From Rhodospirillales bacterium (GTDB lineage Bacteria > Pseudomonadota > Alphaproteobacteria > ATCC43930 > CGMCC-115725): a DNA stretch of 39,248 bases. Each line of letters begins with the position of its first letter. Position 1 is the first letter of the stretch. The notes beneath the pieces are model-generated. The model did not search any database. It saw only the letters and a list, made by a program, of their open reading frames with translations, and was not told where the DNA came from. This document shows positions 1-39,248 of this stretch, one piece after another. The position numbers and the translations under genes were made by a program. The stretch is taken from contig JADGGZ010000011.1 of the NCBI GenBank assembly GCA_019689675.1, positions 1-39,248 on the forward strand, in the 5' to 3' direction.

Positions 1-30
1 GGATACGGGGGGATGGAGGGGAGGAGCCGA

Positions 31-50
31 AGGGCCGATCGTCCGGCCCT
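31..50. repeat. GC-rich hairpin
   Basis: A 7-bp inverted repeat (AGGGCCG, 6-base loop, CGGCCCT) lies just past the dead gene at 85-328. There is no T-run on either side, so it is a plain stem-loop or weak terminator at most. Confidence 0.35.
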
Positions 51-84
51 CGTCAGGCATGAAGGGACAGCGTGAATTGCGGCA

Positions 85-328
85 TCAGGCTATGCGCCGA
101 TAATCCGCGCGCTCGCCGGCGAAGTTCACCAGCAAGGCGACCGGCTGCCGGTCGCCTCGAGATACGACCTCGCCTGGCCGTAGTGCGCCCGCGACAGCGC
201 CTCGACGATCTTCAGCTCGATGATAACCATGTTGTCGTCAAGGAGATCGAGGCGGTGCCGACCGCGATGATGGCCCGCGTAACCGGGTCCGTGGCGGGCT
301 CCCCCTCTATCCCTTCCATCCCCGTCAT
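85..328 (-). pseudogene. Degraded GxxExxY-family protein gene
   Basis: The product family is the small (about 125-residue) GxxExxY proteins of unknown function. Three pieces survive in three reading frames of the minus strand. The N-terminal piece, from an ATG at 328 behind AAAGGGAG, ends in DPVTRAIIAVG. A middle piece, about 253-153, reads RLDLLDDNMVIIELKIVE and then GQARSYLEAT. A C-terminal piece, about 149-85, reads QPVALLVNFAGERADYRRIA before TGA. The order and motifs match the family's end (RLDLL, IELK, SYL, LLVNF). Roughly 45 codons that should lie between the first two pieces, including the family's name motif, are missing, so this is not just a sequencing slip. The ribosome site is still intact, so decay may be recent. 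Family assignment is from memory of its motifs. Confidence 0.7.
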
Positions 329-356
329 CTCCCTTTCACATCACCGCCGAGGCAAA

Positions 357-371
357 CCGGGCTTCGCCCGG
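357..371 (-). terminator. Putative terminator of the TauE-TIGR02186-Usp operon
   Basis: A perfect 6-bp stem with a 3-base loop (CCGGGC, GAA, GCCCGG on the minus strand) sits 5 bases after the usp stop codon and is followed by TTTGCC. The T-run is short, so termination would be weak or Rho-assisted. Confidence 0.55.
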
Positions 372-376
372 GAAAA

Positions 377-859
377 TCACGCGAGGGCGTCGATCTCGTC
401 GTCGGTGAGGCCGCCGGGGACGATGGTGACCGGGATGCGGAGGCGGGCGGCGAGCTTGCCGGTCACGGCGGTGATGAGAGGGCCCGGCCCCTCGCTGCCG
501 GTGGAGGCGGCGAGGACCAGGATCGAGATGCTCTTCTCCTCGTCGATGAGGGCGAGGAGCTCGTCGCGGCGCCTGCCCTCGCGGATATAGATGATCGGCA
601 TGGTGCCGGCGATCTCGGTCACCTCGGCGGCGAGCTTCTGGAGGAGCGCCTCGGCTTCCTCGCGCCGCTCCTCCTTCATGAGGCTCTCCACCGCGCCCCA
701 GTGCTGCAGCTCGGTAGGCTCGATCACGTAAAGGAGCGCGACGCGGCCGCCGGTATGCTGGGCGCGCCGCGCCGCGTAGCGGAGCGCGACACGCAGCTCC
801 TCCGTCTCGTCGACGACGACGAGAAAGACCCGTTCCTGGACCGGCGCGTTGTTCGGCAT
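377..859 (-). CDS. Universal stress protein (UspA family)
   Basis: A 160-residue single-domain Usp fold protein, the usual length. The N-terminal strand (VFLVVVDETEEL, about residues 11-22) carries the acidic residue expected at the nucleotide pocket. The helix after it is rich in Arg/Ala and is followed by VALLYVIEP. The last third (ISILVLAAS, then TGKLAARLRIPVTIVPGG) resembles the ATP-loop region, but the canonical G-2x-G-9x-G(S/T) spacing is not clean, so nucleotide binding is uncertain. It starts 3 bases after the stop of the TIGR02186-like gene and is last in a three-gene operon, so it probably serves the TauE/TIGR02186 pair. It is cytoplasmic, with no signal or membrane segment. Confidence 0.85.
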   Translation of the reverse strand: MPNNAPVQERVFLVVVDETEELRVALRYAARRAQHTGGRVALLYVIEPTELQHWGAVESLMKEERREEAEALLQKLAAEVTEIAGTMPIIYIREGRRRDELLALIDEEKSISILVLAASTGSEGPGPLITAVTGKLAARLRIPVTIVPGGLTDDEIDALA

Positions 860-862
860 GCG

Positions 863-1591
863 TCAGGCGCTCCGGAAGGGCAGGCTCGCCAGCCATCCTG
901 CCATCACCGCGATCAGCACGGCAACGAGGCCGTAGGCGAGAGCCTGCCGGTCGGCGAAATCGAAGAGCCGGGCGTCCATTCCGATCTTCGAGACCACGAG
1001 CGGAGTCGTCTGCGCGCTCACCACCTCGCCGTTCCGCAAGAGGAAGATCTCGACCGAGTAGGTGCCGGTCGGGACGTTCGCCGGAAAGACGAGCGTCGCC
1101 CGGAACAGCCGGTCGCCGAGGAAGTCGATGCTGCCGACCTTCTCGAGAAAGAGGCCGGCCTCGGCCTCGCTGCGCACGAGCGCCGCGCGGAACTCCTCCG
1201 TGTAGCTGCGCTCGCGGTCCGCCGTAAGGCTGAGCTCCGAAAGCCCGATCTGGTGCAGGCTGCGCACCGGCGGCGGCACCGCCTCCTCGATCGGACGGCT
1301 CGCGACCACCGCGTAGTAGCCGGGGACATCCTTGAACGTCACCTGCCTCGTGTTGATCCAGATCGGCCCGACGCGGCTCTTGCGGCGGACGACGACGTCG
1401 CGCGTGGGGCCGCGCACGACCGCGACGACGTCGCCCGGGCCGTCGACCGCGCCGAACAGGACGACGCTCGTGCCGGTGAAGCTCGTCGTGATGCCGATGA
1501 GATGGCTGCTGAGGTCGGCGACGAGCGGCTGCCCCTGCGCCGGCGCGGCGGCGCAGAGGAGAAGGACGAGCGCGGCGAGAAGGCGACTCAT
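863..1591 (-). CDS. TIGR02186-like membrane-anchored protein
   Basis: A 242-residue protein with a clear signal peptide (about residues 1-20, hydrophobic core LLAALVLLLCAAAPAQG), a long beta-rich extracytoplasmic part and one C-terminal transmembrane helix (about 215-235, YGLVAVLIAVMAGWLASL). Motifs that recall the TIGR02186 family are SSHLIGITTSFTGTSVVLFG near the mature N-terminus and VVRGP. No enzymatic motif is visible. The start at 1591 is chosen because its ATG overlaps the TGA of the upstream permease gene (ATGA) and gives a normal signal peptide; the same frame stays open far upstream only because of high GC. Translational coupling suggests it works with the TauE/SafE permease, perhaps as its periplasmic partner; that role is inference. 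Confidence 0.8.
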   Translation of the reverse strand: MSRLLAALVLLLCAAAPAQGQPLVADLSSHLIGITTSFTGTSVVLFGAVDGPGDVVAVVRGPTRDVVVRRKSRVGPIWINTRQVTFKDVPGYYAVVASRPIEEAVPPPVRSLHQIGLSELSLTADRERSYTEEFRAALVRSEAEAGLFLEKVGSIDFLGDRLFRATLVFPANVPTGTYSVEIFLLRNGEVVSAQTTPLVVSKIGMDARLFDFADRQALAYGLVAVLIAVMAGWLASLPFRSA

Positions 1592-2499
1592 TCGACCACC
1601 GCCGTCGAGTAGACGTCGAGCGGCGGCACGGTGAGATCGGCGGCGAGCTTCACCGCGACCGCGATGACCAGGATCGCGAGCAGCCCGCGCAGCTGCTCGC
1701 CGCGCAGTTTCGTCGCCCAGCGCGTGCCGAACTGCGCCCCGAAGACGGCACCGACGAGAAGCACCACGGTGAGGAGGATGTCGACCGTGCGGTTGCCGAC
1801 CGCCTGCAGCACGGTGACCGCGGCGGCGACGAAGATGATCTGGAAGAGCGAGGTCCCCGGCACGACGAGGGTCGGCATGCCGAGGACGTAGATCATCGCC
1901 GGCACCATGATGAAGCCGCCGCCGACGCCCATCACGGCGGAAAGGATGCCGATGAAGAACCCCAGCCCCAGCGGCAGGAAGGCGCTGATGTAGAGCTTGG
2001 AGCGGCGGAAGCGGAGCTTCAGCGGCAGGCCGTGCACCCAGGTATGCTGGTGCAGCTTGCGGCGCGGCGCGGCGGTGCGACGGCGCAGGAACGTGTTGAC
2101 GCTCTCGACGAGCATCAGGACGCCGAGCGAGCCGAGCAGGATGATGTAGCAGAGGTTGATGAAGAGCTCGATCTGCCCGATCCGCCGCAGGAGACCGAAC
2201 ACCCAGACCCCGAGCAGCGAGCCGAGGAAGCCGCCCGCGAGGAGCACGGCGCCCATCTTGAAATCGACGTTGCCGCGCCGCCAATGGGCGATGACCCCGG
2301 AGACCGAGGTGCCGACGAGCTGGTTCGCAGAGGAGGCGACCGCGACCGCGGGCGGGATGCCGACGAAAATGAGGAACGGCGTCAGGAGGAAGCCGCCGCC
2401 GACGCCGAACACGCCGGAAAGAAAGCCGACGAAGGCGCCGAGCGCGAGAAGGACGAGGAGATCGACCGAGACCTCCGCGATCGGCAGATAGATCTCCAC
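1588..2499 (-). CDS. TauE/SafE family permease (putative sulfite/sulfonate exporter)
   Basis: A 303-residue polytopic inner-membrane protein with about eight transmembrane helices in two repeats. Each repeat opens with the family's glycine-rich motif: GFLSGVFGVGGGFLLTP near residue 20 and GILSAVMGVGGGFIMVP near residue 170. Family members export sulfite, sulfoacetate or related organosulfur anions, but the substrate cannot be read here. The GTG start at 2499 is preferred over upstream codons because GGGGGAGGGG precedes it at good spacing and the upstream residues are Arg-rich and not family-like. A basic loop (about residues 132-160) separates the halves. It heads an operon with the TIGR02186-like protein (4-base overlap) and Usp. 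A second, shorter TauE/SafE gene lies at 23743. Confidence 0.88.
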   Translation of the reverse strand: MEIYLPIAEVSVDLLVLLALGAFVGFLSGVFGVGGGFLLTPFLIFVGIPPAVAVASSANQLVGTSVSGVIAHWRRGNVDFKMGAVLLAGGFLGSLLGVWVFGLLRRIGQIELFINLCYIILLGSLGVLMLVESVNTFLRRRTAAPRRKLHQHTWVHGLPLKLRFRRSKLYISAFLPLGLGFFIGILSAVMGVGGGFIMVPAMIYVLGMPTLVVPGTSLFQIIFVAAAVTVLQAVGNRTVDILLTVVLLVGAVFGAQFGTRWATKLRGEQLRGLLAILVIAVAVKLAADLTVPPLDVYSTAVVE

Positions 2500-2663
2500 G
2501 CCCCTCCCCCTAACCCGCCGCCGCGGCTGCCGGCCGCGGCATCGCGGCCGCAACCCCGCCGGCGCTCGATGACGGGGGCGGCGCGGGCATCAAGGCGCGC
2601 AGGCGCGGCCGACGCCGCCGGCTGAGGGGCGATCTCGCACCACCGTCGGGGCCGCCCGCCGCC

Positions 2664-3662
2664 TCACGGCCGGAGCAGCCCGGTGATGTCCTCGACCTCG
2701 CGGAGGATCGGCCCGGCGATCGCCTCGGCGCGCTCGGCGCCGCGACGAAGAACGCCGTCGATATAGGCGTGGTCGGCCTTGAGGCGCTGCATCTCGCCGC
2801 CGATCCGGCCGAGCGTCACCGTCGCCACATCGGCGAGCGCCTCCTTGAACTCGGAGAAGCCCTTGCCCGCGAAGCGACGCACCGTCTCCTCGAGCGAGTG
2901 ATCGGTGAGCGCCGCGTAGATACCGAGAAGGTTCGCCGCCTCGGGCCGATCCTCGAGCTCGGCGAGGCTCTCCGGCATCGGCTTCGGGTCGGTCTTCGCC
3001 TTGCGAATCTTCTGCGCCACCATCTCGGCGCTGTCTGTCATGTTGATGCGAGAGTAATCCGACGGATCGGATTTCGACATCTTCTTCGTCCCGTCCCGCA
3101 GCGACATGACGCGCGTCGCGGTTCCGAAGATCTGCGGCTCCGGAAGGGGGAAGAAGTCGCGGCCGTAGCGCCGGTTGAAGGCGCCGGCGATGTCGCGCGC
3201 GAGCTCGAGATGCTGCTTCTGGTCCTCGCCGACCGGCACGTGCGTCGCCTTGTAGAGGAGGATGTCGGCGGCCATCAGCACGGGATAGGCGTAGAGTCCC
3301 AGCCCCGCGTTCTCGCGATGCTTGCCCGCCTTCTCCTTGAACTGGGTCATGCGGTTGAGCCAGCCGAGCGGCGTCAGGCACGAGAACAGCCAGGCGAGCT
3401 GGGTATGCCCCGGCACGCGGCTCTGGTTGAAGATGATGTTCTTCTCGGGGTCGATGCCGGCGGCGATATAGGCGGCCGCGACCTCGCGCGTGTGCGCCGT
3501 CAGCTCCTTCGGATCCTGCGGCACGGTGAGCGCGTGGAGATCGACGATGCAGAAGATGCATTCGTAATCGTGCTGCAGCTTCACCCAGTTGCGCAGCGCG
3601 CCGAGATAGTTGCCGAGGTGGAAGTTGCCGGTCGGCTGCACGCCCGAAAAAATGCGGTTCAT
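2664..3662 (-). CDS. trpS: Tryptophanyl-tRNA synthetase
   Basis: A class Ic aminoacyl-tRNA synthetase of 332 residues that charges tRNA-Trp in the cytoplasm. The N-terminus matches bacterial TrpS (IFSGVQPTG), the HIGH-like motif is HLGN at residues 15-18, and the KMSKS loop is intact at about 194-198 (KMSKSDPS). Length and the GLLRP end are typical. The ATG at 3662 lies 9 bases after the murJ stop, so the two genes should share a message; murJ-trpS order is common in alphaproteobacteria. A 164-bp GC-rich gap with several possible hairpins separates its stop from the TauE operon. Confidence 0.97.
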
Positions 3663-3671
3663 GGCCTCGGC

Positions 3672-5228
3672 TTATCGCTGTTGCCGCCGCCGCGGGTCAA
3701 GGCGCTTCAGCTCCTCCCGCGTGGCGGCGCCGAGCAGGATTGCGAGGAGCGCGAAGCTCGCGAGCCCGGCCGCGACGAGGGCGGCGAGCGCGCCCATGCC
3801 GGCAAGGCCGCGCGCCTCGATGGCGGGGGCGAGCGCGAGCGCCGCGCCGTAGAGGACGGCCCCCATGCCGAGCGCGGCGGCGGCGATCCTGGGGAGGCGC
3901 CGCCGGGCGGCGGCGTCGAGCGCGAAATGGCCGCGCCGCCGCAGGAGCTCGAAAAGAAGGAGCGCGTTCGTCCAGCCGGCGATCGAGGTCGCGAGCGCGT
4001 TGCCGACATGCGCCAGCGGCCACATGAGCGCGACGGTGAGAACCGCATTCACCACCATCGCCGCCGCGGCGATCTTGACCGGGGTCGTGGTGTCGTGCCT
4101 CGCGAAGAAGCCCGGCGCCAGCACCTTCACGAGCACGAAGGCCGGAAGCCCGGCCGCGAAGGCCGCGAGCGCGGCGGCCGTGGCGCGCGTCTCGGCCGGG
4201 CCGAAGGCGCCGCGCTGGAACAGGACGGCGAGGATCGGCTCGGCGAGCACGGCGAGGGCCACCGCCGCCGGGAGCGTCAGGAGAAGCGCCAGCTCGACGC
4301 CGCGATTCTGGGTGTGCTTCGCCTCGGCCTCGAGCCCGGTGCGCACCTGGCGAGACAAGGGCGGCAGGATCGCCGTTCCGACCGCGATGCCGACGACGCC
4401 GAGCGGAAGCTGGTTGAGGCGATCCGCGTAATAGAGATAGGAGACCGCGCCGCCGGGAAGCAGCGAGGCGACGGCCGTCGAGACGAGAAGGTTGAGCTGC
4501 GTCACCCCGGCGCCGAAGACGCCCGGCGCCATGAGGGCGAGAAGCCGCTTCACCTCGGGCGTGAGGCGCGGGCGCGGCAGGCGGAGCGCCATGCCGGCCG
4601 CCCGGCAGGCGGCCATGAGCCAGAGGAATTGCGCGAATCCGGCGAGCGTCACCGCCCAGGCGAGCGCGTGGCCCGGCAGCCAGCCGAGCGTGCGCGCGCC
4701 GACGAGGGCGGCGATGAGAAAGAGGTTGAGGAGGACCGGGGTCGCCGCCACCGCGGCGAAGCGCTCGACCGAGTTGAGGACGCCCCCGAGGAGCGCCACG
4801 AGCGATATGTAGAGGAGATAGGGAAAGGTGATCCGGGTGAGCTCGATGGTGAGCGCGCGCTTGGCCGGGTCGGCAGCGAAGCCCGGCGCCATCACGTCGA
4901 TGAGCCACGGCATCGCCGCCTCGCCGAGCGCGACGAAGAGCAGGAGGGCGGCGAGAAGCACTGCCAGCGCATCCTCGGCGAAGAGCCGCGCCGAGCGCTT
5001 GCCGTCGGTGGCGATCCGGCCGGCGAAGAGCGGGACGAAGGCGGAGCTGAACGCGCCCTCGGCGAAAAGAGAGCGGAAAAGATTAGGGAGGCGAAGCGCG
5101 ATGAAGAAAGCGTCCGCGACCGGCCCCGCGCCCAGCACCGCGGCCGTCAGCACGTCGCGCACGAAGCCGAGGACGCGGCTCATCATCGTGTAGCCGCCGA
5201 CCGTCGCGACGGAGCGCAAAAGAGCCAT
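3672..5228 (-). CDS. murJ: Lipid II flippase MurJ
   Basis: A 518-residue MOP-superfamily membrane protein that flips lipid-linked peptidoglycan precursor across the inner membrane. The N-terminus is diagnostic: MALLRSVATVGGYTMMSRVLG, then RDVLTAAVLGAG and ADAFFIALRLPNLFR, with the Arg residues needed for lipid II transport. About 14 hydrophobic segments follow. The ATG at 5228 matches family starts; upstream codons in the same frame are low-complexity shadow. No clear ribosome site precedes it, but a -10-like TAAGAG (minus strand, 5242-5237) ends 8 bases upstream, so a leaderless message is possible. It is first gene of the murJ-trpS operon and divergent from the small gene at 5332. Confidence 0.96.
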   Translation of the reverse strand: MALLRSVATVGGYTMMSRVLGFVRDVLTAAVLGAGPVADAFFIALRLPNLFRSLFAEGAFSSAFVPLFAGRIATDGKRSARLFAEDALAVLLAALLLFVALGEAAMPWLIDVMAPGFAADPAKRALTIELTRITFPYLLYISLVALLGGVLNSVERFAAVAATPVLLNLFLIAALVGARTLGWLPGHALAWAVTLAGFAQFLWLMAACRAAGMALRLPRPRLTPEVKRLLALMAPGVFGAGVTQLNLLVSTAVASLLPGGAVSYLYYADRLNQLPLGVVGIAVGTAILPPLSRQVRTGLEAEAKHTQNRGVELALLLTLPAAVALAVLAEPILAVLFQRGAFGPAETRATAAALAAFAAGLPAFVLVKVLAPGFFARHDTTTPVKIAAAAMVVNAVLTVALMWPLAHVGNALATSIAGWTNALLLFELLRRRGHFALDAAARRRLPRIAAAALGMGAVLYGAALALAPAIEARGLAGMGALAALVAAGLASFALLAILLGAATREELKRLDPRRRQQR

Positions 5229-5331
5229 CGACGAGCCTCTTAGCCGCGATTCGCGCGGCAAGGAATAAGCGCGCGCGGCAGGCGTCTTGCGAAGTGCTCC
5301 AATGCTGCACGAGAACAAGGGAGGGATTGCC

Positions 5332-5577
5332 ATGCCGAGACTTCTCGCCGCCGCCGTCGTGCTCGCTCTCGCCGCCGGGCCGGCCTGGGCGACCTCCTGT
5401 CCCAAGCACATGAAGGCGATCGACGAGGCCCTGGCGAAGAATCCGCAGCTCAGCGCCGAGAAGATGGCCGAGGTGCGGAAGCTTCGCGCGGAGGGCGAGG
5501 CGGCGCACAAGGCCGGCAAGCACGACGAGTCGCTGGCGGCGCTCGCCAAGGCCGAGGCCGCGCTCGGCATCAAGTAG
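5332..5577 (+). CDS. Small exported helical protein, unknown function
   Basis: An 81-residue protein with a classic signal peptide (MPRLLAAAVVLALAAGPAWA, cleavage about residue 20/21), leaving a mature domain of about 60 residues. That domain has one Cys right after the cleavage site (TSCPKHM) and two amphipathic, Lys/Glu/Ala-rich helices with a tetratricopeptide-like cadence (EAAHKAGKHDESLAALAKAE). The ATG at 5332 is chosen because AAGGGAGGG lies 6 bases before it; an in-frame upstream start adds an unlikely extension. It is monocistronic, divergent from murJ, and followed at once by a terminator. A similar-sized exported protein lies at 32521. I do not recognise a named family. Confidence 0.75.
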   Translation: MPRLLAAAVVLALAAGPAWATSCPKHMKAIDEALAKNPQLSAEKMAEVRKLRAEGEAAHKAGKHDESLAALAKAEAALGIK

Positions 5578-5602
5578 TCCTGGCGTACTCCCTCCTCTCG
5601 GC

Positions 5603-5629
5603 GCCCCTCCGCCGGGGGGAGGGCTTTTT
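5603..5629 (+). terminator. Rho-independent terminator
   Basis: A strong stem (GCCC-C-TCC paired with GGA-GGGC, one bulged C) is followed directly by TTTTT. It lies 25 bases after the stop of the small exported gene, and isolates that gene from the gamma-glutamyltransferase gene. Confidence 0.8.
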
Positions 5630-5681
5630 CGCCGGGGCGCAGCGCATGCGGCCCGAAGGCGGGAAAATCCGACCGCTGCGC

Positions 5682-5687
5682 TACACT
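5682..5687 (+). promoter_or_regulatory. Possible -10 element of the ggt-like gene
   Basis: TACACT ends 8 bases before the ATG at 5696. There is no Shine-Dalgarno sequence, and no convincing -35 was found. The position fits transcription starting at or next to the start codon. Confidence 0.35.
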
Positions 5688-5695
5688 CCTTTCCG

Positions 5696-7225
5696 ATGAC
5701 AGAGACCTGGACCATCGGAAAGCCGGCGATCGCGACCGAGAAGGGAATCGTCGCCGCCCAGCATCATCTCGCCGCCCGCGCCGGCGCCGAGCTCCTGGCC
5801 GCGGGCGGCAACGCCGTCGATGCCGCGGTCGCGACCGCGTTCGCGCTCGGCGTCGTCGAGCCGTGGATGAGTGGGATCGGCGGCGGCGGGCTTCTCGTCT
5901 TCGCGCCCGCCTCCGGCCCCGTCGAGGTCGTCGACTTCATGATGGAGGCGCCGGCGCGGCTCGACCCCGCCCGCTACCGGCTGCGCGGCGGGATCGGTTC
6001 TTCGCCCTTCGGCTGGCCGGCGGTCGAGGACGATCGCAATCTCGTCGGGTGGGAGTCGATCCTCGTCCCAGGCACGGTCGACGGGCTCGGCCTCGCGCTC
6101 GAGCGCTTCGGCCGGAAGAGCCTCGCCGAGGCGATCGGCCCGGCGCTCCGCCTCGCCGAGGAGGGAATGCCGATCGACTGGGCGACGACGCTCGCGATCG
6201 CGATCTCCGCCGCCGAGCTCCAGCGCTATCCGGCCTCGCGGGCGCATTACCTCCCCGACGGGGTGCCGCCGGCGGCGGCGGAGAGCGGCGAGCGCCGCCT
6301 CGCGCTGCCGGCGCTCGCCGCGACCTATCGCCGGCTCGCCGCGGCGGGGCGGCGCGACTTCTACGAGGGCGTACTCGCCGAGACGATCGCCGCCGAGCTC
6401 GCAGAAGGCGGCAGCGCGATCCGCGCGGACGACCTCGCGCGCTATCGCGCCGTGGTGAGGGCGCCGCTCTCCTTCGATTATCGAGACGTGCGCGTCCATG
6501 CCGCCCCGGGCCTCACCGGAGGTCCGACGCTGGCCGCCATTCTCGCCGCCTGCGCGGAGCGCCTCCGCCCCGGCGACGAGCCCGATGCCGAGGCCTACGC
6601 CGTCTATGTCGACGCCTGCCGCGAGGCGTTCGCGGCGCGGCTCTCCCAGATGGGCCATGCCGCCGGCGGCAACACGACGCATGTCTCGGTGGTGGATCGC
6701 GACGGCAACGTCGCCGCGCTCACGAACACGCTCCTCGCGCGCTTCGGGTCGAAGGTCGTGCTGGCGCGATCCGGCATCACCATGAACAACGGGATGGGCT
6801 GGTTCGACCCGGTGCCCGGACGGCCGAACGCGATCGCGCCGGGCAAGCGGCCGCTCGCCAACATGTGCCCCATAGTTCTGACCCGGCGCGACGCGCCCTG
6901 GGCGGGGCTCGGCGCCTGCGGCGGAAGGAAGATCATTCCCGCGGTGGCGCAGCTCGTCTCGTTCCTCGTCGATTACGCGATGCCGCTCGACAAGGCCTTC
7001 GCGACGCCGCGCATCGATGCGAGCGGCGAGACGATCGTCTGCGACCCGCGCCTCGGCCGCGCCGCCGTCGAGGCCGTCGCACGCCGCCATCCGGTCGAAG
7101 TCGCGCCCGACGCCGTCTATCCCAACCGCTACGCCGTGCCGTCGGCGGTGCTGCGCGAGGGGCGGAGCAATACCGGAATGGCCTATATCCACTCCCCGGT
7201 CGCGGCGGCCATCGCGGAGCCGTGA
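5696..7225 (+). CDS. Gamma-glutamyltransferase family protein
   Basis: An N-terminal nucleophile hydrolase of 509 residues that cleaves or transfers gamma-glutamyl groups, for example from glutathione. The N-terminal half has the family signature AAGGNAVDAAVATAFALGVVEP and SGIGGGG. The self-cleavage site is NTTHVSVVD, with Thr327 as the predicted new N-terminus and nucleophile of the small subunit. MNNGMGWFDP and GKRPLANM follow, as in active enzymes. There is no signal peptide at this start, and it is shorter than the E. coli periplasmic enzyme, so it may be cytoplasmic (YwrD-like). Its stop overlaps the GTG of the next gene (GTGA), which implies coupled translation with the membrane hydrolase downstream. 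The physiological substrate is not known. Confidence 0.9.
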   Translation: MTETWTIGKPAIATEKGIVAAQHHLAARAGAELLAAGGNAVDAAVATAFALGVVEPWMSGIGGGGLLVFAPASGPVEVVDFMMEAPARLDPARYRLRGGIGSSPFGWPAVEDDRNLVGWESILVPGTVDGLGLALERFGRKSLAEAIGPALRLAEEGMPIDWATTLAIAISAAELQRYPASRAHYLPDGVPPAAAESGERRLALPALAATYRRLAAAGRRDFYEGVLAETIAAELAEGGSAIRADDLARYRAVVRAPLSFDYRDVRVHAAPGLTGGPTLAAILAACAERLRPGDEPDAEAYAVYVDACREAFAARLSQMGHAAGGNTTHVSVVDRDGNVAALTNTLLARFGSKVVLARSGITMNNGMGWFDPVPGRPNAIAPGKRPLANMCPIVLTRRDAPWAGLGACGGRKIIPAVAQLVSFLVDYAMPLDKAFATPRIDASGETIVCDPRLGRAAVEAVARRHPVEVAPDAVYPNRYAVPSAVLREGRSNTGMAYIHSPVAAAIAEP

Positions 7226-8739
7226 CCGCGGTCCTCGCCTTCCTGGCCGTCGCGGCGCTGCTGGCGCCGGCCCGCGATCCCGAGGGCCTCGCCGTTCTCG
7301 TCGACTTTCCCGCCGCCGAGGCGGCCTGGGTCGCCGCGGCGCTCGCGGCGGTCGGGCTCCTGGGAAGACGCCTCCCGCGCCTTGCCGCGCTCGCGCTCGC
7401 CTTCGCCCTCCTCCTCGTCGCCGCCGCGAACCTCGCCGACGCGCTCGGCCCGGTGACGCTCGGCCGCCCGGTCGAGCTCTGGTGGGACCTCCGGCACCTT
7501 CCCTCGGTCTTCGGGCTGGCGCGCGAGGGGCTGGGGCTCCTCTGGGCCGCCTCGGCCGCGTTGGCCGGGCTCGCGGCGATGCTCGCGCTCTGGGCCGTCC
7601 TCGCCTTCGTGCTGCGCCGCGCGCCCGGCGGGCGCGCCATCAACGCGGCGAGCCTCGTCGCGGCGCTCGCGATCGGGCTCCTCGTGCCGCCGCGCGTCGC
7701 GCCGGCGCTCCTCGCGCAGGCCGAGGTCGCCTGGCACGCCTTCGAGGCGAGCCAGGGACGCCGGAACGCCTGGACGCGCCTCTTCGACGCGCCGCCGCCG
7801 CCGCATTCCGACCTCGCCGGCCTCGGCGGGCGCGACGTCCATGTCGTCTTCATCGAGTCCTACGGCGCCGCGGCGCTCGGCGAGCCTCGCGTCGGGCAGG
7901 CGCTCGCCGCCTTCGGCGCCGCGATCCGCGACGCGGGCTATCACGCCGCGACGCACCGCCTCCTCTCGCCGACCTACGGCGGCTCGTCGTGGCTCGCGCA
8001 CGGCACGCTCGCGAGCGGGATCCGGCTTTCCGACCAGCTCGCCTACCGCCTCCTCCTCGACAGCGGGCGGCCGACGCTGCCCCATCTCATGAAGGCGGCG
8101 GGCTATCGCACCATCGAGGTCGTGCCCGGCATCAAGTCGGCCGAGCGCGACACCGCGTTCTGGGGATGGGACCGCGTCTGGGACGCCGCCGCGATCGGGT
8201 ATGACGGCCCGCCCTTCGGCTGGTTCCGGATCCCCGACCAGGCGACCCTGAAGCGCGTGCTCGCGGCCGAGACGGCGGGCCCGCTCTTCGCGCAATGGGC
8301 GCTCGTTTCGAGCCACGTGCCGTTCGCGCCGGTGCCGCCGCACGTCGCATGGGAGGACGCCGGCGTCTACAAGAGCATCGACGAGGCGACCTGGGAGCGC
8401 GTCTACGCCTCGCCGGACTGGCGCCGTCTCGACCGGCCCTATGTCGAGAGCCTCGTCTACGTCTTTCGCTCGCTCGGGGACGCGATCGCCCGCCTCGAGC
8501 GGGACTCGATCGTGATCGTACTCGGCGACCATCAGCCGCCCGCCTTCGTTCTGCCAGGCGCGGACTGGAGCGTTCCCGTCCATGTCCTCGCCCGCGACGC
8601 AAGGCTCCTCGAGCCGTTTCTGAGGCTCGGCTATGTCGAGGGGCTCCTTCCGGGCGAGGCGCCGCCGCGGCCGATGGAGCGCTTTCTCGCCGACTTCCTC
8701 GCCGCATTCGACCGGGCGACGCAGGCCGCCTCGCGTTGA
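7222..8739 (+). CDS. Membrane-anchored alkaline-phosphatase-superfamily enzyme (sulfatase / LTA-synthase type)
   Basis: A 505-residue protein with about five N-terminal transmembrane helices (residues 1-165) and a C-terminal hydrolase domain. The domain opens with HVVFIESYG, whose Glu is a usual metal ligand. It continues with SPTYGGSSWLAHGTLASG, where the Ser/Thr nucleophile should lie, and closes with VIVLGDHQPP, giving the Asp-His metal pair. This is the LTA synthase or phosphoethanolamine-transferase pattern, so it probably moves a phospho-group or hydrolyses an ester at the outer face of the inner membrane. The GTG at 7222 overlaps the stop of the ggt-like gene; the frame is open 1.3 kb upstream, but that part is antisense-type shadow. 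Lying just before psd and pssA, it might use or modify phospholipid head groups; this is inference. Confidence 0.8.
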   Translation: MTAVLAFLAVAALLAPARDPEGLAVLVDFPAAEAAWVAAALAAVGLLGRRLPRLAALALAFALLLVAAANLADALGPVTLGRPVELWWDLRHLPSVFGLAREGLGLLWAASAALAGLAAMLALWAVLAFVLRRAPGGRAINAASLVAALAIGLLVPPRVAPALLAQAEVAWHAFEASQGRRNAWTRLFDAPPPPHSDLAGLGGRDVHVVFIESYGAAALGEPRVGQALAAFGAAIRDAGYHAATHRLLSPTYGGSSWLAHGTLASGIRLSDQLAYRLLLDSGRPTLPHLMKAAGYRTIEVVPGIKSAERDTAFWGWDRVWDAAAIGYDGPPFGWFRIPDQATLKRVLAAETAGPLFAQWALVSSHVPFAPVPPHVAWEDAGVYKSIDEATWERVYASPDWRRLDRPYVESLVYVFRSLGDAIARLERDSIVIVLGDHQPPAFVLPGADWSVPVHVLARDARLLEPFLRLGYVEGLLPGEAPPRPMERFLADFLAAFDRATQAASR

Positions 8740-8764
8740 CCCTTTCGAGGGCAGTCACTAGTTT
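8736..8764 (+). promoter_or_regulatory. Promoter of psd-pssA
   Basis: A -35 TTGACC (8736-8741), a 17-base spacer and a -10 TAGTTT (8759-8764) lie just before the psd start. The predicted first transcribed base is at about 8771, the first base of the GTG codon, and there is no ribosome site. A leaderless message is the simplest reading. Confidence 0.6.
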
Positions 8765-8770
8765 CCGCCC

Positions 8771-9457
8771 GTGCTGAACAAGTTTTTCGCGCCGATCCAC
8801 CCGGACGGATGGAAGTTCGTCGTCGGCGCGGTGCTGCTGGCGATCATCCTCTTCCTCCTCTGGGAGCCGCTCGGCTGGATCGGGCTCCTCGGCGCCGCCT
8901 GGGTCGCCTATTTCTTCCGCGATCCGTGGCGGACGACGCCGGTGCGCGAGGGGCTGATCGTCGCCCCGGCCGACGGGCTCGTCGTCTCGATCGGTACCGC
9001 GCCACCGCCGCCCGAGCTCGAGATGGGCTCCGAGCCGATGACCCGGATCGGGATCTTCCTCAACGTCTTCGACGTGCACGTGAACCGCGTGCCGGCCTCC
9101 GGCCGCATCACTCATGTGCGCTACCGCAAGGGCAAGTTCCTCAACGCCTCCTTCGACAAGGCGAGCGAGGACAACGAGCGCATGGCGATCCGAATGACGA
9201 CCGATCTCGGCCGCGACATCGCCTTCGTGCAGATCGCCGGGCTCGTGGCGCGCAGGATCGTGTGCAATCTCCAGGAGGGCGACCGGGTCGTCGCGGGCCA
9301 GCGCTTCGGCCTCATCCGGTTCGGCAGCCGGACGGATGTCTACCTCCCGCCCGAATGGCCTCCGCTCGTCATCGTCGGCCAGCGTATGATCGGCGGCGAG
9401 ACGGTGATCGCCGATGCGCGCGCCCAGGAGCCGCCGCGACAGGGGATCGAACACTAG
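8771..9457 (+). CDS. psd: Phosphatidylserine decarboxylase proenzyme
   Basis: A 228-residue pyruvoyl enzyme that converts phosphatidylserine to phosphatidylethanolamine. It is the short form common in alphaproteobacteria. An N-terminal hydrophobic stretch (residues 16-50) anchors it. FNVFDVH-type family sequence (IFLNVFDVHVNRVPASG) is present, as is AGLVARRIVC. The self-cleavage site is FGSR, with Ser186 becoming the pyruvoyl group of the small alpha chain. The GTG start is favoured by a promoter whose -10 ends 6 bases upstream and by the typical N-terminus. pssA follows 15 bases later, so the two successive steps of phosphatidylethanolamine synthesis are made together. Confidence 0.95.
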   Translation: MLNKFFAPIHPDGWKFVVGAVLLAIILFLLWEPLGWIGLLGAAWVAYFFRDPWRTTPVREGLIVAPADGLVVSIGTAPPPPELEMGSEPMTRIGIFLNVFDVHVNRVPASGRITHVRYRKGKFLNASFDKASEDNERMAIRMTTDLGRDIAFVQIAGLVARRIVCNLQEGDRVVAGQRFGLIRFGSRTDVYLPPEWPPLVIVGQRMIGGETVIADARAQEPPRQGIEH

Positions 9458-9472
9458 GCGTAGGAGAGCGAC

Positions 9473-10369
9473 ATGCCGATGCTCCGCCGTGATCCCATGC
9501 GCCGCGCGGGTTTGAGGCCCCCGCGCATGCGCGTGCGCCGCGTCACGTCGTTCTCGATCAACCGCATGATCCCGAACGTGCTGACGCTGCTCGCGCTCTG
9601 CGCCGGGATGACGGCGATCCGTTACGCGATGCTGGGCAAGTTCGAGGCGGCGGTCATCGCCATCATCATCGCCGGAGTCCTCGACGGCCTCGACGGAAGA
9701 ATGGCGCGGCTCCTCAAGGCCAATTCGAGCTTCGGCGCGCAGCTCGACTCGCTGTCGGACTTCCTCAGCTTCGGCGCGGCGCCGGCGATCGTGCTCTATT
9801 TCTGGACCTTGGCGGAGCTCGGCGCGCTCGGCTGGGTCATAGCGCTCTTCTTCGCCGCGTGCTGCGCGCTGCGCCTGGCGCGCTTCAACACCCAGCTCGA
9901 CGTCGAGCTGCCGCCCTACGCCTACAATTTCTTCACCGGCGTCCCGGCGCCGGCGGGCGCGGGGCTCGTGATCATCACCATGTTCGTCGCCTTCGAATGG
10001 GGCGACGCCGTGGTGCGCTCGCCCTGGCTCAACGCGGTGATCGTCGCTTCCGTCGCCGCGCTCATGGTGAGCCGGGTGCCGACGGTCTCGCTGAAGCGGG
10101 TGCGCATCCACCACGACTACGTGGTGCCGGCGCTGCTCGCCGTCGGCGTCTTCGCCGCGTTCCTCACGACCGCGCCGTGGCCGATGCTGGCGGCGATCGG
10201 GCTCGTCTATCTCGGCTCGATCCCGTTCAGCGTCGCCCGCTTCTACAAGCTGAAGCGGATCTACGAGGCGCCGAAGCCGGCGTCGGAGGCGCAGGGTTCC
10301 GAGCCCCTCGCCGCGCCGCCGCCGCCCGTCCAGGGCGGGGAAGCGCCGGGCAGCTACACCCGCCACTGA
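9473..10369 (+). CDS. pssA: CDP-diacylglycerol-serine O-phosphatidyltransferase
   Basis: A 298-residue integral membrane enzyme that makes phosphatidylserine from CDP-diacylglycerol and serine. The complete CDP-alcohol phosphatidyltransferase motif DG-x2-AR-x8-G-x3-D-x3-D is present as D74G75...A78R79...G88...D92...D96. About eight hydrophobic segments follow the basic N-terminus, and the C-terminus is a Pro/Ala/Glu-rich tail (about residues 265-298). The ATG at 9473 is preceded by GGCGTAGGAGAG. Later in-frame Met codons exist, so the first 20-25 Arg-rich residues are less certain. It forms an operon with psd and meets the arginase gene tail to tail. Confidence 0.94.
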   Translation: MPMLRRDPMRRAGLRPPRMRVRRVTSFSINRMIPNVLTLLALCAGMTAIRYAMLGKFEAAVIAIIIAGVLDGLDGRMARLLKANSSFGAQLDSLSDFLSFGAAPAIVLYFWTLAELGALGWVIALFFAACCALRLARFNTQLDVELPPYAYNFFTGVPAPAGAGLVIITMFVAFEWGDAVVRSPWLNAVIVASVAALMVSRVPTVSLKRVRIHHDYVVPALLAVGVFAAFLTTAPWPMLAAIGLVYLGSIPFSVARFYKLKRIYEAPKPASEAQGSEPLAAPPPPVQGGEAPGSYTRH

Positions 10370-10370
10370 C

Positions 10371-10385
10371 GCCCGCGCCGCGGGC
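10371..10385. terminator. Hairpin between convergent pssA and arginase genes
   Basis: A perfect 6-bp stem with a 3-base loop (GCCCGC, GCC, GCGGGC) fills most of the 22-base gap between two converging genes. It could stop transcription from both sides, but it has no T-run. Confidence 0.45.
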
Positions 10386-10391
10386 CCCCGC

Positions 10392-11321
10392 TCACGCCGG
10401 CACGGCGGCGCGCACGAGCGCGGCGGCGATGAGGTCGCGGACGAGGCGCGCGGTGCGCATTCCCTCGTCGAACTCGGGGATGTACTCGACGATCTCGAGC
10501 GCGCAAAGGTCCGGGCGGCGCGCGATCTGCCCCAGGGCGTCGAGCATCTCGCCGCGCCGCAGCCCGTTCGGCTCCTTGAGGCCGATGCCGGGCGCGTCGA
10601 GCGGGTCGAACCCGTCGAGGTCGATCGTGACGCCGAACGCGACGGTGCCGTCGGTGACGATCTGCAGCGCCTCCTCGACGACGCTGCCGAGGCCGCGCCG
10701 ATGCACCTCGTCCATGTAGAAGATGCGCACGCCGAGCCTCTCGAGGAGCGCGTGCTCGCCCGGCTCGAAGGAGCGCGCGCCGATGTAGCAGAGATGCTCC
10801 GGCCGGAGCGCGCCGCCGCCGATGGCGAGGAAGTCGGGCTCGCCGTGGCCGAGCAGCACCGCGGCCGGCATGCCGTGCGGGTTCATCGACGGCGTCGTCG
10901 CGACGGTGTGCGCGTCGAGATGCGCGTCGAACCAGAGAAGCCCGAAGGGGGCGCGCTCGAGGCCGCGCGCGACCCCGCCCCAGGTGCCCATCGCGATCGA
11001 GTGGTCGCCGCCGAGCACGACCGGGAAGCGCCCGGCCGCCATCGCCTCGCAGACCGCGCGGCAGAGCGCGCCGTTCACCTCCGCCACTTCCTCGAAGACG
11101 TGGGTGCGCTCCAGGTGCGGATGCTCGCGCCAGAAGCGCGAGGGCTCGACCATCGCGGTCCAGCCCGCGACGAGGCCGGCCCGTCCGAGCCAGCGCGCGA
11201 GCCCCAGGTCGCGCAGCGCCGGCGGCCCGTTCTCGGTCTGTCGAAACCCGGCACCCCACCCCGACGCGGCGCCGATCAGCGCCACTCTCCGCTTGCTCAC
11301 GAAGGAGTCTACGCCGTCCAT
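10392..11321 (-). CDS. Arginase / ureohydrolase family protein
   Basis: A 309-residue enzyme predicted to split L-arginine to ornithine and urea with a binuclear manganese centre. All metal-binding motifs are intact: GGDHS, WFDAHLDAHT, and TIDLDGFDP. PSMNPHGMP and GARSFEPGE also match arginases, better than agmatinases or formimidoylglutamases. The ATG at 11321 overlaps the end of the upstream dihydroorotase-like gene by 13 bases; a GTG at 11300 (VSKRR...) would avoid the overlap and is an equal alternative, as neither has a good ribosome site. It is the third gene after pyrB and the pyrC homologue, a place where, from memory, many alphaproteobacteria carry plsY. Ornithine would feed polyamine or proline pathways. 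Confidence 0.9.
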   Translation of the reverse strand: MDGVDSFVSKRRVALIGAASGWGAGFRQTENGPPALRDLGLARWLGRAGLVAGWTAMVEPSRFWREHPHLERTHVFEEVAEVNGALCRAVCEAMAAGRFPVVLGGDHSIAMGTWGGVARGLERAPFGLLWFDAHLDAHTVATTPSMNPHGMPAAVLLGHGEPDFLAIGGGALRPEHLCYIGARSFEPGEHALLERLGVRIFYMDEVHRRGLGSVVEEALQIVTDGTVAFGVTIDLDGFDPLDAPGIGLKEPNGLRRGEMLDALGQIARRPDLCALEIVEYIPEFDEGMRTARLVRDLIAAALVRAAVPA

Positions 11322-12586
11322 TCGAAAAGGAGCCGCCCGCCGACGTAGGTCCTGAGCGCGCGGCCCTGCACGGGGCGGCCGTCGAAGGGCGAGTTCTTGC
11401 ACTTCGAGCGGAACTCGTCGACGCGGATCTTCCACGGCCGGTCGGCATCGAAGAGCACGAGATCGGCCGGGGCGCCCGGCGCGAGCGTTCCCGCGTTGAG
11501 GCCGAGAATCCGCGCCGGCGCGGTCGAAAGGCGCCGCACCACTTCGAGGAGCGGCATGCGCCCGTCGTGATAGAGCGCGAGGCTCAAAGGAAGGAGCGTC
11601 TCGAGCCCGACGATGCCCGCGGCCGCGGCCGGGAACGGCAGGCGCTTGGAATCCTGGTCGTGCGGCGCGTGGTCCGAGGCGATCGCGTCGATGGTGCCGT
11701 CGGCGAGCCCCTCGACGACGGCGCGGCGGTCGTCCTCGCTGCGGAGCGGCGGCGACAGCTTCGCGAAGGTGCGGTACTCGCCGACCGCCGTCTCGTTGAG
11801 CGCGAAATAGGGCGGCGCGGTGTCGCAGGTGACGGCGAGGCCGCGGCGCTTGGCTTGTCGGATCGCCTCGATCGCCGCCGCGGTCGAGACATGCGCCATG
11901 TGGAGGCGCCCGCCGGTGATCTCGAGAAGGCGGAGGTCGCGCTCCACCATGATCGTCTCGGCCGCGGGCGTGATACCGGCGAGGCCGAGCCGCGTCGCGA
12001 TCTCGCCCTCGTTCATCATGCCGCCGGCGGCGAGCGAGGGCTCCTCCGGATGCTGCAGGACGAGAAGGCCGAAGGTCGCGGCGTAGGAGAGCGCGCGCCG
12101 CATCACCAGCGCGTCGGCGACGGCCTTCTCGCCGTCGGTGAAGCCGACCGCCCCGTACTCGGCGAGGAGCCCCATCTCGGTGAGCTCCCTGCCGGCGAGG
12201 CCGCGCGTCACCGCGGCGTAGGTGAAGATGCGCGTGCCGCGTATCTCGCGCGCGCGGCGGGCGATGAACTCGACAGGCGCGATGTCGTCGACGGGAGGCG
12301 TCGTGTTCGGCAGCGCCACCATCGTCGTGACGCCGCCGGCCGCCGCGGCGGCGCTCGCCGTCGCCAGCGTCTCCTGATGCTCGGCGCCGGGCTCGCGGAG
12401 CTGGACGCGCATGTCGACGAGGCCCGGCGCGAGGCACGCGCCGCCGCCGTCGACGATGGCGGCGCCCTCGGGGACGCCCATAGGATCGAGCGCCGCGATC
12501 CGTCCGTCGACGACGAGGAGCGAGCCGGGCCGGTCGGTGTCCGAGGCCGGGTCGAGGAGGCGGACGTTCCGGAAGAGAAGGCTCAC
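11309..12586 (-). CDS. Dihydroorotase homologue lacking the HxH metal ligands (PyrC'/PyrX type)
   Basis: A 425-residue amidohydrolase-fold protein. The family's metal motif DxHxHLREPG here reads [10 protein letters not shown], with Arg60 and Gln62 in place of both histidines, so a normal zinc centre cannot form. Other parts survive: [19 protein letters not shown] (the Asp where a bridging ligand sits), [16 protein letters not shown] and SDHAPHDQD. The GTG at 12586 overlaps the pyrB TGA (GTGA), so the two are co-translated. In Pseudomonas an inactive homologue (PyrC') encoded next to pyrB holds the aspartate transcarbamoylase dodecamer together; the same structural role is the best inference here. 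A catalytic dihydroorotase must then lie elsewhere in the genome. Confidence 0.88.
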
Positions 12587-13548
12587 GGCAACGGCCCGTT
12601 CGAGGGGAGGTCGCGCGTCAGCGCCTCGAGGCAGGCCATGCGGACCGCGACTCCCATCTCGACCTGCTGACGGATGACCGAGCGGTCGATGTCGTCGGCG
12701 ACCTCGCTGTCGATCTCGACGCCGCGGTTCATCGGGCCCGGGTGCATGATGAGCGCGTTGGGCTTCGCCGCGGCGAGCTTGTCGCGATCGAGGCCGAAGA
12801 AATGGAAGTACTCGCGGATCGACGGGACGAAGCTGCCGTGCATGCGCTCGGTCTGCAGGCGCAGCATCATGACGATGTCGACGCCCTCGAGCCCCTTCCT
12901 CATGTCGTGGAAGACCTCGACCCCGAGGCGCTCGACCTGCGCCGGGAGCAGCGTCTTCGGCGCGACGAGGCGGACCCGCGCCCCCATCGTGTTGAGGAGC
13001 TGGATGTTCGAGCGCGCGACCCGGCTGTGCAGGATGTCGCCGCAGATGGCGACGAGGAGGCCCGCGATCCGCCCCTTGTTGCGGCGGATCGTGAGGGCGT
13101 CGAGCAAGGCCTGGGTCGGGTGCTCGTGGCTGCCGTCGCCGGCGTTGATGACCGCGCAGTCGACCTTCTCGGAGAGGAGCTGGACCGCGCCCGATTCGGG
13201 GTGGCGGACGACGAGAACGTCGGGATGCATCGCGTTCAGAGTCACCGCCGTGTCGATCAGGGTCTCGCCCTTCTTGATCGAGGAGACCGAGGTCGACATG
13301 TTGATGACGTCGCCGCCCAGCCGCTTGCCGGCGAGCTCGAACGAGGTGCGCGTGCGCGTCGAGTTCTCGAAGAAGAGGTTGATGATGGTCCGGCCGCGCA
13401 GGACGGACCGCTTCTTGTCGCCCTGCCGGTTCGGCTCGACATGCCGTTCCGCGAGGTCGAGGAGATACGTGATCTCCTCCGCCGAAAGCCCGTCGATCCC
13501 CAGAAGATGCCGGTGACGGAACGAGACGAGCGGGGACCCCGGATGCAT
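12583..13548 (-). CDS. pyrB: Aspartate carbamoyltransferase catalytic subunit
   Basis: A 321-residue enzyme for the committed step of pyrimidine synthesis (carbamoyl phosphate plus aspartate). The carbamoyl-phosphate motif [10 protein letters not shown] is present, with HPTQALLD and HPGPMNRG further on, and [11 protein letters not shown] carries the loop Lys from the neighbouring subunit. The ATG at 13548 is chosen over a TTG at 13587 because a promoter lies just upstream. Length and N-terminus ([14 protein letters not shown]) are typical. It is first in the pyrB-pyrC'-arginase operon and divergent from the barnase-type gene. No pyrI regulatory subunit is nearby, in keeping with the PyrC'-associated class of the enzyme. 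Confidence 0.96.
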
Positions 13549-13558
13549 TTGCGCGCGG

Positions 13559-13587
13559 ACTATGGGGTCCCGATCCCCGAAACGCAA
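13559..13587 (-). promoter_or_regulatory. Promoter of the pyrB operon
   Basis: On the minus strand, TTGCGT (13587-13582), a 17-base spacer and CATAGT (13564-13559) precede the pyrB ATG at 13548 by 10 bases. There is no Shine-Dalgarno sequence, so the leader should be very short. It overlaps the beginning of the divergent RNase gene. Confidence 0.5.
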
Positions 13588-13600
13588 GCCGACCCCGGCC

Positions 13601-14056
13601 GTGACGCCTAGAAGCTTGGCACGACTGCGGTTTCCCGCCCTCGCCGCGGTCCTCGTCGCGCTCCTCTGGGCGGCGTCGGCCGCCGCCGATTCGCGGCTCG
13701 CCGCCTTCGCCCGGGAGATGGGGCTCGCCGACGTCGCGGGTTTCGTCGAAACCGTGGCCGCCCTCGAGCGGGACGGGCGGCTGCCGCCCCGCTACCTCAC
13801 CAAGGAGGAAGCCCGGGCGCTCGGCTGGCGGCCCGGCCGGGACCTCTGCCGGGTCGCCCCCGGCCGGGCGCTCGGCGGCGACGTTTTCGGCAACCGCGAG
13901 AAAAAATTGCCGGAACGGCCCGGGCGGCGTTGGCAAGAGGCGGATCTGGATTATTCTTGCGGCCGCCGCGGACCCAAGCGGCTTGTGTTTTCGTCCGACG
14001 GTCTCATCTACGTCACGCTCGACCACTACCAGACGTTTCGCCAGGTACCGAAATGA
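13601..14056 (+). CDS. Secreted barnase-type ribonuclease
   Basis: A 151-residue protein: a signal peptide (hydrophobic core [19 protein letters not shown]) and a mature microbial RNase (N1/T1 superfamily) closely like Bacillus barnase. Conserved blocks include [43 protein letters not shown]-like QEADLDY with the general base Glu113, [11 protein letters not shown], and DHYQTF with the general acid His142. Two cysteines, Cys83 and Cys120, are absent from barnase and could form a disulfide. The start is uncertain: GTG 13601 gives the most normal signal peptide, while ATG 13562 adds 13 residues. Its TGA overlaps the barstar ATG (ATGA). As a secreted RNase with a cytoplasmic inhibitor it may act in competition or nutrient scavenging; that is inference. 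Confidence 0.92.
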
Positions 14057-14322
14057 GCCGGATCGTTATCAGCGGCGACCGTATCGACACGCTCGAAGAC
14101 ATTTACGACGAGGTGGAGCGTCAGCTGACGCTCCCGTATTTCGGACGCAACCTCGACGCGCTCTGGGACGTGCTGACCCGCGAGGTCGAAGGTCCGGTCG
14201 AGATCCTCTGGCGCGAGGCGGAGGCGTCGCGGGCGCGGCTCGGGGCCGACTTCGACCGCCTCACCGCGCTCCTGCGCGAGGTCGCCGAGGACCGCCCGGA
14301 CGTCTACGTCACCTACACCTGA
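14053..14322 (+). CDS. Barstar-family ribonuclease inhibitor
   Basis: An 89-residue cytoplasmic immunity protein that blocks the active site of its partner RNase. The inhibitory helix reads YFGRNLDALWD, so Tyr29, Asp35, Trp38 and Asp39 fall at the same numbers as in Bacillus barstar; Asp35 and Asp39 are the residues that plug the barnase active site. The length also equals that of barstar. The ATG at 14053 overlaps the RNase stop codon, which would keep synthesis of inhibitor tied to synthesis of toxin. A small hairpin (GCCTTCCGGAGGC, 14338-14350) separates it from the convergent oxygenase gene. Confidence 0.94.
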   Translation: MSRIVISGDRIDTLEDIYDEVERQLTLPYFGRNLDALWDVLTREVEGPVEILWREAEASRARLGADFDRLTALLREVAEDRPDVYVTYT

Positions 14323-14352
14323 CCCCTCTCCGCCCCCGCCTTCCGGAGGCGC

Positions 14353-15162
14353 CTAGACGCGCGCGAGCGTGCCGAGCCGGCGCAGCGCTGCCTCCGCATA
14401 GTGCCGCACGGCGAGCGGCAGGGTCGCCGCGCGTTCGGCGAGCCGTGCCCGTCCGGGCAGGGTGTAGGTGAAGACCGGGTAGGGCCGGCCGTCGCGGGCG
14501 GCGTTGAAGTAGGGACGAGGCACCGTCGGGTCGTAGTGCTCGCTGCGCATGTACTCGGCGACGTAGGCCCAGCGCGTCCGGTCGGTCGTGTTCTCGTAGG
14601 TCTTGTGCAGCGTCAGCGACGAGAAGAGGACCACGTCGCCGGCTTCGGCCTCGATGAAGACCTTTTCGGCGTCCGGCGCGTCGTAGCGCTCGCTCCCGAC
14701 CGCGCGCATGTGCTTGCCGTCGCGCTCGTGCCGGATGCGCTGGCGGTGGCTGCCGGGAACGAGCCAGAGGCCGCCGTTCTCGGGCGTCATCTCGGTGAGC
14801 GCGATCCAGAGCTGGTAATGCTCGTGCCGGAGCCCGTTGTAGGCGTTGTCCTGATGCCAGTGGAAGACGCCGGAGTTCGGGCCCTTCGCCACCGCCTGAT
14901 CCCAGCGCACCCAGAAATTGGGCCCGACGACGGGCGCCATGAACTCGATGAGCGTCGGCTGGGTGATGAATCGCTGGATGACCGGGTTCGAGTAGAAGAG
15001 ATTGCTGTAGAAGCGCAGCGTCCCGGCGTCGAGCGACTCCCCGGTGGGACGCTCCTTGTCGGAGTTCCGGATCTCCTCGACGAACTCCGCCATCTCGGGG
15101 CCGGAGAACATCCGCCGCGCGATCACGTATCCCTGCTTCTCGAATTGCGCTTTGAGATCCAT
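14353..15162 (-). CDS. Phytanoyl-CoA dioxygenase (PhyH) family Fe(II)/2-oxoglutarate oxygenase
   Basis: A 269-residue cytoplasmic oxygenase. The iron triad is visible: His103-x-Asp105 (HWHQDN) and His186 (LTLHKTYENT), with Arg residues in TDRTRWA suited to hold 2-oxoglutarate. GLWLVPGSH is the family's usual motif between them. The substrate is unknown. The ATG at 15162 is preferred since GGGGAAAG precedes it; an ATG at 15180 adds six residues and overlaps the aminotransferase stop (ATGA). Either way the gene is coupled to the sugar aminotransferase, so it may hydroxylate a sugar, lipid or other part of the same product. Confidence 0.88.
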   Translation of the reverse strand: MDLKAQFEKQGYVIARRMFSGPEMAEFVEEIRNSDKERPTGESLDAGTLRFYSNLFYSNPVIQRFITQPTLIEFMAPVVGPNFWVRWDQAVAKGPNSGVFHWHQDNAYNGLRHEHYQLWIALTEMTPENGGLWLVPGSHRQRIRHERDGKHMRAVGSERYDAPDAEKVFIEAEAGDVVLFSSLTLHKTYENTTDRTRWAYVAEYMRSEHYDPTVPRPYFNAARDGRPYPVFTYTLPGRARLAERAATLPLAVRHYAEAALRRLGTLARV

Positions 15163-15176
15163 GAGGCTTTCCCCGT

Positions 15177-16409
15177 TCATGAACCCGCTGTGAGGGCGGC
15201 AGCCGGCGTGCCGCGCCGCGCCGCCGGGGGAATGTGCGGCGCGACACGACCGCCGAGCTCGGCGAGGACGGCGAGGCCCTCGCGGATCACGGTCTCGACA
15301 TCCTCGGCCGTCATGCCGCGCCAGAGCGGCAAGCGCACGAGGCAGGCGCCGGCGCGGAGCGTCGCGCGCATCGGTCCGTGGACGCGACCGAAGCGCCGTC
15401 CGGCCGGGCTCGAATGGAGCGGCACGTAGTGGAACGGCGTGCCGATGCCGCGCTGGCGCAGCCGCGCGATGAACGCGTCGCGCGCCGCCGCGCTGGGCAG
15501 GAGGAGGTAGTAGAGGTGGCCGTTGTGCCGGCACTCGGCCGGGACGCTCGGCCGGACGACGATCCCCTCGCGCTCCGCCTCCTCGAAAGCGTCGTGATAA
15601 AGCATCCAGGTGCGGCGCCGGTCTTCAGCCGTCGCCGCGGCCTCCTCGAGCTGCCCCAGGAGGATCGCGGCAGTGATGTCGCTCGGCAGGAACGACGAGC
15701 CGACATCGACCCAGGTGTACTTGTCGACCTCGCCGCGAAGCATTTTCTGGCGATCGGTGCCCTTCTCCCACAGCACGAGCGCGCGCTCGATGAGCGCCTT
15801 GTCGCGAATGAGAAGCGCGCCGCCCTCGCCGCAGGAGGTGTTCTTCGTGTCGTGGAAGCTGATCGTGCCGAGATGGCCGATGCTGCCGAGCGCACGCCCC
15901 TTGTAGGTCGCCATCAGCCCCTGCGCCGCGTCCTCGACGACGTAGAGACCGTGCTGCTCGGCGATCGCCATGATCGCGTCCATGTCGCAGCCGACCCCGG
16001 CGTAGTGGACGGGGACGATCGCCTTCGTGCGCTTCGTGATGGCCGCGGCGACCCGCGCCGGGTCGAGGTTCTGCGTGCGTGGATCGATGTCGACGAAGAC
16101 CGGAATCGCCCCGCGCAGCACGAAGGCGTTCGCGGTCGAAACGAACGTGTAGGACGGCATCACGACCTCGTCGCCCGGCTTGATGCCGAGGAGGAGCGCG
16201 GCCATCTCGAGCGCCGCCGTGCAGGAGGACGTGAGAAGCGCCTTGGCGCAGCCCGTCGTGTCCTCGAGCCAGGTATGGCAGCGTGCGGTGAACGGACCCG
16301 CCCCTTGCCGGTGCGCGCTGGCGAGCGCCGCGCTCGCATAGGCGAGCTCGGCACGACCGAGATAGGGCCGATTGAACGGGACGCCCTTCTCGACGTCGGC
16401 GCTCTTCAT
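15177..16409 (-). CDS. DegT/DnrJ/EryC1-type sugar aminotransferase (WecE/RffA-like)
   Basis: A 410-residue PLP enzyme that aminates a nucleotide-linked 4-keto sugar, most like dTDP-4-dehydro-6-deoxyglucose (4-amino-fucose-forming) transaminases. Motifs are VPFNRPYLG at the N-terminus, TSSCTAALEMAALL, GDEVVMPSYTFVSTANAF, VEDAAQG and SFHDTKNTSCGEGGAL, where Lys189 should hold PLP. The C-terminal GTPFHYVPLHSSPAG is also WecE-like. The ATG at 16409 has AGGGGGTGG in front. It is upstream of, and coupled to, the PhyH-family gene and divergent from a glycosyltransferase. No nucleotide-sugar dehydratase is in the window, so the donor must come from elsewhere. Confidence 0.92.
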   Translation of the reverse strand: MKSADVEKGVPFNRPYLGRAELAYASAALASAHRQGAGPFTARCHTWLEDTTGCAKALLTSSCTAALEMAALLLGIKPGDEVVMPSYTFVSTANAFVLRGAIPVFVDIDPRTQNLDPARVAAAITKRTKAIVPVHYAGVGCDMDAIMAIAEQHGLYVVEDAAQGLMATYKGRALGSIGHLGTISFHDTKNTSCGEGGALLIRDKALIERALVLWEKGTDRQKMLRGEVDKYTWVDVGSSFLPSDITAAILLGQLEEAAATAEDRRRTWMLYHDAFEEAEREGIVVRPSVPAECRHNGHLYYLLLPSAAARDAFIARLRQRGIGTPFHYVPLHSSPAGRRFGRVHGPMRATLRAGACLVRLPLWRGMTAEDVETVIREGLAVLAELGGRVAPHIPPAARRGTPAAALTAGS

Positions 16410-16559
16410 GACCACCCCCTATCGACCGCAACGAACGCGGATAAATCGCGTGGAGGTAGCGATGGTTCCTCGAGTGACGAAAAAATAGCTGGGGGTGGAA
16501 CGTTTGGCGGACAGAAGACGTTGCTGCCTCGCCTTTAGGTTCGACGTCGCAGGGCCCGG

Positions 16560-17597
16560 ATGCGTCCGCTCGTCAGTATTATCGTTTCGAGCTACAATTA
16601 CGCGGCGTATCTGCGCCAGGCGATCGACAGCGCGCTCGGCCAGACCTACGAGCGCATCGAGGTGATCGTCGTCGACGACGGCTCGACCGACGCCTCGCCC
16701 GACATCATCCGCAGCTACGGCGACCGCGTCATTCCGGTTTTCCGGCAGAACGGCGGTCAGGCGGCGTCACAGAACTCGGGCTTCGCCGCCTCCTCGGGCG
16801 ATATCGTCCTCATCCTCGACTCCGACGATTATCTCGCCCCCGAGGCGATCGAAGCGGTCGTCGACGCGTGGCGCCCGGGCACCGTCAAGGCGCAATTCTA
16901 CCTTTCCGCCGTCGACGCGAAGGGAAACCCGCTCGGCGTCCGTCTTCCGAACATCCCGATGGTGCACGGCGACGTCCGGCCGCTCGTCGAGCTCTACGGC
17001 TACTATCCGAGCCCGCCGACCAGCGGGAACGCCTATGCGCGCGCCTTCCTCGAGCGCTTCCTGCCGATGGACGAGACGGCGTGGCGGCGCGGCCCCGATG
17101 GGCTCTTGAACGCCCTCAGCGCGCTCTCGGGACCGGTCGTCTCGATCGAGCGGAGCCTCGGCTTCTATCGGATCCACGGCCGCAACATGTACGCGGGCGC
17201 GATCGATCTGCCGCTCATACGCGCCAACATGCGCAACGAGCTCGACCGCGACGCGGCGATCCGTGCCGAGCTCGTGCGTCAGGGGCGGCGGCCACCGTCC
17301 CGCCTCGCCCTCAACATCCCGGCGCATTGCAAGGCGCGGCTGATCTCGCTCCGCCTCGACCCCGAGGGACATCCCGTTCCGGGCGATCTCGTCGGACGGC
17401 TGGCGCTCGACGGCATCGTTTCGTGCTGGCGCTTTCCCCATCTCACGCCCGGAAAGCGGCTCCTCGCCAGCCTCGCCTTCCCGCTCATCGCGGTGATGCC
17501 GCGGGGCCTCCTCCTGCGCCTGCTGGAGCCCATCTTCCGCGACACCAAGCGCGTCCCGAGCTTCCGCCCGCGGCACGCCGTCGCCGCCGCCGGCTGA
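16560..17597 (+). CDS. Family 2 glycosyltransferase
   Basis: A 345-residue GT-A fold transferase. The N-terminal domain (about 1-215) has VSIIVSSYNYAAYL, VIVVDDGSTD, NGGQAASQNSGF and the metal-binding LILDSDDYL. The C-terminal third is not typical and holds a hydrophobic patch (LLASLAFPLIAVMPRGLLLRLL) that could dock on the membrane. Donor and acceptor cannot be told. It is read away from the aminotransferase-oxygenase pair over a 150-bp gap, which suggests a shared surface-glycan task. The ATG at 16560 is the only reasonable start; GCAGGGCCCGG before it gives little ribosome-site signal. It ends 25 bases before the convergent ruvX. Confidence 0.92.
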   Translation: MRPLVSIIVSSYNYAAYLRQAIDSALGQTYERIEVIVVDDGSTDASPDIIRSYGDRVIPVFRQNGGQAASQNSGFAASSGDIVLILDSDDYLAPEAIEAVVDAWRPGTVKAQFYLSAVDAKGNPLGVRLPNIPMVHGDVRPLVELYGYYPSPPTSGNAYARAFLERFLPMDETAWRRGPDGLLNALSALSGPVVSIERSLGFYRIHGRNMYAGAIDLPLIRANMRNELDRDAAIRAELVRQGRRPPSRLALNIPAHCKARLISLRLDPEGHPVPGDLVGRLALDGIVSCWRFPHLTPGKRLLASLAFPLIAVMPRGLLLRLLEPIFRDTKRVPSFRPRHAVAAAG

Positions 17598-17622
17598 ACC
17601 TCCACGCGAAAGACCTACGCCG

Positions 17623-18096
17623 TTACCCCGGCTGCGGCCGCCGCAGCCAGTCTAGGAAGCCCTGGAGGATGTAGGCGGCCGCGACGCGGTCGATGATCTC
17701 GGCGCGGCGCTTGCGCGTCATGTCGTGGGCGATCATCTCGCGCTCGACCGCGGCGGTGGAGAGCCGCTCGTCCCAGAACGCCATCGGCAGGGGCAGATAG
17801 GGGTCGAGATTGGCCGCGAACTGGCGCACCGACTGGCAGCGCGGCCCCTCGCTGCCGTCCATCGACACGGGCAGGCCGATGACGATGCCGCCGACCCCGA
17901 GCTTCGTCGCGAGAAGCGCGAGGCGCTCGGCGTCGGGGCGGAACTTGGTCCGCCGGATCGTCTCGACCGGGCTCGCCACCATGCGCAGGGGATCGGAGAC
18001 CGCGACCCCGATCGTCTTCGTTCCGACGTCGAGCCCCATCAGGCGCTCGCCGGGCCGGAGGGCGGCGCCGAGGGCGGCGGGGTTGCTTATCGGCAT
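17623..18096 (-). CDS. ruvX: Holliday junction resolvase-like protein / pre-16S rRNA nuclease (YqgF)
   Basis: A 157-residue RNase H-fold protein of the YqgF/RuvX family, tied to the final trimming of the 16S rRNA 5' end and to junction resolution. The first catalytic Asp lies in [31 protein letters not shown] follows, then [11 protein letters not shown], with the terminal Asp in [17 protein letters not shown]. The ATG at 18096 gives the usual length. TTTATC, a -10-like element, ends 8 bases upstream with TTGTCG 18 bases before it, so its promoter overlaps that of the divergent gatC. Confidence 0.94.
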
Positions 18097-18110
18097 TTCG
18101 GGGTGATAAA
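18083..18110 (+). promoter_or_regulatory. Promoter of gatCAB, overlapping the ruvX promoter
   Basis: TTGCTT (18083-18088), a 16-base spacer and GATAAA (18105-18110) lie ahead of the gatC ATG at 18121. Read on the other strand, the same GATAAA is TTTATC and serves as a -10 candidate for ruvX. The gatC leader would be only a few bases long and lacks a ribosome site. Confidence 0.5.
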
Positions 18111-18120
18111 GCCCCGCGCC

Positions 18121-18408
18121 ATGTCCCTCGACAAGTCCGCCGTAGCGCATATCGCCACGCTGGCGCGCATCCGCGTCTCGGAGTCCGAGAAGGAGCAGCT
18201 CGTCCACGAGCTGAACAAAATCCTCCATTGGGTCGAGCAGCTCGGCGAGATCGAGACCGAGGGCGTCGAGCCCATGACCTCCGTCGCCGAGATGACGCTG
18301 CCGATGCGCGAGGACGTGGTGACCGACGGCAACCGCCGCGACGACATCCTCGGCAACGCGCCGGCGGCGGCGCACGGCTTCTTCACCGTGCCGAAGGTCG
18401 TCGAATGA
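18121..18408 (+). CDS. gatC: Asp/Glu-tRNA amidotransferase subunit C
   Basis: A 95-residue subunit that wraps around GatA and GatB and stabilises the GatCAB amidotransferase. The family pattern is clear: [16 protein letters not shown] near the start, [16 protein letters not shown], and the end [13 protein letters not shown]. The ATG at 18121 is the usual start. Its stop overlaps the gatA ATG (ATGA). It is the first gene of gatCAB, in the order usual for alphaproteobacteria. Confidence 0.95.
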
Positions 18409-19883
18409 CCGCGCTCACCCGGCTCACCATCGCCGAAGCGCGCGCAGGGCTCGCGAAGAAGGAGTTCTCCGCGCGCGAGCTCGCGCGCGCCTTCACCGCC
18501 GCCGTCGAGCGCGCGAAGCCCCTCAACGCCTTCATCACCGAGACGCCCGAGAAGGCGCTCGAGATGGCCGACGCGTCGGACGCGCGGCGCGCCCGCGGCG
18601 AGGCGCTGCCGCTCGACGGAATTCCGCTCGGCATCAAGGATCTCTTCTGCACGAAGGGCATCCTTACCACCGCCGGGAGCCACATTCTCGACGGGTTCCA
18701 TCCGCCCTACGAGTCGACCGTGACGCAGAAGCTCTGGGACGCGGGCGCGGTCTGTCTCGGCAAGCTCAACATGGACGAGTTCGCGATGGGCTCGTCGAAC
18801 ACCACGTCCTATTACGGCCCGGTCGAGAGCCCGTGGCGGCGCCCCGGCGACAACCGGCCGCTGGTGCCGGGCGGCTCCTCCGGCGGCTCCGCGGCGGCGG
18901 TCGCGGCGCGCGCGGTGATGGCCGCGACCGGCACCGACACCGGCGGCTCGATCCGCCAGCCCGCCGGGTTCTGCGGCATCGTCGGAATGAAGCCGACCTA
19001 CGGGCGCTGCTCGCGCTGGGGCATCGTCGCCTTCGCGTCCTCGCTCGACCAGGCGGGACCGATGACGCGAACGGTGCGCGACGCCGCGATCATGCTCGGC
19101 GTCATGGCCGGGCACGACCCCAAGGACTCGACCTCGGCGCCGCTGCCGGTGCCCGATTTCGAGAAGGCGCTCACCGGCGACGTGCGCGGTCTCAAGGTCG
19201 GCATTCCCCGGGAGTATCGCGTCGACGGCATGCCGGCCGAGATCGAGCGGCTCTGGGCCGAGGGCGTCGAATGGCTGAAGGCGGCCGGCGCGCAACCGGT
19301 CGAGATCAGCCTCAAGATGACGAAATACGCGCTGCCGACCTACTACATCATCGCGCCGGCGGAAGCCTCCTCGAACCTCGCGCGCTACGACGGCGTGCGC
19401 TTCGGCCTGCGCGTCGAGGAGGGGCAGAGCCTCGACGACATGTACGAGGCGACGCGCGCCGCCGGCTTCGGCGCCGAGGTGAAGCGGCGCATCATGATCG
19501 GCACCTACGTGCTCTCGGCCGGCTATTACGACGCCTACTACTTGAAGGCGCAGCGCGTCCGCAAGCTCATCGCCAACGACTTCAAGGCGGCGTTCGAGCA
19601 CTGCGACGTGATCCTGACCCCGACCGCGCCTTCCGCCGCGTTCGCGATCGGCGAGAAGTCGGACGACCCGATCGCGATGTACCTCAACGACGTCTTCACC
19701 GTGCCGGTGAACCTGGCGGGGCTGCCGGGACTTTCCGTCCCTGCGGGCCTTTCCTCCGAGGGCCTGCCCTTGGGGCTCCAGGTGATCGGCCGCGCCTTCG
19801 ACGAGGAAACGGTCCTGAGGGTCGGCGAGGTGATCGAGAAGGCGGCCGCGTTCACCGCGGAGCCGGCTTTCACGGCAGGGTGA
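18405..19883 (+). CDS. gatA: Asp/Glu-tRNA amidotransferase subunit A
   Basis: A 492-residue glutaminase subunit of the amidase-signature family; it releases ammonia from glutamine for the conversion of Glu-tRNA-Gln (and Asp-tRNA-Asn) to the amide form. The catalytic Ser-cisSer-Lys triad is present: Lys78 in GIKDLFC, the Ser158/159 pair in [10 protein letters not shown], and Ser182 in [25 protein letters not shown] is the GatA-specific block. Start by ATGA overlap with gatC. The stop lies 5 bases before gatB. Confidence 0.97.
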
Positions 19884-19888
19884 GATCG

Positions 19889-21337
19889 ATGCTGATCGAG
19901 GGAAAGACCGGGCCCTGGGAGATCGTCATCGGGCTCGAGGTGCATGCCCAGGTGATCTCGAAGGCGAAGCTCTTCTCGGGCGCCGCGACCGACTTCGGCG
20001 CCGAGCCGAACACGCAGGTGTCGCCCGTCGACGCCGCCTTCCCCGGCATGCTGCCGGTGATCAACCGCTTCTGCGTCGAGCAGGCGGTGCGCACCGGGCT
20101 CGGGCTCGAGGCGCAGATCAACCTCGTCTCGGTGTTCGACCGGAAGAACTATTTCTACGCCGACCTTCCGGCCGGCTATCAGATCTCGCAGTACCAGCGG
20201 CCGATCGTCGGCAAGGGAAAGATCACGCTCGATCTGCCCGGCGGCGAGACGCGCGAGGTCGGCATCACGCGCCTCCACCTCGAGCAGGACGCGGGCAAGA
20301 GCCTCCACGACCAGCACCCGACCAAGACCTACGTCGACCTCAACCGGGCCGGCGTCGCGCTCATGGAGATCGTCTCCGAGCCCGACATGCGCAGCCCCGA
20401 GGAGGCGGGCGCGTACCTCAAGAAGCTGCGCTCGATCCTGCGCTATCTCGGCACCTGCGACGGCAACATGGAGGAAGGCTCCATGCGCTGCGACTGCAAC
20501 GTCTCGGTGCGCCGTCCGGGCGAGCCCTACGGCACGCGCTGCGAGATCAAGAACGTGAACTCGGTGCGCTTCGTCATGCAGGCGATCGAGTACGAGGCGC
20601 GGCGCCAGATCGAGGTGCTGGAGGACGGCGGCACGATCCGGCAGGAGACGCGGCTCTTCGATTCCGGGCGCGGCGTCACAAGGCCGATGCGCACGAAAGA
20701 GCACGCGCACGACTATCGCTACTTCCCCGATCCCGACCTTCTGCCGCTCGTGCTCGACCCCGCCTGGGTCGAGGAGATCCGCAACAGCCTTCCCGAGCTG
20801 CCCGACGCCAAGAAGGCGCGCTTCATGCGCGAGTACAAGCTCTCCGCCTACGATGCGGGCGTGCTCGCGGCGGAGCGCGAGAGCGCCGACTACTACGAGC
20901 GCGTCGCGAAGGGCCGCGATCCCAAGCAGGCGGCGAACTTCGTCATGGGCGACCTCTTCGGCGCGCTCAACAGGCTCGGCGTCGGCATCGACCGCTCGCC
21001 GGTCTCAGCGGAGAACCTCGGGCGCCTCATCGATCTCGTCGCCGACGGCACGATCTCGGGACGGCTCGCCAAGGACGTGTTCGCGGCGATGGTCGAGACC
21101 GGGCAGGACCCGGCGACGATCGTCGAGGAGCGGGGCCTTCGCCAGGTGACCGACACGGCAGCGATCGAGCAGGCGATCGACGCGGTGATGGCGAGGGAGG
21201 CGGCGAAGGTCGCCGAGTATCGCGGCGGCAAGGAGAAGCTCTTCGGCTACTTCGTCGGCCAGGTGATGAAGGCGACCCAAGGCAAGGCGAACCCGGCGGT
21301 GGTCAACGATCTCCTGCGTAAGAAGCTCGCCGGCTGA
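19889..21337 (+). CDS. gatB: Asp/Glu-tRNA amidotransferase subunit B
   Basis: A 482-residue subunit that binds the mischarged tRNA, phosphorylates the glutamyl or aspartyl group and receives ammonia from GatA. GLEVHAQV at the N-terminus, [41 protein letters not shown], and the zinc-site-like C-x-C region ([10 protein letters not shown]) are present, with the helical YqeY-like tail ([20 protein letters not shown]). The ATG at 19889 follows GCAGGGTGAG. It closes gatCAB; the message probably ends in the AT-rich region before 21400, though no clear terminator stem was seen. Confidence 0.97.
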
Positions 21338-21358
21338 GCCCCGCGCGGAGGTCTCTTA

Positions 21359-21384
21359 TCTTTTGGTTAATTTTTCTTTTGGTT
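21359..21384 (+). promoter_or_regulatory. Tandem 10-mer TCTTTTGGTT in an AT-rich upstream region
   Basis: TCTTTTGGTT occurs at 21359-21368 and again, identical, at 21375-21384, a 16-base period. The tract is strikingly AT-rich for this genome and lies about 55-80 bases before the start of the 593-residue gene, so it could be a pair of regulator sites or an UP-like element. No clean -35/-10 pair was found around it. Confidence 0.45.
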
Positions 21385-21420
21385 GAACAACCCGATCGGA
21401 TAAGCTGACCCGCCTAAACA

Positions 21421-21429
21421 GGGGGGGGG
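21421..21429 (+). repeat. Run of nine G in the leader of the 593-residue gene
   Basis: Nine consecutive G residues are followed by AGAGAGG and the ATG at 21437. The run touches the ribosome site, so a change in its length would shift spacing to any promoter or ribosome-site elements; it does not lie in coding sequence. Confidence 0.5.
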
Positions 21430-21436
21430 AGAGAGG

Positions 21437-23218
21437 ATGGGTCAGCTCGGCTCGGTCTTCGGCCGCCTATTCGGTACTGCGATCTGCGTGCTCCTGTCGG
21501 CCGCTCTCGGCGACACCGCATCCGCACAAGGCGTGATCATCCCGTACAGGTCTGGGGAAGTCATCAGTCCCGAGGAGAACCGGCGGCTCGCGCGCTGGCA
21601 GCGAGAGCACTGGGAAGAGATCGTCAAAGAAATCGACGAGAATATCGAAGAATACAACAGGAAATGGAGGGAGCTTTACAAGGAAAAGGAACCAGAGCGG
21701 AAGGCGTACGAGGCTCGCCTCGAGCAGTATTTCGACGCGCACCGGATTCCCGGCTTCGGCATGTACCTCCATGCGAACATCGGAGAGGACGGACTTTACG
21801 AAAGCGCCAGGGTCCTGTGGGTGGACAAGTTCAACAATCCCCACTACGAAGCCGAGTTCGACGCCAACGGGAACGTCGTTTCCGAGGTCCACATAACGCC
21901 CTACGGCAGGGTGATGCAGACCATTCAATCGCATCGCCCTCCGGACGCACAACGCAGCCCGGACATAGAGACGTCGTACGACATCAACCGCAACGTCTAC
22001 GTCAGCCGTGTCACCTGGGCCGACAAAGAGGGGCGGACGCGATCGCGTCTGGCGTTCAACGAGGAGGGCGTCGCGTACTGGGGCGTCAATTACGGGCCCG
22101 ACGGGCGCCGAACGGGCGGCTTCTACGACGAGAGGCTGCTGCCGAAGACGCGCGAGGAGCAACGCCTCGAGACGGTGCCGATCCTGCGGATCGCGACGCA
22201 GCCCTGCGAGCAATGCCGTGCCATTACCGAACGGCGGAACGAGCTCGCCCGCGAGCTCAACTGGATCGCCCTCGACCTCAACGACACCGCTGAGCGCCAC
22301 TGGAACGAGGGCAAGGGCCATGCGGCCCGCCCCGCCGAGTATCGCCCGGACGCGAAAAGGGACGAGCCGCCGCACCAGCCTGACGGGGCGGTAGGGCAGC
22401 CTCCGCTCCGCATGAGGCACGAACACCTCCTGCGGCTCTGGCGCGCCTTCAAGAAGGAGTTCGACGCCGCCGACGCCGAGATGAGGGAATGCGAACGGGT
22501 CTGCCGCCCGAGCATCGAAGCCTCGCCCGCCATCGCACCCAATTTCACGGTCGGTGCCTTCGGCGGGTTCGCGCGGACGCCCTATGACGGCCGCGTCACC
22601 TCGACCGCGCTCGCGGCGGACGAGTCGGGCGGCCTCGGCGACACGATGGGTTTCGCCGGCTTCGACGCGCGGCTCTATCTGCGCGCGATCGGTCAGCTCG
22701 GCCTCGCCGACCAGGTCGCGCTCTACACACCGAACCTCTTCCTGCAGTTCCAATATCTGCACTACTTCAACAACGAGCGCCGGAACCTCTTCGCGACCCT
22801 CCACAATGCGATCACGCGCGACACGGGACTCAGCGTCGAGGAGAAGAACGCGCTCCGCTTCCTGCTCGGCGCCACCTTCGCGCTCCGCCCCGACCTCGCG
22901 TTCTCGCTGATGGCCGGCGCCCAGATGATGCGCTCCGAGATCACCGGCATCTCGCGCGAGACCCTCGGCGGCGGCGCCGAGGATCAGGTCTTCCGCCGGA
23001 ACCGGACGATGTGGTCGCCCTATGTCGGGGTCGAGCTCGCCTACGCGCTCGCGCTCGGCGGCGACGTCAACGCGCAAATCTTCCTCGCAGCGGGCGCCGC
23101 CTGGATGGGCGACACCAGAGTCTCCGGCAACTCGAGCAATTTCGGCTTCGACTACGATTTCAAGGTCGAAGGCGGGATCCGGCCGGAGCTCCTCTTCGGC
23201 GTCCGGCTCGCGTGGTGA
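21437..23218 (+). CDS. Large exported protein with C-terminal barrel-like domain, unknown family
   Basis: A 593-residue protein I do not recognise. A signal peptide (residues 1-30, cleavage at ASA-Q) comes first. Residues about 44-103 are a highly charged Glu/Arg/Lys/Trp helix, likely coiled coil. Residues 115-235 are beta-rich, with repeats of the type D/N-G-N or E-G-x in hairpins (FDANGNVVSEVHI, FNEEGVAYWGVNY). Two cysteine pairs follow, Cys257-Cys260 (CEQC) and Cys352-Cys356, bracketing a helical segment. From about 375 the sequence looks like outer-membrane strands (VGAFGGFARTPYDG, FAGFDARLYLRAI, VELAYALALGG) and ends in VRLAW, an aromatic terminal residue as in Omp proteins. It has a strong ribosome site (GAGAGG) and no operon partners. 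A surface protein is likely; function is open. Confidence 0.7.
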   Translation: MGQLGSVFGRLFGTAICVLLSAALGDTASAQGVIIPYRSGEVISPEENRRLARWQREHWEEIVKEIDENIEEYNRKWRELYKEKEPERKAYEARLEQYFDAHRIPGFGMYLHANIGEDGLYESARVLWVDKFNNPHYEAEFDANGNVVSEVHITPYGRVMQTIQSHRPPDAQRSPDIETSYDINRNVYVSRVTWADKEGRTRSRLAFNEEGVAYWGVNYGPDGRRTGGFYDERLLPKTREEQRLETVPILRIATQPCEQCRAITERRNELARELNWIALDLNDTAERHWNEGKGHAARPAEYRPDAKRDEPPHQPDGAVGQPPLRMRHEHLLRLWRAFKKEFDAADAEMRECERVCRPSIEASPAIAPNFTVGAFGGFARTPYDGRVTSTALAADESGGLGDTMGFAGFDARLYLRAIGQLGLADQVALYTPNLFLQFQYLHYFNNERRNLFATLHNAITRDTGLSVEEKNALRFLLGATFALRPDLAFSLMAGAQMMRSEITGISRETLGGGAEDQVFRRNRTMWSPYVGVELAYALALGGDVNAQIFLAAGAAWMGDTRVSGNSSNFGFDYDFKVEGGIRPELLFGVRLAW

Positions 23219-23235
23219 GAGGCTGAGCGGCTCCA

Positions 23236-23288
23236 CCCGCGAGAGCGGGGGCGACGGGAAGAATCGGGGCCGATCCCGCTTCCGCGGG
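23236..23288. repeat. Two REP-like hairpins after the 593-residue gene
   Basis: CCCGC-GAGA-GCGGG (23236-23249) and CCCGC-TTCC-GCGGG (23275-23288), the second followed by AACGACG, lie in the 265-bp gap between 23218 and 23484. They may terminate the upstream message or be REP-type repeats. The rest of this gap shows nothing recognisable. Confidence 0.4.
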
Positions 23289-23483
23289 AACGACGCGGGC
23301 GGGTCGGCCGCCGCCGCTCGCGGCGTCGCATCGTCGCGCCCCAGCGACAAAGAGGCGGGTTGCCAAGCCCCGCCGGCTCGCTATACCACGCGTTGAACCC
23401 CCGGGCGTCGGCGAGAAGCCGTCGGGTCCACGACCGCCGCAGCCTTGCGCCCGATACCGACCGCTCCTGAAGGAGGGGGCGAC

Positions 23484-23657
23484 GTGCAATCTTCGAGGGC
23501 GCGCTACGAGGACGATCGCCGGCTCGGCACGCTCGCCGAGGAACCGAAAGTCGAGCGATGGAGCCGGAGCGCGCGTTTCTTCTTCATCATCGGCGCAGCC
23601 ACGCTGTGCTGGCTCGTTCCGGCGCTCGCCGTCTATCTCCTGATCGCCGCCTTCTGA
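23484..23657 (+). CDS. Small single-pass membrane protein
   Basis: A 57-residue protein with a charged N-terminal half (RARYEDDRRLGTLAEEPKVERWSR) and one transmembrane helix (FFFIIGAATLCWLVPALAVYLLIAAF) at the end. The GTG at 23484 is chosen for the perfect AAGGAGGGGG before it; a longer in-frame form would swallow that ribosome site. No family recognised. It stands alone upstream of the TauE/SafE permease gene, with a GC-rich hairpin (23685-23702) in between. Confidence 0.65.
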   Translation: MQSSRARYEDDRRLGTLAEEPKVERWSRSARFFFIIGAATLCWLVPALAVYLLIAAF

Positions 23658-23742
23658 GAGCCGCCCTCCTCGCCCCGAAGCCGCCCGCCGACGGAACGGC
23701 GGCGGGAAGCCGCGCGTAGTCAGGCTGGCGGGCCATCGAGCC

Positions 23743-24498
23743 ATGTGGGACGAGATCGCTCTTTTCGCCGCGATCGGCTTCGGCGCCCAACTCGTCGACG
23801 GCGCGCTCGGCATGGCTTACGGGGTCACCGCGACCTCGGTGCTGCTGAGCTTCGGCGTGGCGCCCGCGACCGCGAGCGCCAGCGTGCACGCCGCCGAGAT
23901 CTTCACGACCGCCGCCTCGGGCCTCTCGCACTGGCGGATCGGCAACGTCGCCAAGCCGCTGCTCTGGCGCCTCGCGCTTCCCGGGATGGCGGGGGGCGCG
24001 CTCGGCGCCTACGTCGCGACGAGCGTGCCGGCGGCGCTGCTGCGCCCGGCCGTCAGCCTCTATCTCCTCGCGATGGGAATCGTCATTCTCGCCCGGGCGC
24101 TCCGCGCCCGCGTGCCGGGCGAGCCGCCGCTCCGACGCGTCCCCTTCCTGGGGCTCGTCGGCGGCTTTCTCGACGGCGCCGGAGGCGGCGGCTGGGGGCC
24201 GCTCGTCACCTCCTCGCTCGTGGGCAGCGGCACGCATCCGCGCTTCGCGATCGGCTCCGTCAGCGTCGCCGAGTTCTTCGTCACGGCGGCGATCTCCGGC
24301 ACCTTCCTCGCGACGATCGGGCTCGAGCTCTGGCCGATCATCGCGGGGCTGCTTCTCGGCGGCGTCATCGCGGCGCCGCTCGCCGCCTGGGTAGCGCGCC
24401 ACGTCCCGGCGCGGACGCTGATGCTGCTCGTCGCCGGCCTCGTCATCCTTCTCAGCCTGCGCGGGCTCGCGGCCGCTCTCGCCCCCCTCCTCGGATGA
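23743..24498 (+). CDS. TauE/SafE family permease, short form
   Basis: A 251-residue membrane protein with about eight hydrophobic helices. Family marks are GFGAQLVDGALGMAYGVTATS near the N-terminus and GFLDGAGGGGWGPLVTS at the start of the second half, with SVHAAEIFTT. It belongs to a different branch from the permease at 1588 (shorter, no basic central loop). The exported anion is unknown. It converges with the FAD monooxygenase gene, 19 bases apart, with no partner gene on its own strand. Confidence 0.85.
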   Translation: MWDEIALFAAIGFGAQLVDGALGMAYGVTATSVLLSFGVAPATASASVHAAEIFTTAASGLSHWRIGNVAKPLLWRLALPGMAGGALGAYVATSVPAALLRPAVSLYLLAMGIVILARALRARVPGEPPLRRVPFLGLVGGFLDGAGGGGWGPLVTSSLVGSGTHPRFAIGSVSVAEFFVTAAISGTFLATIGLELWPIIAGLLLGGVIAAPLAAWVARHVPARTLMLLVAGLVILLSLRGLAAALAPLLG

Positions 24499-24517
24499 GG
24501 TTCGGCGGCGGCGCCGT

Positions 24518-25720
24518 TCACGATGCCGGGCGGGCGACGCCTTCCGCGCGGTCGACCCTGTAGCCGTAGAGCCAGTCGAGCATCGAGTAGTCGTCCTCGG
24601 CCCGGGCGCGCATCGTCGCGTTGCGCACCGCGGCGGCGACTCCGTCGAGATGGAAGAAGGCGCCCATCGCGCGCGCGGTCAGCTGGACCCGCGCGGTGCG
24701 CAGCACCCGCTCCGCCTCGAACCCGGCGATGGCCGCCGGAAGGTCGCTGCCGTGCGCCTCGACCTGCCGCGCGAGCGCGAGCGCGTCCTCGATCGCCTGG
24801 CAGGCGCCCTGCGCGATGTACTGGTACATCGCATGCGCCGCATCGCCGGTGAGCACGATCCGCCCGCGGCTCCAGCGCGCGATCGGCGCGCGGTCGAACA
24901 TCGGCCAGCGCTTGTCCCGCCACATGAGCTTGACGCAGTCGCGGACGTACTCGCAGGCCTGCGCGTAATGCGCGTCGAGCTCCTCGACCGTGCCCCAGTC
25001 GTCGCTGCCGGGCCGGTAGCGCGGGCTGCGGAACACCGCGACCTGGTTGTAGAGCTCGCCGCGCCGGACCGGGTACTGCACGAAGTGCATGTCGGGGCCG
25101 ACCCACATGACGACATTGTCGAGCCCGGCATGGCGCGACATGCGCTCGATCGGGATCGTGCCGCGATAGGCGACGTAGCCCATGCAGAGCGGCTCGTCGT
25201 CGCTGATCGCGCGCCGCACCGTCGACCAGAGCCCGTCGGCGCCGACGAGGAGCTCCGTCTCGATCGTCCTTCCGTCCGCGCAGCGGGCGCGCGCGGCGTC
25301 GCCGAGATCCTCCACCGCCACCACCTCGACGCCGGGCTCGAGGGTGATCGACGGCTCGCGACGGCACGCCTCGAGGAGCGCCGAGAGGAGATCGCCGCGA
25401 TGCATCACGATATAGGGCCGGCCGTAGCGCTCGCGGAACGCGTCGCCGAGATCGACCGCGGTGATGCGCTCGCCCTCGATCGCGTCCATCCAGACGAGGC
25501 GGCGCGGATGGACGGCGTCCTTCCGGATCTCGTCGAGGACGCCGAGCTCGGCGAGGACGTGGAGCGCGTTGGGGCCGAGCTGCAGCCCCGCGCCGATCTC
25601 GCCGAAGCTCGGCGCCTTCTCGACGACATGGACGGCACGGCCCGCGCGCGAGAGAGCGAGCGCGGTCGAGAGCCCGCCGATGCCGCCGCCGACGACGAGA
25701 GCGGGGATCGGCGCCGTCAC
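24518..25720 (-). CDS. FAD-dependent aromatic-ring monooxygenase (3-hydroxybenzoate 6-/salicylate hydroxylase type)
   Basis: A 400-residue class A flavoprotein hydroxylase. The N-terminal Rossmann motif is VVGGGIGGLSTALALSRAG, the DG motif is LLVGADGLWSTVRR, and the second flavin motif is VLTGDAAHAMYQYIAQGACQAIED. GAGLQLGPNALHVLAELG and the length suit the 3-hydroxybenzoate 6-hydroxylase/salicylate hydroxylase branch, so NAD(P)H-driven hydroxylation of a simple aromatic acid is likely. The GTG at 25720 is taken because it starts right before the first beta strand; upstream residues are Arg-rich shadow. No ring-cleavage genes lie nearby, so the pathway cannot be fixed. Confidence 0.87.
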   Translation of the reverse strand: MTAPIPALVVGGGIGGLSTALALSRAGRAVHVVEKAPSFGEIGAGLQLGPNALHVLAELGVLDEIRKDAVHPRRLVWMDAIEGERITAVDLGDAFRERYGRPYIVMHRGDLLSALLEACRREPSITLEPGVEVVAVEDLGDAARARCADGRTIETELLVGADGLWSTVRRAISDDEPLCMGYVAYRGTIPIERMSRHAGLDNVVMWVGPDMHFVQYPVRRGELYNQVAVFRSPRYRPGSDDWGTVEELDAHYAQACEYVRDCVKLMWRDKRWPMFDRAPIARWSRGRIVLTGDAAHAMYQYIAQGACQAIEDALALARQVEAHGSDLPAAIAGFEAERVLRTARVQLTARAMGAFFHLDGVAAAVRNATMRARAEDDYSMLDWLYGYRVDRAEGVARPAS

Positions 25721-25823
25721 CGTCCAGAGCCTCGCCGGAGCGCGAGTTCGTCGGAAGGAAGATCGATTGCTGCGCTCATGACGGCCGATGGAACGGCCGC
25801 CGGGCGCGGCGGTCAAGCGGGCG

Positions 25824-26021
25824 TCAGAGCCGCGCGACGAGAAGGCGCCAGACCGCGATCGGCCAGGTCAGAACGAGCGGCAAGGTGTCGCAGAAGACGG
25901 CGGCTTGTCCCTGGGGCGAGAAATCGCCCGGACGCGCGCGGCCGCGCGGATAGGCGAAAAGCGCCGCCCCGACGGCGAGGTACATCAGGGCGACGACGAC
26001 GGCAGTCTGCATGGCGATCAA
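25824..26021 (-). CDS. Small two-helix membrane protein
   Basis: A 65-residue protein with two hydrophobic segments (QTAVVVALMYLAVGAALFAYP and TLPLVLTWPIAVWRLL) joined by a short loop containing RGRARPGDFSPQG. The TTG at 26021 has AGGAGAG 8 bases upstream; an ATG three codons later (26012) is the alternative but has no ribosome site of its own. It is 103 bases upstream of the monooxygenase gene on the same strand and divergent from the aminotransferase. No family recognised. Confidence 0.55.
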   Translation of the reverse strand: MIAMQTAVVVALMYLAVGAALFAYPRGRARPGDFSPQGQAAVFCDTLPLVLTWPIAVWRLLVARL

Positions 26022-26103
26022 GATGTCGCTCTCCTGAGGTAAACGATCGGTTAATCTCGCCGACGACGCGCCCCGTGCTACCGTCGACCCAAGGAGGAAC
26101 TTA

Positions 26104-27426
26104 ATGGACGGCTCGCTGCGCAACAATCTCGAAGCTTTCTTCATGCCCTTCACGGCGAACCGGCAGTTCAAGTCGGCGCCGCGCCTTCTCGTCGAGGCGG
26201 AGGGCATGTACTTCAAGGATCAGGCCGGGCGCCGGATCCTCGACGGCACTGCCGGGCTCTGGTGCGTCAACGCCGGGCACGGGCGCAAGCCGATCGTCGA
26301 AGCGGTCCAGCGGCAGGTGGCGAAGCTCGACTACGCGCCGACCTTCCAGATGGGGCACCCGCTCGCCTTCGAGGCGGCGGCGAAGCTCGCGGCCATGCTG
26401 CCGGCGCCGCTCGACCACGTCTTCTTCTCCAATTCCGGCAGCGAAGCCGTGGACAGCGCGCTCAAGATCGCGATCGCCTATCACCGCGTCCGCGGCGAAG
26501 GCACTCGGACGCGGCTCATCGGGCGCGAGCGCGGCTATCACGGCGTCGGCTTCGGCGGCATCTCGGTCGGCGGCATCTCGGCCAACCGCAAGTTCTTCGG
26601 CCCTCTCCTCGCCGGCGTCGATCATCTGCCGCACACGCACCTGCCCGAGAAGAACGCCTTCTCGAAGGGCGTGCCGGCGCACGGGGCGGAGCTCGCCGAC
26701 GAGCTCGAGCGCATCGTCGCGCTGCACGATCCCTCGACGATCGCCGCCGTCATCGTCGAGCCGGTCGCCGGCTCGACGGGCGTCCTCATCCCGCCGAAGG
26801 GCTATCTCGAGCGCCTGCGCGAGATCTGCACCAAGCACGGCATCCTCCTCATCTTCGACGAGGTGATCACCGGCTTCGGCCGGCTCGGCTCGAGCTTCGC
26901 GGTCGAGCATTTCGGCGTCGTGCCCGACATGGTGACCTTCGCCAAAGGCGTCACCAACGGCACGATTCCGATGGGCGGCGTCATCCTGAAGCGCGAGATC
27001 TACGACGCCTTCATGGAGGCCGCGCCCGAGAACACGATCGAGCTCTTCCACGGCTATACCTATTCCGGGCACCCCGTCGCCGCCGCGGCGGCGATCGCGA
27101 CCATGGATCTCTACAAGGAGGAAGGACTCTTCGAGCGCGCTCGGGACCTCGCGCCCTACTGGGAGGCGGCGATCCACTCGCTCAAGGGCGCGCGCAACGT
27201 CATCGACCTGCGCAACATCGGCCTCGTCGGCGCGATCGAGCTCGAGCCCATCCCCGGGAAGCCGACCAAGCGCGCGTTCGATGCGTTCCTCAAGGCCTGG
27301 GAGAAGGGCGTCCTCATCCGCACGACCGGCGACATCATCGCGCTCTCCCCGCCGCTCATCGTCGAGAAGAAGGAGATCGACCGCCTCGTCGAGACGGTGG
27401 GCGAGGTCCTGAAGGAAGCGGCCTAG
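26104..27426 (+). CDS. Omega-amino acid:pyruvate aminotransferase (class III)
   Basis: A 440-residue class III PLP aminotransferase closely resembling beta-alanine/omega-amino acid:pyruvate transaminases. Blocks include FMPFTANRQFK near the N-terminus (diagnostic for this subgroup), FFSNSGSEAVDSALKIA, RGYHGVGFGG, IFDEVITGFGRLG, FAKGVTNG with PLP Lys281, and HGYTYSGHPVAAAA. It probably moves amino groups from beta-alanine, GABA or diamines to pyruvate to give alanine. AAGGAGG stands 5 bases before the ATG. Alanine dehydrogenase follows 160 bases later, which would recycle the alanine formed. Confidence 0.93.
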   Translation: MDGSLRNNLEAFFMPFTANRQFKSAPRLLVEAEGMYFKDQAGRRILDGTAGLWCVNAGHGRKPIVEAVQRQVAKLDYAPTFQMGHPLAFEAAAKLAAMLPAPLDHVFFSNSGSEAVDSALKIAIAYHRVRGEGTRTRLIGRERGYHGVGFGGISVGGISANRKFFGPLLAGVDHLPHTHLPEKNAFSKGVPAHGAELADELERIVALHDPSTIAAVIVEPVAGSTGVLIPPKGYLERLREICTKHGILLIFDEVITGFGRLGSSFAVEHFGVVPDMVTFAKGVTNGTIPMGGVILKREIYDAFMEAAPENTIELFHGYTYSGHPVAAAAAIATMDLYKEEGLFERARDLAPYWEAAIHSLKGARNVIDLRNIGLVGAIELEPIPGKPTKRAFDAFLKAWEKGVLIRTTGDIIALSPPLIVEKKEIDRLVETVGEVLKEAA

Positions 27427-27586
27427 GCCGCGCCGGCTCCGGCGCTCGACGCTCGAGGGCCGCGCGAGCGCGGGGGCATGCGGCAGGAGCGCGCGCAGCA
27501 GCGCGGCGCGCGCCTCTCCGCCGCTTCCCGTCCGACGGGCGCTCGGCTAGGGTCTCGACGCGGCGCATCCCGCGAGAGGACACCCC

Positions 27587-28702
27587 ATGCTTGTCGGCGT
27601 GCCGAAGGAGGTGAAGACGCACGAGTACCGCGTCGGGCTGGTGCCGGGCTCGGTGCGCGAGCTCGTCCATCACGGCCACGAGGTCGTCGTCGAAACCGGC
27701 GCCGGGGCCGGGATCGGCTTCGAGGACGCCGACTACGTGCGCGCCGGCGCGCGCATCGCCGCGGGGGCGGAGGAGGTCTTCGGCGCCGCCGAGCTGATCG
27801 TCAAGGTGAAGGAGCCGCAGCCCGCCGAGATTGCCCGGCTCCGCCCCGGCCAGGTGCTGTTCACCTATCTCCACCTCGCAGCGGACAAGGCGCAGGCCGA
27901 GGGGCTGATGAAGTCCGGCGCCACCTGCATCGCCTACGAGACGGTGACGGATGCGCACGGCAGGCTCCCGCTGCTCGCGCCGATGAGCGAGGTCGCCGGC
28001 CGCATGTCGATCCAGGTCGGCGCGCATTGCCTCGAGAAGGGGCACGGCGGGAAGGGCATCCTCCTCGGCGGCGTGCCGGGAGTGAGGGCGGCCAAGGTCG
28101 TCGTCATCGGCGGCGGCGTCGCCGGAACGAACGCCGCGCGCACGGCGATGGGGATGGAGGCCTACGTCACCGTCATCGACAAGTCGCTCCCCCGCCTCTA
28201 CGAGCTCGACATGCAGTTCGGCTCGCAGATGCACACGCTCTACTCGACGGTCGAGAACATCGAGAGCGAGGTGGCCGAGGCCGACCTCGTGATCGGCTCC
28301 GTGCTCCTTCCCGGCGCGGCGGCGCCGAAGGTCGTCACGCGCGAGATGGTGCGACGGATGAAGCCCGGCTCCGTCATCGTCGACATCGCGATCGACCAGG
28401 GCGGCTGCGTCGAGACGAGCCGTCCGACGACGCATGCCGACCCGACCTATGTCGAGGAAGGGGTCATCCACTACTGCGTCACGAACATGCCGGGCGCCGT
28501 CGCCCGCACCTCGACCTTCGCGCTGAACAACGCCACCCTTCCCTTCGTCCTCGCGCTCGCCGACAAAGGCTGGCGGCGCGCGCTCGACGAGGATCCGCAT
28601 CTGAGGAACGGGCTCAACGTGCACGCCGGCGCCCTCACCAACGAGACGGTGGCGCGCGATCTCGCCCTGCCGCACACGCCAGCGGAGAAGGCGATCGCTT
28701 GA
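27587..28702 (+). CDS. ald: Alanine dehydrogenase
   Basis: A 371-residue NAD-dependent enzyme that interconverts L-alanine with pyruvate and ammonia. The N-terminus [18 protein letters not shown] is typical; substrate residues lie in LIVKVKEP (Lys) and TYLHLAAD (His). The NAD-binding site is [14 protein letters not shown], and [10 protein letters not shown] and [16 protein letters not shown] are conserved. GAGAGGA lies before the ATG at 27587. The dipeptide-type ABC transporter genes start 17 bases after its stop, so ald and the transporter probably share a message: uptake, transamination and release of ammonia in one unit. Confidence 0.96.
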
Positions 28703-28719
28703 GCGGCCTTCCGGAGTAG

Positions 28720-29667
28720 ATGCTCGCTTTCCTGCTGCGCCGGCTGCTCGCGTTCCTGGCGACGCTCGTCGCCGCCTCGCTCGTCGTCTTCGTCGTCCTC
28801 GAGGTCCTGCCCGGCGACCCGGCGCAGGTGATGCTCGGCATCGACGCCGAGCCCGAGACCCTCGAAGCGCTGCGCAAGCAGCTCGGCCTCGACCGCTCGG
28901 CGCCCGAGCGCTATTTCGCCTGGGTCGGCGGGCTCGTGCGCGGCGATCTCGGCGTCAGCTACACCTACAGCGTCCCTGTCGCCGAGCTCGTCGGCGAGCG
29001 CCTCGTCGTCACCGTGCCGCTGGCGCTCCTCGCGATGGCGCTGACGAGCGCCATGGCGCTCGCGCTCGGAGTCTACGCCGCGTCCCGGCACGGCCGGCCC
29101 GGCGACTGGGGCGTCATGCTCTTCGGGCAGATCGGCATCGCGGTGCCGAACTTCTGGTTCGCGATCCTGCTCATCCTCCTCTTCGCAGTCCGGCTCGGCT
29201 GGTTCCAGGCCGGCGGCTTCCCGGGCTGGAGCGCGGGCGTCGGCCCCGCGTTCAAGGCGCTGCTCCTCCCCGCGATCAGCCTCTCGGTCGTGCAGGCGGC
29301 GATCCTGGCGCGTGTCACCCGATCCTCTGTGCTGGAGGTGATGCGCGAGGATTTCGTGCGCACCGCGCGGGCCAAGGGCAACTCGCGGCGGCGCACGCTC
29401 TGGCGTCACGTCGTGCGGAACGCCCTCATTCCCGTCGTGACGATCATGGGGCTGCAGTTCTCCTCGCTTCTCGCCGGCACGATCATCATCGAGAACGTCT
29501 TCTACCTGCCCGGGCTCGGACGCCTCGTCTTCCAGGCGATCACGCAGCGCGACCTCGTCGTGGTGAAGGACGTCGTCGTGCTTCTCGCGGCGCTCGTCGT
29601 CACCATCAACTTCATCGTCGACCTTCTCTATCTCGCGATCGACCCGCGGCTGAGGAGGGCGGCTTGA
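28720..29667 (+). CDS. ABC transporter permease, dipeptide/oligopeptide type (DppB-like)
   Basis: A 315-residue inner-membrane permease with six predicted helices. The DppB/OppB N-terminus is clear (LLRRLLAFLATLVAASLVVFVVLEVLPGDP in part, then LGLDRSAPERYFAWVGG), and the EAA loop contacting the ATPases reads ARAKGNSRRRTLWRHVVRNALIP. FYLPGLGRL near the end is also typical. GGAG precedes the ATG at 28720. It partners with the next permease, whose TTG overlaps its stop. Solutes of this class are peptides, nickel or opines; the substrate is not fixed here. Confidence 0.93.
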   Translation: MLAFLLRRLLAFLATLVAASLVVFVVLEVLPGDPAQVMLGIDAEPETLEALRKQLGLDRSAPERYFAWVGGLVRGDLGVSYTYSVPVAELVGERLVVTVPLALLAMALTSAMALALGVYAASRHGRPGDWGVMLFGQIGIAVPNFWFAILLILLFAVRLGWFQAGGFPGWSAGVGPAFKALLLPAISLSVVQAAILARVTRSSVLEVMREDFVRTARAKGNSRRRTLWRHVVRNALIPVVTIMGLQFSSLLAGTIIIENVFYLPGLGRLVFQAITQRDLVVVKDVVVLLAALVVTINFIVDLLYLAIDPRLRRAA

Positions 29668-30485
29668 AGGCGCTCCGCCACGGCTCTTTCGTGATCGGCG
29701 CCGCCTTGACGGCGCTTCTCGTCGCGACCGCCCTCGTGTCGCTCGTCTGGACGCCGTGGTCGCCGACCGCCATCGACGTCATGCAGAAGCTGAAGCCACC
29801 CTCGGCGCAGCACTGGTTCGGCACCGACCATTTCGGCCGCGACGTCTTCTCGATGATCATGGTCGGCGCGCGCAACTCGATCGTGGTCGGCGTCGTCGCC
29901 GTCGCGATCGGCTGCCTCTCGGGCGTCGCGCTGGGGCTTCTCGCCGCGGCGCGCGGCGGGTGGCTCGAGGAAGCGGTGATGCGCTTTTCCGACTTCACCT
30001 TCGCGTTCCCCGCCGTGCTCTCGGCGATCCTCATCACGGCGCTCTTGGGGCCCGGCGCCGTCAACTCGATCATCGCGATCGGCATCTTCAACGTCCCGGT
30101 CTTCGCGCGACTCGCGCGCGGCGCCGCGAAGTCGGTCTGGACGCGAGATTTCATTCTCGCGGCGCGGGCGGCCGGCAAGGGCGATCTCGCGATCACGGTC
30201 GAGCACGTGCTGCCCAACGTGCTTTCGATCATCATCGTCCAGGCGACGATCCAGTTCGCACTGGCGATCCTGGCGGAGGCGGGGCTCTCCTATCTCGGGC
30301 TCGGCACGCAGCCGCCCTATCCGTCGTGGGGCCGCATGCTGAACGAGGCCCAGACCTTCCTCTATCTCGCGCCGACCCTCGCGATCTTTCCCGGCATCGC
30401 GATCGCGCTGTCGGTCCTCGGGCTCAATCTTCTCGGCGACGGCCTGCGCGACCTCGCCGACCCGCGCCTCGCAAGGCGACGGTAG
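29664..30485 (+). CDS. ABC transporter permease, dipeptide/oligopeptide type (DppC-like)
   Basis: A 273-residue permease with six helices. WFGTDHFGRDVFSMIMVGARNS is the hallmark of DppC/OppC, and the coupling loop is AARAAGKGDLAITVEHVLPNV. AEAGLSYLGLGTQPPYPSWG is conserved too. The TTG start at 29664 overlaps the stop of the preceding permease and has AGGAGG 7 bases upstream. The ATPase gene follows after 12 bases. Confidence 0.93.
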   Translation: MKALRHGSFVIGAALTALLVATALVSLVWTPWSPTAIDVMQKLKPPSAQHWFGTDHFGRDVFSMIMVGARNSIVVGVVAVAIGCLSGVALGLLAAARGGWLEEAVMRFSDFTFAFPAVLSAILITALLGPGAVNSIIAIGIFNVPVFARLARGAAKSVWTRDFILAARAAGKGDLAITVEHVLPNVLSIIIVQATIQFALAILAEAGLSYLGLGTQPPYPSWGRMLNEAQTFLYLAPTLAIFPGIAIALSVLGLNLLGDGLRDLADPRLARRR

Positions 30486-30497
30486 GGTACGCGCCGC

Positions 30498-31492
30498 GTG
30501 AGCCTCCTCCAGGTCGACCACCTCACCGTGACCCTCCCGGGCCCGCAAGGGCCGGTGACGGCGGTGCGCGACGTGTCCTTCGCGCTGGAGCGCGGCCGCA
30601 TGCTGGGCATCGTCGGCGAATCGGGGAGCGGCAAGACGATGACGGCGCTCGCCCTCATGGGGCTCCTTCCCGAGGGAGCCGGCGTCGAAGGCGCCATCCG
30701 GCTCGAGGGGCAGGACATCGCGCGGCTTCCCGAGGCCGAGCTCTGCAAGCTCCGCGGCGACCGCGTCGCGATGATCTTCCAGGAGCCGATGACCGCGCTC
30801 AACCCGCTGCAGACCGTCGGACGCCAGGTCGCCGAGCCGCTGGTGCTGCATCGGGGCATGAGCTGGGAGGCGGCGAGGGCGGAGGCGGCGCGGCTTCTCG
30901 ACCATGTGCGGCTGCCCGATCCGAAGGGCCGCCTCTCCGCCTTTCCGCACCAGCTCTCGGGCGGGCAGCGCCAGCGCGTGATGATCGCGATGGCCCTCGC
31001 CTGCCGCCCCGACCTTCTCATCGCCGACGAGCCCACGACGGCGCTCGACGTCACCGTGCAGGCGCAGATCCTCGACCTCATCGTCGAGCTGGTCGAGGAG
31101 ACCGGCATGGCGCTCGTCCTCATCAGCCACGATCTCGGCGTCATCGCCGAGACGGTGGACGACGTGCTCGTGATGTACGGGGGAACCGTGGTCGAGCGCG
31201 CGCCGGTCGAGCGCCTCTTCGAGCGCCGCGCCCACCCTTACGCCGAGGGCCTCTTCGCCGCGCGCCCGCAGCTCGGCGCCGCCGCGGGCAAGCTCGCCGC
31301 CATTCCGGGGAGCGTGCCGGAGCTGTCGGCGCTGCCGCCGGGCTGCCGTTTCGCCGGGCGGTGCCCGTGGACGATCGAGGCCTGCAACGCCGGGCCGCCG
31401 CCGGAGATCGAGGTCGAGCCGGGCCACACCGCCGCCTGCATCCGCATTCCCGAGCTCGCCCGCCTGCGCGAGCCGGAAAGGCAGGGGGAAGC

Positions 31493-31496
<4 letters not shown>
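30498..31496 (+). CDS. ABC transporter ATPase, dipeptide/oligopeptide type (DppD-like)
   Basis: A 332-residue ATPase. The Walker A motif is GESGSGKT, the signature is LSGGQRQRV, the Walker B is LLIADEPTTALD, and the switch His is in LISHDLGV. The C-terminal oligopeptide/dipeptide domain has the usual cysteine set (CRFAGRCPWTIEAC, then AAC), which can hold an Fe-S cluster in some homologues. The GTG at 30498 is chosen for normal N-terminal length. Its last codons overlap the start of the second ATPase (GTGA), and the two should pair as a heterodimer. Confidence 0.94.
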
Positions 31497-32488
<992 letters not shown>

Positions 32489-32489
32489 A

Positions 32490-32518
32490 CCGGAAGGCGC
32501 CTACCGGCGTTTTTCCGG
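32490..32518 (+). terminator. Nested hairpin with T-run between the ABC operon and the small exported gene
   Basis: The outer stem CCGGAA/TTCCGG encloses an inner stem CGCC-TACC-GGCG followed by TTTTT. The inner stem plus T5 may end the ABC-transporter message. The outer stem ends two bases before the ATG at 32521, so it could also mask that start. Confidence 0.5.
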
Positions 32519-32520
32519 GG

Positions 32521-32775
32521 ATGAGATACGCGGCTTTTCTTCTGGCGCCCGCTTTCGCCGCATCGGCGCTGGCGCAGCCGAGCTGCGACGTCCGGCTCGC
32601 CGAGATCCGCAAGGCGGTGGCGGAGACGCAGATGCCGACCTCCAAGGAGGCGCAGATCAAGGCGCTGCTCGAGCAGATCGAGCGCGCGTGCCGCGACAAC
32701 GACGAGGTCGTCGCGCAGGCCGGCATCGATCAGATCCAGGCGATCCTCGAAGACCAGAAAAGGCAGCGGAGCTGA
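32521..32775 (+). CDS. Small exported helical protein, unknown function
   Basis: An 84-residue protein with a signal peptide (RYAAFLLAPAFAASALAQ, cleavage about residue 19) and a mature domain of about 65 residues that is mostly helix, with two cysteines (PSCDVRLAEI and IERACRDNDE) placed to tie two helices together. Such layout recalls other small periplasmic alpha-helical proteins of alphaproteobacteria, including the one at 5332, but no named family is recognised. The ATG at 32521 has only CCGGGG before it. The next small gene starts 5 bases after its stop, so the pair is probably co-transcribed. Confidence 0.7.
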   Translation: MRYAAFLLAPAFAASALAQPSCDVRLAEIRKAVAETQMPTSKEAQIKALLEQIERACRDNDEVVAQAGIDQIQAILEDQKRQRS

Positions 32776-32780
32776 GGGCG

Positions 32781-32960
32781 ATGGCGGATCTCGACCGCGA
32801 GAACAAGAAGGCGCCCCGCATCAACCCGGAGAAATCCGGCATCCGCTCGGGCAATCCCCAGCTCGATCCGGAACGCGCCAAGCGCGAGCGCGGCCGGCCG
32901 GGCGAAGAGCCGCACCGGCCCGAACCCGCTCCGGACGACACGCCCGCGCCGAACCGTTGA
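32781..32960 (+). CDS. Small hydrophilic, disordered protein
   Basis: A 59-residue protein, very rich in Pro, Arg, Glu and Asp, with no hydrophobic segment (DRENKKAPRINPEKSG, then RAKRERGRPGEEPHRPEP). It is likely unstructured. The ATG at 32781 follows GCTGAGGGCG. Its stop codon lies inside the -35 of the potF promoter. It could be a small nucleic-acid-binding or scaffold protein, but nothing shows this; it might also not be translated. Confidence 0.5.
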   Translation: MADLDRENKKAPRINPEKSGIRSGNPQLDPERAKRERGRPGEEPHRPEPAPDDTPAPNR

Positions 32961-32984
32961 CACGGCGGCTCGCCATGCCTCAAT
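32957..32984 (+). promoter_or_regulatory. Promoter of the potFGHI operon
   Basis: A perfect -35 TTGACA (32957-32962), a 16-base spacer and CTCAAT (32979-32984) as -10. Transcription would start at about 32990, the A of the potF ATG, with no ribosome site. The -10 lies inside the palindrome at 32974-32992. Confidence 0.55.
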
Positions 32985-32992
32985 GAGGCATG
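32974..32992. promoter_or_regulatory. Perfect 9+1+9 palindrome over the potF start (likely operator)
   Basis: CATGCCTCA-A-TGAGGCATG is an exact inverted repeat with a single central base. It covers the -10 element and the start codon ATG (32990-32992). A bound dimeric regulator would block RNA polymerase; in RNA the one-base loop cannot close, so a DNA operator is the better reading. Confidence 0.6.
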
Positions 32993-34084
32993 CTTCGCCC
33001 GATCGCAGCCCTCGCTCTCGCCGCGACCCTCGCCCTGCCGGCCGCCGCCGCCGAGGAGAAGGTGCTCGCGATCTACAACTGGTCCGACTACGTCGCGCCC
33101 GACACGATCGCGAAATTCGAGGCCGAGACCGGCATCAAGGTGACCTACGACGTCTACGACTCGAACGAGACGCTCGAGGCGAAGCTGCTCGCGGGGAAAT
33201 CGGGATACGACATCGTCGTGCCGAGCTTCAGCCCGTTCATGATCCGTCAGATCAAGGCGGGCGTTTACCGGCCGATCGACAAGTCGAAGCTCAAGAACTA
33301 CGGCAATCTCGACAAGGCGATCCTCGAGCGGACCAGCGCGGGCGACCCCGGCAACGCGCACGGCGTCCCCTATCTCTGGGGCACCACCGGCATCGGCTAC
33401 AACGTCGCCAAGGTGAAGGAGGCGCTCGGACCCGACGCGCCCGTCGACAGCCTCGCCCTGCTGTTCGACCCGAAGAACGCCGCCAAGCTCGCCCCGTGCG
33501 GCATCTCCCTCCTCGACACGGCTCAGGAGATCTTCCCGGCCGCCCTCGCCTATCTCGGCCGGAACCCGATCTCGCGCGACCTCAAGGATCTCGAGGCCGC
33601 CGCCGAGGCGGTCCAGAAGATCCGCCCGTCGATCCGCAAGTTCCACTCCTCGCAGTACATCAACGACCTCGCCAACGGCGATCTGTGCGTTGCCTTCGGC
33701 TACTCCGGCGACGTCATCCAGGCGCAGACGCGCGCCGAGGAGGCGAAGAACGGGATCGAGATCAGATACTCGATCCCGAAGGAGGGCGCGATGCTCTGGG
33801 TCGACATGCTGGGGATTCCGAAGGACGCGCCGCATCCGGAGAACGCGCATCTCTTCATCGACTACATCCTGCGCCCCGAGGTGATCGCGGCGATCACCAA
33901 CGCCGTCGGCTTTCCGAACCCGAACACGCTCGCGACCGAGCTCGTGGACGAGGAGATCCGCGAGGACCCGGCGATCTATCCGCCGGAGGCGGTGCGCGAG
34001 AAGCTCTTCTTCGACCAGCCTGCCGAAGGCGATTTCGAGCGCCGGCGCACCCGCGCCTGGACGCGGGTCAAGTCGGGAAGTTGA
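32990..34084 (+). CDS. potF: Putrescine-type ABC transporter periplasmic binding protein
   Basis: A 364-residue binding protein with a signal peptide (residues 1-20, ending AAAA). It follows E. coli PotF closely: YNWSDYVAPDTIAKFEAETGIKV in pieces, VYDSNETLE, ATTGIGYN-like GTTGIGYNV, KFHSSQYINDLANGDLCVA, YSIPKEGAMLWVDM and the end RTRAWTRVKSG. The polyamine-binding Trp, Ser, Tyr and Asp residues of the YNWSDY motif and the Asp of the SGD motif are present, so a diamine such as putrescine is the likely ligand. It starts the potFGHI operon; its stop overlaps the TTG of potG. No ribosome site, see the promoter entry. Confidence 0.94.
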   Translation: MLRPIAALALAATLALPAAAAEEKVLAIYNWSDYVAPDTIAKFEAETGIKVTYDVYDSNETLEAKLLAGKSGYDIVVPSFSPFMIRQIKAGVYRPIDKSKLKNYGNLDKAILERTSAGDPGNAHGVPYLWGTTGIGYNVAKVKEALGPDAPVDSLALLFDPKNAAKLAPCGISLLDTAQEIFPAALAYLGRNPISRDLKDLEAAAEAVQKIRPSIRKFHSSQYINDLANGDLCVAFGYSGDVIQAQTRAEEAKNGIEIRYSIPKEGAMLWVDMLGIPKDAPHPENAHLFIDYILRPEVIAAITNAVGFPNPNTLATELVDEEIREDPAIYPPEAVREKLFFDQPAEGDFERRRTRAWTRVKSGS

Positions 34085-35253
34085 GCGCGACGAAGCCGCG
34101 CCCCCGCCCCAGTCCCGCCACCGGGGACGAAGGCGCCGGCATCGAACCCGGGAAGGAAGGCGCCGCCCCGCAGTCCTTCGTGCGCGCCCCGCCCGCGGCG
34201 GCGGCGTCGATCGTCCGCATCGAGGGCGTGAGGAAACGCTTCGCAGGCACGACCGCCGTCGACGGCGTCTCGCTCGACATCGGGCGCGGCGAGTTCTTCG
34301 CGCTTCTCGGTCCCTCGGGGTGCGGCAAGACCACGCTCCTGCGCCTTCTCGCCGGGTTCGAGCAGCCGGACGAGGGCGAGATCTTCATCGACGGCGAGCC
34401 GATGGCGGGCGTGCCGCCCTACCGCCGCCCGGTCAACATGATGTTCCAGAGCTACGCGCTCTTCCCGCACATGAGCGTAGCCGCGAACATCGGCTACGGG
34501 CTGAAGCAGCAGGGCCTTCCGCGGGCCGAGATCGCGGCGCGGGTCGCCCGGCTTCTCGATCTCGTCGAGCTCGGCGGGCTCGGGGAGCGGCGGCCGAGCG
34601 CGCTTTCGGGCGGCCAGCGGCAGCGCGTCGCGCTGGCGCGCGCCCTCGCCCGCGAACCGAAGCTTCTTCTCCTCGACGAGCCGCTGGCGGCGCTCGACCG
34701 GAAGCTGCGCGAGCGCACCCAGCTCGAGCTCGTGGCGCTTCAGCGGCGGCTCGGCCTCACCTTCGTGGTCGTGACGCACGACCAGGAGGAGGCGCTCGGC
34801 ATGGCGACGCGGATCGCCGTCATGGAGAAGGGAAGGCTGCGCCAGGTCGGCACGCCCGAGGACATCTACGAGCGCCCGCGATCGCGTTTCGTCGCCGACT
34901 TCATCGGCGAGGTGAACCTCTTCGAGGGCACGCCCGCGGGCGCCGAGGGAGGGCTCGTCTGGCTCGACACGGCGGACGGCCGTCTCGCCGGGACGGGTCC
35001 CTCCGGCGCGATCGCGCTTTCGGTCCGGCCGGAAGACATCGAGATCGCCACGCACCGGCCGAACGCGACGAACGTCGTCGTCGGGCGCGTGGAAGGGGCG
35101 CGCTACCGGGGCGACGACATGGTGGTGCATGTGCGCCTCGAGAGCGGCAAGGCCGTGCGCGCGACGCGCCTGCCGCACGCGCCGCCGCTGCCGGCGGACG
35201 CCGACGTGTTCCTCTCCTGGTCGCCCCAGGACGCGGTGGCGCTCGCCGAATGA
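34081..35253 (+). CDS. potG: Putrescine/spermidine ABC transporter ATPase
   Basis: A 390-residue ATPase. Walker A is GPSGCGKTT, the Q-loop is MMFQSYALFPHMSV, the signature is LSGGQRQRV, Walker B is LLLLDEPLAALD, and the His switch is VVTHDQEEA. A C-terminal TOBE domain (about 290-390) is present. The first 40 residues are a low-complexity Pro/Ala/Glu extension not found in E. coli PotG. The TTG at 34081 overlaps the potF stop and has GGGAAG nearby; a later start would remove the extension, but no better codon with a ribosome site is seen. Confidence 0.93.
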   Translation: MSATKPRPRPSPATGDEGAGIEPGKEGAAPQSFVRAPPAAAASIVRIEGVRKRFAGTTAVDGVSLDIGRGEFFALLGPSGCGKTTLLRLLAGFEQPDEGEIFIDGEPMAGVPPYRRPVNMMFQSYALFPHMSVAANIGYGLKQQGLPRAEIAARVARLLDLVELGGLGERRPSALSGGQRQRVALARALAREPKLLLLDEPLAALDRKLRERTQLELVALQRRLGLTFVVVTHDQEEALGMATRIAVMEKGRLRQVGTPEDIYERPRSRFVADFIGEVNLFEGTPAGAEGGLVWLDTADGRLAGTGPSGAIALSVRPEDIEIATHRPNATNVVVGRVEGARYRGDDMVVHVRLESGKAVRATRLPHAPPLPADADVFLSWSPQDAVALAE

Positions 35254-35272
35254 CGGCTCCCGAGGGCGCCGC

Positions 35273-36118
35273 ATGATCGAGTCGAAGCGGCTTCGCGCGG
35301 GGATTCTTCTCCCGCCCTATCTGTGGCTCCTCCTCTTCTTCCTGGCGCCCTTCCTCATCGTGCTGGCGATCAGCTTCGGCGAGACCGCGATCGGCGTGCC
35401 GCCCTTCACGCTCGGCTGGCCGCCCTCGCTCTTCTCGTGGGAGATCCTCGCCGGCGACTCGCTCTATCTGCGCGCCTGGGGCAACTCGCTGCTCTTCGCC
35501 ACGATCGCGACGCTGTGCTGCCTCCTCCTCGGCTACCCGATGGCGTACGCGATCGCGCGCGCCCCCGGGCGGCGGCGCGACCTCCTCCTCCTCTTCGTGA
35601 TCCTGCCCTTCTGGACGAGCTTCCTCATCCGCGTCTACGCCTGGACCGGGCTCCTGCGCCCCAACGGCACGATCAACGAGGCGCTTCTCTGGCTCGGGCT
35701 CATCGAGGCGCCGTTGCCGCTCATGAACAATGCGTTCGGCGTCGTTCTCGGCCTCGTCTACTCCTACCTGCCGTTCATGGTGCTGCCGCTCTACGCGACG
35801 CTCGAGAAGCTCGACGCGACGCTCCTCGAGGCGGCGGCGGATCTCGGCGCGACACCGCGCCGCGCATTCCTTTCGGTGACGCTTCCGCTCTCGCTGCCCG
35901 GCATTCTGGCGGGCTCTCTTCTCGTCTTCATCCCCGCGGCGGGCGAGTTCGTCGTGCCCGATCTGCTCGGCGGGCCCGACACGCTGATGATCGGCAAGGT
36001 GCTCTGGGACGAGTTCTTCACCAATCGCGACTGGCCCGTCGCCTCGGCGCTCGCAGTTTCGATGCTGGTGCTGCTGGGCGTTCCGCTCGCGCTTTTGAGG
36101 CGCGCCTTCGCGTCATGA
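35273..36118 (+). CDS. potH: Putrescine/spermidine ABC transporter permease (PotH type)
   Basis: A 281-residue membrane protein with six helices. LPPYLWLLLFFLAPFLIVLAIS is the usual start, FVILPFWTSFLIRVYAWTGLL is a polyamine-permease marker, and the EAA loop is EAAADLGATPRRAFLSVTLPLSLPGI in part. GEFVVPDLLGG is typical. The ATG at 35273 lies 19 bases after the potG stop. The stop overlaps the ATG of potI (ATGA). Confidence 0.94.
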   Translation: MIESKRLRAGILLPPYLWLLLFFLAPFLIVLAISFGETAIGVPPFTLGWPPSLFSWEILAGDSLYLRAWGNSLLFATIATLCCLLLGYPMAYAIARAPGRRRDLLLLFVILPFWTSFLIRVYAWTGLLRPNGTINEALLWLGLIEAPLPLMNNAFGVVLGLVYSYLPFMVLPLYATLEKLDATLLEAAADLGATPRRAFLSVTLPLSLPGILAGSLLVFIPAAGEFVVPDLLGGPDTLMIGKVLWDEFFTNRDWPVASALAVSMLVLLGVPLALLRRAFAS

Positions 36119-36885
36119 GCCGCGTCCTTCTCGGGATCGGCTACGTCTTCCTCTACGCGCCGATCGCGCTCCTCGTCCTCTACAGCTTCAACGCCTCGCG
36201 CCTCGTCGCCGTCTGGGGCGGCTTCTCGACGAAATGGTACGGCGAGCTCCTGCGCAACGAGGCGATCCTCGGCGCGACCCTCGTCAGCCTCGAGGTGGCG
36301 GCGCTCGCCGCGACTATCGCGGCGGTGCTCGGCACGCTCGCCGGCACCGCGCTCGCGCGCTGGCGCTTTCCGGGGCGCACCGTCTTCTCCGTCATGGCGA
36401 CGGCGCCGCTCGTGCTGCCCGAGGTCATCACCGGCCTCTCGCTGCTGCTTCTTTTCGTCTCGACCGAGCAATGGCTCGGCTGGCCGCAGGGGCGCGGCGT
36501 CCTCACCATCACGATCGCGCACGCCACGCTCGGCCTCGCCTTCGTCGCCGTCGTCGTGCAGGCGCGGCTCGCCGCCTTCGACCGCAGCCTCGAGGAGGCG
36601 GCGCTCGATCTCGGCGCGCCGCCCTGGAAAGTCTACGCCACCATCACCCTGCCGCTCATCGCGCCGGGGATCGCGACAGGGTGGCTTCTCGCCTTCACCT
36701 TGTCGCTCGACGATCTCGTGCTCGCGAGCTTCACCTCGGGCCCAGGCTCCTCGACGCTGCCGATGGTGATCTTCTCCGCCGTCCGTCTCGGCGTGAGCCC
36801 GCAGATAAACGCGCTCGCGACGATCCTCATCGGCCTCGTCGCGCTCGTCGTCGGGCTCGCGTTCTGGCTGGGCCGCCGGCGCTGA
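36115..36885 (+). CDS. potI: Putrescine/spermidine ABC transporter permease (PotI type)
   Basis: A 256-residue membrane protein with six helices. YAPIALLVLYSFNASRLVAVW and GFSTKWYGELL match PotI/PotC. APLVLPEVITGLSLLLLFV and the EAA loop EEAALDLGAPPWKVYATITLPLI in part are conserved, as is FTLSLDDLVLASFTSGPG. The start overlaps potH. It ends the potFGHI operon and is followed by a long stem-loop. Confidence 0.94.
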   Translation: MSRVLLGIGYVFLYAPIALLVLYSFNASRLVAVWGGFSTKWYGELLRNEAILGATLVSLEVAALAATIAAVLGTLAGTALARWRFPGRTVFSVMATAPLVLPEVITGLSLLLLFVSTEQWLGWPQGRGVLTITIAHATLGLAFVAVVVQARLAAFDRSLEEAALDLGAPPWKVYATITLPLIAPGIATGWLLAFTLSLDDLVLASFTSGPGSSTLPMVIFSAVRLGVSPQINALATILIGLVALVVGLAFWLGRRR

Positions 36886-36904
36886 GGGGCACGGGGGCCT
36901 CGCA

Positions 36905-36950
36905 GGACGATTTTCGCGCCTCCTCCGGGAGCCGAAACTCGTCCGTTTGC
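36905..36950 (+). terminator. Putative terminator of potFGHI
   Basis: Arms 36905-36916 and 36933-36944 (GGACGATTTTCG and CGAAACTCGTCC) pair at 11 of 12 positions around a 16-base loop, followed by GTTTGC. It lies 20 bases after the potI stop. The T-run is short. Confidence 0.55.
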
Positions 36951-36984
36951 GTTCGCTCACGGGTCCGAGGAGAGGAGAGCCCTC

Positions 36985-37260
36985 ATGCGGAAATTCATCA
37001 TCGAGCGCGAGATCCCGGCTGTCGGAACCCTCGAGCGGGAGCAACTCCGTCAGGCGGCGGCAAAATCCAACGCCGCCCTCGCGCAGCTCGCCCCCGACGT
37101 GCAATGGCAGCAATCCTATGTCGCCGCGGACCGGACCTTCTGCGTCTATCTCGCGAAAGACGAGGCGGCGGTCCGGCGCCATGCCGAGCTGAGCGGGTTT
37201 CCGGCGAACCGGATCATCGAGGTGAGGAAGGTCATCGATCCCTCCACCGCCTCCTCCTGA
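36985..37260 (+). CDS. DUF4242 family protein (SCO4226-like)
   Basis: A 91-residue ferredoxin-like-fold protein. The family pattern is KFIIEREIPAVGTL, then LRQAAAKSNAALAQL, VQWQQSYVAADRTFCVYLA, and HAELSGFPANRIIEV. A Streptomyces member of this family was found to bind nickel; here the His/Gln residues are present, but metal use is inference. Cytoplasmic, no signal. GAGGAGAGGAG stands before the ATG at 36985. It is separated from potI by a terminator-like stem, so it is likely transcribed on its own. Confidence 0.85.
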   Translation: MRKFIIEREIPAVGTLEREQLRQAAAKSNAALAQLAPDVQWQQSYVAADRTFCVYLAKDEAAVRRHAELSGFPANRIIEVRKVIDPSTASS

Positions 37261-37329
37261 CGTCGCCGCCGCAAAGCACGCCCGCGTCCATCGAGGGCTA
37301 GACTCTAGTCCAAAATGGATTTATCATGT

Positions 37330-37421
37330 CCCGACCTCGGGATGACGGCGACGGATCGCCGGCGTCGGCCGAAACCGCAAGTGCTGCGGAGCGGGTCCTG
37401 CATTTTCCCTGCATTTGCAGG
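37330..37421. repeat. Small inverted repeats in the 276-bp gap before the PuuD-like gene
   Basis: The gap from 37261 to 37536 has no supported gene. It holds a REP-like hairpin CCCGA-CC-TCGGG followed by ATGACGG (37330-37341), and CCTGCA repeated at 37397 and 37408; the second copy forms an exact inverted repeat CCTGCA-TT-TGCAGG (37408-37421), which could be a regulator site about 115 bases upstream of the start at 37537. Confidence 0.35.
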
Positions 37422-37523
37422 AAGACGCGGCTCCCGCCCCGGGGCAGAGACGGGGCGCGACGGCTTGCCGGCGGGCCCTGCGATCGCGATTTGAAGAAGC
37501 CGGAATTTTTCAGGATTGGCGGC

Positions 37524-37529
37524 TAGACT
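37524..37529 (+). promoter_or_regulatory. Possible -10 element of the PuuD-like gene
   Basis: TAGACT ends 7 bases before the ATG at 37537, in a gene with no ribosome site. No good -35 at the right spacing was found. This fits a leaderless start. Confidence 0.35.
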
Positions 37530-37536
37530 GCGCGCC

Positions 37537-38253
37537 ATGCGACGACCCGTCATCGGCCTCACCCTCGACTACGAGACGGGGGGCGGCTTCTCGAACCTTC
37601 CCTGGTACGCGATTCGCGAGAACTACTGCGCGGCGATCACGCGCGCCGGCGGGCTGCCGATGCTCCTGCCGCACGAGCCGGACCACGCCGCCCTCTATCT
37701 CGACGCCATCGACGGGCTCGTCGTCACCGGCGGCGCGTTCGACGTCGACCCCGCCCTCTTCGGCGCGGCGAGCCGGCACAAGGCGGTGACCACGAAGGAC
37801 CGCCGTACCGCCTTCGAGCTCGGCGTCACCCGCGGCGCCCTCGAGCGCGACATGCCGATCCTCGGCATCTGCGGCGGGCAGCAGCTCCTCAATGTCGCGC
37901 TCGGCGGCACGCTCATCCAGCATATCCCTGACGAGGTGGAAGGTGCCCTGCCGCACGAGCAGGGCAATCCGCGCGACGAGCCCGGTCATGCGGTGCGCAT
38001 CGAGAAGGGCACGCTGCTGCACCGCGTCACCGGCATGGACGAGATGCTGGTGAACTCCGCGCACCACCAGGCCGTGAAGGACGTCGCGCCCGGAATCGTC
38101 GTCGACGCGCTCGCGCCCGACGGCATCGTCGAGGGCATCGAGGACCCGCGCCGGCGCTTCTGCCTCGGCGTCCAGTGGCACCCCGAATACGCGATCTCGG
38201 AGGGCGACGAGGCGATCATGGCCGCCTTCGTCCAGGCCGCCGCCGCGAGGTGA
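37537..38253 (+). CDS. puuD: Gamma-glutamyl-gamma-aminobutyrate hydrolase family protein (PuuD-like)
   Basis: A 238-residue class I glutamine-amidotransferase-like hydrolase. The nucleophile is Cys112 in LGICGGQQLLNVALGG, and the other catalytic residues are His215 and Glu217 in QWHPEY. PDHAALYLDAIDGLVVTGGAFDVDP in pieces matches peptidase C26 enzymes. In the gamma-glutamylated putrescine pathway PuuD frees GABA, and the putrescine importer just upstream supports that role; other C26 enzymes act on other gamma-glutamyl compounds, so the symbol is tentative. The ATG at 37537 gives the family N-terminus (RPVIGLTLD). Its stop overlaps the GTG of rluB. Confidence 0.88.
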   Translation: MRRPVIGLTLDYETGGGFSNLPWYAIRENYCAAITRAGGLPMLLPHEPDHAALYLDAIDGLVVTGGAFDVDPALFGAASRHKAVTTKDRRTAFELGVTRGALERDMPILGICGGQQLLNVALGGTLIQHIPDEVEGALPHEQGNPRDEPGHAVRIEKGTLLHRVTGMDEMLVNSAHHQAVKDVAPGIVVDALAPDGIVEGIEDPRRRFCLGVQWHPEYAISEGDEAIMAAFVQAAAAR

Positions 38254-38993
38254 GCGAGGCGGGCGAGCGCATCGCCAAGGTCATGGCGCGCGCAGGCCTC
38301 TGCTCGCGCCGCGAGGCGGAGAGGTGGATCGCCGAGGGCCGGGTCGAGGTCAACGGCCGCGTTCTCGAGAGCCCCGCCGTCCTCGTGACCGAAATGGACG
38401 ACGTCCGGGTCGACGGCAAGCCGCTCGCCGCGCCCGAGCGGAGCCGGCTCTGGCGCTACCACAAGCCGGCAGGGCTGGTGACGACGCATCGCGACGAGAA
38501 GGGCCGCAAGACCGTCTTCGAGGCCTTGCCGCCGACGCTCCCGCGCGTCATCTCCGTCGGTCGGCTCGACCTCAACTCCGAAGGGCTCCTCCTCCTCACC
38601 AACGACGGCGCGCTGGCGCGGCGGCTCGAGCTTCCGGCGACAGGCTGGGTGCGGCGCTACCGCGTGCGGGTGCACGGCAAGCCGGACCCCGATTCCCTCG
38701 CCGCGCTCGCCAAGGGAATTACGATCGACGGCGTCTCGTACGGGCCCATCGACGCGAAGCTCGACAGGGTGCAAGGCAGCAACGCCTGGGTCACCGTCGC
38801 CCTGCGCGAGGGAAAGAACCGCGAGGTGCGGCGGGTCTTCGAGCATCTGGGGCTTCCGGTGACGCGCCTCATCCGTGTCGCCTACGGTCCCTTCCAGCTC
38901 GGCGCGCTGCCGCGCGGCGCCGTCGAGGAGGTTCCCGGCAAGGTGCTGAAGGAGCAACTGGGCGGGGATTTCCGTGCGGATCGTCGGCGGTAG
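38250..38993 (+). CDS. rluB: Ribosomal large subunit pseudouridine synthase, RluB/RsuA family
   Basis: A 247-residue enzyme with an N-terminal S4 RNA-binding domain (RIAKVMARAGLCSRREAERWIAEGRV in part, VNG) and the RsuA-type catalytic domain. The catalytic Asp107 is in GRLDLNSEGLLLLTNDG, and KNREVRRVFEHLG and RVAYGPF are conserved. It makes pseudouridine in rRNA, most likely 23S helix 89 if truly RluB; RsuA or RluE activity cannot be excluded. The GTG at 38250 overlaps the PuuD-like stop (GTGA). rsmD starts inside its last codons, an arrangement common in alphaproteobacteria. Confidence 0.9.
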   Translation: MSEAGERIAKVMARAGLCSRREAERWIAEGRVEVNGRVLESPAVLVTEMDDVRVDGKPLAAPERSRLWRYHKPAGLVTTHRDEKGRKTVFEALPPTLPRVISVGRLDLNSEGLLLLTNDGALARRLELPATGWVRRYRVRVHGKPDPDSLAALAKGITIDGVSYGPIDAKLDRVQGSNAWVTVALREGKNREVRRVFEHLGLPVTRLIRVAYGPFQLGALPRGAVEEVPGKVLKEQLGGDFRADRRR

Positions 38994-39248
38994 GCATCGC
39001 GGCCGCCCCCTCGCAGCGCCGCCGGGCGCGGGCGTGCGGCCGACGAGCGACCGGGCGCGCGAGGCGCTCTTCGACATTCTCGGCCACGGGCGCTACCAGG
39101 CCCCCTTCCGCGACGCCGCGGTGCTCGACGTCTTCGCGGGCACCGGCGCGCTCGGGCTCGAGGCGCTTTCGCGCGGCGCCGCCGAAGCCTTCTTCATCGA
39201 GGAGGACCGGGCCGCGCTGGCGGCGCTCCGGCGCAACATCGCCGCGCT
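38974..39248 (+). CDS. rsmD: 16S rRNA (guanine966-N2)-methyltransferase RsmD, 5' part
   Basis: Only the first 91 codons are in the window; the gene continues beyond the right edge. The N-terminus VRIVGGRHRGRPL, then VRPTSDRAREALFDIL, is the RsmD signature, and the S-adenosylmethionine motif I reads VLDVFAGTGALGLEALSRGA. The catalytic NPPY/F motif would lie past the edge. The GTG at 38974 has GGCGGGG about 5 bases upstream and overlaps the end of rluB by 20 bases, so the two rRNA-modifying genes are coupled. Confidence 0.93.
   Translation, partial: MRIVGGRHRGRPLAAPPGAGVRPTSDRAREALFDILGHGRYQAPFRDAAVLDVFAGTGALGLEALSRGAAEAFFIEEDRAALAALRRNIAA

Follow-up and report, generated by a model that had tools for sequence, protein, structure and literature searches.

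What kind of protein is encoded by a solitary reading frame of 593 codons that resembles no known family, and in which compartment of the cell would it work? The reading frame lies in a window of 39,248 nucleotides (the whole stretch of DNA that was analysed), with gatB, ending at 21337, upstream and a TauE/SafE exporter gene (23743-24498) downstream. A search of named genomes with GatB, in which the best matches showed 76-80% identity, placed the lineage in the Alphaproteobacteria, near Rhodospirillales-type genera. We suggest, with a probability of about 0.55, that the product of the solitary gene, here called P0001, is an outer-membrane barrel whose N-terminal part stays in the periplasm. 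The features on which the discussion turns are the following.

21338-21436, + strand: AT-rich upstream region with a direct repeat, candidate control region (lowest-GC 50 bases, repeat)
21437-23218, + strand: gene of P0001, a 593-aa orphan and apparently exported protein (ORF translation, codon-position GC)
21437-21526, + strand: predicted signal peptide, residues 1-30, with a cleavage site inferred between ASA and Q (read from sequence)
21563-21748, + strand: charged amphipathic helix, coiled-coil-like, residues 43-104 (composition, AlphaFold)
21803-22108, + strand: likely pair of diverged beta-meander repeats, residues ~123-158 and ~189-224 (self-alignment, AlphaFold)
22181-22522, + strand: predicted helical hairpin, residues 249-362, with C257/C260 and C352/C356 (AlphaFold, cysteine positions)
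22523-23215, + strand: putative 8-strand outer-membrane barrel with a C-terminal assembly signal, residues 363-593 (strand pattern, Pfam, hhalign)

The gene and its distribution

The ORF at 21437-23218 is a real gene of 593 codons. It starts with a signal-peptide-like segment, and its codon-position GC (0.65/0.45/0.86) is like that of the true neighbouring genes. The idea of a spurious ORF in GC-rich DNA would agree with the lack of relatives and with the presence of a long antisense ORF (627 aa, with a mirrored codon-position GC, which is a non-gene pattern). However, the real-gene codon-position GC, the signal peptide, the architecture and the gene's own AT-rich upstream region all speak against this idea, and we regard it as extremely improbable. 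The translation was exactly as the initial annotation had described it, and the signal-peptide-like start, charged helix, strands and aromatic last residue (W593) listed there are all present. Between the orphan gene and TauE there is a GTG-start ORF of 57 residues (23484-23657, + strand) with an AAGGAGG ribosome-binding-like site ahead of it; it has a single hydrophobic C-terminal helix and is possibly a small membrane protein.

P0001 is an orphan, encoded by a single and apparently lineage-restricted gene. There was no significant family match in Pfam, NCBIfam or PHROGs, no relative in the PDB and no match in plasmids, and word searches of 84,980 genomes and of viral contigs found no close relative. 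When whole genomes were scored by HMMER or BLAST (~1,325 scans of overlapping sets), P0001 was found solely in its own genome; the 42 other genomes of the same order contained no relative, and no match came from 60 mixed relatives, from 384 genomes of the same class or from 397 genomes of the same phylum, in which each half of the protein was searched separately. The claim that the protein matches no known family was upheld by all the searches. The genome searches score only candidates from a loose first look and could overlook a relative that has diverged strongly. Other genes follow gatB in 20 genomes of the same family, and no diverged orthologue was seen at this position. Because the searched genomes include no other species of the genus, the gene could be common within it.

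Several weak genome matches were judged to have arisen by chance, namely an RND transporter, a porin fragment, a Crp-like regulator and an Arg/Pro-rich wrong-frame stretch across an MFS gene, and four minus-strand loci were rejected on score alone. The weak matches of P0001 to Mfp-3, KMP-11 and semaphorin were also ascribed to chance.

Upstream region and origin of the gene

The initial annotation held that the gene has an AT-rich control region of its own. The 50 bases with the highest AT content of the whole window (21354-21403, GC 0.32) do lie upstream of it, and this region is a candidate for a control role. Within it, an exact 10-base direct repeat, TCTTTTGGTT, occurs at 21359 and 21375 (span 21359-21384, 16-base spacing) and nowhere else in the window, and an exact 10-mer repeat was present in 9 of 5000 shuffles. 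The repeat is a possible regulator site. No sigma-70 consensus match was found upstream of the gene, and an Rfam search returned no match.

The GC3 of the first 180 codons (21437-21976) was 0.77, with a 60-codon minimum of 0.70, compared to 0.90 in the remaining codons (Fisher p = 6.6e-5). Among 353 windows from 11 neighbouring genes the GC3 minimum was 0.817, and the lowest 60-codon windows of the orphan gene fall below all of these. The low GC3 at the start of the gene, together with the AT-rich upstream region, suggests that the gene was recently acquired, is young or is a mosaic, a reading to which there is the caveat that the highly charged helix also shifts the composition.

The N-terminal part and the helical hairpin

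Residues 1-30 form the most hydrophobic segment of P0001, and beyond this signal peptide no transmembrane-helix-like segment was found in the protein. In residues 43-104, 50% are D/E/K/R, and AlphaFold, given the single sequence, places a helix at 45-101 (block pLDDT 56-82). The same prediction has strands at 108-153, mostly with a pLDDT of 63-82. Apart from these segments and the two helices described below, its confidence was low, also for the second copy of the repeat. The local self-alignment of residues ~123-158 with ~189-224 scored 43, compared to 22.5 +/- 4.2 for shuffles (0 of 500 reached 43), and the repeated turns seen in the initial annotation fall in these two segments. When the entire protein was compared with itself, the best match without gaps scored 35-37, and the maximum among 100 shuffles was 37. 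A beta-meander duplication is likely but not certain. Pfam scans detected no peptidoglycan-binding domain in P0001.

Two helices, at 249-294 and 324-361, were predicted by AlphaFold with a block pLDDT of up to 84. Two CxxC pairs had been reported here; both pairs are present, C257/C260 on the first helix and C352/C356 on the second, but the latter is CX3C. The positions add up to nearly the same sum (257+356=613, 260+352=612), which agrees with an antiparallel hairpin. Because such a hairpin would set C257 opposite C356 and C260 opposite C352, we propose two cross-disulfides, C257-C356 and C260-C352, which would be placed in register.

The C-terminal domain

By manual reading, residues 363-593 contain eight strands (~369-380, 403-418, 430-442, 470-483, 487-501, 524-540, 544-557 and 579-593), which are alternating and rich in glycine and aromatic residues. 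The connections between them alternate in length, with ~20-27 residues in the long ones and 3-12 in the short ones, which is the pattern expected if the loops on the outside are long and the turns in the periplasm short. The simple automated count that guided this reading gave ten strand-like segments, a number only marginally above shuffles (p ~0.05, with 0.003 for OmpA of the same genome and 0.49 for GatB as controls). The exact residue spacing of the C-terminal signal of outer-membrane barrels is general knowledge, and the C-terminus of P0001, ELLFGVRLAW, has W, L, V, F and L at positions 1, 3, 5, 7 and 9 from the end. BAM is reported to read a signal that outer-membrane barrels carry in their last strand (PMC10945584).

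A scan of the domain against 24,736 Pfam models yielded only two weak matches, both below their cut-offs: DUF481 (PF04338; 13.6 bits, E = 0.07, cut-off 21.1 bits) and OmpW (PF03922; 12 bits, E = 0.2, cut-off 24 bits, profile positions 92-149 only). We take both to be outer-membrane barrel families. OMP_b-brl (PF13505, cut-off 28.7 bits) was absent from the Pfam scans of P0001 and from the family matches of its own genome. With hhalign, run against our own profiles built from class members, the domain scored 22.3 against OmpW (shuffles 13.5 +/- 2.3, maximum 18.4; reversed sequence 14.6) and 21.8 against OMP_b-brl (shuffles 12.3 +/- 1.9, maximum 18.8; reversed sequence 14.4). These scores are 4-5 SD above the shuffles. 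The similarity is a local one, extending over 23-61 columns, and does not reach any curated cut-off. The score against DUF481 was near background (14.6; shuffles 12.0 +/- 1.7), and the N-terminal domain, the hairpin domain and a GatB control profile stayed at background level.

AlphaFold, again from the single sequence, gave low-confidence helices and not a barrel, with a pLDDT of 48 for the whole protein and 42 for the C-terminal domain. We treated this result as no information because the confidence was very low without an alignment, and the model speaks neither for nor against a barrel. The barrel-like end that had been claimed for the protein is favoured by the sequence patterns and by the weak profile similarity to 8-strand barrels, and gains no confirmation from the predicted structure. 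Three outer-membrane barrel proteins of the same genome were also noted, one OmpA-like, one with a larger barrel and one FadL-like.

Topology and possible role

We suggest that P0001 would be exported by Sec and that the BAM machinery would fold its C-terminal 230 residues into a small, OmpW/OmpA-like barrel of eight strands. Because an 8-strand barrel at the C-terminus leaves the N-terminus in the periplasm, the N-terminal 330 residues, with the charged helix, the two beta-meander repeats and the long helical hairpin, would be periplasmic, and the surface protein proposed by the initial annotation is less likely. Locked by its two proposed disulfides, the stapled hairpin may act as a stiff spacer that keeps the other two modules, charged helix and beta repeats, off the membrane, and these in turn may bind to the cell wall or to a partner. 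A tether or scaffold role is weakly indicated, and the tether role taken alone is doubtful.

Autotransporters have an N-terminal passenger, then a helix and then a C-terminal barrel, an order that would also be found in P0001, whose N-terminal part is large and probably bears repeats. It is conceivable that the barrel exports this part through or beside itself in a similar manner, leaving the helix and the repeats outside. However, the Pfam scans of P0001 gave no match to an autotransporter (type V) barrel profile, about 8-10 strands were counted compared to 12 in an autotransporter, and the two disulfide pairs with the long stapled hairpin would impede passage through the barrel; such a display is quite improbable. 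A soluble periplasmic or secreted protein, the C-terminal half of which is not a barrel, would be consistent with the AlphaFold model and with the marginal strand count, but would leave aside the C-terminal assembly signal, the similarity to OmpW and OMP_b-brl and the alternating strands rich in glycine and aromatic residues, and we consider it unlikely.

The function could also reside in the barrel itself, in which case P0001 would be a small OmpW-like barrel or channel and could dispense with its N-terminal extension. The profile similarity is limited to the barrel, as this would imply, yet the scores lie under the OmpW and OMP_b-brl cut-offs, and the N-terminal part, which accounts for over half of the mature protein, has an ordered modular anatomy; this explanation appears very improbable.

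If the barrel and the disulfides of the periplasmic arrangement are true, P0001 would present a new way of building an outer-membrane-anchored periplasmic stalk, and its gene, young or acquired, would be a clean example of entry into the outer-membrane proteome. A speculative and rather unlikely suggestion is that P0001 is the first protein known from a family of periplasmic spacers that are anchored by a barrel and have a disulfide-stapled helical hairpin in place of a coiled coil or of POTRA-like domains. It would have been put together recently, from an N-terminal module that was acquired and a small outer-membrane barrel. For the present, P0001 is one orphan without a known phenotype, and its function is inferred only.

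Comparison with known systems

P0001 is similar to the OmpW (PF03922) and OMP_b-brl (PF13505) families in its eight predicted alternating strands, a PYVG-type strand motif and the aromatic assembly signal at the C-terminus, but these families are without its 330-residue N-terminal part. The likeness to DUF481 is confined to the weak match of the C-terminal domain. The predicted hairpin would resemble those of CHCH and alpha-hairpinin proteins, in which two antiparallel helices also carry cysteine pairs placed for two cross-disulfides; however, its pairs are CX2C and CX3C in place of twin CX3C or CX9C, its helices are much longer, and there was no sequence match of P0001 to either group.

In SlpA and OmpM, an N-terminal stalk and a C-terminal barrel can join the outer membrane to the cell wall (PMC9388160, PMC10628300). 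P0001 would have the same overall plan of an N-terminal helical stalk and a C-terminal barrel, but its putative barrel is far smaller than the 30 strands of SlpA. It is not a member of this group because it has no SLH domain, none being matched when the full-length protein and its N-terminal pieces were scanned against Pfam. By analogy only, P0001 may work like these connectors, with a stalk that is apparently stapled by disulfides in place of their long trimeric coiled coil.
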